From NCBI RefSeq assembly GCF_002812485.1, contig NZ_CP025003.1, positions 4,526,001 through 4,590,000 on the forward strand: DNA of 64,000 bases, read 5' to 3'. Positions 1 through 64,000 of the stretch are shown one piece after another. A program made the position numbers and the translations under genes. The first letter of the stretch is position 1. Each line of letters begins with the position of its first letter. The notes under the pieces are model-generated. The model was not told where the DNA came from. It was given only the letters and a program-made list of their open reading frames with translations, and searched no databases. Origin of the DNA: Dickeya fangzhongdai (lineage in GTDB: Bacteria > Pseudomonadota > Gammaproteobacteria > Enterobacterales > Enterobacteriaceae).

Positions 1-2
1 CG

Positions 3-188
3 TTTGTACGTATGGATACCCGCTACGGCGGTATCGGGCTCGGGCTGAGCATCGTGACCCGCATCGTGCAGTTGCACCACGGCGAGTTCTTTCTGGAGAA
101 CCGGCGTGACCGCACCGGGACGCAGGCCCGCGTCGTTTTCAAGCGCCACAGCAATGGCATCATCTGCTACGAGGACGGCGCCGGCTGA
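3..188 (+). CDS. Sensor histidine kinase, C-terminal fragment
   Basis: The open frame enters from the left edge and stops at TGA 186-188, giving 61 residues. It holds the last part of a HATPase_c domain: the G2 box reads [20 protein letters not shown], followed by a short beta-rich end (F-x-x-E-N-R-R, then RVVF). This is the ATP-lid end of a two-component sensor kinase. The domain is followed by about 15 extra residues. The partner regulator and sensor domain lie outside the window, so the system cannot be named. fkpA follows on the opposite strand, so the two genes converge. Confidence 0.85.
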
Positions 189-256
189 CCGGTTCGCTCC
201 TGTTCACCCGCAACATGCAGTTGCCGGGCATACGCAGTACCGCCGCCCGTTAGGGC

Positions 257-292
257 AAAAAAATACCGCCGGCTCTGATGAGCAGGCGGTAT
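257..292 (-). terminator. Intrinsic terminator of fkpA
   Basis: A 13-bp stem with one mismatch and a TGAT loop (ataccgccggctc / gagcaggcggtat) is flanked on the fkpA transcript side by seven T residues. It lies between the convergent ends of the kinase gene and fkpA. Confidence 0.8.
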
Positions 293-332
293 CACCATCG
301 TGCCGACGCCGCCACCGGCGGCGGTCAGTCGA

Positions 333-1193
333 TTACTGAGCGGCTTTCTTAGCCTTGTCGTCAGCCGGTTTTTCCGCTTTCGGCGCAGCGCCTTTAGCGT
401 CGGCATCCGATTTGATGTCCAGCAGTTCGACTTCGAACACCAGCGTGGAGTTAGCCGGGATCCCCGGAACGCCCGCTTCGCCGTAAGCCAGCGCCGGCGG
501 GATGACCAGCTTGATCTTACCGCCTTTCTTCACATGCTTGAGGCCTTCGGTCCAGCCCGGGATTACGCCGTCCAGGCGGAAAGACAGCGGTTCGCCGCGC
601 TTGTAGGAGTTGTCGAACTCGGAACCGTCAACCAGCGTACCTTTGTAGTTCACCACTACGGTATCGCTGTCTTTCGGCGCCGCGCCGGTCCCTTCCTTCT
701 CTACCTGATAGAGCAGGCCGGACTCAGTTTTCTTCACGCCTTTTTCTTTGACGAAGGCATCACGGAATTTGGTGCCTTTATCCGCGTTGTCTTTGGCATC
801 CTGCTGCATTTTGGCCTGAGCGGCTTCTTTCACACGGCCTTCAAACGATTGCAGGGTTTTCTCGATCTCTTCGTCAGACAGCTTGCTCTTGTCGGCAAAC
901 GCGTCCTGAACACCCTGAATCAGCTGTTGCTTGTCCAGTTTGATGCCCAGCTTTTCCTGCTCTTTCAGGGAGTTGTCCATGTAGCGACCCAGCGACGCAC
1001 CCAGTGCGTATGCTGCGGCTTCTTCATCGCTCTTGAATTTGCCCGCCGCCGCTTTCGCTGCGTCCGCTGCCGCTGGGGCAGAGGTTGCCGCCGCGGCATC
1101 AGTGGTCTTGGCCGCGTCCGCCGCCATAACACCCGTACTCAGCGCCAGTCCCATGGCTGCCGTCAGCAGTGTGACTTTAAACAGTGATTTCAT
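333..1193 (-). CDS. fkpA: FKBP-type peptidyl-prolyl cis-trans isomerase FkpA
   Basis: A periplasmic prolyl isomerase and chaperone that helps outer-membrane and periplasmic proteins fold. The 286-aa product starts MKSLFKVTLLTAAMGLALS with a signal peptide ending near AMA/AD. An Ala-rich linker and a helical dimerisation domain (about 40-150) follow, then an FKBP domain (about 160-255) with VNYKGTLVDGSEFDNSY, FRLDGVIPGWTEGL and IPPALAYGE. A Lys/Ala-rich tail ends the protein. An upstream in-frame start at 1220 is possible, but it would place nine residues before the signal peptide. The gene order next to slyX matches E. coli. Confidence 0.97.
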   Translation of the reverse strand: MKSLFKVTLLTAAMGLALSTGVMAADAAKTTDAAAATSAPAAADAAKAAAGKFKSDEEAAAYALGASLGRYMDNSLKEQEKLGIKLDKQQLIQGVQDAFADKSKLSDEEIEKTLQSFEGRVKEAAQAKMQQDAKDNADKGTKFRDAFVKEKGVKKTESGLLYQVEKEGTGAAPKDSDTVVVNYKGTLVDGSEFDNSYKRGEPLSFRLDGVIPGWTEGLKHVKKGGKIKLVIPPALAYGEAGVPGIPANSTLVFEVELLDIKSDADAKGAAPKAEKPADDKAKKAAQ

Positions 1194-1406
1194 CCATCTC
1201 TCCAACATTCGGAGCACCATGCCCCGGCAACATTAACATTTCGCCAGCTACTATAACGTTGCGCGCAAAGACAATACAACGACGCGCCGCACCGGATAGC
1301 GAAAAATTCTGAATGCCAGGATTTACGCCCGACGGCGTATGGTTTTGCTACCAGAACTTTCCGCTTTCTGACACACTCTGCGCACACTGCACGGGAGGAA
1401 ATAAAG

Positions 1407-1625
1407 ATGTCACTGTCAGCACTGGAACAACGGCTCGAATTACTGGAAAGTCGTCTGGCTTTTCAGGAGGTCACCATTGAAGAATTGAACCAGACCGTCG
1501 TGCAGCACGAACTGGAAATGGTCAGGCTGCGCGAACAACTGCGGCTAATGACCGAAAAACTGCGGGCGACATCGCCATCAATGATTGCGTCGCAGTCGGA
1601 AGAGACGCCGCCGCCGCACTATTAA
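1407..1625 (+). CDS. slyX: SlyX family protein
   Basis: A 72-aa protein that is nearly all coiled coil: [20 protein letters not shown] and the repeats after it carry heptads of Leu and hydrophobics. It ends in the short Pro/His tail PPPHY typical of SlyX. A strong ribosome site (GGGAGGAA) precedes ATG. The function of SlyX is not established. It is divergent from fkpA, as in other Enterobacterales. The 213-bp gap to fkpA should hold both promoters. Confidence 0.95.
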
Positions 1626-1694
1626 CCCAGTCGTCGTATGACCTAACCCTGTCATCGCTTAACCCGGTCATCGTGACCCGCCGATCGCGACAGA

Positions 1695-2738
1695 CTATGC
1701 CTTGCGCCACTGCCGCGGGCTGATGCCGAACCAGCGACGGAACGCGCGGGAGAAAGCGCTGACCTCAGAGTAACCCAGCAGGAACGCCATCTCGGAAATC
1801 GACAGCTGACGCTGCTGCAGATAATGGGTCGCCATCTCGCAACGCACCTTCTCCACCAGTTGGGTGAAAGTAATGCCTTCGTCTTTCAGCCGCCGCTGCA
1901 ACGACCAGCTCGATAGACCGATGTTTTCCGCCACCTCTTCCAGCGACGGCTCGCCTTGCGGCAACACCTGACGCAGTCGGGCGCGCGCCATATCCACCAC
2001 GCTCTGCTGGGGAACGTCGCTGTTCAGCCGGCGCAGGGAATCCTGCACCACCAGCAGCAACAGCGGATCATGATCCGGCATGGCTCGCATCAGGTCGCGT
2101 TTGGGGATCAGCAGAGAATTGAACGGTTGATCGAAGTAAACCGGCGCGTCGAACGCCTTGCAGTGCTCATGCCACTGTTCAGGGCGAGGATGCTCAAAAT
2201 GCACTTCCCGCGGCGCCCAGTTTTTGCCGGCCGCATGACGAATCAGGTTCAACATCATCCCCAGCGTCAGTTCCGCATCCTGACGGCAGTGCAGGATGGC
2301 GCCGTGACGCACCTGATAGTCGAAACGCCAGCAGTCGCCCTTGTCCACCAGACGGATCAGCGTATCGTGCTGATGAAAGGGAAAGGCATTGACTACGTTA
2401 TGCAATGCCTGCTCCAGAGTGGCACTGCATAACCCAACATAGCCTATCAACCCCAGCGCCTGCGGCTTGAACTGCCGGCCGTAATGCAGCCCGAAATTAT
2501 CGCAATCCGAATAGCGGGCGGCCTCCTCCAGCACCCGGCAGTAATTCACCAGCCCGACACTGAGCGTCGGGCAAGCCAGCAGTTCGGGGTTGATGCCGCT
2601 GATGCCCAGAATGCGGTCCGCATCACCGCCTTTTTCACCGATAAAATCGGTCAGGCCCGATGCGGCGGCGGCCAGAACGCCCCGGTGCCCGATGGGCAGC
2701 CCGGCGACCGGCGGCAGCCGAAAAGACGTGGTTTCCAT
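1695..2738 (-). CDS. AraC-family transcriptional regulator
   Basis: A 347-aa regulator. Residues 1 to about 220 resemble the arabinose-binding-type N-terminal domain found in OruR/ArgR-like AraC proteins (GLIGYVGLCSATLEQAL). The last 100 residues are a two-HTH AraC domain: LSSWSLQRRLKDEGITF and YSEVSAFSRAFRRWFGISP, ending PRQWRKA. I place the start at ATG 2738 (METTSF), because the frame upstream lacks a ribosome site. It sits between slyX and an APH-fold kinase, where E. coli has nothing, so it belongs to an accessory block. Its target is unknown; the neighbouring kinase and permease are the obvious candidates. Confidence 0.85.
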   Translation of the reverse strand: METTSFRLPPVAGLPIGHRGVLAAAASGLTDFIGEKGGDADRILGISGINPELLACPTLSVGLVNYCRVLEEAARYSDCDNFGLHYGRQFKPQALGLIGYVGLCSATLEQALHNVVNAFPFHQHDTLIRLVDKGDCWRFDYQVRHGAILHCRQDAELTLGMMLNLIRHAAGKNWAPREVHFEHPRPEQWHEHCKAFDAPVYFDQPFNSLLIPKRDLMRAMPDHDPLLLLVVQDSLRRLNSDVPQQSVVDMARARLRQVLPQGEPSLEEVAENIGLSSWSLQRRLKDEGITFTQLVEKVRCEMATHYLQQRQLSISEMAFLLGYSEVSAFSRAFRRWFGISPRQWRKA

Positions 2739-2890
2739 GATTCCTGCCTCACACACAACCAACGAAATATCATAGACCTGCAATTTCCATACCATTCACA
2801 AGTCACTGATTTAACTGGCGTCGTAAGACAGAGCGGCACCACGGCGATCCCACGGTGCGCTGTTGTGGTGCAGTTGCCGCGACGATCGGC

Positions 2891-3922
2891 TCAGGCGCCG
2901 ACCGGCAGCGCTTCCTTGTTCAGATAGCGACGACACAACCGCACGGTGTGATCGCTCCAGTCCGCTCCCAGGCCGATCGCCTGTTCGGTTTGGCTATGAG
3001 AACCCGCCCAGGCCATCAACTGGATACGGCGCTGGATCAACAACGACGGGATCACCGCCCGATCCGCCTCGCTAAGCGGACAGACGCGCTGATAGCCGCT
3101 GAGCCAGCCTTCCACCCACGCGGGCGCGCTGGGGTGGTGCTCCACGAAACTGATCGCCGCCGCCAAATCGTGCAGATACCAACTGAAGCCGCAATCGTCA
3201 AAATCGATCACCCGGGTTTCGCCGTTCAGCAACAGCAGGTTGGTCAGGCGCAAATCCGCGTGAATCAGGCCATAACGCTGGCTGTCTTTGCCGTAGTGCG
3301 TTAGCGCGTCGCGCACCTGCGCCAGCGTTTCCTCGATGATGCCGTGGTCTTCCGCTTTCAGGTTGGGCGCGTCCTGCCAGCGTCCCCAGTGACCGTGCGC
3401 CCCCACCATGGTGTCATGGTCCCAGACCAGACGACGAAAGCCGATCGGACGCGCCCAGCGGCGACTGTGCTGATGCAAACGGGCGGTGATCACGCCCAGT
3501 TGTTCAAAGGCGGCGGCATCGACTGCCGTGGTTGGCATCTCGCCTTCAATCCAGTGAAACAGCACCACATTGCGCACCGTGCCATCCGCCGTCGTCACCG
3601 TTTGCACCGTTTCGCCATCCAGCCCGGTCAGCGCCTGCGGCACCGTAATCCCTTCTTCCCGCAACGCATCCAGCCAGGACAGTTCGCCGGCAATATCCTC
3701 GCGCTGATGATAGCCAGGCCGATGAATGCGCATCGCGTAACGTTTACCGCCCGCGACCAGCCGATAGGTGGCGTTTTCCGAACGACACAGCAGGGCGAGC
3801 TGCCCCTGCAATGCAGGTGGGTAACGTGTCATGGCCAGCGCGGCCAGTTGGTCCAGGGTGGTGTTATCAAGGGTATCGTACTGCTCTGCCATGTACTGCT
3901 CTGCCATGTCCTGTTCTGCCAT
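2891..3922 (-). CDS. APH-fold small-molecule phosphotransferase
   Basis: A 343-aa kinase of the aminoglycoside/choline kinase fold. It shows a nucleotide-binding N-lobe (YRLVAGGKRYAMRIHRPG), the catalytic loop LIHADLRLTNLLLL (Brenner motif H-x-D-x5-N) and the metal-binding VIDFDDCGFSWYLHDLA. It reads like the homoserine/ethanolamine/choline kinase side of the family rather than a resistance enzyme. It is divergent from an ethanolamine-type permease, which suggests an amino-alcohol substrate (inference). The N-terminus is odd: three near-identical five-residue units MAEQD/MAEQY/MAEQY each supply an in-frame ATG. A TTG at 3940 could extend it; I chose ATG 3922. Confidence 0.8.
   Translation of the reverse strand: MAEQDMAEQYMAEQYDTLDNTTLDQLAALAMTRYPPALQGQLALLCRSENATYRLVAGGKRYAMRIHRPGYHQREDIAGELSWLDALREEGITVPQALTGLDGETVQTVTTADGTVRNVVLFHWIEGEMPTTAVDAAAFEQLGVITARLHQHSRRWARPIGFRRLVWDHDTMVGAHGHWGRWQDAPNLKAEDHGIIEETLAQVRDALTHYGKDSQRYGLIHADLRLTNLLLLNGETRVIDFDDCGFSWYLHDLAAAISFVEHHPSAPAWVEGWLSGYQRVCPLSEADRAVIPSLLIQRRIQLMAWAGSHSQTEQAIGLGADWSDHTVRLCRRYLNKEALPVGA
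3879..3922 (-). repeat. In-frame 15-bp tandem repeat at the kinase start
   Basis: Three tandem units of about 15 bp (plus-strand form tactgctctgccatg, the last one diverged) encode MAEQD/MAEQY/MAEQY. Each unit begins with ATG, so a change in copy number keeps the frame and only alters the number of start codons. Confidence 0.85.
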
Positions 3923-4280
3923 ACGTGTTATCTCATCCAAAGAGGGCCAGACCGGGTGTTATCCGGGTGATCGGCTCTCAGGATGTGATCACTCCCGTTA
4001 CGATGCTTGACGTCGCAATGCCGCAAATTGACCGTACGCGACACCTCCCGGTCGAATTCCCCCGGTTTGACCGCAGAGCGCAAAAATCTCCGCGCGGATG
4101 TCAAGTCGCCGGCCGACCGTCAGCGGCATTATCGAAACATGCGGACCTAGCGGGCGTGCCCGTCGCAGACAACAGCAAACGGTTGTTACAACCCGATGGT
4201 TTTTATAACTAACTGATTCTTATAAATAGGGGTGATGAAAACCGGCTGTTTTCATCCCGCGTCTTGTAGGGGAGAGCGTC
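3923..4280. promoter_or_regulatory. Divergent intergenic region, kinase / permease
   Basis: About 360 bp separate the two divergent starts. The permease has a good ribosome site (GGGGAGAG). A short AT-rich stretch (ttataactaactgattcttataaat, about 4203-4227) just upstream could hold a -10 element. I see no convincing operator. Confidence 0.4.
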
Positions 4281-5648
4281 ATGACAATGCAGTTAAAACC
4301 CACCCTGGGTACGCTTCATCTGTGGGGAATCGCCGTCGGTCTGGTGATTTCCGGCGAGTACTTTGGCTGGAGCTACGGCTGGGGCGTGGCGGGAACATTA
4401 GGCTTTCTCGTCACTACCCTGATTATCGCCGCCATGTATACCTGCTTTATTTTCAGCTTTACCGAGCTGACCACCGCCATTCCTCACGCCGGCGGCCCGT
4501 TCGCTTACAGCCGCCGCGCCTTCGGCGAAACCGGCGGCCTGATTGCCGGCATGGCGACCCTGATCGAGTTCGTCTTCGCCCCGCCGTCGATCGCGATGGC
4601 TATCGGCGCCTATCTCAACGTGCAGTATCCGTCGCTGGATCCGCGCTACGCGGCCACCGGGGCTTATCTGATCTTCATGACGCTGAATATTCTGGGCGTG
4701 AAACTGGCGGCGATGTTCGAACTGTTTGTCACCGTGCTGGCGGTCATTGAGCTACTGGTGTTCATGGGCGTGGTGGCGCCGGGTTTCAGCATCAGCCACT
4801 TTGTCGCCAACGGCTGGGCCGGCAGCGATAATTTCGGCAGCCCGGCTATCTCCGGCATCTTCGCCGCCATTCCTTTCGCTATCTGGTTCTTTCTGGCGAT
4901 TGAAGGCGCCGCCATGGCCGCCGAGGAAGCCAAAGATCCGCAGCGCACCATCCCCAAAGCCTACATCAGCGGCATCATCACGCTGGTGGTGCTGGCGCTC
5001 GGGGTCATGATTATGGCTGGCGGCGTGGGCGACTGGCGCACCCTGTCCAACATCAACGACCCGCTGCCGCAGGCGATGAAAGCCGTGGTGGGTGAAAACT
5101 CCGGCTGGATGCACATGCTGGTGTGGATCGGGCTGTTCGGACTAATCGCCAGTTTCCACGGCATCATCCTCGGCTATTCCCGCCAGTTCTTCGCGCTGGC
5201 CCGCGCCGGTTACCTGCCCGCCGGTCTGGCGAAGCTGTCCCGTTTTCAGACGCCGCACCGCGCCATTCTGACCGGGGGCGTGATTGGCATCGCTACTATC
5301 TTCAGCGACAGCTGGATCAACCTGCAGGGGATGAGCCTGACCGCCGCGATGATCACCATGGCGGTGTTCGGCGCCAACGTAATGTACATGATGAGTATGC
5401 TGAGTCTGTTCCACCTGCGTCGTACCGAACCGGGCCTGCATCGTACTTTCCATGCGCCGGGCTATCCGATCATCCCGGCTATCGCACTGGCGCTGTCCGT
5501 GGTGTGCCTGATAGCCATGCTGTGGTTTAACCCGGTGATTGGCGGCTTGTTCATCGTGCTGATGCTGACGGGCTACAGCTATTTCCTGATGACGCGTTCC
5601 CAGCGCGACAATGCCCCGCAGGACGCAATGCTGATGGGAAAAGAGTAA
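4281..5648 (+). CDS. APC-superfamily amino acid/ethanolamine-type permease
   Basis: A 455-aa inner-membrane transporter with about 12 hydrophobic spans. The start MKPTLGTLHLWGIAVGLVISGEY-type segment (residues 5 onward) with GEYFGWSYGW, and the later motif ELTTAIPHAGGPFAYSRRAF, are characteristic of the ethanolamine permease branch of the APC superfamily. AIEGAAMAAEEAKDPQRTIP is the conserved cytoplasmic loop after TM6. The family imports amino acids or ethanolamine by cation symport. No eut genes are present in the window. The divergent APH-fold kinase could phosphorylate the imported compound (inference). A strong hairpin terminator follows. Confidence 0.88.
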   Translation: MTMQLKPTLGTLHLWGIAVGLVISGEYFGWSYGWGVAGTLGFLVTTLIIAAMYTCFIFSFTELTTAIPHAGGPFAYSRRAFGETGGLIAGMATLIEFVFAPPSIAMAIGAYLNVQYPSLDPRYAATGAYLIFMTLNILGVKLAAMFELFVTVLAVIELLVFMGVVAPGFSISHFVANGWAGSDNFGSPAISGIFAAIPFAIWFFLAIEGAAMAAEEAKDPQRTIPKAYISGIITLVVLALGVMIMAGGVGDWRTLSNINDPLPQAMKAVVGENSGWMHMLVWIGLFGLIASFHGIILGYSRQFFALARAGYLPAGLAKLSRFQTPHRAILTGGVIGIATIFSDSWINLQGMSLTAAMITMAVFGANVMYMMSMLSLFHLRRTEPGLHRTFHAPGYPIIPAIALALSVVCLIAMLWFNPVIGGLFIVLMLTGYSYFLMTRSQRDNAPQDAMLMGKE

Positions 5649-5674
5649 CCGGCGTCGCTGACTGATGTGCTTTC

Positions 5675-5705
5675 AACGCCTCCCACGGGAGGCGTTGGGT
5701 TTTCA
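5675..5705 (+). terminator. Intrinsic terminator of the permease
   Basis: A perfect 9-10-bp stem (aacgcctcc / ggaggcgtt) followed by gggtttt, 27 bp after the permease stop codon. Confidence 0.8.
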
Positions 5706-6119
5706 TGATGATGCGGTTTTTATGATGGACGGTTTTGCCCGGACGGGTACACAACGTGTAAACGAGTATGACTGAACCACATCGGCCTGATTTATCCCCC
5801 CAACCAACCCGCCCAAGCTGTTTTTATCAGAACGTGCTCTTCATAAAACAAAAAAGACACATTAATTAAACAAAAAATCAACCAGCCTGTTTTTTCACCA
5901 TTACTCACCGCAAACACATAAATTATATTTATATTTATTGCCAACACATCCTTACAACTCGCCTTCCCTAAAGGGATGAAACGACATCCCTCCACCACAA
6001 GAATAAATAACGTTTAACTGTAACCGGCTGTGGGTAGCGATGTGCCCACACGGAAAAACACATTCGAATGATACCCACGTCAATCATGACACCACGATCA
6101 CTCAGCAAGGGAGTCGCTA
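5706..6119. other. AT-rich intergenic region before the oxalate decarboxylase
   Basis: Roughly 410 bp with no supported gene. The central part (5800-5960) is clearly more AT-rich than the flanks. It must contain the promoter of the cupin gene, which has a ribosome site AAGGGAG eight bases before ATG. A 68-residue open frame on the minus strand has no ribosome site or recognisable content, and I do not call it. Confidence 0.5.
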
Positions 6120-7337
6120 ATGAATGCATTAACTCGTCGAAACTTTATGGCGTTTACTGTCGGTGGAACCGTCGCGCTGGCCGCCGGTAAACTGCATGCG
6201 CAAGACAACGCCATTCCGTGGACCGGCAACGGCCAGGGCGGTAATGATCCCGGCCCGCAAAACCCACTGCGGCAAGCGCAGAACCCGGACCTGGTCAACC
6301 CGCCGTTGACCGACAACGGCACCCTGCCCAACCTGCGTTTTTCTTTTAGCGACGCACACATACGCAAAGGCAGCGGCGGCTGGACGCGTCAGGTGACGCA
6401 GCGAGAACTGGGCATTTCCACCACCATCGCCGGCGTTGACATGCGCCTCAACGCCGGCGGCATCCGTGAACTGCACTGGCACAAGGAAGGCGAATGGGCT
6501 TATATGCTGTACGGCAATGCCCGCATCACCGCCATCGACGCCGAGGGACGCTGGTTTGTCGACGATCTGGGCGTCGGCGATTTATGGTACTTCCCGCCCG
6601 GCGTACCGCACTCGATTCAGGGATTGGGGCCGGATGGTTGTGAATTTCTGCTGGCGTTTGACAGCGGTAACTTCGACGAAGACAGCACCTTTTTACTTAG
6701 CGACTGGTTCAAACATGTACCGCCGGAGGTGCTGGCAAAAAACTTCGGCGTACCGGTAGAAACCTTCAGCCATCTGCCCAGCCCGTCCGAAGAGTACATC
6801 TTTGCCGCGCCGGTGCCGGGGTCGATCGACAAAGGCGCGTTTGGCGGCGCCGGTCAGGTCGCCAACCCATTCAGTCACCGCATGCTGGCGCAAACCCCAA
6901 TCAAGATGAAGGGTGGCACGGTGCGCATTACCGACTCCTCGGTGTTCAAGGTGTCCAAAACCATCGCCGCCGCGCTGGTGGAGCTGGAGCCCGGCGCGAT
7001 GCGGGAACTGCACTGGCACCCCAACAATGACGAATGGCAGTACTATCTCGAAGGGGAAGGACGGATGGGGGTATTTGCTTCGTCCGGGCAGGCGCGAACG
7101 TTCGATTTTCGGGCCGGCGACGTCGGTTATGTGCCGTTCGCTATGGGGCACTATGTGGAGAACACCGGCACCACGCCACTACGCTTTCTGGAACTGTTCA
7201 AGAGCGACCACTACGCGGACATCTCCCTGAATCAATGGCTGGCGCTCACGCCGCCGACACTGGTGGAACAGCACCTGCATCTGAACGACACGTTCATGCG
7301 TTCGCTGCAAAAAACCAAAGCGCCGATCGTGCCCTGA
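6120..7337 (+). CDS. oxdC: Tat-exported bicupin oxalate decarboxylase
   Basis: A 405-aa bicupin of the oxalate decarboxylase family, which converts oxalate to formate and CO2 with manganese. Cupin 1 has the metal ligands H119, H121, E125 and H164 (LHWHKEGEW, GVPHSI). Cupin 2 has H298, H300, E305 and H344 (LHWHPNNDEW, AMGHYV). The flexible lid that decides decarboxylase versus oxidase activity in B. subtilis OxdC (SENS) reads DEDS at 186-189, keeping the key Glu. The N-terminus TRRNFMAFTVGGTVAL is a twin-arginine signal ending LHA/Q, so the enzyme should act in the periplasm. Plant tissue is rich in oxalate, which fits a plant pathogen. Confidence 0.92.
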   Translation: MNALTRRNFMAFTVGGTVALAAGKLHAQDNAIPWTGNGQGGNDPGPQNPLRQAQNPDLVNPPLTDNGTLPNLRFSFSDAHIRKGSGGWTRQVTQRELGISTTIAGVDMRLNAGGIRELHWHKEGEWAYMLYGNARITAIDAEGRWFVDDLGVGDLWYFPPGVPHSIQGLGPDGCEFLLAFDSGNFDEDSTFLLSDWFKHVPPEVLAKNFGVPVETFSHLPSPSEEYIFAAPVPGSIDKGAFGGAGQVANPFSHRMLAQTPIKMKGGTVRITDSSVFKVSKTIAAALVELEPGAMRELHWHPNNDEWQYYLEGEGRMGVFASSGQARTFDFRAGDVGYVPFAMGHYVENTGTTPLRFLELFKSDHYADISLNQWLALTPPTLVEQHLHLNDTFMRSLQKTKAPIVP

Positions 7338-7361
7338 CAACTCAGTCCCTGACACAAAAAA

Positions 7362-7388
7362 GAAAAAGGCCGCAAACGCGGCCTTTTC
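7362..7388. terminator. Bidirectional terminator, oxdC / slyD
   Basis: The stem gaaaaaggccgc / gcggccttttc with an aaac loop lies between the convergent ends of oxdC and slyD. A/T runs on both sides suit termination in both directions. Confidence 0.85.
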
Positions 7389-7401
7389 GGGGAAGGGCAA
7401 A

Positions 7402-7986
7402 TCAGTGGTGGCAACCGCAGCCGCCGTTACCGCCGCAACCGCCTTTACCGTGGTCATGATCGTGGTCGTGATCATGACCGTGGCCGCCGCAGCAACCGTC
7501 GTGATCGTGGTCATGATCGTGCGCGCCGTGTACATGGCCGTGCGCCAGTTCTTCTTCCGTCGCTTCGCGGATAGCGACCACTTCCACGTTGAATTTCAGG
7601 TTCTGACCCGCCAGCATGTGGTTGCCGTCAACCACGACGTGATCGTCCTGCACTTCGGTGATTTCTACCGGCACCGGACCCTGATCGGTATCGGCCAGGA
7701 AACGCATGCCGACCTGCAGCTCGTCCACGCCGACAAACACGTCTTTCGGCACGCGCTGAACCAGATTGTCATCATATTCGCCGTAGGCATCGTTGGCGCC
7801 GACGCTGACGTCAAAACGCTCGCCCACATCGCGGCCTTCCAGCGCTTTTTCCAGACCGGAAATCAGCGAGCCGTGACCATGCAGATAGTCCAGCGGTGCG
7901 CTCACCGGAGACTCATCAACCAATACACCATCTTCCGTACGTACCTGATAGGCCAGGCTGACCACCAGGTCTTTTGCTACTTTCAT
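7402..7986 (-). CDS. slyD: FKBP-type peptidyl-prolyl isomerase SlyD
   Basis: A 194-aa cytoplasmic prolyl isomerase, chaperone and nickel-binding metallochaperone. It starts MKVAKDLVVSLAYQVRTEDG with the FKBP half-domains flanking an insert-in-flap chaperone domain (about 70-125, FVGVDELQVGMRF). The C-terminal tail from about 150 is extremely His/Cys/Gly-rich, with repeated HDHDHDHD and CCGGHGH segments ending GGCGCHH. This tail is the metal-binding region that supplies Ni to hydrogenase in E. coli. Its position next to yheV and kefB is conserved. Confidence 0.97.
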   Translation of the reverse strand: MKVAKDLVVSLAYQVRTEDGVLVDESPVSAPLDYLHGHGSLISGLEKALEGRDVGERFDVSVGANDAYGEYDDNLVQRVPKDVFVGVDELQVGMRFLADTDQGPVPVEITEVQDDHVVVDGNHMLAGQNLKFNVEVVAIREATEEELAHGHVHGAHDHDHDHDGCCGGHGHDHDHDHDHGKGGCGGNGGCGCHH

Positions 7987-8129
7987 GATATCTCCTAGCG
8001 TTGGAAATCGATTTTGCGCAAATTGTAGCGGAAAAACGTCCCCATGTACTGTCCGGGATAAAAAAACTGTCTGCGATAAACTATCCCGGCAACGCTGGCC
8101 GGCAGCAATGACTTAAGGCTTGTGTCGCC

Positions 8130-8324
8130 CTATTCCGGGCGAAACATACCGATGATTTCGCCGGCAGGCGGGGTGGCGGCTTTTGGCGGCGTTTCCGACT
8201 GGCTCTGCTGATAACCGCAGTGCACGCACACCACCACCTCATCGTCGCCCTCGCGCCCCACCGCCAGCGTATCCTGCGAGTGGCACTTCGGGCATACCGC
8301 CCCGGCAATAAAACGTTTCCGCAT
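8130..8324 (-). CDS. yheV: YheV family putative zinc ribbon protein
   Basis: A 64-aa protein with two Cys-x2-Cys knuckles, CPKC at 11-14 and CVHC at 33-36, spaced as in a zinc ribbon. It ends in a Pro-rich segment and GMFRPE. Function is unknown. Orthologues lie between slyD and kefB in Enterobacterales, as here. Confidence 0.9.
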   Translation of the reverse strand: MRKRFIAGAVCPKCHSQDTLAVGREGDDEVVVCVHCGYQQSQSETPPKAATPPAGEIIGMFRPE

Positions 8325-8402
8325 GGTTGCCCTCCGGCTCCCTTTCTTGATGTATCCTGATGGTCTGCGTTCGCGGCATACTGCGGTACGCCGCGAATGC
8401 GC

Positions 8403-10208
8403 CTAGTGTTCGTCCCAGTCGTCCGGTCGACGTCGCTCACGCAGCATTTCGCGCTCGAAGATATCCTCCAGCTCGCGGCGGGCTTCCTTAACGCGGGAAA
8501 TCTGCGCCACATCGCCTTGGCGCTGCGGCATCAGTTCGCGCAGCATGCGCATGTCGAGCCGCCGGAAATGCTGTTGCGCCCGGTAAGCCTGATGGGGATG
8601 CATCCCTAATGAGATCAGCGTTTTGCGGCCCAGCTCCAGCGCGCTGGAGAAGGTTTCGCGCGAGAACTGCGTCACGCCGACCTGCAAAAACTCGTGCGCC
8701 TCCACACGGCCGCGCGCACGGGCCAGAATTTCCAGGTGAGGGAAATGCTGCTGGCACAGATGCACGATGGTCATCGCGTCTTCCGGCTCATTACACGTAA
8801 TCACGATGGACTGAGCCTGTGCCGCGCCGGCGGCGCGCAACAACTCCAGCTCGGTGGCGTCGCCGTAATAGACCTTGTAGCCGTAGCTGCGCATCAGGCT
8901 GACGGCGCTGATATCGCGCTCCAGCACGGTGATGCGCATTTTGTTGGCCATCAGCAAACGGGCGATCACCTGCCCGAAACGACCGAATCCCACCACGATC
9001 ACCTGCGGCTCATCGTTTTCCACGTACGGCGTTTCGTCCGGCTCTTCCTGCGCATTGAAACGGCGCGCCAGAATACGGTCGATCAACTGCATCAGGATCG
9101 GCGTCACCATCATCGACAGGGTCACCGTCACCAGCAGCAGCGGCAACTGCGCCCCTTTCAGCACTTTGTGGGTGGCGGCGGAGGAAAACAGCACAAAGGC
9201 GAACTCCCCGCCCTGACTCAACACCCCGGCGAACTGCAGGCGTTCGGAGGAACGCAGCCCGTACAACCGCGCCAGCAGGTACAGGATAAACCCTTTCACC
9301 ACCACCAGGATCGCCACGCCCGCCAACACCATCAGGATATTGGCGTACAGCACGCCGAGATTGAGCGACATCCCTACCGAAATGAAGAACAGTCCCAGCA
9401 ACAGCCCTTTGAATGGCTCAATGGAAATTTCCAGTTCATGACGGTATTCGCTTTCCGCCAGCAGGACGCCGGCAATAAAGGTACCGAGCGCCATCGACAG
9501 CCCCAGCGCGTCCATGAACAGCGCGGAGCCCAGCACCAGCAACAGCGCGGCGGCGGTAAACACTTCCCGCACGCCCGAGGCGGCGATAAAACGGAACAGC
9601 GGACGCACCAGATAGCGGCCGCCGATCAACATGCCGCCGAACGCCACCACCTTCAGCACCACCTGACGCCAGTCATCCAGCTCGCCCTGCACGCCCGCCA
9701 TCACCGGAATCAGCGCCAGCGCCGGGATCACCGCCAGGTCCTGAAACAGCAGCACGGAAAAGCCGAGCTGGCCGGACTCGTTGCGGTTCATGCCTTTTTC
9801 GCGCATCAGCTGCAGCGCGATGGCGGTGGAAGACATCGCCAGTCCAATACCGCCAATCAGCGCCGCCTGCCAGGAAAACTGGCTCAGATACAGCGCGCCG
9901 CCCAGCACCGCGGCGCTCAACAGCACCTGCGCCGCGCCGGTGCCGAAAATAGAACGCCGCAGCCGCCACAGCTTGGCCGGGTCCAGTTCCAGACCGATGA
10001 TAAACATCAGGAACACCACGCCCAGCTCGGAAAAATGCAGGATGGCTTCCACATCACGAATGAAGCCCAACCCCCACGGACCGATGGCGATACCGGCCAG
10101 CAAATACCCCAGCACCGCGCCGATTCCCAAACGGGCGGCGATCGGCACCATCAACACGGCAACAAACAGAAACAGCACGCCGGCATTCAGCAAAGAAGAG
10201 GTTTCCAT
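8403..10208 (-). CDS. kefB: Glutathione-regulated potassium-efflux system protein KefB
   Basis: A 601-aa K+/H+ antiporter that acidifies the cytoplasm and protects against electrophiles when glutathione adducts bind it. Residues 1 to about 380 form a 12-13-span CPA2 exchanger domain. A RCK/KTN nucleotide-binding domain follows from about 400 ([17 protein letters not shown], then [15 protein letters not shown]). The tail is charged ([16 protein letters not shown]). It starts 3 bp after the kefG stop, so the ancillary subunit and the channel are translated together. Confidence 0.97.
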
Positions 10209-10211
10209 GTG

Positions 10212-10763
10212 CTAGGATTCTCCGCGCGGAAATGGCGACGCCAGCCAGTCGCCATAGGCTCTGGCATGCTCTTGCAATACATCCGGCGGCAAGCGCCGGG
10301 CCCAGTAAATCACCAGCGGCGACAGCCAGTGCATGTGGCACATGGTCGCCGTCATTTCAAACGGTCTCAATACGTCATCCATCGTGTAACGATTCACACC
10401 CGAAGACCGGTAAGCGTCTTGCTGCTCGCCGGTCGTCACCACCGATCGCCAGTATTTTCCGGCAAGCGCATTACCGCCGACCCCGTTGGCAAAGCCGCGG
10501 GTCAGCACCCTATCCAGCCACTCTTTCAACAAAGCCGGGCAACTGTAGGTATAAAGCGGATGCTGAAACACGATCAGCTGATGCTCGCGCAGCAACTGCT
10601 GCTCATGATGAATATCGATAAAAAAATCAGGATAGTGCGCGTAAAGATCGTGCACGGTGACATGCCCAAGCTGGCGGGCGGATTGTAATAACAGCTTATT
10701 CGCGACCGAATCCTGGGATTCCGGATGGGCAAACAGCAGCAAAATTTTTGGTGGCTGCGACAT
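10212..10763 (-). CDS. kefG: KefB ancillary oxidoreductase KefG
   Basis: A 183-aa flavodoxin-like NAD(P)H dehydrogenase (quinone) subunit required for full KefB activity. [20 protein letters not shown] is the N-terminal FMN-fold strand and loop. [23 protein letters not shown] and [13 protein letters not shown] are family signatures. Two ATGs are adjacent; the second (10763) has the better spacing from GGAGG. It is the first gene of the kefG-kefB unit and divergent from yheS. Confidence 0.93.
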
Positions 10764-10887
10764 CATTCCCCTCCAAAGCGTCGTCATTGCAGGTATTTTC
10801 GGCTACCATGCTGCGCAGCAATACAACAGGACACGGCAGTCCTGATACCCGATCGGTAATTTAACATATTTGAACATTTGGCGCGTT

Positions 10888-12807
10888 ATGATTGTTTTCT
10901 CCTCCTTGCAAATTCGACGCGGTACCCGGGTACTGCTGGACAACGCCACCGCTACCGTCAACCCCGGCCAAAAAGTCGGCCTGGTCGGTAAAAACGGCTG
11001 TGGCAAATCAACCCTGTTGTCGTTGCTGAAAGGGGAAATCAGCGCCGACGGCGGCAGCGTAACCTTTCCGCAAAACTGGGCGCTGGCGTGGGTCAATCAG
11101 GAAACCCCGGCGCTGGCGCGATCGGCGATTGATTACGTGATCGACGGCGACCGCGAGTTCCGCCAGTTGGAAGCCGACCTGGACGCGGCGAATGCCCGCA
11201 ACGACGGCAACGCCATCGCCACCCTGCACGGCAAGCTGGACGCCGTTCAGGCCTGGTCGATTCAGGCGCGCGCCGCCAGCCTGCTCAACGGGCTCGGCTT
11301 TCAGCAGGAACAGTTGCAACAGCCCGTCAGCGACTTCTCCGGCGGCTGGCGTATGCGCCTGAATCTGGCGCAGGCGCTGATTTGCCGTTCCGATTTACTG
11401 CTACTCGACGAGCCGACCAACCACTTGGATCTGGACGCGGTGATCTGGCTGGAGAAGTGGCTGAAGAACTATCCCGGCACGCTGGTGCTGATCTCCCACG
11501 ATCGGGATTTTCTCGACCCGATCGCCAACCGGATTCTGCATATCGAGCAGGAAACCCTGTTCGAATACACCGGTAACTACACCTCGTTCGAGCAGCAGCG
11601 CGCCACCCGCCTGTCTCAACAGCAGGCGATGTACCAGCATCAGCAGGAACGGGTCGCCCACCTGCAGCACTACATCGACCGTTTTCGCGCCAAAGCCAGC
11701 AAGGCCAAGCAGGCGCAAAGCCGTATCAAGATGCTGGAACGCATGGAGCTTATCGCCCCGGCCCACGTCGACAACCCATTCCGCTTCAGCTTCCGGGCGC
11801 CGGAAGCGTTGCCCAACCCGCTGTTGCGGATGGAAAAAGTCAGCGCGGGCTACGGCGACCGTCTGATTCTGGATTCCATCAAACTCAATCTGGTGCCCGG
11901 TTCGCGCATCGGGTTGCTCGGCCACAACGGCGCCGGGAAATCGACGCTCATCAAGCTACTGGCGGGCGAGCTTCAGCCGTTCAGCGGCGACATCGGCCTG
12001 GCCAAAGGCGTGCGTCTTGGCTATTTCGCCCAGCATCAGCTGGAGTTCCTGCGTCCCGACGAGTCGCCGTTGCAGCACCTTGTCCGGCTGGCGGAACGGG
12101 AAACCGAGCAGCAGTTGCGCGACTACCTCGGCGGTTTTGATTTCCGGGGCGACAAGGTGACCGAGCCTACCGAGCGCTTTTCCGGCGGCGAGAAAGCACG
12201 GCTGGTGCTGGCGCTGATCGTCTGGCAGCGCCCCAACCTGCTGCTGCTCGACGAACCGACCAACCACCTGGATCTCGACATGCGTCAGGCGTTGACCGAG
12301 GCGTTGATCGACTTCGAAGGCGCGCTGGTCGTGGTGTCTCATGATCGTCACCTGATCCGATCCACCACCGACGATCTCTATCTGGTGCATGACCGCAAGG
12401 TCGAACCGTTTGACGGCGATCTGGAGGATTACCAACAATGGCTGCTGGATGCGCAGAAGCAGGATAACGCAACGGAATCCGCCTCCAGAGACAACGCCGC
12501 CAACAGCGCTCAGTCGAGGAAGGATCAGAAACGGCGCGACGCCGAGTTACGCACGCTGACCCAACCGCTGCGTAAGCAGATTACCCAACTGGAACAACAG
12601 ATGGAGAAACTGCAAACCGCGCTGACCGCAGTGGAAGAACGCCTGGCCGACAGCGCGCTTTATGACGTCAGCCGTAAAAGCGAACTGACCGAGTGCCTGC
12701 AAAAGCAAAGCGCGACGAAAGCGGATCTGGAAAACGCCGAAATGGCCTGGCTGGATGCGCAGGAGCAACTGGAGCAGTTGCTGCGCGACGCGGAAAGCCA
12801 GGGGTAA
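10888..12807 (+). CDS. yheS: ABC-F ATPase YheS
   Basis: A 639-aa soluble ABC-F protein, a ribosome-associated ATPase family. Two nucleotide-binding domains are present. The first has Walker A GKNGCGKST, signature FSGGWRMRL and Walker B LLLLDEPTNHLDLDAV. The second has GHNGAGKST, FSGGEKARLVLA and LLLLDEPTNHLDLDM. A charged linker lies between them and a C-terminal coiled coil (about 540-635) ends the protein. I start at ATG 10888 (MIVFSSLQIRRG), as in E. coli YheS, rather than 18 bp upstream. No membrane segments are present. Confidence 0.95.
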   Translation: MIVFSSLQIRRGTRVLLDNATATVNPGQKVGLVGKNGCGKSTLLSLLKGEISADGGSVTFPQNWALAWVNQETPALARSAIDYVIDGDREFRQLEADLDAANARNDGNAIATLHGKLDAVQAWSIQARAASLLNGLGFQQEQLQQPVSDFSGGWRMRLNLAQALICRSDLLLLDEPTNHLDLDAVIWLEKWLKNYPGTLVLISHDRDFLDPIANRILHIEQETLFEYTGNYTSFEQQRATRLSQQQAMYQHQQERVAHLQHYIDRFRAKASKAKQAQSRIKMLERMELIAPAHVDNPFRFSFRAPEALPNPLLRMEKVSAGYGDRLILDSIKLNLVPGSRIGLLGHNGAGKSTLIKLLAGELQPFSGDIGLAKGVRLGYFAQHQLEFLRPDESPLQHLVRLAERETEQQLRDYLGGFDFRGDKVTEPTERFSGGEKARLVLALIVWQRPNLLLLDEPTNHLDLDMRQALTEALIDFEGALVVVSHDRHLIRSTTDDLYLVHDRKVEPFDGDLEDYQQWLLDAQKQDNATESASRDNAANSAQSRKDQKRRDAELRTLTQPLRKQITQLEQQMEKLQTALTAVEERLADSALYDVSRKSELTECLQKQSATKADLENAEMAWLDAQEQLEQLLRDAESQG

Positions 12808-12858
12808 AAACCCGACTTCACGCCCAAACGGCGGGCAACGCACGGCCCGCCGCACCCA

Positions 12859-13464
12859 TCAATGCCAGATCATCAGCACGCAGGTCGCCGTCAGCAACCC
12901 CATCGCGAGATTGAAAATCTTCCAGGCGCGCGGGCTACGCAACAAGCGGCCGATCATCGCGCCGAATCCCAGCCAGATAACCCCAGCCACGAAATTGACG
13001 CACACCATCGCAATGCTGATAGCCACCACCGACCCTGCGTAACCGTCGCCTGCCAGGCTAAACCCCGCCACCGCGCCCAACGCCATCAGCCAGGCCTTCG
13101 GATTGAGGAATTGCAGCAACCCGCCCTGATACAGCGGTATCGGCGCCGACGGCGCGGTGTCGGTATCCAGTTTTTCATACGCCGCGGTGGCGATCTTCCA
13201 CGATAACCATAGCAGATAGGCGCTGCCCAGCACCTTCAACGCCAGATGCAGCGACGGATAAAGCAGGATCACGCTCCCCAGCCCCAGCGCCACCAGCAGC
13301 AACATGCTTTGCATGCCGACCATGATGCCCAGCATCAACGGCATAGAACGCAATACGCCAAAATTGGCGGCGGAGGCGGTAAGTAGCATATTATTGGGGC
13401 CGGGCGTAATGGCGGCGACCCACAAGAAACCGAGCATTGAAAGAAACAGACTGAAGTGCTCCAT
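12859..13464 (-). CDS. LysE/RhtB-family amino acid exporter
   Basis: A 201-aa inner-membrane protein with about six hydrophobic spans. The conserved N-terminal segment AAITPGPNNMLLTASAANFG is the LysE/RhtB signature, and FLNPKAWLMALGAVAGF is the second family motif. Members export amino acids such as lysine, threonine or cysteine derivatives; the substrate here cannot be read from the sequence. The start is placed at ATG 13464 (MEHFSL), 33 bp inside a longer GTG-initiated frame. E. coli lacks this gene between yheS and yheT, so it is an insertion in the backbone. Confidence 0.88.
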   Translation of the reverse strand: MEHFSLFLSMLGFLWVAAITPGPNNMLLTASAANFGVLRSMPLMLGIMVGMQSMLLLVALGLGSVILLYPSLHLALKVLGSAYLLWLSWKIATAAYEKLDTDTAPSAPIPLYQGGLLQFLNPKAWLMALGAVAGFSLAGDGYAGSVVAISIAMVCVNFVAGVIWLGFGAMIGRLLRSPRAWKIFNLAMGLLTATCVLMIWH

Positions 13465-13598
13465 GAAACGACAATCCTGTAACAGAAGGGACGTCACAAC
13501 CTAGCAGCGTGATGTGATGCAGACAAGCTTTTCGCGATGCCGCTACAGGCATCGCCGCCACGGGCATCACGACACCTTTTCATCATGGCTTTCTGGTT

Positions 13599-14597
13599 AT
13601 GAATAATTCTTCTCACCGTAGCGAGTGTTTTCAGCCCTTGCCGGGCGTGCGCAATCCCCATCTGCAGACTCTGCTGCCGCGCCTGCTTCGACGCCATCCG
13701 GCGCTGAAACCGGTCTGGCAGCGGCTGACTATGCCGGACGGGGATTTTGTCGATCTCGCCTGGAGCGAAACGCCGGCTCAGGCGAAACACAAACCTCGCG
13801 TGGTGCTGTTTCATGGTCTGGAGGGCAGTTTCCACAGCCCTTACGCCCACGGGTTGATGACCGCCTGCCAGCGGCGCGGCTGGCTGGCGGTGGTGATGCA
13901 CTTTCGCGGTTGTGGCGGGCAGCCCAACCGTCTGCCGCGCGCCTATCACGCCGGCGAAACCGAAGACGCCCGCTATTTTCTGCACTGGCTGAACCAGACG
14001 CTGGGCGCCGCGCCCACGGCGGCGGTCGGGGTATCGCTGGGCGGCAACATGCTGGCTTGCCTGCTGAGCGGTCAGGACGCGCCCGTCACGCTGAACGCCG
14101 CGGCGATCGTCTCCGCGCCGTTGATGCTGGAGCCTTGCAGCCACCGTCTGGAGCACGGGTTTTCCCGGCTGTACCAGTCGTATCTGCTTAATCTGTTGCG
14201 CCGCAGCGCCTTGCGCAAACTTTCCGCCTACCCCGGCAGCCTGCCGATTTCCGCCGAACGGCTACGTCAGGTACATCGCCTGCGGGAGTTTGACGACCTG
14301 GTGACGTCACAGCTGCATGGGTTTACCGGCGCGACGGACTACTACCGGCGCAGCAGCGCGCTGCCGCGGTTATCGCACATCCGCCAGCCGTTGTTGATCA
14401 TTCAGGCCAAAGACGACCCGTTCATGACGCCGGCCGTGATCCCCGATACATCGCAATTGCCGGCCAACATCGACTACCAACTGACGGAATGCGGCGGCCA
14501 TGTCGGCTTTGTCGGTGGGTCGTGGCGCAAACCCGAACTGTGGCTGGAACACCGTATTCCCGACTGGTTTACCCCTTATCTGGAGCAGAACGCATGA
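13599..14597 (+). CDS. yheT: Alpha/beta hydrolase YheT
   Basis: A 332-aa member of the AB-hydrolase YheT/ABHD1-3 group. The opening [20 protein letters not shown] is diagnostic. [19 protein letters not shown] holds the oxyanion region, and [13 protein letters not shown] is the nucleophile elbow with Ser in G-x-S-x-G. DDPFMTP carries the catalytic Asp and ECGGHVGF the catalytic His. The physiological substrate is not known; an esterase or lipase role is likely. The stop overlaps the yheU start (ATGA). Confidence 0.95.
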
Positions 14598-14830
14598 TCA
14601 TTCCCTGGCAAGAACTGGCGTCGGAAACGCTGCAAAACCTGATTGAATCGTTCGTCCTGCGCGAAGGGACCGACTACGGCGAGCAGGAGCGAACGCTGGA
14701 TGAAAAAGTGGCCGATGTACGCCAGCAACTGGCGCAGGGCGACGTGGTGTTGGTCTGGTCTGAACTGCATGAAACCGTCAATATCATGCCCCGCAGTCAG
14801 CTCAGCAGCGGTGAACGGTATCAGCCCTGA
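14594..14830 (+). CDS. yheU: YheU family protein
   Basis: A 78-aa protein of the UPF0270 family ([20 protein letters not shown], then [10 protein letters not shown]). The family has no established function. The ATG overlaps the yheT stop by 4 bp, so the pair is translationally coupled, as in E. coli. Confidence 0.93.
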
Positions 14831-14910
14831 ATCAATCGCTTAAAAACGTAAATTGGCGTGTCACCGCGGTATAAACATGCTAACAATTATCAGATATCTC
14901 TGACCGGAGT

Positions 14911-14948
14911 TGGCACCATTCACCGGAGGTTGCACCATTCACCGGAGG
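14911..14948 (+). repeat. Duplicated 19-bp unit carrying a Shine-Dalgarno sequence
   Basis: The unit ttgcaccattcaccggagg occurs twice in tandem just before the prkB start (the first copy has one extra base). A third, shorter relative (gaccggag) lies upstream. Each copy contains CCGGAGG. Only the last is positioned to serve the ATG at 14958. Confidence 0.85.
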
Positions 14949-14957
14949 TTGCACACC

Positions 14958-15827
14958 ATGTCGCACCAGCATCCAATTATCGCGGTCACCGGCTCCAGCG
15001 GTGCGGGGACCACCACCACCAGTCTGGCGTTTCGCAAGATTTTCCAGCAACTGAATCTTCGCGCCGCGTTGGTGGATGGCGACAGCTATCACCGTTACAC
15101 CCGGCCGGAAATGGATATGGCGATCCGCAAGGCGCGGGATTTGGGCCGCCACATCAGCTATTTCGGGCCGGAAGCGAACGACTTCTGCCAGCTAGAACAC
15201 TCCTTTATCGAATACGGCCACAGCGGCACCGGCCAGACCCGCAAATACCTGCACACTTACGACGAGGCGATTCCCTACAATCAGGTGCCGGGCACCTTCA
15301 CCCCGTGGGAGCCGATGCCGGAACCGACCGATCTGTTGTTCTACGAAGGGTTGCACGGCGGCGTAGTCACCGACCAGCACGATGTGGCGCAGCATGTCGA
15401 CCTGCTGGTCGGCGTGGTGCCGATCGTCAACCTGGAGTGGATTCAAAAGCTGGTGCGCGATATCAACGAGCGCGGTCACTCCCGCGAAGCGGTAATGGAT
15501 TCCGTCGTACGTTCGATGGAAGATTACATCACCCACATCACTCCGCAGTTTTCCCGCACGCATATCAACTTTCAGCGCGTGCCGACGGTGGACACCTCCA
15601 ACCCGTTTGCCGCCAAAGCCATTCCGTCGATGGACGAAAGTTTTGTGGTCATCCACTTTCAGGGGCTGGACCACATTGATTATCCCTACCTGCTGGCGAT
15701 GCTGCAGGGTTCGTTCATTTCCCACATCAACACGCTGGTGGTGCCGGGCGGCAAAATGGGGCTGGCGATGGAGTTGATCATGATGCCGCTGGTGCAGCGG
15801 TTAGTAGAAGGTAATCATATTGATTAA
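14958..15827 (+). CDS. prkB: Phosphoribulokinase-like protein PrkB
   Basis: A 289-aa P-loop kinase of the phosphoribulokinase/uridine kinase family. Its P-loop reads GSSGAGTTTTS, where a canonical kinase has GKS; E. coli PrkB is the same. GDSYHRYTRPEMD, LFYEGLHGG and RTHINFQRVPTVDTSNPFAA are family blocks. No RuBisCO is present and enterobacteria do not run the Calvin cycle, so the real substrate is uncertain. I use ATG 14958 (MSHQHPIIAV); the 16 residues upstream are encoded by the tandem repeat. Confidence 0.94.
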   Translation: MSHQHPIIAVTGSSGAGTTTTSLAFRKIFQQLNLRAALVDGDSYHRYTRPEMDMAIRKARDLGRHISYFGPEANDFCQLEHSFIEYGHSGTGQTRKYLHTYDEAIPYNQVPGTFTPWEPMPEPTDLLFYEGLHGGVVTDQHDVAQHVDLLVGVVPIVNLEWIQKLVRDINERGHSREAVMDSVVRSMEDYITHITPQFSRTHINFQRVPTVDTSNPFAAKAIPSMDESFVVIHFQGLDHIDYPYLLAMLQGSFISHINTLVVPGGKMGLAMELIMMPLVQRLVEGNHID

Positions 15828-15870
15828 GCGACGCGGCGGGCGGTGAAGTTAGCCGCCGCGTGCAGGCAAT

Positions 15871-16278
15871 TCAGTCGAGCGCGATCACTTCATGGCTGTG
15901 GGTAATCGTCACCGCCTTCTCCAGCATCAGCGCCACGGAGCAGTATTTCTCCGCCGACAGCGACACCGCGCGCTCTACCGCCTTGTCGTTCAGCCCCTTG
16001 CCGGTAACGATAAAGTGCAGGTTGATGGCGGTGAACAGGCGCGGCGCTTCCGCACGGCGTTCAGAGGTCAGACGCACTTCGCAGTCCGCCACATCATGAC
16101 GGCCTTTCTGCAGGATAGACACCACATCAATGGCGCTGCACCCGCCTGCCGCCATCAGCACCATTTCCATCGGGCTGGGGGCTTTATCGCCGGCGTTACC
16201 GTCCATCAGCAACTGATGTCCGGACGCGGATTCGCCAAGAAACGTTAACCCTTCAACCCATTTCACCCGAGCCTGCAT
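15871..16278 (-). CDS. yhfA: OsmC-family protein YhfA
   Basis: A 135-aa OsmC/Ohr-fold protein (MQARVKWVEGLTFLGESASG, GDKAPSPMEMVLMAAGGCSAID, AEKYCSVALMLEKAVTITHS). It carries both family cysteines, in GGCSAID and EKYCSVA, so it may reduce organic peroxides; its role is unproven. It is convergent with prkB and divergent from crp, as in E. coli. ATG 16278 is preferred over an extension of six residues. Confidence 0.95.
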   Translation of the reverse strand: MQARVKWVEGLTFLGESASGHQLLMDGNAGDKAPSPMEMVLMAAGGCSAIDVVSILQKGRHDVADCEVRLTSERRAEAPRLFTAINLHFIVTGKGLNDKAVERAVSLSAEKYCSVALMLEKAVTITHSHEVIALD

Positions 16279-16607
16279 AAGTTTGCCCTCAATCAATTAT
16301 TTTTGAAATTTTACACCGCTTATGTACAAAAAAGCCTGATAATCAGAGCTTAATCATGCTGAAGCGAGACAACACAAGACACTACACTCAACCTGTGTTA
16401 CAAACGAAGAAGTAAACCGGTGTATGTTGAGCCTCTGCAAGACCCGCAGCCGGCTTACTGGCGTCATCCGATAGACAGCCTCAGTATATTTATTCCCTGA
16501 CGTCATTCCGCCAGGACGGAATTGAATTATAACTATGTTATCACGCCGTACAGGGAACTCTGAGCCCTGTGATTTGCGCAGTGAATTACAACAGAGGATA
16601 ACAGCGA
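16279..16607. promoter_or_regulatory. Divergent yhfA / crp regulatory region
   Basis: A 329-bp gap that in E. coli holds the crp promoters and a divergent promoter used in crp autoregulation. Here I see only a half-conserved CRP-like sequence (ctgtgatttgcgcagtg, about 16566-16582), so I do not mark a definite operator. A 109-residue open frame on the minus strand overlaps this gap and the crp start; it has no coding signature. Confidence 0.45.
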
Positions 16608-17240
16608 ATGGTTCTCGGCAAACCGCAAACAGACCCGACTCTCGAATGGTTCCTTTCTCATTGCCACATTCACAAGTACCCATCGAAGAGCACTCTGATT
16701 CATCAGGGTGAAAAAGCAGAGACGCTTTACTACATCGTGAAAGGCTCGGTTGCCGTGCTGATCAAGGATGAAGAAGGCAAGGAAATGATTCTTTCTTATC
16801 TGAATCAGGGCGATTTTATCGGCGAACTTGGCTTGTTCGAAGATGGGCAGGAACGCAGTGCGTGGGTCCGGGCGAAGACTGCCTGCGAAGTCGCTGAGAT
16901 TTCCTATAAAAAATTCCGCCAGCTGATTCAGGTCAACCCGGATATTCTGATGCGGTTGTCCTCGCAGATGGCGCGCCGCCTGCAGGTGACCTCGCAGAAA
17001 GTCGGCAACCTGGCGTTCCTCGACGTTACCGGTCGTATCGCGCAAACCCTGCTCAACCTGGCCAAGCAGCCGGACGCCATGACCCACCCGGACGGCATGC
17101 AGATCAAGATCACCCGACAGGAGATCGGCCAGATTGTCGGCTGTTCCCGCGAAACCGTCGGTCGTATCCTGAAAATGCTGGAAGATCAGAACCTGATTTC
17201 CGCCCACGGTAAAACCATCGTGGTGTACGGCACCCGCTGA
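16608..17240 (+). CDS. crp: cAMP-activated global regulator CRP
   Basis: A 210-aa protein nearly identical to E. coli CRP. The cyclic-nucleotide-binding domain includes [20 protein letters not shown], which holds the cAMP-binding Glu, Arg and Ser residues. A long dimer helix follows. The C-terminal winged helix has the recognition helix [13 protein letters not shown], which contacts TGTGA half-sites. It activates catabolic genes, including pectate lyase genes in Dickeya. Convergent argD follows across a shared terminator; the yhfK gene that lies between them in E. coli is absent. Confidence 0.99.
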
Positions 17241-17274
17241 TTATCATCCACCGGATCAACATCAGCCGGATCAA

Positions 17275-17307
17275 AAAGAGCGTGCCCAGGCACGCTCTTG
17301 TCGTTTT
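17275..17307. terminator. Bidirectional terminator, crp / argD
   Basis: The stem aagagcgtgcc / ggcacgctctt with a short loop is preceded by an A run and followed by a T-rich tract, between two convergent genes. Confidence 0.85.
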
Positions 17308-17328
17308 AGTGGAAAGAAAAACCGCGGC

Positions 17329-18623
<1,295 letters not shown>

Positions 18624-18648
18624 AATACGCAATCATTAATCCGACATG

Positions 18649-18712
18649 CCCTAAATAGGAAGGGCCTGGTAATAACGCCGGCACACCTGCAACGTGAAGC
18701 ATGACGGGTATA
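18649..18712. repeat. Truncated ERIC-like repeat
   Basis: The right end cacctgcaacgtgaagcatg followed by acgggtata matches the conserved ERIC end. The left part (ccctaaata) is also ERIC-like, but the central ERIC1/ERIC2 block is missing. It lies in the argD-pabA gap. Confidence 0.6.
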
Positions 18713-18738
18713 AAGCCGGATTTGCTCCCACTATCCCT

Positions 18739-19314
18739 CTATAAATCAAGGAAATTCTTCAGTAGCTGATGCCCCTGCTGGCTGAGAATGCTTTCGGGGT
18801 GGAACTGCACGCCTTCCAGCGGCAACGAGCGGTGACGCACTCCCATGATCTCATCCATTCCGGCGTCGTTCTCGGTCCAGGCGGTTACCTCAAAACAATC
18901 AGGCAGCGAATCCTGTTCCAGAATCAGCGAGTGATAACGGGTGACGGTCAACGGGTTTGCCAGCCCGGCGAACACGCCGCGGCCGGTGTGCCGCACCGGC
19001 GAGGTTTTGCCGTGCATCACCTGACGGGCGCGCACCACCCGTGCGCCAAATGCCTGCCCCAGCGCCTGATGCCCCAGGCACACCCCCAAAATCGGCAGCG
19101 TGCCGGCAAAATGGCGGATAGCCGCCAGCGAAATCCCGGCTTCATCCGGCGTACAAGGGCCGGGGGAAATCACCAGTCGTTGCGGCGATAACCGCTCGAT
19201 GTCCGCCAAAGTCAGCGCATCATTACGCCTGACCAGCACCTCCGCCCCCAACTCGCAAAAATACTGGTACAGGTTGTAGGTAAAGGAGTCGTAGTTGTCG
19301 ATAAGTAGCAACAT
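18739..19314 (-). CDS. pabA: Aminodeoxychorismate synthase glutaminase PabA
   Basis: A 191-aa class I glutamine amidotransferase that supplies ammonia to PabB for p-aminobenzoate and folate synthesis. It has the nucleophile elbow [15 protein letters not shown], the oxyanion region [14 protein letters not shown] and the catalytic His/Glu in VQFHPESI. The start [19 protein letters not shown] is typical. It may also serve anthranilate synthase-like partners. In E. coli the gene upstream is fic; here fic and yhfG are absent and about 16 kb of accessory DNA begins. Confidence 0.97.
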
Positions 19315-19534
19315 ATCTTTATCTATCAGCGGGTGAATGGCGTTACGCTCGTCGTAGACATCATACCTAACACAGCATGATGAAGAAGGAATGATGTCGA
19401 GTCTGAAGAGTTAAGACACGGTTGTCCAGATGCACATCTGAAACAGCCGGAGAAGGAAATAAATAAATGTGCGCCAATCCTGGGGAAAACCCGGCCATGC
19501 CATGACCGGGGACGTTAAGAAAGGGCGTCGGCTG

Positions 19535-20740
19535 TCACCCGGTTTCATCACGCAGCACCACCGGGTTGAATTTTTTCCGGAACTCGATGGGCGTAACGCC
19601 GGTATAGCGTTTGAACATCTTCTCAAAATGACTCAGGTCGCCATAGCCGCAATCCAGGTAGAGATTGGTGATCCGGCTCATGGGGTGGCACTCCAGCCGC
19701 TGGCAGGCATAGAAAATGCGGGTTTGATTCAAAATCTGCTTAAACGACAGCCGGAGGCTGTGCTTGAGCAGATAGGAGAGATGCGACGGGCTGATGTGGG
19801 AATTTTCCGCCAGCTCAATCAACGTTACTTCCTGCTGGAAATGCTCGCCCAGATACAGCAGCGCTTTGATTACCGACGGGTGAAACTGTTGCAGGGCGTC
19901 CTGATCACGGCTGAGCACCGCATCGCATAATGAACGGTTAATCCGCTGCCGCTCGCCTGACGGCGCCAGCTCCGTTCGGGCCACGATTTGCGGCAGAATA
20001 CTACTGGCCTGCGCCAGGTCGATCTCGGCGTCGTCGCTGAGCATCAACAGCCGGGCGATACTGTGCCACAGTTGCCGCACATTGCCGGGCCAGTCGTAAT
20101 GATGCAGGTGAAACAGCACCTCAGGATGCAATGTCTGCCGGATTGACTGACGGTACGCCTGCCAGGCGGCATGAATCAGTTCGGCGATATCCTGCGTTCG
20201 GCCTTTCAGGGCCGGTACTGACAGCGACTGGCAGCCAAACGCCGACACCAGTTGAGCAGCGGGCTGCGCCGACGACGCGCTGTTCTCCGCCGGCGCAGCA
20301 ATCAGCCCGAACACCAGCCGTAGCTCGCTCCGCCTGGCATGTTCTACCCGAAGCAACGCCAGAGCCTTCTGCTGCTGCTGTTCGGTCAGCGTATCAAAAC
20401 CAGGAATGCACAAGGTTAGCCGACGATCGTCGGGAATAGCGGCGAGTGCCTCCTCCAGCCGTTTCGTTGGGTCGCCCTCGCCGCTCAGTTCGACATAGCG
20501 CCCCTGCAACGCCTGAAGTCTGGCGCGAATATAGCCGGTAATCTCAGACAGGTCTGCGCCCGGCTCGCCAGAAAGCAAAATGGGTCTACCGGATAACATC
20601 AACCGATCGATTCGGTCACGCAGTACCGAAGGCAAAAAGATAAATTCCGGGATATGTCGCCCCACCGAATAGCCCATGAGGGGTATTTTTTCGGCAGGAA
20701 TACTTTTTAATTTACCAGGTAGTATATTTTCTGTTTTCAC
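19535..20740 (-). CDS. Degenerate AAA+ (NtrC-like) / AraC-HTH fusion regulator
   Basis: A 401-aa protein combining two normally separate regulator types. Residues about 30-245 follow the sigma-54 activator AAA+ fold: ALKGRTQDIAELI (177-189) and DWPGNVRQLW (216-225) match sensor-side motifs. The nucleotide site is ruined, however: Walker A reads SGEPGADLSE without the Lys, Walker B reads LTLCIPGFDTL without the DE pair, and no GAFTGA loop is visible. Residues 290-390 are a complete AraC-type double HTH (LIELAENSHISPSHLSYLLK, YGDLSHFEKMFKRYTGVTP). It probably binds DNA through the AraC part, and the AAA-like part may sense or oligomerise. Start is a GTG after AAGGA. It heads the accessory block and faces a putative RiPP locus. 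Confidence 0.82.
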   Translation of the reverse strand: MKTENILPGKLKSIPAEKIPLMGYSVGRHIPEFIFLPSVLRDRIDRLMLSGRPILLSGEPGADLSEITGYIRARLQALQGRYVELSGEGDPTKRLEEALAAIPDDRRLTLCIPGFDTLTEQQQQKALALLRVEHARRSELRLVFGLIAAPAENSASSAQPAAQLVSAFGCQSLSVPALKGRTQDIAELIHAAWQAYRQSIRQTLHPEVLFHLHHYDWPGNVRQLWHSIARLLMLSDDAEIDLAQASSILPQIVARTELAPSGERQRINRSLCDAVLSRDQDALQQFHPSVIKALLYLGEHFQQEVTLIELAENSHISPSHLSYLLKHSLRLSFKQILNQTRIFYACQRLECHPMSRITNLYLDCGYGDLSHFEKMFKRYTGVTPIEFRKKFNPVVLRDETG

Positions 20741-21198
20741 GGGAAAATCCTTTATTCAACTCCTGCCAGTGCACATTTCACAATATCCCCGTCATGTTTC
20801 AAGCTGCAGGTGCGTTGGTTTTCCTGCAGTCAAATTAGTTGAGGTAATAAAATGCGCCCCTTCATAAGAAATGGCGTGACTTATGCAACACGCCCTTCTC
20901 ATTCAAACCGCTATTTCGACAATCAAAATGAATCCGTAGATTCTGTCGACAGACTCTCTGGACAAACCCTGGTAAAAATAATGTAAATCCCTTTACTGAT
21001 TTTTTACTCATTATCACCGTTGTATCGGGATAAAAATAAATGCATTCCCTGCCGGCATTAAAATCAGCCGAATAAATATTCGGCGCTATTGTATCGCTGA
21101 ATAGGCCATTACTTTATTCTTATGCAACCACTCTTATCACAATGATAAAAACGGCATCATTCTTAAAACCATTAAAATATTATTTTCTATATCTACAA
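20741..21198. other. AT-rich intergenic region with ERIC fragment
   Basis: About 460 bp without a supported gene, noticeably richer in AT than the backbone. It contains a partial ERIC end at 20783-20818 and presumably the promoter for the AAA/AraC regulator. Confidence 0.5.
20783..20818. repeat. ERIC-like terminal fragment
   Basis: atccccgtcatgtttcaagc followed by tgcaggtgcgttgg is the reverse-oriented conserved end of the ERIC-like elements found elsewhere in this window. Confidence 0.6.
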
Positions 21199-21530
21199 TC
21201 AGATTTTATTCGCATCACGTAGAACCAGCATCTGATATAAATCAGCAAACAAAAATGCGATATATTTATACTCATCAGAATTAAAATCACAGGATGCGGG
21301 ATCATGTGACTGCAGCACGAGGTTCTCCTCGGTGACATCAAAGAATTTTGCAAATTTATACAACGTTTGTCTGGAGATCGGCTTGCCTAACTCCGCTCTT
21401 TTTATTGTAGAGATAGAGATATAACACTTTGATTCAAGGCTTTGTTCTGACAGTTCCTCCTGACTTAATTTTTTTTTAACCTGAGGTCTTTGATCACTGC
21501 TGTGTTCACCATAAATCCGTTGTTAGACAT
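21199..21530 (-). pseudogene. Small XRE-like HTH regulator split by an A9 tract
   Basis: From ATG 21530 (ribosome site GAGGGG) the frame reads MSNNGFMVNTAVIKDLRLKK and then stops within a run of nine A residues. If the run is read as ten, the frame continues for a total of 110 residues: an HTH of the XRE/Cro type (LSQEELSEQSLES, ISISTIKRAELGKPIS, TLYKFAKFFDVTEENL) and a C-terminal part ending LRDANKI before TGA at 21199. The coding content is clear on both sides of the run. It is therefore a recent frameshift, a gene expressed through slippage on the A9 tract, or a homopolymer sequencing error. It lies on the same strand as, and 250 bp downstream of, the precursor-like peptide gene. Confidence 0.75.
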
Positions 21531-21743
21531 ACATTCCCCTCTGCAATCAAAATCAATACACCTTTTCATGGCTTCATTTCCAAATACCAGACCACACTCA
21601 CGACAGGTTGATATTTACGCACACCAACCACAATAAAGCATACCAATTAGTTATGATGTAAATTCACCTAACCTAATATCCCCTGATTTTGACAACACAA
21701 TTAACACCAGACTACATTTAATTATTTATTTTTATTATGAATA

Positions 21744-21775
21744 AATGGTGCATGACCATTCGGTCATGCACCATT
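21744..21775 (-). terminator. 14-bp perfect hairpin after the peptide gene
   Basis: aatggtgcatgacc / ggtcatgcaccatt with a 4-nt loop begins 5 bp after the stop codon of the 49-aa peptide. The tract after it on the transcript is AT-rich but not a clean U run, so it may terminate transcription or stabilise the 3' end. Confidence 0.6.
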
Positions 21776-21780
21776 ACTGA

Positions 21781-21930
21781 TTAGCTCAGTACGCCGGACA
21801 GCGCGCCCTGGCCTGCTTTTTTCAGCAGATTCAGCGCCTGGCCCCAGAAGGCCGGGTTAACGCCGGACGCTTTGGCTTCGGCAACACGGTTAGCGCGATT
21901 AACATTCTGTGCTTGGGTTGGAAGTTTCAT
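21781..21930 (-). CDS. 49-aa putative RiPP precursor peptide
   Basis: A short gene with a strong ribosome site (AAGGAG, 7 bp before ATG), downstream of the PatA/PatG-like protease by 107 bp. The peptide starts MKLPTQAQNVNR, which resembles the N-terminus of cyanobactin precursors (PatE has LPQQGQPVIR; pattern L-P-x-Q-x-x-x-V-x-R). The middle is a charged leader-like stretch (ANRVAEAKASGVNPA). The end FWGQALNLLKKAGQGALSG plus VLS is amphipathic and cationic and contains no Cys. The YcaO recognition element LAELSEEAL of patellamide-type leaders is missing. I infer that it is the protease substrate: a bacteriocin or signal peptide trimmed or cyclised without heterocycles. Confidence 0.78.
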   Translation of the reverse strand: MKLPTQAQNVNRANRVAEAKASGVNPAFWGQALNLLKKAGQGALSGVLS

Positions 21931-21965
21931 GGTTATTTCTCCTTGAGTGTATTTGCATTACGTTT

Positions 21966-21979
21966 TGGGGATATCCCCA
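21966..21979. promoter_or_regulatory. 14-bp perfect palindrome before the peptide gene
   Basis: tggggatatcccca is perfectly palindromic and lies 36 bp upstream of the peptide ATG, inside the protease-peptide gap. It could be an operator for a dimeric regulator or an mRNA feature separating the two cistrons. Confidence 0.4.
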
Positions 21980-22037
21980 GGTTAATGCCACCGACTGGCG
22001 GCAAAGCTGAAAAACGGTATGGTTCGGCAGGCCGATA

Positions 22038-24002
22038 TTAATAGGCATGCCAGCTGCGCAGCGTACCGATGGTGACCGGCATGACATCGCTGACGTCAAT
22101 GGTGTAGCGATACAGTTTGCGTGCGGCGGTGAGGCGTTCTTTCGGGTTGAAGAATTCCAGCACCACGTCCCAGCAATCGGATTCCGGACGGCTGACCGGG
22201 CTGCGTTCCGCGCCGATCTTGTTCAGGAATAACCCTTCGCCGAAAGCGTCGTCGAAGATTTCCTTCATCTGATAAGCGTTGGTGGCCGCATAGTTAATGG
22301 CGCGTTCATTCGACTCGTAACCCCGGTTACGCAGTTCGTAATAAATGCGGTTGATGAAGTTGACCAGTTCCTTGGATTTCGGCGTGCCGACGGCGCTTTC
22401 CCCCATCAGCATCTTGGAAATATCCTGGGATTCCCAGTTGAACATGCCGCGTAATACCGGGCTGATGGTGGGGATCACCTGGCCGTTGAACAAACGGGTT
22501 TCGCCGCTGATAATCCCGGCGATGGAAACGCGCTCCACGCCTTTGGTTTCCTGTTCGTACAGGAACTCCACCAAACGGGCATATTCCAGCACCGCGAACT
22601 GAGCATCCGGTTTAATGGCATAAACCGGAATGCCGTCAATTTTCAGCGTCCAGATAAGCGCGTTGGATTGTTCCGCATTATCACCGGTATTCAAGTGCTC
22701 AGCCATTTGCACCGGGTCAAACGGGTAGCCGCTTTTATTTCCCATCACCTGGGTAAAATAATCCAGCCGCGCTTCGGTACCGAAGTCATAGCCGACCTGG
22801 CCGATGACAAAGATCTTTTCCTGATCGCGGACCGTGCGCGCATCCAGCAGCGAGGATTGCGGCATAACCCGCCGGGCCGGAGCATGGACATAGTGATTGG
22901 CTGCCGGATCGCTGATTTTCGATAACGACAGGCCGGCGGCGCGCGACGGGGCGCTCGCTTCCGGGCTCAGGCTGGAAGGCGCCAGCACCTCATCGTCATC
23001 CAGCTCGATATCCTGAATGTCCTGCTGGGCGTCGATAATCGAGGGAACCAGCAGCTCCACGGCGGCGGGTTCAACCATTTTCTCTTCAGTTGACATGGTG
23101 GTGATCCTTTTTGGTGGTTGGTGATAGAATTCCTGTGCTATTTGCTGGAATAATTTCTGAATATTTAATCGGTATACAACAGACTCCCGATTACCTGCCG
23201 TTGACAACACGAGTGGGGTGGCTGTGTTAAACAGCACGTCCCGAATCATTTTTGACGCACGACGATCGTTTGCTACATTCATCGCCCTCATGATTAATGC
23301 CGAGACCGCCGACACCACCGGGGCAGAAAAACTGCTACCAGATACAACAGACAGATCATAATTCGGCGTAGCAACAGGGATTGATACACCAGATGCCAGC
23401 AACATTTTCTTTCTCAGCTTCACCCCGTAATTATTAAATGAGGCGGGCAATCCCTCTTTATCACAAGCGCCGACGGCTAAAACAAAATCCATCGACGCCG
23501 GTAATGACTCACTATTACGGCCTTCATTACCGACAGCGGCGATAACCAATACGCCTTCTTTTTCGCAATCGTCGACAGCTTTGCGTAATTCATCCGTTCC
23601 CTGGCCATTAACCGATAATGACGCACCGCTAACGTTGATAATATTGCACCCCTTTAAACGAGCATCACGAATGGCTTTCGCCAGCGTACGCTCAGAGCAG
23701 CCATGAATATTTCCCCACTCGTCTTCATGAAAGACGGGAATACTCAAAAGTGTTGCCGCCGGTGCGATGCCAACGCCCTTTCCACCGATAATACTGGCCA
23801 CAGCCGTACCGTGTGAGGTGCTTTTATTTTTCTGCACAGAAAGGCATTCAATATTTAAATGATTTAATATCGGATGCTGGCAATCAATGGCGCCATCAAT
23901 AATACCGATTTTTATTCCTTCTCCATTTATCCCCAATTGCTGTAAATCAGAAAGTGGGTTATTCAATAATGCATTATGAGTGTTCGACGGGTGCATCATC
24001 AT
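22038..24002 (-). CDS. PatA/PatG-like S8 subtilisin (RiPP maturation protease)
   Basis: A 654-aa protein with no signal peptide. Residues 25-290 form a subtilisin domain with an intact triad: D36 in GIIDGAID, H64 in STSHGTAVAS, S224 in SGSSFSAPVV, and the oxyanion Asn159 in AAVGNEG. A low-complexity linker (about 305-395) leads to a C-terminal domain opening IFVIGQVGYDFGTEARLDYF at 397, the signature of the conserved domain shared by the cyanobactin enzymes PatA and PatG. The layout S8 plus this domain, without an oxidase domain, is PatA-like. Whether it is a leader protease or a macrocyclase cannot be told from sequence. No YcaO or oxidase gene is nearby. Three ATGs in a row start the frame after AGGAAAGAG. 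Confidence 0.87.
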   Translation of the reverse strand: MMMHPSNTHNALLNNPLSDLQQLGINGEGIKIGIIDGAIDCQHPILNHLNIECLSVQKNKSTSHGTAVASIIGGKGVGIAPAATLLSIPVFHEDEWGNIHGCSERTLAKAIRDARLKGCNIINVSGASLSVNGQGTDELRKAVDDCEKEGVLVIAAVGNEGRNSESLPASMDFVLAVGACDKEGLPASFNNYGVKLRKKMLLASGVSIPVATPNYDLSVVSGSSFSAPVVSAVSALIMRAMNVANDRRASKMIRDVLFNTATPLVLSTAGNRESVVYRLNIQKLFQQIAQEFYHQPPKRITTMSTEEKMVEPAAVELLVPSIIDAQQDIQDIELDDDEVLAPSSLSPEASAPSRAAGLSLSKISDPAANHYVHAPARRVMPQSSLLDARTVRDQEKIFVIGQVGYDFGTEARLDYFTQVMGNKSGYPFDPVQMAEHLNTGDNAEQSNALIWTLKIDGIPVYAIKPDAQFAVLEYARLVEFLYEQETKGVERVSIAGIISGETRLFNGQVIPTISPVLRGMFNWESQDISKMLMGESAVGTPKSKELVNFINRIYYELRNRGYESNERAINYAATNAYQMKEIFDDAFGEGLFLNKIGAERSPVSRPESDCWDVVLEFFNPKERLTAARKLYRYTIDVSDVMPVTIGTLRSWHAY

Positions 24003-24487
24003 TCTCTTTCCTGAATATGGAATTTAAAATCCCCGGTGTTTGTATACCATTCCGTTTGCAAGAGAATAACAACCGTGATTATCGCACAAGTTATCAGCAA
24101 TCATTCCGGTTATATTTTCTTTCACTCTGGAACTGGCGCAGAACATTCACACAGCAAATACGGTATTTCTCAATAAATGCTCGTCATCGTTTTATTGTTT
24201 AAAAACGTTCTGACAAGTTGAGCATTTATCTTAGGCTAATAAATTTATAGTAGCCTTACTTAAAAAATATTTTGGTATCACTTTAGTATCAGTTTTATCA
24301 GTTCTATGTAGCTCAGTAGGTTACATAGAACTGATAAATAAAATACTGAACGTTTATTGAATGACGATCTCCTTTGTAAAACGGATAATTATTCGTTCCG
24401 GCGCGGCGAATGCCTGTTTCTGATAAAACCGGAGCTGCCTGCAACCCCGGAATTCCCGCTTACCAGACTGGAACCGCCGGCCGCTTC
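24003..24487. other. AT-rich intergenic region before the protease gene
   Basis: About 485 bp with no supported gene. It presumably carries the promoter of the protease-peptide unit. It also holds the long hairpin listed separately (24294-24338) and a stretch that is strongly AT-rich (24190-24380). Confidence 0.5.
24294..24338. terminator. 17-bp perfect inverted repeat
   Basis: The arms tttatcagttctatgta (24294-24310) and tacatagaactgataaa (24322-24338) are perfectly complementary with an 11-nt loop. The hairpin lies about 150 bp past the stop of the GH19 gene and upstream of the protease. Neither side has a clear U-tract, so it may be a terminator or a boundary of inserted DNA. Confidence 0.5.
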
Positions 24488-25114
24488 TCAACCAAAAGCG
24501 CGCTTGGCTTTTGCCAGATAGTCCTTACGGTCTGCCAGACCATTAAGGCCGCCATTAATCCGACGGGTAATGCCATTGACGTCATCCTGATCGGCCAGCG
24601 CGTTCAGTCCGTTCTTTTTCCAGAACCAGATCGCCGCCGCCACCGACACCGACGGGTTCTGGCTGATCAAATCCGGGTTCGTCACCAAATCCTGGCCGAT
24701 GGCGCTCCCGCAGGTGCGGTAATTGTCACGCCCCGTCAGCTGAATCAACCCCCGGCCGCGGTACTTCCAGCCATCTCCCGTTTCCGTCGCGCCGTTGCCC
24801 AGCCGGTTGGCGTAAACAATGTTGGCGATCGACTCCGGTTTGCGCTCACACTGCGCGGCCATCTCATCGGTGGTGAAATAGCGCCCAAACACCGAACGCA
24901 GCCCTTTGGCGCTGTAGTTCAAATTCTCCACCCGCGCACGCAGTTCATTACTTTCATGCGCGATCTGGGCGACAAAGTGCGCAAAACGTAGCGGGGTGTT
25001 GATCTCCGCCGCATTGCACTCCTGCTGCAACGCGGGCTGGAACAGCGCGAGGTCGTCCGCACTGGCCGCCGTCATTACCTTTTTTAATTTTTCCTGGCTG
25101 ATTTCAAGAGTCAT
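24488..25114 (-). CDS. GH19 chitinase/endolysin-like lysozyme
   Basis: A 208-aa protein consisting of a single glycoside hydrolase family 19 domain. FAHFVAQIAHESNELRARVE contains the catalytic Glu of phage-type GH19 enzymes, and YRGRGLIQLTGRDNYRTCG is the substrate-cleft motif. There is no signal peptide, which is typical of phage endolysins released by a holin. No holin or other phage gene is adjacent. It could cleave peptidoglycan or chitin, as a prophage remnant, a bacteriocin-release lysin or a secreted effector. It has its own GC-rich composition between AT-rich gaps. Confidence 0.88.
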   Translation of the reverse strand: MTLEISQEKLKKVMTAASADDLALFQPALQQECNAAEINTPLRFAHFVAQIAHESNELRARVENLNYSAKGLRSVFGRYFTTDEMAAQCERKPESIANIVYANRLGNGATETGDGWKYRGRGLIQLTGRDNYRTCGSAIGQDLVTNPDLISQNPSVSVAAAIWFWKKNGLNALADQDDVNGITRRINGGLNGLADRKDYLAKAKRAFG

Positions 25115-25325
25115 CGGGTTTCCTCCTCAATTGCTTGACGCAGTCAGTTTGCAGAGGAAACACGCTCCCTCTCTTGGGTAAACATCGGCAAAAAGCAGGG
25201 GAACATGCAGTAAACCCGGAGAAAATAAGGACATGATGAACCAGTCCCCGGCAATACGCCGGGGATCGGGAAGAGAAACACCGCGGGCAATGCCCGTACG
25301 GTGCGGGCTCATTAAGAAGAGACGT

Positions 25326-26468
25326 TTATTGAAAAGGCGTCTGGTGTTCGACCAGTTCCCACACCAAATAGCAGAGAAACGCACAACCTACCGCTACCAG
25401 CACCATCGTCATGCCTTCCGGCCCCATACGGTCCATCATGAAGCCGATGCCAATCAGACCGGCGATGCCGCCTAGTGAATCCATCATGGTGTAGCTCATG
25501 TTGGCGGACATCTGCTGCTGTGGATGAAAGCGATCGCCGATCAGCGACAGGCCGATGCTGTAAACGCCGCCCATACTACCGCCCCAGATATACAGCAGCA
25601 CCAGCGTAGCGCCGTAATCGGCATACACCGCCAGCGCCAGAAATACCGCGCAAACCACCGAACAGAAAATGCAGAACACCACGATCCACTGCCGGTTTAC
25701 CCAATCCGACAGCAGGCTGACCAGCATCCCGAGCGTGACGCTGCCCAGCATGAACATGGTCATCAGCAACGACGCCCGCTCCTCCGTCAGCCCGTCGCTG
25801 ATGCCATACAGCGTCAGGAAGTTGGGCAGGCCGTAGAAACTGACGCCGCCGACCAGCGCGGACACCAGAATGGCGCGGGCATGGCGGCAGACAAAGCGAA
25901 AACGCACCGCGGACACCGTTCCCGACAGTGGATTGATGTGGGCGATCCACACCAGCAGCAGCGCGCTCAGACTGAGCAGCGCGGTCAGCCAGAACCGCTG
26001 CGACATGGAGACCTGCGTCAGTTGCAGCAATACCGGTCCCAGCGCCACCCCCAGCGACAGCGCGGCGGAAAACAATCCCATGATGATGCCGCGCCGTCGC
26101 AACGGCAGTTGATTCAGCCAGGTCTGCAACAGGATCAACTGCATCCCGGTGCACAGACCGTATCCCAGAATGCTGACCAGCCAGCCGGGGTAAAATTGTT
26201 GCCACGCCATACTGGCGCACAGGCTGGCGCGCAACAGCACCAGCAGCAGCGTCGACCACATCAACCCCATCCGCTGGATGATGCGGCTTAGGCGCTGGTG
26301 GAACAGCAGCACGCCAATGATTTCGCAGGCCATCGCCACGCCGATCCACAGATTATTATGGCCCTGCAGGTTCATCAGCACCGGAATGGTGACGTAATTG
26401 ATGCCGGAAACCAGTTGGATCAGGAAGGTCTGCACGATTAACAGTATCGGTAGTAAACGCGGCATCAT
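25326..26468 (-). CDS. MFS transporter, last gene of the ELIC operon
   Basis: A 380-aa major facilitator with about 12 hydrophobic spans and YcaD-like topology. It shows an N-terminal half with TLLLVLLRASLCASMAWQQF and LPLRRRGIIMGLFSAALSLG, and a C-terminal half with YIWGGSMGGVYSIGLSLIGD. Substrate is unknown. Its ATG overlaps the stop of the upstream sensor gene by 4 bp, so it is translationally coupled to the decarboxylase-ELIC-sensor unit. I infer that it exports or imports the amine or its amino acid precursor. Confidence 0.87.
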   Translation of the reverse strand: MMPRLLPILLIVQTFLIQLVSGINYVTIPVLMNLQGHNNLWIGVAMACEIIGVLLFHQRLSRIIQRMGLMWSTLLLVLLRASLCASMAWQQFYPGWLVSILGYGLCTGMQLILLQTWLNQLPLRRRGIIMGLFSAALSLGVALGPVLLQLTQVSMSQRFWLTALLSLSALLLVWIAHINPLSGTVSAVRFRFVCRHARAILVSALVGGVSFYGLPNFLTLYGISDGLTEERASLLMTMFMLGSVTLGMLVSLLSDWVNRQWIVVFCIFCSVVCAVFLALAVYADYGATLVLLYIWGGSMGGVYSIGLSLIGDRFHPQQQMSANMSYTMMDSLGGIAGLIGIGFMMDRMGPEGMTMVLVAVGCAFLCYLVWELVEHQTPFQ

Positions 26469-27754
26469 AGCGCCTCCGGATATTTAGGCACTCGCCAGCT
26501 CAGCAACAACTGGCCGCGCGTCACCTGACGGATCGTCACCTGCGCGGATTCCGCCTCCGCCTGCCAGCGCAGAAAACGCCGCCACCAGTCCGGCTCCTCA
26601 GTCACAGCGCCGTTCGGCTCGCCGCACCGCGTTAGCCGGACATCCAGCACCCAATACAGCAAGGCCTCTTCCCTCTGGCTGACCTCAATCGTCAGCGGTT
26701 GCTGCGCCAGTTGCCGCCACAGTTGAAAGCTCTGCAGCCAGAAACGGTGACAACAGTCTGGCGAAAAATGCGCCTCCAGCGCTTCAGTCGACGCAATCGC
26801 CAACACCGAATCCGGGCAGGGAAGCAGCGACGGCGCCGCATTGCGCCACCACTCGCTCAGGCTTGCCTGCTGTGCCTGCTCGCCTCCCGACAGCCAAGGT
26901 TCGGCAGCCGTTGCCGCCAGATACGCCGGCGGCCGGTCATGGTCGCCGCCGCGCAGGAACAGCAGCGGCAGCGGCCAGTCATACAATCGCTCCAGTTGCG
27001 AAGGCGATGTGGCGTGCAGCAGCGCGCTGTAGGCCTGTTCGCGGCTTGCCAGTTGCACCCGGACCTGCTGGCTGCTGCGCCGCATCCACCACACCGCCAG
27101 CCCGACAACCAGCCCGAGAAACAGAATGGTGCTGATCGCCTTGCGAAATACCTGATTGAGCGCTTCCAGCCGCTGATAAAAGCTCGATAGCTCCAGATCC
27201 ATCGCCAGTACGCCGCGAAACTCGCCTTGCTGGTCATAAAAAGGCGCGTAGGCGCTGATGAAAGAGCCCCACTCGTCCCGATACGGCTGGTCCGACACCG
27301 CAGCTTTGTGCTGCCGCAATGCGTCCACCAGTTCCGACGGCGCGTTGTCATACACCTGCATCAACGCCGGAGGCAGGTCCGGCAGGCCGTCGCCATCGTT
27401 GTCGTTCTGCGGGCTGGGGTTCACCACAAACCGCACCTTGTCCTGATCCAGCACCGTGGTATAGATGTAGCGCACATCCTGCGATGCCTGACGAATGCGT
27501 TCCAGTTGCACCGCCAGTTGCTGATAAACCGGATCATCGCGCACGGTGCGCGCGGTAATGTCCTGATGCCGATCGCCGGACAGGGTGGAGGCCGCCGCCC
27601 GCACGTTCGACAACAACCCGATTTTGATCTCCTGTTCCAGCGTACTGATCGACTTGTGGTAGACCATGTAGGTAGAGAATCCCAGCAGCCCGATAAAGAT
27701 CAGGCTGGCGAACAGCGCTTCCGCCAGCGCCGCCCGTGAAGGTGAAGCGCTCAT
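26465..27754 (-). CDS. Cache-type membrane sensor with unassigned output domain
   Basis: A 429-aa protein. TM1 covers about 12-32, followed by a periplasmic domain 33-205 with Cache/PDC character ([20 protein letters not shown], then [20 protein letters not shown] and GVLAMDLEL) and TM2 at 206-224. The cytoplasmic part (about 225-429) has no kinase, GGDEF, EAL or methyl-accepting motif that I can see, so its output is unknown. The open frame extends 163 residues upstream within ELIC, but the real start is the ATG at 27754, overlapping the ELIC stop by 4 bp. Cache domains commonly bind amines and amino acids, which suits the operon. Confidence 0.82.
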
Positions 27755-28782
27755 AGCGTAATCCCCCGTATAATCAACACGCCGCCAATCGCCAGAAACC
27801 CGAGAGGAAAGGCCAGGCGGCAGCGGTGTATCAACAGATCGTCTTCCACGCCGTTCGCCTGACGGTGGTGGGCGAAAATAATCAGCAGGATCGCCGCGAA
27901 AATGCTGCCATACCCGGCGATGATCATCTGGTCGATGACCGTGGTGTAAGGCAGGCGCGGCAGAATATTGCTGGTGTAAAACGCATAGGCCACTACCGTC
28001 AGCATCAGAGTGAACGAGGTTTGCAGTCGCTCGGAGAAAGACTCCAGCCAGAACACGCTCCAGGACGCAGCGATAATCAGCCCCAGCGGCAGAATAAAAC
28101 TCCACAGGTAGTACGACGGGTTGCGCACGGCGTCTATCCGTACCGTAATGCGGGAGAACTCGTTCTGATTGGGCTGTACGCTGCTCAGGTGGTCGTAACG
28201 AATATCGCTGATGTGGGTAGAGGCTTTGCCCCGAATCCACCATTCGTCGATCTCTTCGTTATCAATATTTTCGGTGTAGACCTGTATGTCGCTGAACCGC
28301 AGCTGCTGGTTGTTATAGGAAAAAGGCTCCAGTTCCAGCACGAACTGTTGACGATCAAACGGAAACAGCCGGAAGTCCATGTCATTGCTGAATGAGCCGA
28401 GAAAGCGGGCGTTATAAATGACCCGCCCGTCGGGAAACAGCATCAGGCGTTTATTGCCGGTGTCCGGGCTGCCTACCACGTTGATGAATTCCAGCGCCGG
28501 CACCCATAATCCGTTATTGATCCATCGCTCGATCTGGTTATTTTCGACAATCAATGGCTTATCGCCCGGCGTTTTGCGCGGTTTTCCGGTCCATTGCGCC
28601 ACGATGTAGCCATCGACCTTGTAGGTCTGCTCCAGCGTGTTCACGCCATAGATCTTATTGATAAAAATGCTCACACTCACATCCACCGGGCGGGCATCCG
28701 CCGCGCTATCCGCCGGCGCGGACCACGCCGGCAACCCCATAAGCAACAAAACAAGCCCGCAGCATGACCACAGAATCCGCAT
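27751..28782 (-). CDS. elic: Pentameric ligand-gated ion channel ELIC
   Basis: A 343-aa protein that I recognise as the structurally studied Erwinia ligand-gated channel, with a few substitutions. A signal peptide ([20 protein letters not shown]) is removed to leave a mature start at APADS. The beta-sandwich ligand domain includes [15 protein letters not shown], the prokaryotic version of the Cys-loop without cysteines, and aromatic-box segments. Four membrane helices follow (from [20 protein letters not shown]). ELIC is a cation channel opened by primary amines such as cysteamine, propylamine and GABA. It starts 1 bp after the decarboxylase stop and overlaps the sensor gene start by 4 bp. 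Confidence 0.97.
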
Positions 28783-28783
28783 C

Positions 28784-30154
28784 TCACACCTCCCCGGCCG
28801 ATGGAAAAGCGCCTGGCTGACCCAGCGCCCACAACAGGTTGTCCACCAGCGCCCGATGGCAATGCGGCAGCACCACCAGATGGCAGAAGAGCGCAGGCTT
28901 GCCCTGCACCATCAGTTGTTCGCTGGACAACGAGAAACGCTCGATGATGGACGGACTGGGCGCGCTGAACTGCACCATCAGCGAGCCGCTGAGTAACGGT
29001 TGCAGAAACAGTCGTTCCCGGCCGGGATCAAGCCGTTCAAATAGGTACCGAAGTTGCTGGTGAGCGTAGCGCTGTATGTCGTGACAGCGGCGGATCATCT
29101 CCCGCTGCCCCTGTTCGCCGAGGCGACACAGTTGGTTCCACAACACCACCGCGGATAGGCCGGGGCGCGAACCGGATAAGGTCGAGTCTCCGCTGCCGAT
29201 ATAATTCGGGCGGCTGAGCGCCACCGCGCGATACGGCGCCGACAGCATCACCACGCCGCACGGCCACGGCATGCTCAGCCATTTGTACGGGCTGGCGCAG
29301 ATGGAGTGCAGCGACGCCGCCTGCGCATCAATCGCCAGTTGGCGCCCTTCCGGTTCCGGCCAGAACGGCAGATAACTGGACGACAGCGCGCCATCCACAT
29401 GCACCCAGTAACTGCGCTGCTGCGGCGTATTGGGCGGCAGGCGCTGCCGTAGTTGCGTGGTAATCTGCGGCCAGTCGTCGCAGGAGCCGCTGAAGGTGGT
29501 GCCGCTGGTCAGGCAGACAATCACCGGCCGCCGGTAGCGATGAAAAAACATCACCAGTTGCAGCAGGCTCTCCACATCGATTCGCCCGGCGTCGTCGCAC
29601 GGTACCGCTCGCGGCCACACGCCGGCGTTGATTGGGCAACGCCCCAGCGTCGGCCCGGCTTCGGCAGGCGTCGCCAGTTGCAATACCCGGCAGGCTTTCG
29701 CCAGCGAATAGTGGCTGTGGTCGGAATACAGCACCACCGGCGCGTAACGCGCATGCGTCATGGCCGGCCAGTGCGTGGTAGCCGCGCCACACAGAAAATC
29801 GCGCGCATTCCACAGCGCGAACAGATTGCCTTCGGTCGACCCCATCGCGGTCAGGTATCCCCAGTACGGCGACGGCAGGTTCCACAGCCGGGCGTAATAA
29901 TCCAGCACCGCCCGTTCAAAACGCTTGCTGTTAACCTGATAGGCACCGGGCTCCATGCTGTCTCCCAGATTCAGCAGATTCATGTCCAGCAGTGGGCGCA
30001 ATCCGGCGTCGAACTCTCCCTGTTGGTTGGTCTGAAACCCGGCGAAATGTCGCCGCTGCTCCTCCATACGCGCGGTGTAGGTCCGCAAAATTCGCCTTCG
30101 CACCACATCGTGCATCCCTTCGGACAAAATTGTTAATTCATCAATTGGTTGCAT
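28784..30154 (-). CDS. PLP-dependent (group II-like) amino acid decarboxylase
   Basis: A 456-aa PLP enzyme with the histidine/aromatic/glutamate decarboxylase fold. Key residues: K291 in SPYKW (Schiff-base Lys), D254 in HVDGA (cofactor pyridine N), H148 in DHSHYS (ring stacking) and TAMGSTEGN at 102-110 (phosphate loop). It most resembles bacterial histidine-type decarboxylases, but the substrate cannot be fixed by eye. The ribosome site GGAGAGG precedes ATG. It is the first gene of a four-gene operon, 1 bp from ELIC. The product should be a primary amine, the class of ligand that opens ELIC (inference). Confidence 0.9.
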
Positions 30155-30393
30155 ATCCTCTCCGTCTGCTCATTTCAGCGATAAAAGCAGGGTAAGGAAT
30201 CGCCCGGTTAGCGAGCGCGGCTGTTCAGCGTGGAAATACGGCGAAATGCGGGAGAGAGGAAGCAGACGTCAGCAACAAGGTCAACCGGCGAGCCATCCAG
30301 AATGCCAGTGACCGATTTCACAGTTCATGCCAAACCAAAACCATGAGCATGACTAAACAATTATTCCCCGCTTTCATTATGGGAACACGTTAG

Positions 30394-30409
30394 CGTGAGC
30401 CTGCTCAAA
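30394..30409 (+). promoter_or_regulatory. CRP-like site upstream of pelB
   Basis: cgtgagcctgctcaaa matches 8 of 10 conserved positions of TGTGA-N6-TCACA. Its centre is about 80 bp before the -10 hexamer. A similar sequence lies at the same offset before pelC. Confidence 0.5.
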
Positions 30410-30437
30410 ACTATTAAAAGATCTCTTCGATCCAGAT

Positions 30438-30456
30438 AATGAAATGGCATTTCAAT
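30438..30456 (+). promoter_or_regulatory. KdgR operator of pelB
   Basis: aatgaaatggcatttcaat matches the 19-bp KdgR consensus AATRAAAYRNYRTTTYATT at all but one position. KdgR represses pectinolysis genes until pectin breakdown products (KDG) appear. The box lies directly upstream of the putative -35 hexamer. Confidence 0.8.
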
Positions 30457-30458
30457 TA

Positions 30459-30486
30459 TTGAATTGTGCGATTTTTACACTAAAAA
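30459..30486 (+). promoter_or_regulatory. Putative pelB promoter
   Basis: -35 TTGAAT (30459-30464) and -10 TAAAAA (30481-30486) with a 16-bp spacer. The same arrangement recurs before pelC, which supports the call. The predicted leader is about 120 nt. Confidence 0.55.
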
Positions 30487-30612
30487 TGAGTCTGGCTGCC
30501 GGCATACTTTGATTTCTCTTACCAATGCATGCCGACTCCACCCTCAATACGGGCGAAGGGAATAGCACATGCCCGCAACATATTTATGGTTTAGAGAAAA
30601 GGAACACACGCT

Positions 30613-31740
30613 ATGAAATCACTCATTACCCCGATTACCGCTGGACTGCTACTGGCACTCAGTCAACCGTTGCTGGCCGCCACCGACACCGGCGGCTACG
30701 CCGTTACAGCAGGCGGCAACACGACAGGCGCCGTCAGCAAAACGGCGACGTCGATGCAGGATATCGTCGATATCATCGCCGCGGCCCGTCTGGATGCTAA
30801 CGGCAAAAAGGTGAAAGGCGGCGCGTACCCGCTGGTCATCACCTATACCGGTAACGAAGATTCGCTGATCAACGCCGCTGCCGCCAATATCTGCGGCCAG
30901 TGGAGCAAAGACGCCCGCGGTGTGGAAATCAAAGAATTCACTAAAGGCATCACCATCATCGGCGCCAACGGCTCTTCCGCCAACTTCGGTATCTGGATTA
31001 AGAAATCCTCCGACGTGGTGGTGCAAAACATGCGTATCGGCTACCTGCCGGGCGGGGCCAAAGATGGCGACATGATCCGCGTTGACGATTCGCCAAACGT
31101 CTGGATCGACCACAACGAACTGTTTGCCGCCAACCACGAATGCGACGGTACGCCGGACGGCGACACCACCTTTGAGGCCGCGGTAGATATCAAGGGGGCT
31201 TCGGACTATGTCACCGTGTCCTACAACTACATCCACGGCGTGAAGAAAGTCGGTCTGGACGGTTCCAGCAGCAGCGACACCGGCCGCAACATCACTTATC
31301 ACCATAACCGCTACAACGACGTCAACGCCCGTCTGCCGTTGCAGCGCGGCGGCCTGGTGCACGCTTACAACAACCTGTACAGCAACGTAACCAGTTCCGG
31401 CCTGAACGTGCGCCAGAACGGTCAGGCGCTGATCGAAAGCAACTGGTTCGAAAACGCGGTGAACCCGGTGACGTCCCGCTATGACGGTAAGAACTTCGGC
31501 ACCTGGGTGTTGAAAAACAACAACATCACCAAACCGGCCGACTTCTCTACCTACAGCATCACCTGGACGGCGGACACCAAGGCTTACGTCAACGCGGATA
31601 GCTGGACTTCCACCGGTACTTTCCCGACGGTGGCCTACAGCTACAGCCCGGTCAGCGCGCAGTGCGTGAAGGACAAACTGGCTAACTACGCCGGCGTGAG
31701 CAAAGGCCTGGCGACGCTGACCAGCGCAGCCTGTAAATAA
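30613..31740 (+). CDS. pelB: Secreted endo-pectate lyase (PL1, PelB/PelC type), first copy
   Basis: A 375-aa extracellular pectate lyase that cleaves polygalacturonate by beta-elimination with Ca2+. The signal peptide MKSLITPITAGLLLALSQPL ends LLA/AT, and the enzyme leaves the cell through the type II Out system. The parallel beta-helix contains VWIDHNELFAANHECDG (vWiDH motif with Ca-binding acids) and ARLPLQRGGLVHAYNN with the catalytic Arg. NPVTSRYDG is also conserved. I name it by position in the known pelB-pelC-pelZ cluster; its mature N-terminus looks very like the crystallised PelC of strain EC16, so names may be swapped between strains. Confidence 0.93.
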   Translation: MKSLITPITAGLLLALSQPLLAATDTGGYAVTAGGNTTGAVSKTATSMQDIVDIIAAARLDANGKKVKGGAYPLVITYTGNEDSLINAAAANICGQWSKDARGVEIKEFTKGITIIGANGSSANFGIWIKKSSDVVVQNMRIGYLPGGAKDGDMIRVDDSPNVWIDHNELFAANHECDGTPDGDTTFEAAVDIKGASDYVTVSYNYIHGVKKVGLDGSSSSDTGRNITYHHNRYNDVNARLPLQRGGLVHAYNNLYSNVTSSGLNVRQNGQALIESNWFENAVNPVTSRYDGKNFGTWVLKNNNITKPADFSTYSITWTADTKAYVNADSWTSTGTFPTVAYSYSPVSAQCVKDKLANYAGVSKGLATLTSAACK

Positions 31741-31791
31741 TCCGACAGCGAAAGCCGGGCATGAAAACAGCCCGGCTGACGCCCCATCACC

Positions 31792-31819
31792 GAGCGGGCC
31801 ACACGCCCGCTCTTTTTCT
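31792..31819 (+). terminator. Intrinsic terminator of pelB
   Basis: The perfect stem gagcgggc / gcccgctc, followed by tttttctt, 50 bp after the stop codon. Confidence 0.88.
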
Positions 31820-31987
31820 TCTTCGATACGCAGCCAGGCCGTCATGGCACCTTATCACCATGAACCCGATGCGGAACGCTACCGGCTATGCACGTTGCCT
31901 TATGCCGCTTTTCACGCTAATTTGATAATTAATCATCTTTTAATTATCAAACGTTATAACTAAGTGGTCAGAACTCCGGCCGCCAAA

Positions 31988-32003
31988 AGTGACGTCTGTC
32001 AAA
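31988..32003 (+). promoter_or_regulatory. CRP-like site upstream of pelC
   Basis: agtgacgtctgtcaaa matches 8 of 10 positions of TGTGA-N6-TCACA and lies about 79 bp before the -10 element, the same geometry as in pelB. Confidence 0.5.
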
Positions 32004-32030
32004 ATTTGCAAAAACATAATCACCACTAAT

Positions 32031-32049
32031 AATGAACCGCCGTTCCAAC
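32031..32049 (+). promoter_or_regulatory. Degenerate KdgR box of pelC
   Basis: aatgaaccgccgttccaac aligns with the pelB KdgR box at the same distance from the -35 element, but matches only 15 of 19 consensus positions. Repression by KdgR at this site should be weaker. Confidence 0.5.
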
Positions 32050-32051
32050 TA

Positions 32052-32079
32052 TTGAAATGTCCCCCTTTTGAGCTAAAAC
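32052..32079 (+). promoter_or_regulatory. Putative pelC promoter
   Basis: -35 TTGAAA (32052-32057) and -10 TAAAAC (32074-32079) with a 16-bp spacer, aligned base for base with the pelB promoter. The predicted leader is about 230 nt, roughly 110 nt longer than that of pelB because of an inserted ERIC element. Confidence 0.55.
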
Positions 32080-32121
32080 TGAGCACAGGTTGATTCGTGC
32101 GATTCGGTTTTACTTATCTAT

Positions 32122-32240
32122 CCCCTAAATATTCGGGTTGCGGGCAGACGGCAACCGGCAAACCCCAGCGACAGAAGCAAGTGACTGGGGTGAGCGAGGG
32201 TCGTCGGCGCGTTCGTAACCTGAAACATGGCCGGGATACC
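32122..32240. repeat. ERIC element in the pelC leader
   Basis: A 119-bp element whose core aagcaagtgactggggtgagcg (at about 32177) matches the ERIC2 primer sequence at 21 of 22 bases. Its ends (cctaaatattcgggttgcgg and cgttcgtaacctgaaacatg with gccgggatacc) match the conserved ERIC termini. It lies between the pelC promoter and start codon, so it is transcribed and should fold into a long hairpin. Confidence 0.8.
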
Positions 32241-32318
32241 CCTGCCGCACCAACCTATAAAGGGCATGTGGAACGATAAATGCCCATCTCACATTTTTCA
32301 AAAACAGGAATACTACTC

Positions 32319-33443
32319 ATGAAATCATTCATTGCCCCGATTGCCGCCGGTCTGCTGCTGGCCTTTAGTCAATCCAGTCTGGCTGCGACAGGCGGTTATG
32401 CCACCACTTCCGGGGGCAACGTGACAGGAGCCGTCAGCAAAACCGCAGCATCCATGCAGGACATCATCGATATCATCGATGCCGCCAAACTCGACGCCAA
32501 AGGCAAAAAGGTGAAAGGCGGCGCGTACCCGCTGGTCATCACCTATACCGGTAACGAAGATTCGCTGATCAACGCCGCTGCCGCCAATATCTGCGGCCAG
32601 TGGAGCAAAGACGCCCGCGGCGTGGAAATCAAAGACTTCACCAAAGGCATCACCATCATCGGCGCCAACGGCTCTTCCGCCAACTTCGGCATCTGGATCG
32701 TGAACTCCTCCGACGTAGTCGTACGCAACATGCGTATCGGCTACCTGCCGGGCGGCGCTCAGGATGGCGATATGTTCCGTATCGACAACTCGCCGAACAT
32801 CTGGCTGGACCACAACGAACTGTTTGCCGCCAACCACGAGTGTGATGGCACCAAAGACGGCGACACCACGTTCGAATCCGCCTTTGACATCAAGAAAGGC
32901 GCCACTTACGTCACCATTTCCTACAACTACATCCACGGCGTGAAGAAAGTCGGTCTGGCAGGGTTCAGCGCCTCTGACAGCGCCGAACGCAACATCACTT
33001 ACCACCACAACATCTACAATGACGTCAACGCCCGTCTGCCGTTGCAGCGCGGCGGTAACGTACACGCCTACAACAACCTGTACACCAACATCACCAGCTC
33101 TGGTCTGAACGTGCGTCAGAACGGCAAGGCGTTGGTCGAAAGCAACTGGTTCGAAAACGCGGTGAACCCGGTGACGTCCCGCTACGACGGCAGCAATTTC
33201 GGCACCTGGGTGCTGAAAAACAACAACATCACCAAACCGGCTGATTTCGCTACCTACAACATCACCTGGACGGCGGATACCAAAGCTTACGTCAACGCCG
33301 ATAGCTGGACTTCCACCGGTACTTACCCGACTGTGACCTACAGCTACAGCCCGGTCAGCGCACAGTGCGTGAAGGACAAACTGGCTAACTACGCTGGTGT
33401 CGGTAAAAACCTGGCCGAGCTGACCAGCTCAGCTTGTAAATAA
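32319..33443 (+). CDS. pelC: Secreted endo-pectate lyase (PL1, PelB/PelC type), second copy
   Basis: A 374-aa paralogue of the preceding enzyme, with the same fold and activity. The signal peptide is MKSFIAPIAAGLLLAFSQSS ending LA/AT. The Ca-site and catalytic segments are conserved (IWLDHNELFAANHECDG, ARLPLQRGGNVHAYNN). I start at ATG 32319 after AGGAA; a frame from 32280 would add 13 residues before the signal peptide. The gene has a run of 119 identical bases in common with pelB. A hairpin follows before pelZ; in strain 3937 partial read-through from pelC into pelZ is known. Confidence 0.93.
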   Translation: MKSFIAPIAAGLLLAFSQSSLAATGGYATTSGGNVTGAVSKTAASMQDIIDIIDAAKLDAKGKKVKGGAYPLVITYTGNEDSLINAAAANICGQWSKDARGVEIKDFTKGITIIGANGSSANFGIWIVNSSDVVVRNMRIGYLPGGAQDGDMFRIDNSPNIWLDHNELFAANHECDGTKDGDTTFESAFDIKKGATYVTISYNYIHGVKKVGLAGFSASDSAERNITYHHNIYNDVNARLPLQRGGNVHAYNNLYTNITSSGLNVRQNGKALVESNWFENAVNPVTSRYDGSNFGTWVLKNNNITKPADFATYNITWTADTKAYVNADSWTSTGTYPTVTYSYSPVSAQCVKDKLANYAGVGKNLAELTSSACK

Positions 33444-33520
33444 TCGGTTCCCGTCAGCCACGCTGATGTCTGGAACCCCATCCGCCCGGCAAGCCCGGGC
33501 GGATAGCGGAGCCACTATGG

Positions 33521-33554
33521 AGCGGGGGAGCGACATTCGCTCGCCCGCTTTTTT
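33521..33554 (+). terminator. Terminator between pelC and pelZ
   Basis: A 13-bp stem with one mismatch (agcgggggagcga / tcgctcgcccgct) followed by a T run. It lies 77 bp after pelC and 58 bp before pelZ, where incomplete termination would allow pelC-pelZ co-transcription. Confidence 0.85.
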
Positions 33555-33612
33555 ATCTCGCCGTGTCACTAATGCCAGACAGGACACGACCCGGCATAAG
33601 GAGCAAGCCATT

Positions 33613-34875
33613 ATGAAACATACCCTTCTGTTTGCTTTACTGTTCAGCACCAGCGTCCTGACCGCTCAGGCCGCCAGCACCGCCGCCCCCGACCTGAAAG
33701 GATTCGGAACCGAGACGGTAGCGGGCAGCGGCGGCAAAATCATCCGCGTGACTACGCTGGCCTCCAGCGGCGCCGGCTCGCTGCGCGAAGCGCTGGCCAC
33801 CAAAGGCCCGCGCATTATCGTGTTTGAAGTGGGCGGCGTGATCGACATATCGGATAGAGACATCCGGCTTGCCGAACCTTACGTCACCATTGCCGGTCAG
33901 ACTGCACCGTCGCCGGGCATCACGCTGGTCAAGGGCGGCATGATGATCTCCACCCATGACGTACTGATACAACATATCCGTTTCCGCATCGGCGATAACG
34001 GTCACGCCAAGAAGAGCGGCTTTGAGAAAGATGTGTCGCTCTACGGGCCGGACGCCTATAACGTGGTGGTAGACCACTGTAGCTTTGCCTGGGGCACCGA
34101 CGAAAACCTGTCGGTTTCCGGGCCGCGTTACGATGGTCAGTCCGGTACGGCTCATAACGTCACCTTCTCCAATAACATCATTGCGGAAGGCCTGTACGAC
34201 TCCAGCCACTCCAAAGGCATTCACTCGATGGGCACGCTGGTCCACGATAACGTGACCAACGCGGCGATCATCGGCAACCTGTACGCCCACAACAACGAGC
34301 GTAACCCCTGGTTCAAGGGCGCGACTACCGGCGTGGTGGTCAACAACCTGATCTACAACCCAGGCATCTGGGGTATTCGTGTCGGTGCGGTGCAGAGCGA
34401 ATGGGAAGGCCGCTCCCTGCCGGTGAACGCCAAAGTGGCGATCGCCGGTAACGTGATGTATCACGGCGCCAACACCAAGTCCGGCCTGTCGCTGGTCGGC
34501 AGCAACACCACCGGCGGCGATGTCTGGATGAGCGACAACCTGGCCTTCGACAAATCAGGCAAGGCCGTGGCGCAAACCTCCGGCACCGGCATCAACCTGC
34601 TGAAATCGGCGCCGGTATGGCCCACCGGGCTGACCGCGATCAGTTCCTCGTCGGTGGTCAATCAGGTGACGCAGCACGCCGGCGCTCGCCCGAAAGATCG
34701 CGACGCGGTGGATAAACGCATCGTCAGCGATTTCCAGAAACGCAGCGGCACCTTCGTCAACAGCCAGAGCGAAGTGGGCGGTTACCCGACCGCAGCGGCT
34801 ACCCAACGTACTCTGACAGTCCCGAGTACCGGTGTGGACGCCTGGCTGCAGCAAATGGCCAAAGAGCTGGAATAA
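33613..34875 (+). CDS. pelZ: Secondary secreted pectate lyase PelZ
   Basis: A 420-aa protein, exactly the length reported for PelZ of strain 3937. The signal peptide MKHTLLFALLFSTSVLTAQA is followed by a PL1-fold beta-helix only distantly related to PelB/PelC. Visible blocks are YNVVVDHCSFAWGTDENLS (vWiDH-like), the catalytic-Arg region HNNERNPWFKG, and MYHGANTKSGLS. The ribosome site is AAGGAG. A longer frame from 33466 overlaps the terminator and is rejected. PelZ is a weak endo-pectate lyase important in planta, expressed from its own promoter and by read-through from pelC. Confidence 0.95.
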   Translation: MKHTLLFALLFSTSVLTAQAASTAAPDLKGFGTETVAGSGGKIIRVTTLASSGAGSLREALATKGPRIIVFEVGGVIDISDRDIRLAEPYVTIAGQTAPSPGITLVKGGMMISTHDVLIQHIRFRIGDNGHAKKSGFEKDVSLYGPDAYNVVVDHCSFAWGTDENLSVSGPRYDGQSGTAHNVTFSNNIIAEGLYDSSHSKGIHSMGTLVHDNVTNAAIIGNLYAHNNERNPWFKGATTGVVVNNLIYNPGIWGIRVGAVQSEWEGRSLPVNAKVAIAGNVMYHGANTKSGLSLVGSNTTGGDVWMSDNLAFDKSGKAVAQTSGTGINLLKSAPVWPTGLTAISSSSVVNQVTQHAGARPKDRDAVDKRIVSDFQKRSGTFVNSQSEVGGYPTAAATQRTLTVPSTGVDAWLQQMAKELE

Positions 34876-34918
34876 CGTCGGCTTTTATCCGTTCAGTGCA
34901 ATAAAACTTTACCGGCGA

Positions 34919-34957
34919 ATGCCAGTCACGCTAAGTGGCTGGCATTTAACATTTTGT
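34919..34957 (+). terminator. Intrinsic terminator of pelZ
   Basis: The 11-bp stem atgccagtcac / gtggctggcat (one mismatch), followed by ttaacatttt, 43 bp after the pelZ stop. Confidence 0.7.
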
Positions 34958-35048
34958 TGGTGGGGTAGCGTTGCCTGATGGCTAAAGACGTGTCTTTATC
35001 AGCCTGCGCTGATTAAAGATAGGAAGCGGACGCTTAGCGCCGGTTGAA

Positions 35049-35082
35049 ATAAAAAATCCCCTTACCGTTCAACGGCAAGGGG
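35049..35082 (-). terminator. Intrinsic terminator of ppiA
   Basis: On the minus strand, the stem ccccttgccgtt / aacggtaagggg is followed by a run of six T, 44 bp after the ppiA stop. Confidence 0.85.
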
Positions 35083-35125
35083 ACAGCGTTAACCTCTCAT
35101 CAGGACATGTCAGGTCAGTAAACGA

Positions 35126-35698
35126 TTATTTCTTAATGATTTTCGCTGACTGAATCACAATCGGTTTGGAAGGCACGTTCTGGTACGGCCCCACATTTTC
35201 TGTCTGAACCTGAGAAATCTTGTCAGCTACTTCCATGCCTTTCACCACTTTACCGAAGACGGCGTAGCCAAAATCACGCTGGCCGTGATCCAGAAAAGCG
35301 TTGTCCGCGACGTTGATGAAGAACTGGCTGGTGGCGCTGTCTTTTTCGCTGGTGCGCGCCATGGAAATGGTGCCGCGCAGGTTACGCAGACCATTGTCCG
35401 CTTCATTCTTGATCGGCGGATTGGTGGGTTTCTGCTTCATATCGCTGCCGAAACCGCCGCCCTGCACCATGAATCCCGGAATTACCCGGTGGAAAATGGT
35501 GCCGTTGTAAAACCCGCTGTTGACATAATCAACAAAGTTTTTCACGGAAACCGGCGCTTTTTGGTCGTCCAGAGCCAGCTCAATGTTGCCCGCGGAGGTT
35601 GTCAGCAACACATGGGTGGACGTGGTAGCGGCAAAAGCCGGTGAAAAAGCGGTCAGAGAGAGTACAGTTACTACCGCTGCCAATATACGTTTTGACAT
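35126..35698 (-). CDS. ppiA: Periplasmic cyclophilin PpiA
   Basis: A 190-aa peptidyl-prolyl cis-trans isomerase of the cyclophilin family. The signal peptide [20 protein letters not shown] ends AFA/AT. The catalytic core has [19 protein letters not shown] (active-site Arg, Phe and Gln) and [20 protein letters not shown]. Upstream in-frame residues before Met 35698 lack a ribosome site. In E. coli fic-yhfG separate pabA from ppiA; here the accessory block does. Confidence 0.96.
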
Positions 35699-35920
35699 GA
35701 AGAATTCCTTTTGAGGATCAACGACAGAAAGCGTACCGATTTTAAATAGCCACACCTTTCTGCGCTACCCATTTACCTTTTTTTACGCGATCCCAGCCAC
35801 CCATTGGCGATAAAAAGAGCACTATTTGCGCTCTTAACCCCCCACAGGACACACGATGGCGACAATCGCGCTCCCCCGATGCCGGATTCCCGCTGCCGGG
35901 GGAGGTAAAAACCGTCAAAA

Positions 35921-35942
35921 GGAAGACGTCTGAAACGTCTTA
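35921..35942 (-). terminator. Terminator of the enolase-superfamily gene
   Basis: The stem aagacgt / acgtctt (minus strand, directly after the stop codon), followed by cctttt. Short but well placed. Confidence 0.6.
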
Positions 35943-37097
35943 TCAGTGCTTGCTCAACGTATGGGCATCAATCCAGTCAAAATTAATGTCCTCGCCCAAA
36001 CCGGGACGCTGCGACAAATGGACATACCCTTCTTCGTCCATCGGGTCGACCAGCGTATTCAGATAGGCCGCCGGCTCGTCGTAGTTCAGGAACGGATGCA
36101 GCAGGCCGCGTTCGTACCAGCGGCAGTTTTTAATCGCCCCCACCACCGCCAGGTTCGGCGCGCCGTTGCCGTGAATTTCGCAATCCATGCCGAAGGCTTC
36201 CGCCAGATGCGCCACTTTAAGACACGGCGAAATCCCGCCCACGCCCTGCACCCCGGCGCGCAGAATGTCGCAGGCGCCCTCTTTCACCCAGTCGGCGCGG
36301 CTGAAGTATTTCCCGCCCAGGCTTTCCGGCCCGATGACGTCAATGTCCAGATTCTTGTTCAGCCAGCTGTAGGACGCCATGCTCTGCTCTTCCATCGGCT
36401 CTTCGAACCAGGTGAAGTTCAGTTTTTGCAGTTCACGGCCGATATACAGCGCCTCGCTGCGGCTGTACCAGTGGTAGCCGTCCAGCATCAGGCAGATATC
36501 CGGCCCCACCGCCTCGCGCACCGCCGCACAGGCTTTGACGTCCATTTTCGGGCTGGGCGCGAACGACACCGGCGGCATCCAGGTGTGCAGTTTGATGGCC
36601 TTGTAACCGCGTTTCACCAGCTTTTCAGCAAACTGGCCGTATTCTTCCGGCGTGGACAGGCCGCCTGTCAGCTCGTCGCCGCACATGGTGCTGCCGTAGG
36701 CCGGCACTTTATCGCGGTAGCCGCCCAGCAGTTTGTACACCGGCAGATTCAGCGCACGCCCGGCCAGATCCCACAGCGCCTGCTCGGCGATCGCCAGCGC
36801 GCGGTCGGTCAGCTGGTTGGCGCTGCCGCGCTGCCAGTGCACCAGATCCTGCCACAACCGCTCACGATCAAACGGATCCTGCCCAATCAGCACCTTGCGG
36901 AAAAAGCTGTTCACCACGTATGGGCGGATCACTTCCGGCGGCGCGAACGCATAGCCTTTGTGACCGCTGTCGGCGGTGATGGTCAGCAACGCCATACTGG
37001 CCTGATGCTCATCGCCCGGATGAGAATGTCCTGCACTGTCGGAAACGCGACGAGTGGGATAAGTGAAGACGGTGACGTCGATCGATTCAATTTTCAC
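35943..37097 (-). CDS. Mandelate racemase/muconate lactonizing-family dehydratase
   Basis: A 384-aa enolase-superfamily enzyme. The capping domain is at 1-125. The barrel carries metal ligands Asp in CLMLDGYHWY, Glu in WFEEPMEEQ and Glu in IGPESLGG, with AIKLHTWMPP as the KxK-type strand and EIHGNGAPN supplying the likely general-acid/base His. These point to an acid-sugar dehydratase or racemase. Substrate is not determinable by eye. The start is the GTG at 37097 (VKIESIDVTVF), because the longer frame has no ribosome site. It occupies the place where E. coli has tsgA-nir-cysG between ppiA and trpS. Confidence 0.87.
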   Translation of the reverse strand: MKIESIDVTVFTYPTRRVSDSAGHSHPGDEHQASMALLTITADSGHKGYAFAPPEVIRPYVVNSFFRKVLIGQDPFDRERLWQDLVHWQRGSANQLTDRALAIAEQALWDLAGRALNLPVYKLLGGYRDKVPAYGSTMCGDELTGGLSTPEEYGQFAEKLVKRGYKAIKLHTWMPPVSFAPSPKMDVKACAAVREAVGPDICLMLDGYHWYSRSEALYIGRELQKLNFTWFEEPMEEQSMASYSWLNKNLDIDVIGPESLGGKYFSRADWVKEGACDILRAGVQGVGGISPCLKVAHLAEAFGMDCEIHGNGAPNLAVVGAIKNCRWYERGLLHPFLNYDEPAAYLNTLVDPMDEEGYVHLSQRPGLGEDINFDWIDAHTLSKH

Positions 37098-37329
37098 GTT
37101 GATTACCTGCCTGAAGGTGAAGCGCCTGCCAGCACGGGCTCTTATAACCATAAGAAGAACGGAGAGAGAATAAAAACACAGTGCTGATTTAATAAAATTG
37201 CGTTTTATTTTTATCGATTATTGAGGAAGTCTGCTGTGAGGTCATTAGGCAATCTATAACATTTGTGAAAATTATCCACCCGATGATTATGCAATTGCCC
37301 TATTTACAAGTGTCCGCCCATCAGGGCAT

Positions 37330-37363
37330 AAAAAAAGCGCCGTTCCTGATGGGAAACGGCGCT
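37330..37363 (-). terminator. Intrinsic terminator of trpS
   Basis: The minus-strand stem agcgccgttt / aacggcgct is followed by seven T, 28 bp downstream of trpS. Confidence 0.9.
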
Positions 37364-37390
37364 GTCTGAACCGGTCCGGCGAAAATCAGA

Positions 37391-38395
37391 TTACGGGCGA
37401 GCCACGAATCCAACCACGTCATACACCTTGCGCAGCGTTTCCTGCGCGCGGGCGCTGGCTTTCTGCGCGCCGTCACGCATCACCTGCTGCAGGAAGGCTT
37501 CATCATCGCGGAAGCGATGATAACGCTCCTGCAACTCGATCAGCATGCCGGAGACGGCGTCCGCCACCGCGCCTTTCAGGTGACCATACATCTGGCCGTC
37601 GAACTCCTGCTCCAGTTCGGCAATGGATTTTCCCGTCACCCCAGAGAGGATATCCAGCAGGTTGGATACGCCGGCCTTGTTTTGCAGGTCGTAACGCACC
37701 ACCGGCGGCTCGTCGGAATCCGTTACCGCGCGTTTGATCTTCTTCACCACCGATTTCGGGTCTTCCAGCAGGCCGATAACGTTATTGCGGTTGTCATCCG
37801 ACTTGGACATTTTCCTGGTCGGCTCCAGCAGCGACATCACTCGCGCGCCGGATTTAGGAATGAACGGCTCCGGAATACGGAACGTTTCACCGTAAATAGT
37901 GTTGAAACGCTGGGCGATATCACGGCTCAGTTCCAGATGCTGTTTCTGGTCTTCCCCGACCGGCACCTGATTGGTCTGGTACAGCAGGATATCGGCCGCC
38001 ATCAGCACCGGGTAATCGAACAGACCCGCGTTGATGTTTTCTTCATAACGGGCGGACTTGTCCTTGAACTGGGTCATGCGGCTCAGTTCGCCGAAATAGG
38101 TGTAGCAATTCAGCAGCCAGCCCAGTTGCGCGTGCTCCGGCACATGCGACTGAACGAAAATCGTGCTTTTCTGCGGGTCGATGCCACAGGCCAGATAGAG
38201 CGCCAGCGTGTCCAGCGTCGCTTTGCGCAATTGCTGCGGGTCCTGGCGGACGGTGATCGCATGCTGATCCACGATGCAATAGATGCAGTCAAAATCATCC
38301 TGCATGTTGACCCACTGACGTAACGCACCCATGTAGTTACCAATGGTCAACTCGCCTGACGGCTGTGCGCCGCTAAATACAATGGGCTTACTCAT
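37391..38395 (-). CDS. trpS: Tryptophanyl-tRNA synthetase
   Basis: A 334-aa class I aminoacyl-tRNA synthetase that charges tRNA-Trp. [20 protein letters not shown] holds the HIGH-type signature (TIGN) and [12 protein letters not shown] is the KMSKS loop. [20 protein letters not shown] lines the Trp/ATP pocket. The start [10 protein letters not shown] at 38395 lies 1 bp after the gph stop, so it is the last gene of the rpe-gph-trpS unit, as in E. coli. Confidence 0.98.
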
Positions 38396-38396
38396 G

Positions 38397-39095
38397 TCAT
38401 GCTTCCTGATCGTTTGAAAGGGGTAACCCGGCAAGGGTCAATAAATCTGCAAAGCGATCCAGCACCACGTCAGGGTGGCTCAGGGCAATCGCCTCGCCAT
38501 AGTTATAACCGTACGTCATGCCGACGCACGGGCATCCGGCGGCCCGCGCCGCCTGAATATCATTGCGCGAATCGCCGACGAACAGCAACTCGTTCGCCCG
38601 CAGCCCGAGCTTGCCCAGCACCATATACAGCGGCGCCGGATGCGGCTTCTTCTCGGTCACGTCATCACCGCCCAGAATCAGCGAGAAGTCGTTGCCGATC
38701 CCCAGCATCTCCAGCAACGGCGCGACAAACGGCGTCGGTTTATTGGTGACTACCGCCATGCGAAAACCGCGTTCGGCCAATTGCGCCAGCGTTTCCTGCA
38801 CGCCCGGAAACAGCAGGCTACCGCTGTCCACCGTGCGGGCATAATACTTGTCGAACAGCGAACGGGCGTCATGAACCTGCCGTGCCGTCGGTTCCATACC
38901 AGCCCAGCGCAATGCGCGCTCTACCAGCACATCGGCGCCGTTGCCAATCCAGGTGGACACCAGCGCTTCGCCCGCGCGAGGCAGTGACAACGCCCCCAGA
39001 GTCATATCGACCGCTTCGGCCAGCCCCGGCGCACTGTTGATCAGCGTGCCGTCAAGGTCGAACGCCAGCCCGCGAATCGCAGAGAAATCAGTCAT
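38397..39095 (-). CDS. gph: Phosphoglycolate phosphatase
   Basis: A 232-aa HAD-superfamily phosphatase that removes phosphoglycolate formed during DNA end repair. Motif I is [16 protein letters not shown], motif [11 protein letters not shown], motif III the Lys in [14 protein letters not shown], and motif [18 protein letters not shown]. It overlaps the end of rpe by 8 bp and nearly abuts trpS. Confidence 0.97.
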
Positions 39096-39765
39096 GACGT
39101 ACCGTCTCCAGTTCCTGTCGCATACGCTCAATCACCGCCCGGTAATCCGGTTGGCCGAAAATCGCCGAACCGGCGACAAACATGTCCGCCCCGGCCGCCG
39201 CAATCTGCGCGATGTTCTCGACTTTAACGCCGCCATCCACTTCCAGGCGAATATCGTAGCCGCTTTCATCAATCCGCTTACGTACCTGGCGCAGTTTATC
39301 CAGCGTGGACGGAATGAAAGACTGGCCGCCAAAGCCCGGATTGACGGACATCAGCAGAATGATGTCCAGCTTATCCATCACGTAATCAAGATAACTCAGC
39401 GAGGTGGCGGGGTTAAACACCAGACCGGCCTTGCAGCCATGATCCTTGATCAATTGCAGGGTACGGTCGACATGTTCGGACGCTTCGGGATGAAACGTGA
39501 TGAAACTGGCGCCGGCTTCGGCAAAATCAGGGATCAGCCGATCCACCGGTTTTACCATCAAATGCACATCCACCGGTGCGGTGATGCCATAGTTGCGCAG
39601 AGATTTCAGCACCAGCGGACCGATAGTCAGATTGGGAACATAGTGATTGTCCATCACGTCAAAGTGGACCACATCCGCCCCGGCCGCCAGGGCCTGCGCC
39701 GTGTCCTCGCCAAGACGGGCAAAGTCAGCCGACAAAATAGACGGGGCGATTAAAAACGGTTTCAT
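39088..39765 (-). CDS. rpe: Ribulose-phosphate 3-epimerase
   Basis: A 225-aa TIM-barrel epimerase linking ribulose 5-phosphate and xylulose 5-phosphate in the pentose phosphate pathway. Motifs: [33 protein letters not shown] (metal His and Asp), [27 protein letters not shown] and EVDGGVK. The start MKPFLIAPS at 39765 is preferred to a four-residue extension. Confidence 0.98.
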
Positions 39766-39904
39766 GCGTTTCTCCAAACCATCAAGTCTGCATTTTGCTG
39801 CCGGGCGCTATGGATTAATCTCACACCTGCGCAGCCACTCTGTAGGGGAACAACCCTTTTACTTCCTCACATCGCGCCCATCCGCCCGCAGCGCCCGATC
39901 ACGC

Positions 39905-40732
39905 TCAGAACGCTGCCTGACAATACAACGCCAGCAACTCATTGACCTTACTGCGGCCCGAAATATTGCGGCTGATGGTGCGGCGCGCCTTGACCACATA
40001 CAACGACGAAGCGTCACGGTACCATTCACGAGTCAGTACTGTATCGTGATTGGAAATCAGTACCGGGATCTGGCTTTGCGACGACAACTGCTGCGCCAGC
40101 TGCGCCAGATTCTGTTGGTCCCGATTATTAAAGTTGTTGGTATGGTACGCCGTAAAATTGGCCGTAGCCGACAGCGGCGCGTAAGGCGGGTCGCAATACA
40201 CCACCGAGCCCGGGGAGGCGTTAGTCAGCGTCTGCTGATAATGCTCGCACACGAACGTAGCGTTCTGCGCCTTTTCCGCAAACCAGTAAAGCTCTTCTTC
40301 CGGAAAATAGGGTTTCTTATAGCGCCCAAACGGCACATTGAACTCGCCACGCATGTTATAGCGGCACAGACCGTTATAACAATGACGGTTCAGATACAGA
40401 AACAGCAGCGCCCGACGATAATCATCGGTACAGAGATTGAACTCCTCTCTCAACCGGTAAAAAACATCCGAGGTATTCACTTCATCGATAAACAGCTCGC
40501 GGGCATCGCGGATGAAAGCATCGGTTTCGGTTTTGACAATTTTATAGAGATTAATCAGATCGCTGTTGATATCCGCCAGAATATAGCTGTCGTAGTCAGT
40601 ATTGAGAAATACGGAACCCGCGCCCACGAAAGGCTCGATTAATCGCTCTCCCGCTGGCAGATATCGGCGAATCTCTTCCACCAGCGGATACTTCCCACCG
40701 GCCCATTTTAAGAACGCGCGGTTTTTCTTCAT
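39905..40732 (-). CDS. dam: DNA adenine methyltransferase Dam
   Basis: A 275-aa alpha-type N6-adenine methyltransferase acting on GATC, used in mismatch repair, replication timing and gene control. AFLKWAGGKYPLVEEI contains the AdoMet motif FxGxG (FVGAGSVFLNT also matches). The catalytic DPPY is in VVYCDPPYAPLSATANFT. damX lies upstream and rpe downstream, as in E. coli. Confidence 0.98.
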   Translation of the reverse strand: MKKNRAFLKWAGGKYPLVEEIRRYLPAGERLIEPFVGAGSVFLNTDYDSYILADINSDLINLYKIVKTETDAFIRDARELFIDEVNTSDVFYRLREEFNLCTDDYRRALLFLYLNRHCYNGLCRYNMRGEFNVPFGRYKKPYFPEEELYWFAEKAQNATFVCEHYQQTLTNASPGSVVYCDPPYAPLSATANFTAYHTNNFNNRDQQNLAQLAQQLSSQSQIPVLISNHDTVLTREWYRDASSLYVVKARRTISRNISGRSKVNELLALYCQAAF

Positions 40733-40808
40733 GCCGTCGTTAATTACTCACACAGTTCAGAGCCACGGATTGTACTCTGTTTAGACAGCACATCAGGGCC
40801 AATTGGTC

Positions 40809-41864
40809 TTACTTGGTCAAGTCCTGCTTCACCTGACGGATCGGCCTGACCCATGGTTTTTTCGCCTGAACATCAGCAGGCAAGGACGCAATGGCGCGTT
40901 TGGCATCCTCCGGCGAGGCGTAAACACCATTCACCAGAACATACCAGGGTCGCCCGTCACGTTTCGTTTCATATACCCAGTAATTCGCCAGCCGCTGTTC
41001 CCGGGCATACGCTTTGAGGGAATCCTCGCGGGAGGCGCTGCTGAGTTGCAAAGTAAAGTGGCCGGCCGGCGCACTCTGGATAGCCGTACCGCTCTGGCTT
41101 CCGGCTGACGTCGCCGGTTTGACCGCCGCTGCCGGTTTGCTGGCCGGTGCGGGCGTCACGGCCGTCGTGGGTGCCCGATGCGCATTCGCAGCAGGTTTGG
41201 CGCTCTCTTTCGCCTCGGCGGCGGTTTTATGAGATGCCGGAGAAGGCTGTTTTTCCGCCTGAACATGGGCAGGAGATTTCTCCGCAGGCTGAGCACGTCC
41301 GCCTTTGGTTGCCGGCGCCAGCACGGTCGCCGGTTCGGTCGGCAACCCAGAAGACAACGCGTTCACCCGGTCCTGTTGCTGAGGCTGAGACAGCGCATCG
41401 GTAATATTGCCCGGCAATTCAATACGCTGCTGGTTGCTATTCTGCGAAGGCAACGGCGCCTGCGTGGGCGTACCGGAAACAGGCTGACCACTCAGCGTCT
41501 GCGCAGAGCCTGCGCCCGAATTCGGAGCGGCGACTGGCGCCGGAGAAGAGGGCTGAAGCGCCGCCGCCGGTGGCGGTGTTCCCGGTTCCTGACTGGAAGA
41601 CATGGACGATGACAGATCGATATTCCTGTCAGAACCTGCTGGTTGCGACGGAGCCGAAGATTTGTTCTGGCTGGGAGATTGCAGAGCAGAACCAATGCCG
41701 ATGATCAGCAGCACCAGTACCACAATACCGATACCAATCATGGTGTGTTGTCTGGATAGCGAGACACTGGGGGCAGCGAAGCCTTTGCTTCGTCTCTGCT
41801 GGCGCGCAGGGCGTCGATCGCTGGTATCCGGCTTCAATTCTTCTTCCGGATTGAACTCATCCAT
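40809..41864 (-). CDS. damX: Cell division protein DamX (SPOR domain)
   Basis: A 351-aa inner-membrane protein recruited to the division septum. A cytoplasmic basic segment is followed by one membrane helix (IGIGIVVLVLLIIGIGSAL, about 43-61). A long Pro/Ala/Gln/Ser-rich periplasmic linker leads to a C-terminal SPOR domain (about 265-345; HFTLQLSSASREDSLKAYAR, YWVYETKRDGRPWYVLVNG) that binds denuded peptidoglycan. The gene is shorter than E. coli damX (428 aa), mostly in the linker. Confidence 0.95.
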   Translation of the reverse strand: MDEFNPEEELKPDTSDRRPARQQRRSKGFAAPSVSLSRQHTMIGIGIVVLVLLIIGIGSALQSPSQNKSSAPSQPAGSDRNIDLSSSMSSSQEPGTPPPAAALQPSSPAPVAAPNSGAGSAQTLSGQPVSGTPTQAPLPSQNSNQQRIELPGNITDALSQPQQQDRVNALSSGLPTEPATVLAPATKGGRAQPAEKSPAHVQAEKQPSPASHKTAAEAKESAKPAANAHRAPTTAVTPAPASKPAAAVKPATSAGSQSGTAIQSAPAGHFTLQLSSASREDSLKAYAREQRLANYWVYETKRDGRPWYVLVNGVYASPEDAKRAIASLPADVQAKKPWVRPIRQVKQDLTK

Positions 41865-41998
41865 TTATACCCTCCAACTGAAAGGCTAGCTTCCGCGGAC
41901 ATCTGACACTGCGAAAGTCTAAATCATAAGGCATTGTATTTTAAACGTAAACTACCACAACTCCGGCTGCTGGCTATTCAGCCAGTCAGGGAGTGCGT

Positions 41999-43084
41999 TC
42001 AGGGAAGGCAGTCGGCAATGGATGCCAGCACCAGTTCGTGCGATACGCCCGCTCGGACTTCCGACTGACCTATCGCCGTGGGCAGAACCAGACGCAGTTC
42101 CCCCGCCAGAACCTTCTTGTCCCGCATCATGTGCGGCAGATACGCTTGTGGAGCCATTTCACGCGGCCCGGTGACAGGCAATCCGGCCCGCAGCAACAGC
42201 GCCCTGATGCGCTCGACATCGTCAGCGCTAAACTGCCCGAGACGGCGGGCGGCCTCGGCCGCCATGACCATGCCCGCGGCTACGGCTTCGCCATGCAGCC
42301 AGTTGCCGTAGCCCATTTCCGCTTCAATGGCATGTCCATAAGTGTGGCCCAAATTCAGCAAGGCGCGCAGTCCGGATTCACGTTCATCCGCCGCCACCAC
42401 CTCCGCCTTCAGTTCGCAACAACGGCGAATACAGTAAGCCAGCGGTTCATCCTGCAGGCTGCGCACAGCGTCAATATGCTCTTCCAACCATTCGAAAAAC
42501 GCGCGGTCAAGGATGATGCCATACTTGATCACTTCAGCCAGACCGGAGGAAAGCTCGCGTGCGGGCAGCGTTTTAAGGCAATCCAGATCGACCACCACCG
42601 AAGCAGGCTGGTAGAACGCGCCAATCATATTTTTGCCTAGCGGATGGTTGACGGCGGTTTTTCCGCCGACGGACGAATCGACCTGCGCCAGCAGCGTGGT
42701 CGGAACCTGAATGAAGCGAACGCCGCGCTGATAACAGGCGGCGGCAAAGCCGGTCAGATCGCCGATAACGCCGCCCCCCAACGCGACCAGCGTGGTGTCG
42801 CGCCCATGCGGCCGGGCCAGCAAGGCGGAAAACACCTGCTCCAGCACGGTTAAAGACTTGAACTGTTCGCCATCAGGCAGAATCACCTGATCAACCCGCA
42901 CGCCGCTTTTTTCCAACCGATCACGCAACGCATCCAGATAAAGCGGCGCCAACGTCTCATTGGTCACCAGCATGGCCTGATCGCCAGCCTTCAGCGGCAT
43001 AAAAGAAGCCGCATCGTTGAAAAGACCGGCGGCGATCGTAATGGGGTAACTGCGTTCCCCGAGGGTTACGGTGACTCTTTCCAT
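41999..43084 (-). CDS. aroB: 3-dehydroquinate synthase
   Basis: A 361-aa NAD- and metal-dependent enzyme that cyclises DAHP, the second step of the shikimate pathway. [20 protein letters not shown] binds [23 protein letters not shown] and [18 protein letters not shown] carry active-site Lys, Asp and metal-binding His residues. It lies 53 bp downstream of aroK, with which it is co-transcribed in E. coli. Confidence 0.98.
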
Positions 43085-43137
43085 GCGCGTTCCATTGATC
43101 TGTCAGAAACCTGCGGTGTGCAGGAGATTACACAAAA

Positions 43138-43659
43138 TCAGTTGCTTTCCAGCATGCTGATGATCTGGTTGGCAACGACCTTGGCGCTTTGTTCATCGGT
43201 GCGAATCGTGACATCGGCGATTTCTTCATACAGCGGATTACGCTCTTTCGCCAATGCCTCCAGCACTTCGCGTGGTGGGGTTTCAACCTGAAGCAACGGA
43301 CGTTTTTTATCTCGTTGAGTACGGGCCAACTGTTTTTCAATGGTGGTTTCCAGATACACCACCACGCCGCGTGCAGACAGGCGATTGCGGGTTTCGCGTG
43401 ATTTCACCGAACCGCCGCCTGTTGCCAGTACAATGCCCTGCTTTTCCGTCAATTCATTAATGACTTTCTCTTCGCGATCGCGGAAGCCTTCCTCGCCTTC
43501 CACATCAAATACCCAGCCCACATCAGCCCCGGTACGTCGCTCAATTTCTTGATCGGAGTCGAAGAATTCCATATTGAGCTGCTGAGCTAACTGACGGCCA
43601 ATAGTGCTTTTGCCGGCACCCATAGGCCCAACCAGAAAGATATTGCGTTTCTCTGCCAT
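43138..43659 (-). CDS. aroK: Shikimate kinase I
   Basis: A 173-aa P-loop kinase phosphorylating shikimate. Walker A is [31 protein letters not shown] and [12 protein letters not shown] bind shikimate; LATGGGSV is the Walker B-like loop and QRDKKRPLL the lid. Start [12 protein letters not shown] at 43659, as in E. coli AroK. It begins the aroK-aroB-damX-dam-rpe-gph-trpS string. Confidence 0.97.
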
Positions 43660-44260
43660 TTTTTTGGTATTACTAAGAAATTCGTTAATGATAACCCGCC
43701 CCGCCATGTAACCTGCGGCGGAACCTAAACTGAAACCTCATGAGCGATAGTGCGAGAATCAGACAAAAAATTATCTCAATACTCAGGGTAGTTTGGCAAC
43801 CGAATAAAATGCCACACGAATCAGGCAGCGATAAACCGTGCGTTTTATCTATACCCGTCATACTTCAAGTTGCAGGTGCGTTGGCGTTATTACGCGGCCC
43901 ATACATGGGCCTCGCCCCTTCCAGGCCGCAGCACGCTGTGTTAAACGCTGCTCACGGCAACGTTGTCACGCCCTTTGTCGCTTACTGATGTAAACGCCCG
44001 AGGATTCACTGCGTCGCCGCGTTACCAGGCTCATAATGAGCCTGGCCCTGAAAGGCCAACGCGTTGCGTTGTTTAAAACGCGAGCGTTTTGTCCTGCAAC
44101 TTGAATTATTTGGGGTGTACACCGCTGATGTAACACCACTTCCGTGCTCAAGCCGCTATCCTTGTATGCTAAAACGAGGGTATCGTCAAACGATGAAGGG
44201 CACTATTTTAACAAAGCGGACCGACAAGACAGGCGGCGCTGCTCGTCCGCCTGCCCGCCT
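43660..44260. other. Non-coding region between hofQ and aroK
   Basis: About 600 bp. Several open frames cross it, but all run through repeated sequence and none has a recognisable product. The middle is an ERIC-ended composite repeat (43850-44118). The aroK promoter must lie in the left part. Confidence 0.6.
43850..44118. repeat. Composite repeat with ERIC-like inverted ends
   Basis: The left end tatacccgtcatacttcaag plus ttgcaggtgcgttgg and the right end tcctgcaacttgaattattt plus ggggt are inverted relatives about 240 bp apart. Internal palindromic pieces are present (ggcccatacatgggcc; aggctcataatgagcct). It has the structure of a non-autonomous mobile or palindromic element. Confidence 0.65.
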
Positions 44261-45571
44261 TCAGGCCGCCGGAGCGCGTCTGGCCGACTGGATCAGCGTT
44301 GGGGTAATAAAGATGACCAGCTCGCGACGCGTGTGCTGCTGATTACCGCTGCGGAACCATTGCCCTATGCCCGGCAACGCGCCCAGCCCCGGAACCTGCC
44401 GCTCGCCCTGATTCTTCTGCTGCTGGAAAATACCGCCCAGCACAATGGTTTCACCATCCTGCACCGTCACCTGTGTCTGGATTTCCTGTTTATCGATCGC
44501 CAGTATCTCGCCCCCTTCGCCCTGTTTGATGGCGCGTCCCGGCATATTCTGGCTAATCAACAGATTGAGCGTTATCTGCCCGCCATGCAGAATCCTGGGC
44601 GTGACTTCCATTCCCAGCACCGCTTCTTTGAACTCAATCGACGTTGAGCCGCTGGCGCCGCTGGACACCTGATACGGAATTTCCGTGCCCTGCTTGATGC
44701 TGGCCGTCTGCTGATGTGCGGTAAACAGGCGCGGACTGGCGATGATCTCCACTTCATTTTCCTGTTCCAGCGCCATCAATTCCAGATCCAGCAGCCGTCC
44801 GTTCAACTTCGCCAGATGAAACCCCGCGTTGACGGCGGGCGACTCCACCGGCAGGCTGACGCTGAAATTGTTCATTTGCAGCGCCTGCCCCGTCGTCGCG
44901 GCATCGCCCAGTCCCCAGTTGACGCCCAACGCCTTAAGGTGCTCACTGCTGATGGTCACGATATGCGCCGCCAGTTGCACCTGCGCCAGCGGTTTGTCCA
45001 GTTCCCCGACCCAGGGACGAATTTGCTCCAGCGCTGAAACGACATCCCTCACCAACAGCGTATTGGTGCGTTTGTCCACCGTTACGCTGCCACGCTCGGT
45101 CAGTAAAGTACCGCGCTGACTCTGCAGACTCGCTACCACGTCGGCGGCTTCCGCGTACTGCAAGGTAACGGACAGATTCTGCAACGGCAGTTGCTGACGC
45201 TGTTTGGCCGCCAGCTCCTCCTGTTGCCGCTGCCGGTCTTTCGTATAGGTGTCGGGGTAGACCATCATGACGCTGTCCTGCCGTTCAATCGTCAACTGAC
45301 CCATGCGCAGAATAATATCGAGCGCCTGCTGCCAGGGAACCTGCTGCAAATTCAGGCTGACGTTGCCCGTCACGCCCGGCGCCACCACCAGATTAAGCTG
45401 CTGGTGATCGGCCAGCGCCTGCAAGACGCGCTGAACCGGCACATCATCGAACGCCAGCGAAACCGGCTCGTCGCCGCGGGCTTCGGCTAGCACACCGCTA
45501 AACAACATCATCAGCCAGATTAGCCAGCCGTACCGACGTAACCGCCCGCCGGGAAAACATCCTGTCTTCAT
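44261..45571 (-). CDS. hofQ: HofQ secretin (type IV pilus / DNA uptake)
   Basis: A 436-aa outer-membrane secretin of the PilQ/ComE type. The N-terminal secretin/STN domain (DEPVSLAFDDVPVQRVLQAL, about 34-100) is followed by an N-domain (LSVTLQYAEAADVVASLQSQ) and a secretin core ending VPGLGALPGIGQWFRSGNQQ. In E. coli the orthologue lets cells use DNA as a nutrient. It is the last gene of hofMNOPQ, with only 3 bp from hofP. Confidence 0.95.
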   Translation of the reverse strand: MKTGCFPGGRLRRYGWLIWLMMLFSGVLAEARGDEPVSLAFDDVPVQRVLQALADHQQLNLVVAPGVTGNVSLNLQQVPWQQALDIILRMGQLTIERQDSVMMVYPDTYTKDRQRQQEELAAKQRQQLPLQNLSVTLQYAEAADVVASLQSQRGTLLTERGSVTVDKRTNTLLVRDVVSALEQIRPWVGELDKPLAQVQLAAHIVTISSEHLKALGVNWGLGDAATTGQALQMNNFSVSLPVESPAVNAGFHLAKLNGRLLDLELMALEQENEVEIIASPRLFTAHQQTASIKQGTEIPYQVSSGASGSTSIEFKEAVLGMEVTPRILHGGQITLNLLISQNMPGRAIKQGEGGEILAIDKQEIQTQVTVQDGETIVLGGIFQQQKNQGERQVPGLGALPGIGQWFRSGNQQHTRRELVIFITPTLIQSARRAPAA

Positions 45572-45574
45572 GCG

Positions 45575-45931
45575 TTATTCCTTTTTGTGATGAAAGGGCG
45601 AGCCAAGATGAACCTCTGACGCCCCACAATGCACCGTCTCGTCTGCCGGGCGCAGCGTGGCGCCAGTGCTATCCAGCCGCGTAATCCGCCAGTCGCCGGG
45701 CGGGATAACGTCGCCATCGCGGACTCGCAGCCAGCCGCCTGGCGTCTGCGCCAGCCATCCGACCCACTGCGATGACGACCCCACCATGCCTTTCAACCGC
45801 CATTCATCCGGTAACGTTCGGTTCTCGCATGATGCGACCAGACGCGGCTGAAACGGATCGCGCATCGTCTCCGCCCTCGTCATTCCCGACAGCCAAGCGA
45901 GCCACAATATGATGCCTCGCCATCCGCTCAT
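45575..45931 (-). CDS. hofP: HofP family pilus assembly protein
   Basis: A 118-aa protein with a short signal peptide (MSGWRGIILWLAWLSGMTRA) and a PilP-like core (MRDPFQPRL; EWRLKGMVGSSSQWVGWLAQ; VRDGDVIPPGDWRITRLDST). It probably links inner-membrane PilO-type proteins to the secretin. It overlaps hofO by 4 bp. Identified mainly by position and pattern. Confidence 0.85.
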   Translation of the reverse strand: MSGWRGIILWLAWLSGMTRAETMRDPFQPRLVASCENRTLPDEWRLKGMVGSSSQWVGWLAQTPGGWLRVRDGDVIPPGDWRITRLDSTGATLRPADETVHCGASEVHLGSPFHHKKE

Positions 45932-46482
45932 CGCGCCGTCTCCACTGGCTGCGGCAACGACAGCCGCAGTTCGGTGCGCAGCCCGGCAGGCGTTTTTCGG
46001 ATCGTCAGATGATCAATGCGCAGCACCACCGGGAGCGCCCTGAAACGCGTCAGAAAATTCAGGGTCGCGGCATACTCCGCGTTAAAAGCCAGCAGCCAGG
46101 CAGGCGATGTCGTATTCATGTCTTCCGGCTGCACCGGACGCCACGTCACCAGATGTACGCCGCTATCACGTAGCGGCGCTTCCAGCCACGCTGCTACGCG
46201 ATTCGACGACCAGTCCGCCGCCAAGGGCGGCTGATCCGCCAGCCAGCGCTGAAGCGCGTGCAAGGCTGGCATCCGGGTAATGTTCTCCCGCCACTGCGCA
46301 ATGACCAGCGTACTGTCCCGATGCTGCTGCTCAAGTTGCAACAGCAACTGCCGTTCTGCCGAAATCCATACCCCGCCGACCATCAGCGCCGCCAGCATCA
46401 CCAGCGCTGATGGCGCCAGTAGCAGCAACCACAACGGCGTCGCCAGCCAGCGGGCAGTCATGGGGTAAAGCCATGCCATCAT
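45928..46482 (-). CDS. hofO: HofO (PilO-like) protein
   Basis: A 184-aa inner-membrane protein. One N-terminal helix (about 10-45) is followed by a coiled coil and a periplasmic domain, matching the PilO plan. The sequence is poorly conserved, so the name rests on its place between hofN and hofP, each overlapped by 4 bp. Confidence 0.82.
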   Translation of the reverse strand: MMAWLYPMTARWLATPLWLLLLAPSALVMLAALMVGGVWISAERQLLLQLEQQHRDSTLVIAQWRENITRMPALHALQRWLADQPPLAADWSSNRVAAWLEAPLRDSGVHLVTWRPVQPEDMNTTSPAWLLAFNAEYAATLNFLTRFRALPVVLRIDHLTIRKTPAGLRTELRLSLPQPVETAR

Positions 46483-47039
46483 CCGTTGTCTCCCGTCTCA
46501 GCCAACGCCTGCCAATACAGGCGCAACGAGAAAACCAGCCTCGAACTATCCTGCGTGTCGCGCTGCGTCTGTTGTACGCTGGCGTGTTCTATCTGCGGTA
46601 ACGTCGACATCGCCTTCGCCAGAGTGACGATAGCAGAATAGTGATTACTCACTCCGGATATCTGGAGATGCGCGCCGCTATCGCCGATTTCCGTTAGCCA
46701 GAGCGAATCGGGCACCAGCGTCGGCAACTGTTCAAGCAACGCCTGATAGCGCAAATTCTGCCGCCGTCCTCGTTCCTGCGCCGCCTGCTGCGCCAGCCGC
46801 GCTTCCCGCGCCTGCCAGGCATCCCGCGTCCGGCGGTAGAGCTGTTCATACTGCGACTGTTGCGACTGCGTTTGATCGAGGCGCAGCCGCAGTTCCGCCA
46901 GTTGTTGCTGCCAGTACCCACCGACCACGGCCGCCGTACAACCGATGCCAAACAGCGAGAAACCCAGCGCCAGCAGGCTCAGCCGCATACGCCGATATAA
47001 CAGGCGCTGGCGCCACGCCAGAAGATTAACCGTCAACAT
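46479..47039 (-). CDS. hofN: HofN (PilN-like) protein
   Basis: A 186-aa PilN-type protein. MLTVNLLAWRQRLLYRRMRL contains the conserved N-L-L-x-W-R cytoplasmic motif that binds PilM. A membrane helix (about 21-42), a coiled coil and a periplasmic domain follow. It overlaps hofM by 7 bp. Confidence 0.88.
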   Translation of the reverse strand: MLTVNLLAWRQRLLYRRMRLSLLALGFSLFGIGCTAAVVGGYWQQQLAELRLRLDQTQSQQSQYEQLYRRTRDAWQAREARLAQQAAQERGRRQNLRYQALLEQLPTLVPDSLWLTEIGDSGAHLQISGVSNHYSAIVTLAKAMSTLPQIEHASVQQTQRDTQDSSRLVFSLRLYWQALAETGDNG

Positions 47040-47941
47040 GGCGTATCCTCCGGGCGCATCGCCAGACCGCCGGCAATGGCAAAGGCGGCGGGAAACGTCG
47101 GCAACGGAGGTTGCTGCCGCTCAAACGCGCTCAGGGGGGACCAGGGAATCAACGTGGCGGGAAGCTGTTGCAGATACTCCGGCGCAGATGCGCTGAGATA
47201 GGCCTGATGAGAAGCGTTATTTTGATAGCAGGTACTTACATACTTCAGTACATCAGGCGACGTCGCAACGCCATCCGAGCGGCTCGACATGTCATCTGAA
47301 TAAATGCCATCTGAATAAATGTCGTCGGGATAAAAAGTACCGAATGCCAGTGGTTCCGCCAGCGGCGCAACCCACAGCCAGTGATCGTCGAAGCGGTGCA
47401 GCAACAGGCGATCGGTCGCCAGTCCGGCCTGGGCGGCCATGCAACGCAAAGCGCAGGGAGTAATATCCACAGCGTCGGGCTGCAAGCCGGCATCGCGCAG
47501 GCAATGCAGCCAGATGTTCAATTCGGTTTGGCGCGCCGCGGTGACCAGCAGCGTATTCGGCGTTTGCGGGTCGGGGCGATAATCCAGCGCCAGATCGTCG
47601 CCGCTGATCGGCAAGGCCTTTGCCGCCATCTTTCCGATATATTCGCCGCGCCGCGGCTCACGCAAACGGCGGTCAGGCAGCACCAGCCGTTGCTGCAGTA
47701 CCCGCGAGGCGGGAAATCCCAACCGCAATGAAACAAATCGTGGCAATTCCTGCCGCCATTGACGAAGAACCGTACAAAGCGCGGCGGGATGATGTAGACT
47801 ACCGCCGCTTAATGTTCCGCCCGGCAACGGCAACTGCCACCAGTGGCGCAATTGCCAGCCATGCCTGCGGCGTTGTACGGCCAGAGCACGCATAAAACCG
47901 TTCTGGATATCCAGTCCAACCTGCCAGATGGGATAAGCCAT
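47033..47941 (-). CDS. hofM: HofM (PilM-like) actin-fold protein
   Basis: A 302-aa protein with the PilM/ActA fold (VGLDIQNGFMRALAVQRRRH; SLRLGFPASRVLQQRLVLPD; LQPDAVDITPCALRCM). PilM proteins sit in the cytoplasm and bind the PilN tail. The phosphate-loop motifs are weak compared with true PilM. First gene of hofMNOPQ and divergent from mrcA. Confidence 0.9.
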   Translation of the reverse strand: MAYPIWQVGLDIQNGFMRALAVQRRRHGWQLRHWWQLPLPGGTLSGGSLHHPAALCTVLRQWRQELPRFVSLRLGFPASRVLQQRLVLPDRRLREPRRGEYIGKMAAKALPISGDDLALDYRPDPQTPNTLLVTAARQTELNIWLHCLRDAGLQPDAVDITPCALRCMAAQAGLATDRLLLHRFDDHWLWVAPLAEPLAFGTFYPDDIYSDGIYSDDMSSRSDGVATSPDVLKYVSTCYQNNASHQAYLSASAPEYLQQLPATLIPWSPLSAFERQQPPLPTFPAAFAIAGGLAMRPEDTPC

Positions 47942-47964
47942 GAGTGTTCGATCTCCTTATCGTT

Positions 47965-48184
47965 TCATAACAGAACAGATACCCGATGGATGTCGGGGTA
48001 CAGATAAGGCGGCCACCGACCGGGTGAATCCCCAGGAACTGAACCCGGTAGCGGCAGGGTGACAAATCTGCCGGGCTGATTCGGCCCCGGTTTGCAGCGC
48101 CCCCAGGCGGGGCGAGGCCCAGAGAAGGGCCGTATACAGAGGGCGGCCAACGCATCTGTAACCTGAAAGATGACGGGTATATCC
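47965..48184. repeat. Expanded ERIC-like element, hofM / mrcA gap
   Basis: gtgaatccccaggaactgaa matches the conserved ERIC1R block, and ggcggccaacgcatctgtaa plus cctgaaagatgacgggtat is the ERIC right end. Extra GC-rich palindromic sequence separates them, so the element is longer (about 220 bp) than a standard ERIC. It lies in the divergent gap between hofM and mrcA. Confidence 0.7.
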
Positions 48185-48260
48185 ACCTTGCTGGCTTCCC
48201 TTTATACTAGCGCCCGTCTGTTTATAAACTATTCAATTGCTACTGAATGGAAAATCTCCG

Positions 48261-50819
48261 GTGAAGTTCGTAAAGTACCTATTCATCCTTGCAGTGAGTT
48301 GCATTCTGCTGGGAGCCGCTTCGCTCTATGGCCTCTATCGCTATATCGAGCCGCAGTTACCTGATGTCGCCACGCTGAAAGACGTCCGTCTGCAGACGCC
48401 GATGCAGGTTTACAGCGCCGACGGCGAGCTGATCGCCCAGTTTGGCGAAAAGCGTCGTATCCCGCTGAAGCTGGATCAGATTCCCCCCACGATGGTGAAC
48501 GCGTTTATCGCCACGGAAGACAGCCGTTTCTTCGAACATCATGGCGTTGACCCACAAGGGATTATCCGTGCGGCGGTGATCGCCCTGACGTCCGGTCACG
48601 CCTCGCAGGGGGCGAGCACCATTACCCAACAGCTGGCGCGAAACTTCTTTCTGAGCCCCGAGCGCACGCTGTTGCGTAAAATCAAGGAAGTGTTTCTGGC
48701 GATTCGCATCGAGCAAACGCTGACCAAAGACGAAATTCTTGAGCTGTACCTGAACAAGATCTATCTGGGTTACCGCGCCTATGGCGTCGGTGCGGCGGCG
48801 CAGGTCTATTTCGGCCGTCCGGTGGACCAGTTGACGCTGGCGCAAATGGCGATGATCGCCGGTCTGCCGAAAGCGCCGTCCACCTTCAACCCGCTTTATT
48901 CCTACGATCGCGCCGTCGCTCGCCGCAATGTGGTGCTGTCCCGTATGCTGGACGAAAACTACATTACGCAGACGCAATACGATCAGGCGCGCAATGAAAA
49001 GCTGGTGGCGGATTATCACGCGCCGGAAATCGCCTTCTCCGCGCCCTATCTGGCCGAAATGGTTCGTCAGGAAATGGTGAAGCGTTACGGCGAAGATGCG
49101 TATAACGACGGTTATCAGGTCTACACCACCATTACCCGCAAGTTGCAGTTGGCGGCGGAAGACGCGGTGCATAATAACGTCATCGCTTACGACATGCGCC
49201 ACGGCTACCGTGGGCCGGAGCAGGTGCTGTGGAAAGTGGGCACCCCGGCCCTGACGCAGGATAAAATCGTCGAGGCCTTGAAAAAGCTGCCGGTTTACGG
49301 GCCGCTGTTCCCGGCGGTGGTGACTGACGCCAGCGCCGACAAAGCCCATGCCATGATGGCCAACGGCGACAGAATCGAACTGCCGCTGGCAGGGGTACGC
49401 TGGGCGCGCGCCTACCGCTCGGATGACCAGCAGGGCCCCACGCCGAAGCGCGTGACGGACGTGCTGGAGGCCGGCCAGCAAATCTGGGTGCGTAAAGTCG
49501 ATAACGACTGGTGGCTGGCGCAAGTGCCGGACGTCAACTCCGCGCTGGTGTCGCTCAATCCGAAAGACGGCGCCGTGCTGGCGCTGGTAGGGGGTTTCGA
49601 CTTCAACCAGAGCAAGTTCAACCGCGCCACGCAGGCGCTGCGTCAGGTCGGTTCGAACATCAAACCGTTCCTGTATACCGCGGCAATGGATAAAGGGCTG
49701 ACACTGGCCACCATTCTCAACGACGCCCCGATTACGCGCTGGGATCCGGGCGCCGGTTCCGACTGGAGCCCGAAAAACTCGCCTCCGGTGTACGACGGCC
49801 CGATCCGTCTGCGTCAGGGGTTGGGGCAGTCGAAAAACGTGGTGATGGTACGCGCGATGCGCGCGATGGGCGTGGATTACGCCGCCGATTATCTGGAGCG
49901 CTTCGGCTTCCCGGAACAGAACATCGTGCATACCGAATCGCTGGCGCTGGGCTCGGCGTCCTTTACACCGCTGCAGGTGGTGCGCGGTTACGCGGTGATG
50001 ACCAACGGCGGTTATCTGGTCGACCCTTATTTCATCACCAAAATCGACAACGCCAGCGGTAGCACCGTATTCAGCGCCACCCCGAAAGTGGTGTGCGATA
50101 CCTGTAATCTGCCGGTGATCTACGGGGATACCCAACGTTCCGCCGTTCTGTCGGATGACAGCATGGAAAACGTGGCGACCTCGCAGGAAAACCCGGTGCA
50201 GGCCGCGCCGCAAGCTGACCCGGCCACACCGTCGGAAGTCGCCAGACAAGCGGCGACGCAGCCTTATGCGCCGCATGTCATCAGCACGCCGCTGTCTTTC
50301 CTGATCAAGGATGCGCTGAACAGTAATGTGTTCGGCGAACCAGGCTGGATGGGGACGGGCTGGCGCGCGGGCAAGGTGCTGCAACGCCGCGATATCGGCG
50401 GTAAAACCGGTACCACCAACAACTCGAAGGATGCCTGGTTCTCAGGTTATGGCCCCAATATCGTCGCTTCCGTGTGGATTGGTTTTGACGATCATCGCCG
50501 CGACCTTGGCCGGACGTCGGCATCCGGCGTGATTCGCGACCAGATTTCCGGTTACGAAGGCGGCGCGAAGAGTGCCGAACCTGCCTGGGATGACTTCATG
50601 AAGGTGGCGCTGGCGGGCGTACCGGAACAGAAAACGCCGCCGCCGCAAGGCATCGTGACCGTCACCATCGATCGCAGCAGCGGCAAACTGTCGGATGGCG
50701 GCGCCAACAGCCGTCAGGAATACTTCATTGATGGCACGCAGCCGACCGAACGGGCAGTGCATGACGCCGGCACCACGCTGTTCAATACCAGCAGCGGTCA
50801 GGCGGAAGAGCTGTTCTGA
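48261..50819 (+). CDS. mrcA: Penicillin-binding protein 1A
   Basis: An 852-aa bifunctional peptidoglycan synthase. The start is GTG 48261 (VKFVKYLFILAVSCILLG, an anchor helix), as in E. coli MrcA; ATG-like starts upstream lack support. The GT51 glycosyltransferase has ATEDSRFFEHHGVD and GASTITQQLARNFFL. An OB-like insert is followed by the transpeptidase with SxxK (QVGSNIKPFLY), SKN (GQSKNVVMV) and KTG (GGKTGTTNNSKDAWF). Confidence 0.98.
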   Translation: MKFVKYLFILAVSCILLGAASLYGLYRYIEPQLPDVATLKDVRLQTPMQVYSADGELIAQFGEKRRIPLKLDQIPPTMVNAFIATEDSRFFEHHGVDPQGIIRAAVIALTSGHASQGASTITQQLARNFFLSPERTLLRKIKEVFLAIRIEQTLTKDEILELYLNKIYLGYRAYGVGAAAQVYFGRPVDQLTLAQMAMIAGLPKAPSTFNPLYSYDRAVARRNVVLSRMLDENYITQTQYDQARNEKLVADYHAPEIAFSAPYLAEMVRQEMVKRYGEDAYNDGYQVYTTITRKLQLAAEDAVHNNVIAYDMRHGYRGPEQVLWKVGTPALTQDKIVEALKKLPVYGPLFPAVVTDASADKAHAMMANGDRIELPLAGVRWARAYRSDDQQGPTPKRVTDVLEAGQQIWVRKVDNDWWLAQVPDVNSALVSLNPKDGAVLALVGGFDFNQSKFNRATQALRQVGSNIKPFLYTAAMDKGLTLATILNDAPITRWDPGAGSDWSPKNSPPVYDGPIRLRQGLGQSKNVVMVRAMRAMGVDYAADYLERFGFPEQNIVHTESLALGSASFTPLQVVRGYAVMTNGGYLVDPYFITKIDNASGSTVFSATPKVVCDTCNLPVIYGDTQRSAVLSDDSMENVATSQENPVQAAPQADPATPSEVARQAATQPYAPHVISTPLSFLIKDALNSNVFGEPGWMGTGWRAGKVLQRRDIGGKTGTTNNSKDAWFSGYGPNIVASVWIGFDDHRRDLGRTSASGVIRDQISGYEGGAKSAEPAWDDFMKVALAGVPEQKTPPPQGIVTVTIDRSSGKLSDGGANSRQEYFIDGTQPTERAVHDAGTTLFNTSSGQAEELF

Positions 50820-50832
50820 TCCCGACGGCGAT

Positions 50833-50900
50833 AGGTTTCTGATTGAGATACGTTTCTGATTGAGATACGTTTCTGATTGAGATACGTTTCTGATTGAGAT
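50833..50900. repeat. Four tandem 17-bp repeats after mrcA
   Basis: Four head-to-tail copies of acgtttctgattgagat (the first begins agg instead of acg) lie between the mrcA stop and its terminator. Confidence 0.95.
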
Positions 50901-50903
50901 AGC

Positions 50904-50930
50904 AAAAAGGCGCGATTATCGCGCCTTTTT
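50904..50930. terminator. Bidirectional terminator, mrcA / nudE
   Basis: The stem aaaaaggcgcga / tcgcgccttttt with a tta loop sits between convergent genes. Confidence 0.92.
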
Positions 50931-50966
50931 CTTTGGTTATCGATCGTTCTGGCAGGTCGCTGTCGG

Positions 50967-51518
50967 TTATTGCCGGCCCAGCCACTGTTGCGCCAGAAAC
51001 AGCGCGCTGACGTTGCGCGCTTCGCGAAAATCCGGCTCTTTCAGCAGCGACATCATGTCCGCCAGCGGCCAACGCACCAGTTGCAACGGTTCCGGTTCGT
51101 CGCCCTGCAGGCGTTGCGGGTACAGGCCGTTCGCCACCACCACATTCATACTGCTGGAAAAATAGGACGGCGCCATCGTCAGGGTGGATAACAATTCAAA
51201 CTGTTCCGCGCCAAACCCGGCCTCTTCCATCAGTTCACGGTTAGCCGCTTCAAACACCGTCTCACCCGGATCTATCAAGCCCTTGGGAAACCCCAGTTCA
51301 TACTGCTCAATCCCTACCGCGTACTCACGAATCAACAGCAACTCGTCGCCGCTCACCGGTACAATCATCACCGCTTCGCGGCCCGATGGACGCATACGCT
51401 CGTAAACGCGGCGCTCGCCGTTGCTAAATTCCAAATCAACGGCTTCCACATTGAACAGACGGGAACGGGCTACGGTCTCAACCTTGAGGATTTTGGGTTT
51501 TTGCAGGTTATTATTCAT
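50967..51518 (-). CDS. nudE: ADP compounds hydrolase NudE
   Basis: A 183-aa Nudix hydrolase acting on ADP-ribose, NADH and Ap3A-type compounds. The Nudix box is GLIDPGETVFEAANRELMEE plus AGFG (about 99-121, fitting G-x5-E-x7-REUxEExGU). The start MNNNLQKPKILKVETVARSR and neighbours mrcA and igaA are as in E. coli. Confidence 0.96.
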   Translation of the reverse strand: MNNNLQKPKILKVETVARSRLFNVEAVDLEFSNGERRVYERMRPSGREAVMIVPVSGDELLLIREYAVGIEQYELGFPKGLIDPGETVFEAANRELMEEAGFGAEQFELLSTLTMAPSYFSSSMNVVVANGLYPQRLQGDEPEPLQLVRWPLADMMSLLKEPDFREARNVSALFLAQQWLGRQ

Positions 51519-51941
51519 CGTGGCCTCTATAAGGAAACATCAACAGGCTTTCCCTGTTCAGGCCAATGGTCGGCACGGAACAAAAAACCGGTAGAGCCGC
51601 AGTTTCCTACAGAATCTTCAGTGAGTCACATTGTGCGTTAACATTAACAGCTGCTGCAACTCTATCATGGTGACTTTACATATCAGCAACACCACGTACA
51701 CATTAATTTTTTTTATACAAAAATCATGGCGTACGCATAGCCGGTTATTGATGACTCATCAGAAAAAATTCAGACTTTCCTCATTTCAGCAATATCTCCC
51801 GCTTGCTAACATACGCTGTTAAACAACTAATAGTCGGTTAATTCAGTCATTAACCATGCGACGCGGGTTAACATTGTTCGTGTAGTTTTGTTACTATCCG
51901 GAAATAACAGAGGGAACCTTACGCTGTTGGCTGGAGATAAT
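51519..51941. promoter_or_regulatory. Divergent nudE / igaA region
   Basis: About 420 bp without a supported gene, moderately AT-rich. It must contain promoters for both neighbours. I see no clear operator or repeat. A 63-residue open frame in it has no ribosome site. Confidence 0.5.
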
Positions 51942-54071
51942 ATGCGCACAATACTCATCATATTGGCTGTATTGTTTGCCTGTCTGATTGCGGTAGGGGG
52001 GATCATTGGCTATCTAATGTATCGTCGTCTTCTATTCGCCAAACGTTTGCCAGTTACACCGTCAGGACATCGTCAACTGACGGCGTCGGAACGTATTGCC
52101 ATCGAACGCTATCTGGCCATGTCCCATCTGGACGGCCCGGTTTCGTCGTCCGTTCCGGTCGCGTCGCCGCGTCTGCCTCGTCTGCTGCCGGGCAACCGGG
52201 TGTATCCCATTACTCATAGCATCACTCGCTATGGGCTGAGTACCGATGCGCCCAACAAATGGCGCTACTATATCGACACTCAGGAGATTCACCTGCCCGC
52301 GCGCTGGGAGCAATACATCACCCAGAACAATGAGATCGAGCTGATCAAAACCCGTTCGATTCCGCTGGTGGTTTCACTCAACGGTCATTCGCTGACGGAA
52401 TTCGTCAATGAGATGGATTCCAGCACCGGCGCCGATATCTCTGGCGAACAGGCGTCGATTCGCCCGGAAGTCCATGAGCACACCGAACTGGTGGCGATTC
52501 GCAGGGAAACACTGGAAGAACACGCCGTGCACCGCTCACGCGGCCTGCGCGAAACCGGGGTGCTGAGTCTGGCGTTTTTGCTGCTGGTGTTCAGCCTGAC
52601 CAGCCCGCTGGCGATGCTGCCCTGGCTGGCTGGCGCCGCCTGCCTCATGGCCGGTTGGGGATGCTGGCAGCTGTTCCGCCCGCCCTCGCAGAAAGAACTC
52701 CGCGAGGTGCATTGCCTGCACGGCACGCCACAATGCATGGGGTTGTTCAGCGACGCCAGTCAAAGCCAGATCGGCAATGTCTCTCTCGGCAATATTGATC
52801 TCATCTATCCCCCTCACTGGCAGCCTTATATCGGCTACGATCTCGGCAGAAAAACCGATGTGGATATCTACCTGACCCGTCAGGTCGTGCGTCAGGGTCA
52901 TTACCTGTCATTACACAACGAAGTCAAATTCTTCCCGCTACAGCAATGGGGCAAAAACGCCGTACTGGCGGTTGGCGCGTTGTTAAGCCTGATCCTGTTG
53001 TTGACCTCGGTGCCGCTTGATCTGCCGTTGAAACTCAGTCTGGCCTGGATGCAGGGCGCAAGCAGCATCAAGGTGACTCAGGTAGAAGAACTGGAGCGTA
53101 TGCCGCTGCACATCGGCGACAAATTGCAGATCCGCGGCAGCGGCATGTGCTATGTGCCGCCGATCAACCTTAATCCGACCTCCTCCCGGGCCTCGGCGTT
53201 TGCGCCATTTGATTGCGCCGCCATTTACTGGAACAAGGCCGCGCCTCTGCCATTGCCCGAGTCGGACACCATCGAGAAAACCGCCGCGCTGCAAAAGACG
53301 GTCAACGAGCAGTTGCACCCAGCCGTCAGCGACAATCAGGTCAGCTCGCAACTGGCGGACGCCATTCAGAAATCCGGCATGATTCTGCTGAATAATTTCT
53401 CGGATATCGTGCTGAAAACCGATGCGCTGTGTGAAAAAGAAGAAGATTGCACCCGGCTCAAAAACGCGCTGATCAATCTGGGCAACGCCAAGAACTGGGA
53501 TCTGCTGGTTAAACGTGCGCGTTCCGGCGCGTTGAAAGGCATGAGCGTGGTGCTGCGCCCGGTAAGCGCCGAGTCGCTGGATTCGCTGGTGAAAAACGCC
53601 ACCGACGAGTTCTATAGCCGCGAAATCATCACGGCGTCCAATTCGCTGAACAGTCCGCCGCCGGGCGGTTTTCTGATTCGCAGCGACGAAGGCCGCCAGT
53701 TCGTCAATCATCAGATGCCCACCACGCCGCTGCGCGATTTCCCGCCGCAGGAGCAATGGCAGGAACTGCAACGTCTGTCATCCCTATTGCTGCACACGCC
53801 GTTCGAGTCCAACGGCGTGATTACTCAACTGAGCATCGATGCCAACGGCACCCGCCATATTTCGCTGCACAGCGAACCTGACGCGGTCACCATGTGGCGT
53901 TCGCTGGGCGCCTGCCTGCTGTTGCTGGCCTTCAGCGTCATTCTGATACTGAATCTGGTGTTGCTGCTGGTGAAACGCCGCCGCAGTCAGCAGCGTATCG
54001 CCAACATCCAGCAATACTACGCCCGCCATCTGGTGCCGGAAGCGCCCGCCGCCACCGCCATGTACGGATAA
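51942..54071 (+). CDS. igaA: IgaA/UmoB family Rcs repressor
   Basis: A 709-aa inner-membrane protein that holds the Rcs envelope-stress phosphorelay off by contacting RcsD, and is signalled by RcsF. It has an N-terminal helix (ILIILAVLFACLIAVGGIIG), a cytoplasmic region, two central helices near 205-240, another helix near 345 (VLAVGALLSLILLLTSVPLD), a large periplasmic domain containing several Cys residues, and a last helix at about 660. In soft-rot bacteria Rcs controls capsule, motility and pectinases. The start is ATG 51942 after GGAG, not the frame start 54 bp upstream. Confidence 0.95.
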   Translation: MRTILIILAVLFACLIAVGGIIGYLMYRRLLFAKRLPVTPSGHRQLTASERIAIERYLAMSHLDGPVSSSVPVASPRLPRLLPGNRVYPITHSITRYGLSTDAPNKWRYYIDTQEIHLPARWEQYITQNNEIELIKTRSIPLVVSLNGHSLTEFVNEMDSSTGADISGEQASIRPEVHEHTELVAIRRETLEEHAVHRSRGLRETGVLSLAFLLLVFSLTSPLAMLPWLAGAACLMAGWGCWQLFRPPSQKELREVHCLHGTPQCMGLFSDASQSQIGNVSLGNIDLIYPPHWQPYIGYDLGRKTDVDIYLTRQVVRQGHYLSLHNEVKFFPLQQWGKNAVLAVGALLSLILLLTSVPLDLPLKLSLAWMQGASSIKVTQVEELERMPLHIGDKLQIRGSGMCYVPPINLNPTSSRASAFAPFDCAAIYWNKAAPLPLPESDTIEKTAALQKTVNEQLHPAVSDNQVSSQLADAIQKSGMILLNNFSDIVLKTDALCEKEEDCTRLKNALINLGNAKNWDLLVKRARSGALKGMSVVLRPVSAESLDSLVKNATDEFYSREIITASNSLNSPPPGGFLIRSDEGRQFVNHQMPTTPLRDFPPQEQWQELQRLSSLLLHTPFESNGVITQLSIDANGTRHISLHSEPDAVTMWRSLGACLLLLAFSVILILNLVLLLVKRRRSQQRIANIQQYYARHLVPEAPAATAMYG

Positions 54072-54247
54072 TGGACTTCGCTCCCAGGTCAACAGACTCC
54101 GCTCTCAGATAAGGTAACCGGCATAATCGACCGGTTACCTCAATCGACGAGTGCGATCGGCCGCGTTTAGCGGTTATGCTACGCTGATAACATCGACTGC
54201 CCCGCCTCCGGCCCAACCGGAAACGGGGCGTATGTCCCGGAGTGTGC

Positions 54248-54952
54248 ATGAATCCCGAACTGAACTGGAATGAGATCGATACCGTCCTGCTGGATATGGA
54301 CGGCACGCTGCTCGACCTGGCGTTTGACAGCTATTTTTGGCTGCAACTGGTGCCGGAATCCCTGAGCCGCCAGCGCAATATCAGCCTGGATCAGGCTCAA
54401 CAATTGATCACGGCGGAATATCAGGCAGTGCGCCATACCCTGAACTGGTACTGCTTTGATTACTGGAGCGACCGGCTGGGGCTGGATATCTACCAAATGA
54501 CCAGCGATATCGGCCACCGCGCCCGCCTGCGCGACGATACCACGCCGTTTCTGCATGCGCTGCGCGAAAGCGGCCGCCGGACTATTTTGCTGACCAACGC
54601 CCATCCGCACAGCCTGTCGGTCAAGATAGCCCACACCGGGCTCGATCGGCACCTTGATTTATTACTTTCCACCCATACTTATGGGTATCCCAAAGAAGAT
54701 CAGCGGTTATGGCGATCCGTTCAGGCGGAAACCGGGTTTAACCCGGCGCGTACGCTGTTTGTGGATGACAGCGAACCCATACTGGATGCCGCCAGAACGT
54801 TTGGCATCCGTTATTGTCTGGGCGTCAGTAATCCTGACTCGACCAGCCGGCAGGAAAACCGTTTTCGGCAGCATCCGTCGATGAATGACTATCTGGCGTT
54901 GCTCCCGGGCATCCACCAGTCGGTTTTCGTCGGCAATCAGGAGTGTTCATGA
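54248..54952 (+). CDS. yrfG: GMP/IMP nucleotidase YrfG
   Basis: A 234-aa HAD-family 5'-nucleotidase for purine nucleoside monophosphates. Motif I is VLLDMDGTLLDLAFD, motif II ILLTNAHPHSL, and motif III-IV YPKEDQRLW with LFVDDSEPILDAARTFG. ATG 54248 is preferred to a GTG two codons earlier. The stop overlaps the hslR start (ATGA). Confidence 0.95.
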   Translation: MNPELNWNEIDTVLLDMDGTLLDLAFDSYFWLQLVPESLSRQRNISLDQAQQLITAEYQAVRHTLNWYCFDYWSDRLGLDIYQMTSDIGHRARLRDDTTPFLHALRESGRRTILLTNAHPHSLSVKIAHTGLDRHLDLLLSTHTYGYPKEDQRLWRSVQAETGFNPARTLFVDDSEPILDAARTFGIRYCLGVSNPDSTSRQENRFRQHPSMNDYLALLPGIHQSVFVGNQECS

Positions 54953-55362
54953 GCAAAGACAGCCAGCATGACGATGACAATGCGGTCCGGTTGGACAAAT
55001 GGCTGTGGGCGGCGCGTTTTTACAAAACCCGCTCACTGGCGCGCGCGATGATCGACGGCGGCAAAGTGCACTATAACGGCCAGCGCAGCAAACCCGGCAA
55101 GCTGGTGGAGCTGGATGCCGAAATCACGCTGCGTCAGGGCAACGACGCACGCACGGTGATTGTCCGCGCTATCAGCGCTCAACGGCGCACGGCGGCGCAA
55201 GCGCAGGCGCTGTATGAAGAAACGCAGCAGAGCATTGAAAAGCGGGAAAAACTGGCGCAGGCCAGAAAGCTCAATGCCCTGTCGATGCCGCACCCGGACC
55301 GGCGGCCGGATAAAAAAGAGCGCCGGGATTTAATCAAATTCAAATACAGTGACGCGGAATAA
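54949..55362 (+). CDS. hslR: Ribosome-associated heat shock protein Hsp15
   Basis: A 137-aa S4-domain RNA-binding protein (VRLDKWLWAARFYKTRSLAR, KVHYNGQRSKPGKLVELD) that rescues free 50S subunits carrying nascent chains. A basic tail follows (HPDRRPDKKERRDLIKFKYS). It is coupled to yrfG by a 4-bp overlap and sits upstream of hslO. Confidence 0.97.
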   Translation: MSKDSQHDDDNAVRLDKWLWAARFYKTRSLARAMIDGGKVHYNGQRSKPGKLVELDAEITLRQGNDARTVIVRAISAQRRTAAQAQALYEETQQSIEKREKLAQARKLNALSMPHPDRRPDKKERRDLIKFKYSDAE

Positions 55363-55508
55363 GAGCCTGGCCCACCAGGCGTTATTGGCGCAGCCAGTTT
55401 GGACACGGACAGCGCGGAGAACCCGGAGCGTACACCTAGTACGTGAGGATTTCGAGCACTGCCCAGGGCCAAAATGGCAAGTAAAATAGCCCCGGTGGGC
55501 CAGGCTCT
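55362..55508. repeat. Repeat element with perfect 15-bp inverted ends
   Basis: agagcctggcccacc (55362-55376) and ggtgggccaggctct (55494-55508) are perfect inverted repeats bounding a 147-bp element. The inside contains gtacacctagtacgtgagga and gagcactgcccagggccaaa. Its left arm begins at the last base of the hslR stop codon. It looks like a small MITE-like or structured-RNA repeat. Confidence 0.75.
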
Positions 55509-55535
55509 AAGCCGTCATCACCACGAGAGAACATT

Positions 55536-56408
55536 ATGGCCAATCATGACCAATTGCATCGTTATCTGTTCGAAAATCATGCCGTTCGCGGCGAACTGGT
55601 AACAGTAAGCGACACCTTCCAGCAGATGCTGGCCAATCACGACTACCCCGCGCCGGTAAAAAACCTGCTGGGTGAAATGCTGGTCGCCACCAGCCTGTTG
55701 ACCGCCACGCTGAAATTCAGCGGCGATATCACCGTGCAGTTACAGGGCGACGGCCCGCTGAAACTGGCGGTGATCAACGGCAATCATCAACAGCAGATGC
55801 GCGGCGTCGCCCGCCTGCAGGGCGACATCGCCGCCGACAGCTCGCTGCACGACATGGTGGGCAACGGCTATCTGGTGATCACCATTACCCCGACCGAGGG
55901 CGAGCGCTATCAGGGCGTAGTGGGGCTGGACGGCGACAACGTGGCCGCCTGTCTGGAAAACTATTTCCAGCAGTCCGAGCAGTTGCCGACGCGCCTGTTC
56001 ATCCGCACCGGCGAACACGATGGCCGCCAGTGCGCCGCCGGGATGCTGCTGCAGGTTCTGCCCGCGCAGCACGGCAACCGCGAAGACTTCGACCACCTGG
56101 CCCAGTTGACCGCCACCGTCAAGAGCGAGGAACTGTTCGGTCTGCCGGCCGACGAGGTGCTTTATCGTCTATACCATCAGGAAAACGTCACGCTGTATGA
56201 GCCGCAGCCGGTAGCGTTCCAATGCCACTGCTCGCGGGAACGCTGCGCCGACGCGCTGATGACCCTGTCGGCGGACGAGGTCAACGACATTCTGGCGCAG
56301 GACGGACAGATCGATATGCACTGCGACTACTGCGGCAGCCATTATCTGTTCAGCCCGCAGGATATTGCCGACCTTCGCCAGCCCGGCGCCGAGCCGACCC
56401 TGCACTGA
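55536..56408 (+). CDS. hslO: Redox-regulated chaperone Hsp33
   Basis: A 290-aa holdase activated when its zinc-bound cysteines are oxidised. The N-terminal domain includes [18 protein letters not shown] and [17 protein letters not shown]. The C-terminal switch carries the four cysteines as C-x-C ([10 protein letters not shown]) and C-x2-C (HCDYCGSHY). E. coli yhgE, which lies between hslO and pckA there, is absent. Confidence 0.98.
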
Positions 56409-56420
56409 TTCCCCGTTTCA

Positions 56421-56444
56421 GCGGCCCGCCTGCGGGCCGTTTCT
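56421..56444 (+). terminator. Intrinsic terminator of hslO
   Basis: The stem cggcccg / cgggccg with a cctg loop, followed by tttctct, 12 bp after the stop. Confidence 0.8.
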
Positions 56445-56478
56445 CTACTTTCACAACAACGTTCACAACAACAATACG

Positions 56479-56513
56479 ACTCACAACGACGGTACCACTC
56501 ACAACGACGGTAC
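56479..56513. repeat. Direct repeat in the pckA upstream region
   Basis: Two adjacent 17-18-bp copies of actcacaacgacggtac, preceded by further acaac repeats, lie between the hslO terminator and the pckA promoter region. Confidence 0.8.
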
Positions 56514-56703
56514 TACGAAAAAACCGCCCGTTATCTCACCCGGTCATTTCGCTTACACAACAACCGTTTGCTTACTTTTTCTTCACATGTATAAGCAAAG
56601 TTATTAATGAATTTATTTAATTTTTTGATTGTTATCGCGGTTAAAATAAGCTCACCTTCTAGACTTACTAACAGTACGACTATAACGATCTAGGAGTAGC
56701 AAC

Positions 56704-58323
56704 ATGCAGATAAAAGGCATTACGCCAGAAGCACTGACGGCTTATGGCATTCATGATGTCCGCGAAATTGTCTACAACCCAAGCTACGATTTACTTTTTA
56801 CTGAAGAAACATCCCCTACCCTACAAGGTTATGAACGCGGTATCGAAACCCAGCTGGGCGCCGTTGCCGTTGATACCGGCATTTTCACCGGCCGTTCCCC
56901 GAAGGATAAGTACATCGTCCGCGACGATGTGACCCGCGACACCGTCTGGTGGTCCGATCAGGGCAAAGGCAAAAACGACAACCATCCGCTCAGCCAGGAA
57001 ACCTGGCAACACCTGAAACAGCTGGTCACCAACCAGTTATCAGGCAAACGCGTGTTTGTCGTTGATGCTTTCTGCGGCGCCAACGCCGACACGCGCCTGA
57101 AGGTTCGTTTCATCACCGAAGTCGCCTGGCAGGCTCACTTCGTGAAAAACATGTTTATCCGTCCCAGCGATGAGGAGTTGCAGGGTTTCGAGCCGGATTT
57201 CATCGTGATGAACGGCGCGAAATGCACCAACCCGCAGTGGCAGGAACAGGGGCTGAACTCGGAAAACTTCGTGGCCTTCAACCTGACTGAGCGCATCCAG
57301 CTCATCGGCGGCACCTGGTACGGCGGCGAAATGAAGAAAGGTCTGTTCTCCATCATGAACTACCTGTTGCCGCTCAAAGGCATCGCCTCCATGCACTGCT
57401 CGGCCAACGTGGGTGAAAAAGGTGATGTGGCGGTGTTCTTCGGCCTGTCCGGCACCGGCAAAACCACGCTGTCCACCGACCCGAAACGGCAGTTGATCGG
57501 CGATGACGAACACGGCTGGGACGACGACGGCGTGTTCAACTTTGAAGGCGGCTGCTACGCGAAAACCATCAATCTGTCCGCTGCAGCGGAGCCGGATATT
57601 TATCACGCCATCCGCCGCGACGCGCTGCTGGAAAACGTGACCGTGCTGGCGGATGGCAGCGTGGATTTCAGCGACGGCTCAAAAACCGAAAACACCCGCG
57701 TGTCCTACCCGATCTATCACATCGATAACATCGTCAAGCCGGTTTCCAAAGCCGGGCACGCCACCAAGGTGATTTTCCTGACCGCCGATGCCTTCGGCGT
57801 GCTGCCGCCGGTTTCCCGACTGACCGCGGATCAGACCCAGTACCACTTCCTGTCCGGCTTTACCGCCAAACTGGCAGGCACCGAGCGCGGCGTGACTGAA
57901 CCGACGCCAACCTTCTCCGCCTGCTTTGGCGCGGCGTTTCTGGCGCTGCACCCGACGCAGTACGCCGAAGTGCTGGTAAAACGCATGCAGGCGGCGGGCG
58001 CCAAAGCCTATCTGGTGAACACCGGCTGGAACGGCACCGGTAAGCGTATCTCCATCAAGGACACCCGCGGCATTATCGACGCGATCCTCAATGGCAGCAT
58101 CGACGACGCCGAAACCCAGACGTTGCCGATCTTCGATCTGTCGATCCCGACCGCGCTGCCGGGCGTCGATCCGGCGATTCTGGATCCGCGCGACACCTAC
58201 GCCTCCCCGGCGCAGTGGGAGGAGAAGGCGCACGATCTGGCACAGCGCTTTATCACCAATTTCGACAAGTACACCGACACTCCTGCCGGTGCGGCGCTGG
58301 TTTCCGCCGGGCCGAAGCAATAA
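56704..58323 (+). CDS. pckA: Phosphoenolpyruvate carboxykinase (ATP)
   Basis: A 539-aa gluconeogenic enzyme converting oxaloacetate and ATP to PEP, CO2 and ADP. Walker A is [13 protein letters not shown], with [20 protein letters not shown] as the metal site and [12 protein letters not shown] as the substrate loop. The ribosome site AGGAG lies 6 bp before ATG. The 295-bp upstream region is AT-rich close to the start. Confidence 0.98.
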
Positions 58324-58344
58324 CGACGGCAACCCACCGACAGC

Positions 58345-58372
58345 AAAAAGGCGCGATGAACGCGCCTTTTTC
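58345..58372. terminator. Bidirectional terminator, pckA / envZ
   Basis: The stem aaaaaggcgcg / cgcgccttttt with a short loop between convergent pckA and envZ. Confidence 0.9.
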
Positions 58373-58418
58373 TTTACCGTTTTCGTCGTTTTCCTGGCGG
58401 CATCCGCCGCCACTTTTT

Positions 58419-60532
<2,114 letters not shown>

Positions 60533-60802
60533 CTCTCTTCTCCAAAGACGTGATAGCCGCCAGCGCTTGGCTTTATTACGAAACACAATCTGATATTGTT
60601 CAGAAACCGGCAATGAACTGACAGTCGTTTCTGGTATATATTCTAGGCAAAATTGTTACAAAGGATATAAAAATACGTTGTAATCAAGCCGTTCCCATCA
60701 CCGGGCACTGCAAATCACGCCACAAATGACGATTTATCCGCTATGTTATCTCACAGCCAACGATTATAACGATTTTATGATCCTCACATTTCAGAAAAGC
60801 GT

Positions 60803-61285
60803 ATGAAAACCGATCTGATCACGCGCGAAGGCTATGAAGCCCTGCATCAGGAACTCAACTATCTGTGGAAGGAACGCCGCCCGGAAATCACGGAGAAGGT
60901 AGCCTGGGCCGCCAGCCTGGGCGATCGCAGCGAAAACGCCGATTATCTCTACAACAAACGCCTGCTGCGCGAAATCGACCGCCGGGTGCGCTATCTGCGC
61001 AAACGCCTGCAGGTAGTGCGCGTGGTGGATTACTCCCCCCAGCAAGACGGCAAGGTGTTTTTCGGTGCCTGGGTCGAGGTGGAAAACGAAGACGGCGACG
61101 TGAAACGCTTTCGGATCGTCGGGCCGGATGAAATTTACGGCCGCAAGGATTACATCTCAATCGACGCCCCAATGGCGCGCGCGCTGCTGAAAAAAGCGGT
61201 GGATGAAGAAGCGGTGGTTAATACGCCAACCGGCCCAAAGGTCTGGTACGTCAATAAAATCGACTATCGCAACCCTATCGATTGA
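60803..61285 (+). CDS. greB: Transcription elongation factor GreB
   Basis: A 160-aa secondary-channel factor that stimulates RNA cleavage by backtracked RNA polymerase. The coiled-coil domain has DRSENADYLYNKRLLREIDR with the acidic tip (S-E-N-A-D-Y). The C-terminal FKBP-like domain has RIVGPDEIYGRKDYISIDAP. It is divergent from ompR across 270 bp. Confidence 0.98.
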   Translation: MKTDLITREGYEALHQELNYLWKERRPEITEKVAWAASLGDRSENADYLYNKRLLREIDRRVRYLRKRLQVVRVVDYSPQQDGKVFFGAWVEVENEDGDVKRFRIVGPDEIYGRKDYISIDAPMARALLKKAVDEEAVVNTPTGPKVWYVNKIDYRNPID

Positions 61286-61438
61286 CCGGCTCAAGCTCCG
61301 TCATACCGGCGGGCGTTTTGCCGATCACGCTCGCCGTGTTCGCCATGTCGGCTTCCAAATATCAAAATACATTGCTATTAGTCATTCTTATTCTTTTTTT
61401 GACATATGGGTTCTTACCTTCACATATTTGTTCTCACT

Positions 61439-61456
61439 TTGACATAAAGATGTCAT
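61439..61456 (+). promoter_or_regulatory. Pho-box-like site upstream of the olsF-like gene
   Basis: ttgacat-aaag-atgtcat has two 7-bp half-sites 11 bp apart, like the PhoB consensus CTGTCAT-AWAW-CTGTCAY; the halves match at 5 and 6 of 7 positions. Another ttgacat half-site occurs about 40 bp upstream (61398). The site is 44 bp before the ATG. Confidence 0.5.
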
Positions 61457-61499
61457 TTCCCTCCCTTACCGTGGCATCGGTGATTATGGAGGGCCGTTT

Positions 61500-63209
61500 A
61501 TGTTTAGCCTGGATAACCTATTACAAGAGCTTGCTCCGCATCGTTCCACTCCGACCTGGCAGCGTTCACTGTTGCGTAGTCTGTTGTTCGAGAATGAATT
61601 CCAGCAATTTGCCCAGCGTTACCCCCACCTCAAAGGACTGGATTTGGTGGAACAGGTTCTGGATTACTTCAGCCTTAATTGTGAAATGGTGGAAGGCGAT
61701 CTGGAAAACATCCCCAGTCATGGACCGGTGGTACTGGTCGCCAACCACCCGATCGGTTCGCTGGACGGCCTGGCGTTGCTACGTACCGTCGCCAGCGTGC
61801 GTCCGGATGTGCGTATCGTCGCCAGCCAATTACTTTCCTATATCGAGCCCCTGAAAAACCTGTTTTTTTCGGTGGATAACTTTAGCAACCGCACCCGGCG
61901 TCATCAGCTCGCCGCCATTCAGGAACATCTGGCCGGCGATGGCGCGATCATCATGTTCCCCGCCGGCGAAGTCTCCCGCATGAGCCTGAAAGGCATCCGG
62001 GACGGCCACTGGCATAACGGCTTTATCCGCATGGCGGCCAAAGCGCGCGCGCCGATTGTGCCGATTCACATCAGCGGACGTAACAGCAATCTGTTCTACC
62101 TGTCGTCGCTGATTTATCGCCCGCTGTCCACCCTGTTGCTGGTGCGGGAAATGTTCCGCCAGCACGGCAACCGGCTGCGCTTTCGCATCGGCGCGCAGAT
62201 CCCTTACTCGACCTGGAGCCAGGGCGAATGGCAGCCCAACGATCTGGCCGCCCGCTTCCGCCGCCATGTCTACCGCCTGGGGCAAGGCAAACCCGGCTGT
62301 TTTAACGGCGACAAGCCGATTGCGCTGCCGGAAGAGCGCACGCTGCTGAAACGGGCGCTGGAAACCTGCGAAGCACTCGGCACCACGCCGGACGGTAAAA
62401 AAATCTACCTCTATCGTCGCGGCAGCGAAGATTACGTTCCTATCTTGCGTGAGTTGGGACGTCTGCGCGAAATCGCCTTTCGCGCCGTCGGCGAAGGCTC
62501 CGGCAAACGTCGCGATCTCGACAGCTTCGACGACGATTACCTGCATCTGGTGTTATGGGACGACCGCGAACTGGAAATCGTCGGCGCCTATCGGTTTGCG
62601 CCGACGGCGCGCCTGCTGGCGGAAAAAGACATCAGCGGTCTGTACAGTCATAGCCTGTTTCAGTACGGCGAAGAGATGGCCCCGGTGCTGGCCAGCGGAA
62701 TTGAGCTGGGCCGCAGCTTTATTCAGCCCAAATACTGGGGCAAGCGCGGCCTGGACTACCTGTGGCTGGGCATCGGCGCGTATCTGGCGCGCTACCCGGA
62801 GTACCGCTATCTGTTCGGCCCGGTTTCCTTGTCCGGTTCCTTGCCTTCGCCGGCGCGCGATCTGCTGATTGCGTTCTACCGGTTGCACTTCGCACCCAGC
62901 CAGGCGCTGGCCCGTTCGCGTCGGCCCTACCCGGCCTCGCTGCCGGAAGTGCTCAGGCAATTCGAAGGCGACGACTATCAACAGGATTTGACGCGCCTCA
63001 AAAGTATGCTCAGCAACATGGGATGCTCCATTCCCACGCTGTATAAGCAGTACTCGGAGCTGTGCGAGCCGGGCGGCGTGCAGTTTATCGACTTCGGCGT
63101 CGACCCGGATTTCAACAACTGCGTTGATGGTCTGGTGCTGGTGGATTTACAGCAGTTGAAAGCCTCTCGTCATCAGCGCTACATCGCGCCGTTCTGCAAC
63201 GAGGCATAA
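61500..63209 (+). CDS. olsF: Bifunctional ornithine lipid synthase (OlsF-like acyltransferase)
   Basis: A 569-aa two-domain protein. Residues about 60-260 are an O-acyltransferase of the PlsC/OlsA type: NHPIGSLDG at 82-90 carries the catalytic His and Asp, and FPAGEVSR at 153-160 is the acceptor motif. Residues about 300-560 form a GNAT-like N-acyltransferase of the OlsB/hemolysin type (DDYLHLVLWDDRELEIVGAY, GRSFIQPKYWGKRGLDYLWL). This order matches OlsF of Serratia, which makes phosphorus-free ornithine lipids. A Pho-box-like site upstream fits induction by phosphate starvation. Confidence 0.85.
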   Translation: MFSLDNLLQELAPHRSTPTWQRSLLRSLLFENEFQQFAQRYPHLKGLDLVEQVLDYFSLNCEMVEGDLENIPSHGPVVLVANHPIGSLDGLALLRTVASVRPDVRIVASQLLSYIEPLKNLFFSVDNFSNRTRRHQLAAIQEHLAGDGAIIMFPAGEVSRMSLKGIRDGHWHNGFIRMAAKARAPIVPIHISGRNSNLFYLSSLIYRPLSTLLLVREMFRQHGNRLRFRIGAQIPYSTWSQGEWQPNDLAARFRRHVYRLGQGKPGCFNGDKPIALPEERTLLKRALETCEALGTTPDGKKIYLYRRGSEDYVPILRELGRLREIAFRAVGEGSGKRRDLDSFDDDYLHLVLWDDRELEIVGAYRFAPTARLLAEKDISGLYSHSLFQYGEEMAPVLASGIELGRSFIQPKYWGKRGLDYLWLGIGAYLARYPEYRYLFGPVSLSGSLPSPARDLLIAFYRLHFAPSQALARSRRPYPASLPEVLRQFEGDDYQQDLTRLKSMLSNMGCSIPTLYKQYSELCEPGGVQFIDFGVDPDFNNCVDGLVLVDLQQLKASRHQRYIAPFCNEA

Positions 63210-63361
63210 TACTCTGGCGGTACCGGCGCCGGCCGGGCCGCTGCAAACCCTCCGTTTGTCTGACTGGCATTTTGCGCCGTCAATCCGTATAACTGTCCCC
63301 CAGTCATTTATCCTTTCAACGTTCATTATCTCGCTAATAAAACTATCTTGCTGATAACACT

Positions 63362-64000
63362 ATGACGAATGCATTAAGCCAGATTATTGCCAGCGAACTG
63401 CAGGCACGAACCGAACAGGTCAGTGCGGCCATTCAACTGCTGGATGAAGGCAACACGGTGCCTTTTATCGCCCGTTACCGTAAAGAAGTCACCGGCGGGC
63501 TGGATGATACCCAGTTGCGCCAGTTGGAAAGCCGTCTGTCTTACCTGCGCGAGCTGGAAGAACGCCGCCAGACCATCCTCAAATCCATTGAGGAACAGGG
63601 CAAGCTGACCGACGCGCTGGCGGCGTCGATCAACACCACGCTCAGCAAGACCGAGCTGGAAGACCTCTACCTGCCTTACAAGCCCAAACGCCGCACGCGC
63701 GGGCAAATCGCCATCGAAGCCGGGCTGGAACCGCTGGCGGACAGCCTGTGGAACGACCCGAGCCAGACGCCGGAACACGTGGCCGACGCTTACGTCAATG
63801 CCGATAACGGCGTGGCCGACGTCAAGGCCGCGCTGGATGGCGCGCGCTATATTCTGATGGAGCGTTTCGCCGAAGACGCTGCGCTGCTGGCTAAGGTGCG
63901 TGATTACCTGTGGAAAAACGCCCATCTGGTGTCCCGCGTGGTGGAAGGCAAAGAGGAAGACGGCGCGAAATTCCGCGACTACTTCGACCATCACGAACCG
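63362..64000 (+). CDS. tex: Tex transcription accessory protein, N-terminal part
   Basis: The frame begins at ATG 63362 ([20 protein letters not shown]) and runs off the right edge after 213 codons. It matches the N-terminal helical domain of Tex (E. coli YhgF): [40 protein letters not shown] and [20 protein letters not shown]. Tex is a nucleic-acid-binding protein with an S1 domain, which lies outside the window. Next to greB in E. coli as well. Confidence 0.96.

What the first reader, a model, noticed from the sequence alone, without database searches (positions are those of the whole stretch)
21781..24002. Minimal cyanobactin-like RiPP cassette: PatA/PatG-type subtilisin plus a 49-aa peptide
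A 654-aa cytoplasmic subtilisin with an intact D36/H64/S224 triad carries the C-terminal domain otherwise known from PatA/PatG (GQVGYDFGTEARLDYF at about 401). 107 bp downstream, with a strong ribosome site, is a 49-aa gene whose product has a leader-like N-terminus and a cationic amphipathic end. Cyanobactin pathways normally also need YcaO cyclodehydratase, oxidase or prenyltransferase genes, and none is in the window. If the peptide is the substrate, this is a two-gene peptide system in a plant pathogen, making a bacteriocin or signal peptide by proteolysis or macrocyclisation alone.
Basis: partly seen in the sequence, partly recalled or inferred. Interest (0 to 1): 0.85.

Follow-up and report, generated by a model that had tools for sequence, protein, structure and literature searches.

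The report
Two-gene PatA protease and precursor-peptide cassette
In Dickeya, a plant-rotting bacterium, a cyanobactin-type protease gene is followed by a conserved 49-residue peptide gene, and the enzyme would likely cut this peptide to free a short linear amphipathic peptide; protease genes of this family are followed by small peptide genes with the same N-terminal tag in at least six bacterial phyla.

Summary
The 654-aa protein passes the PatA/PatG cut-off (TIGR03895), and the 49-aa gene follows it on the same strand. Both occur in the same 3 of 394 genomes of the order and 8 of 9 of the genus. Peptides with the same N-terminal tag (PxQxxPVxR) follow PatA-type proteases in 59 of 87 loci: 445 per Mb against 11 elsewhere. 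Tested examples of curated cyanobactin precursors and PatB carry it too. Under half of the tagged peptides have a site like the PatA cleavage consensus 10-12 residues on; in Dickeya it is GVNPA|FWG. The peptide is most likely the substrate, releasing a linear 22-mer. Macrocyclisation is not supported: Asp-His spacing is 28 (G-type 71 or more) and the follower sequence is missing. Unexpectedly, PatA-type genes carry an in-frame start with a Shine-Dalgarno sequence in the linker (80 of 89; controls 69 of 340), predicted to make the domain of unknown function alone. New variant of a known kind: PatA-only, not a true cyanobactin. Genome papers list such clusters as 'cyanobactin' without a product. 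Cleavage, activity and the internal start are untested.

The parts
22038..24002 (-). PatA-type S8 protease gene, 654 aa, TIGR03895
23211..23924 (-). subtilisin domain (residues 27-264), triad D36/H64/S224; no macrocyclase insertion (D-H spacing 28)
22515..22817 (-). PatG_D domain (residues 396-496), first part of the domain of unknown function
22050..22370 (-). PatG_C domain (residues 545-651), second part of the domain of unknown function
23105..23109 (-). internal Shine-Dalgarno-like AAGGA, 8 nt before the in-frame ATG of Met303
22038..23096 (-). predicted nested product: linker plus domain of unknown function alone, 352 aa, from the internal ATG
   Evidence: predicted
21939..21944 (-). ribosome site AAGGAG of the peptide gene
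21781..21930 (-). 49-aa precursor peptide gene
21895..21921 (-). N-terminal tag PTQAQNVNR (PxQxx[P/N/S]VxR), residues 4-12
21850..21864 (-). predicted cleavage motif GVNPA, residues 23-27, compare PatA consensus G(L/V)E(A/P)S
21784..21849 (-). predicted released 22-mer, residues 28-49, net charge +2, amphipathic
   Evidence: predicted
21744..21775 (-). 14-bp perfect hairpin just after the peptide stop, probable transcript end
   Evidence: the simple terminator scan did not list it
21199..21530 (-). HTH-like gene in two frames that meet at a run of nine A; linked in Dickeya, Yersinia and Enterobacter, possible regulator
   Evidence: Pfam HTH matches of its relatives are below the cut-offs

Best explanation
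The two genes are a PatA-type leader protease and its likely substrate: the enzyme is predicted to cut the 49-residue precursor after GVNPA (residue 27) and so would free a linear 22-residue amphipathic peptide. Shown: the gene pair, its co-inheritance, the shared N-terminal tag, and the absence of the macrocyclase insertion and of a follower sequence. Inferred: cleavage, the exact site, the linear product, and a membrane-active or antagonistic role of the 22-mer. Predicted and untested: an internal start in the protease gene also yields the C-terminal domain as a separate protein, which could handle the tagged leader or assemble with the protease.
For: Peptide and protease occur in the same 3 of 394 genomes of the order, own genome included, and in 8 of 9 of the genus; the ninth has a 71-residue protease remnant and no peptide. 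Tagged peptides lie within 2.5 kb downstream in 59 of 87 loci and in 18 of 18 of the nearest clade; 106 near (445 per Mb) against 30 elsewhere (11 per Mb); codon-block shuffles give 6.8 in all against 136 observed. A strict cleavage-like motif is in 47 of 106 tails against 5.7% of shuffled tails, 39 of them 10-12 residues after the tag; the PatA consensus G(L/V)E(A/P)S is from a review passage. GVNPA is nearly invariant among 23 sequences (mean entropy 0.09 bits). Best solved matches of the catalytic half are PagA and PatA. D-H spacing is 28, with 25-37 in 90 A-type rows and 71 or more in 19 G-type rows. No follower motif in 23 sequences. The Dickeya core's hydrophobic moment is reached by 1% of shuffles; in the 11 cores tried by 0-4.2%. 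A hairpin follows the peptide stop.
Against: 28 of 87 loci have no tagged peptide in the stretch tested, and 17 of the 106 near peptides look PatB-like rather than precursors. 59 of 106 tails lack the strict cleavage motif; 4 of the 47 hits are GALAS inside predicted cores; a looser pattern (63 of 106) is also common in shuffles (26%). GVNPA differs from the consensus at two positions (N for E, A for S). The C-terminal part is fairly conserved here (mean entropy 0.75 bits), unlike the hypervariable cyanobactin cores. Core charge runs from -2 to +3 over 11 cores, so 'cationic' does not hold throughout. No dedicated peptide exporter was found: an MFS gene (25326-26468) lies 1.3 kb upstream but has no counterpart in L018, and ABC ATPases in L019 and L021 are 6-9 kb away. 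Isolated PatG-DUF did not bind PatE' by NMR and the protease domains work without it (PMC4259220), so what reads the tag is open.
Confidence: 0.72

Rival explanations
1. Macrocyclising minimal cyanobactin: the protease cuts and joins the ends of the peptide, giving a head-to-tail bacteriocin.
Against: D-H spacing 28 against 71 or more in 19 G-type rows, which form one clade away from Dickeya; no follower motif in 23 sequences.
Confidence: 0.06
2. The small peptide is not a substrate but a partner in trans: an inhibitor, chaperone or activator of the protease, as subtilisin pro-peptides are, and the protease has another target.
For: The protease shows no obvious pro-domain (its S8 match starts at residue 27); the peptide is well conserved into its C-terminal half; PatB-like proteins, of unknown role, carry the same tag.
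Against: 26 of 87 loci hold 2 to 5 tagged peptides, many with unlike C-terminal parts, and a PatA-like cleavage motif recurs at near-fixed spacing; tested cyanobactin precursors carry the tag.
Confidence: 0.15
3. Defence module: the protease is an anti-phage or abortive-infection enzyme and the peptide a toxin that it activates on infection.
For: Weak profile similarity of the S8 domain to PADLOC subtilase and IetS models; patchy distribution, 3 of 394 and 2 of 369 genomes, own genome included.
Against: The matches cover the generic S8 domain only, and nothing in PADLOC matches the peptide. Neighbouring genes were not scanned for defence families.
Confidence: 0.07

Closest known systems
Cyanobactin pathways (PatA, PatE, PatG; anacyclamide/piricyclamide type)
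   Same: PatA-type protease with the C-terminal domain of unknown function; N-terminal tag PxQxxPVxR on the precursor; cleavage-like motif before the core.
   Different: No PatG macrocyclase, no follower sequence, no nearby YcaO, predicted core of 22 residues and amphipathic, precursor outside the curated families.
PatB/AcyB/McaB family (TIGR04220)
   Same: Small protein with the same N-terminal tag beside PatA-type proteases.
   Different: P0002 does not match the model; none of the 17 PatB-like peptides near proteases shows the strict cleavage-like motif.
Roseibium, Roseicyclus and Tateyamaria PatA-type cassettes (L024-L026, L071)
   Same: Sister proteases, 40-43% identical; tagged peptides with GVDPA, YVDPA or VAPAF.
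   Different: Two unlike peptides each; in L023-L026 three further conserved genes upstream (in L024 a TPR protein, a PAP2-like protein and a second S8-like protein), with no match in window 12001-36000.

Membership tests
PatA/PatG-type cyanobactin maturation protease | passes the curated cut-off of TIGR03895 | tested here: met
   466.3 bits, cut-off 421.05
PatA/PatG-type cyanobactin maturation protease | C-terminal domain as in PatG (PDB 4uvq) | tested here: met
Cyanobactin pathway | second, PatG-type macrocyclase protease | tested here: not met
   one other S8 match in the genome, in a 1074-aa frame at 1.12 Mb, which matches only residues 186-267 of P0001 at 38% identity; own protease has D-H spacing 28, G-type 71 or more
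Cyanobactin pathway | precursor matches a curated cyanobactin precursor family | tested here: not met
   no NCBIfam match at E up to 1, no Pfam match over a cut-off
Cyanobactin pathway | leader tag PxQxxPVxR as in curated precursors | tested here: met
   PTQAQNVNR; same pattern in the tested TIGR04446 and TIGR03678 precursors; that this tag defines the family is my reading
Cyanobactin pathway | cleavage site G(L/V)E(A/P)S before the core | tested here: inconclusive
   GVNPA: three of five positions fit
Cyanobactin pathway | follower sequence such as AYDG after the core | tested here: not met
   0 of 23 sequences, P0002 included
Cyanobactin pathway | N-to-C macrocyclic product | not testable with these tools
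   needs mass spectrometry
YcaO-dependent azole peptides | linked YcaO | tested here: not met
   genome's YcaO genes at 1.20 and 2.23 Mb, window at 4.53-4.59 Mb
PatB/AcyB/McaB family | match to TIGR04220 | tested here: not met
   no match of P0002 at E up to 1

The most novel reading that the evidence does not exclude
Cyanobactins are one macrocyclising branch of a wider, multi-phylum system of PatA-only peptide cassettes, united by a PxQxxPVxR leader tag and by a PatA gene that makes two proteins: the full protease and, from a conserved internal start, the free domain of unknown function, which serves as the carrier of tagged leaders.
Probability: 0.33. Interest if true: 0.86.

Novelty: new variant of a known kind. 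Interest (0 to 1): 0.7.

Why it matters
The 2014 structure paper on the domain of unknown function of PatG could not give it a role and asks why it is kept when the protease domains work alone (PMC4259220). A conserved internal start that would make the domain as a separate protein, and an N-terminal tag kept where one protease is the only maturation enzyme seen nearby, give two direct ways to test its role. The tag also works as a search handle: it finds precursor-like genes beside PatA-type proteases in at least six phyla, many with helical or Cys-rich C-terminal parts; of the six such peptides scanned from loci without a G-type protease (peptides 4-9), none passed a family cut-off.

Full report
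OBSERVATION. The protease ORF (22038-24002, -, 654 aa) and the peptide ORF (21781-21930, -, 49 aa) are as described. The protease passes the TIGR03895 cut-off (466.3 against 421.05 bits) and carries Peptidase_S8, PatG_D and PatG_C. D36, H64 and S224 are invariant in 31 aligned sequences. The host is a Dickeya by the names of its closest relatives. The peptide matches no family over a cut-off.

CO-INHERITANCE. In 394 genomes of the order the protease is in 3, own genome included (E at most 1e-40), and the peptide in the same 3. In the genus both are in 8 of 9; G006 has only a 71-residue protease remnant with two stops and no peptide. In 369 genomes of the class the protease is in 2, own genome included. 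Peptide relatives were also found as two different copies each in Endozoicomonas and in a 31414-base metagenome contig.

THE TAG. Scanning the genome collection with the protease alignment gave 216 relatives, of which the best 80 (79 loci) were kept. With the loci from the genome search, 90 loci hold a protease over 250 bits (L001, the same place as L003, left out); after three more repeats (L017, L018, L096) were dropped, 87 were counted. Of these, 59 have at least one start-codon ORF of 30-150 aa with P.Q..[PNSATG][VIL].R near its N-terminus, on the same strand within 2.5 kb downstream. There are 106 such peptides near (445 per Mb of strand) and 30 elsewhere (11.2 per Mb); by eye 22 of the 30 are cyanobactin precursors, PatB-like proteins or further sister peptides. 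Codon-block shuffles of the whole set give 6.8 on average. Of the 106, 17 look PatB-like, and a few look false (L040 second hit, L090, L092). 28 loci had none, some at contig ends. Of 68 loci without a G-type protease, 50 have a tagged peptide and 45 one that is not PatB-like. All 18 loci of the alpha/gamma clade that holds Dickeya have one. Two tested precursors of two-protease loci match TIGR04446 and TIGR03678 over their cut-offs, and one tested peptide matches TIGR04220 (PatB/AcyB/McaB): all three share the tag. Tagged peptides at loci without a G-type protease come from records named as Pseudomonadota, Acidobacteriota, Bacillota, Calditrichota, Planctomycetota and Cyanobacteriota (several are metagenome bins), plus PatB-like ones from Actinomycetota.

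THE CLEAVAGE SITE. A review passage gives the PatA consensus as G(L/V)E(A/P)S (PMC10885120, passages seen). The pattern G[VILMA].[PA][SA] is in 47 of 106 tails, against 5.7% of shuffled tails; a looser pattern is in 63 of 106 against 26%. 39 of the 47 start 10-12 residues after the tag. Four of the 47 (GALAS in L024, L025, L026, L071) lie inside predicted cores and are probably chance. In Dickeya the site is GVNPA. Among 23 sequences (P0002 and 22 relatives; P0131 and P0137, whose C-terminal ends differ, were dropped) GVNPA is nearly invariant, and FWG and LKKAG are invariant; the Yersinia and Enterobacter peptides read FWD. Cutting after A27 would release FWGQALNLLKKAGQGALSGVLS: charge +2, hydrophobic moment 0.39, reached by 1.0% of shuffles.

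NESTED START. In the linker before the C-terminal domain, 80 of 89 A-type genes have an in-frame start with a Shine-Dalgarno match of at least 4 (69 of 89 at least 5), against 69 (33) of 340 equally long windows elsewhere in these genes; two rows with too short a linker were dropped. G-type genes have it in 4 of 19 linkers, against 1 of 90 of their own control windows. In the 19 alpha/gamma genes the Arg codon that supplies the site is AGG in 19 of 19, while AGG makes about 2-13% of the other Arg codons of these genes (the genes are related, so the product of 1e-25 is not a probability). The residues after the start often read MSE or VSE/VSD, like a true N-terminus. In Dickeya the start is Met303 at 23094-23096 with AAGGA at 23105-23109, predicting a 352-aa protein. 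L035 has a second, separate ORF for this domain directly after the full-length one. A ribosome site left over from an old gene fusion is the dull reading; its recurrence across phyla argues against decay, but no protein data exist.

THE DOMAIN. The model of the C-terminal domain alone (mean pLDDT 88) matches the PatG domain 4uvq. The 2014 paper (abstract, introduction, part of the methods, conclusions and passages seen) reports that PatG-DUF does not bind PatE' by NMR (an ITC curve was put down to aggregation) and that the protease domains are active without it. So docking of the tag to this domain is a hypothesis with published evidence against it for PatG; the passages seen describe tests of PatG-DUF only, not of PatA's domain.

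IN PRINT. Genome papers list an antiSMASH 'cyanobactin' cluster in all eight D. fangzhongdai strains, not connected to any known molecule (PMC6329079, passages; repeated in PMC10319131, passage), and one in Photobacterium sp. CCB-ST2H9 at L4174_20290-20360 with no known match (PMC9456166, passages). The peptide hit P0135 from that strain is named L4174_020325, so it lies inside that listed cluster; for D. fangzhongdai the identity with this gene pair is inferred. What ten searches listed shows no description of the peptide, the tag or the nested start.

VERDICT. A real, co-inherited PatA-only precursor cassette; substrate relation likely, linear product likely, function unknown and most plausibly a membrane-active peptide. 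It is filed as a new variant, not as a cyanobactin.

Noticed in passing
window 21199-21530 (-); A run 21469-21477: An HTH-like gene lies in two frames that meet at a run of nine A. The 53-nt first part, the run and the change of frame recur in Dickeya (8 loci), Yersinia (2) and Enterobacter (1): nine A in 10 of 11, eight in L010; in all 15 pairs compared both parts differ most at third codon positions. A candidate for transcriptional slippage or programmed frameshifting. In L005 the second part ends early.
   Followed up: partly
window 22038-23096 (-) and the PatA-type loci: Conserved internal in-frame start with Shine-Dalgarno in the protease linker, in 80 of 89 A-type and 4 of 19 G-type genes.
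   Followed up: yes
L037, L046, L050, L052, L055, L058, L074, L082-L084, L088, L089 and others: PatB-like proteins, of unknown role, share the N-terminal tag of the precursors (the one tested member, from L055, matches TIGR04220).
   Followed up: partly
L028:12068-14149: A second PatA-like protein beside an intact one has I, N and E at the triad columns: a probable dead protease (a long branch).
   Followed up: no
L035:8978-9934: A separate ORF for the PatG-type C-terminal domain directly follows a full-length protease gene.
   Followed up: no
window 24488-25114 (-) and 25326-26468 (-): GH19 endolysin-like gene (PHROG 181) and an MFS transporter gene upstream of the protease on the same strand. 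The first has a close match in Dickeya L018, the second none there; neither has one in the other stretches compared.
   Followed up: partly
L023-L026: Alphaproteobacterial cassettes share three genes upstream: in L024 a TPR protein, a PAP2-like protein and a further S8-like protein of 705 aa.
   Followed up: partly
G006 (L011): One genome of the genus keeps only a 71-residue remnant of the protease with two stops, and no peptide: loss of the cassette as a unit.
   Followed up: no
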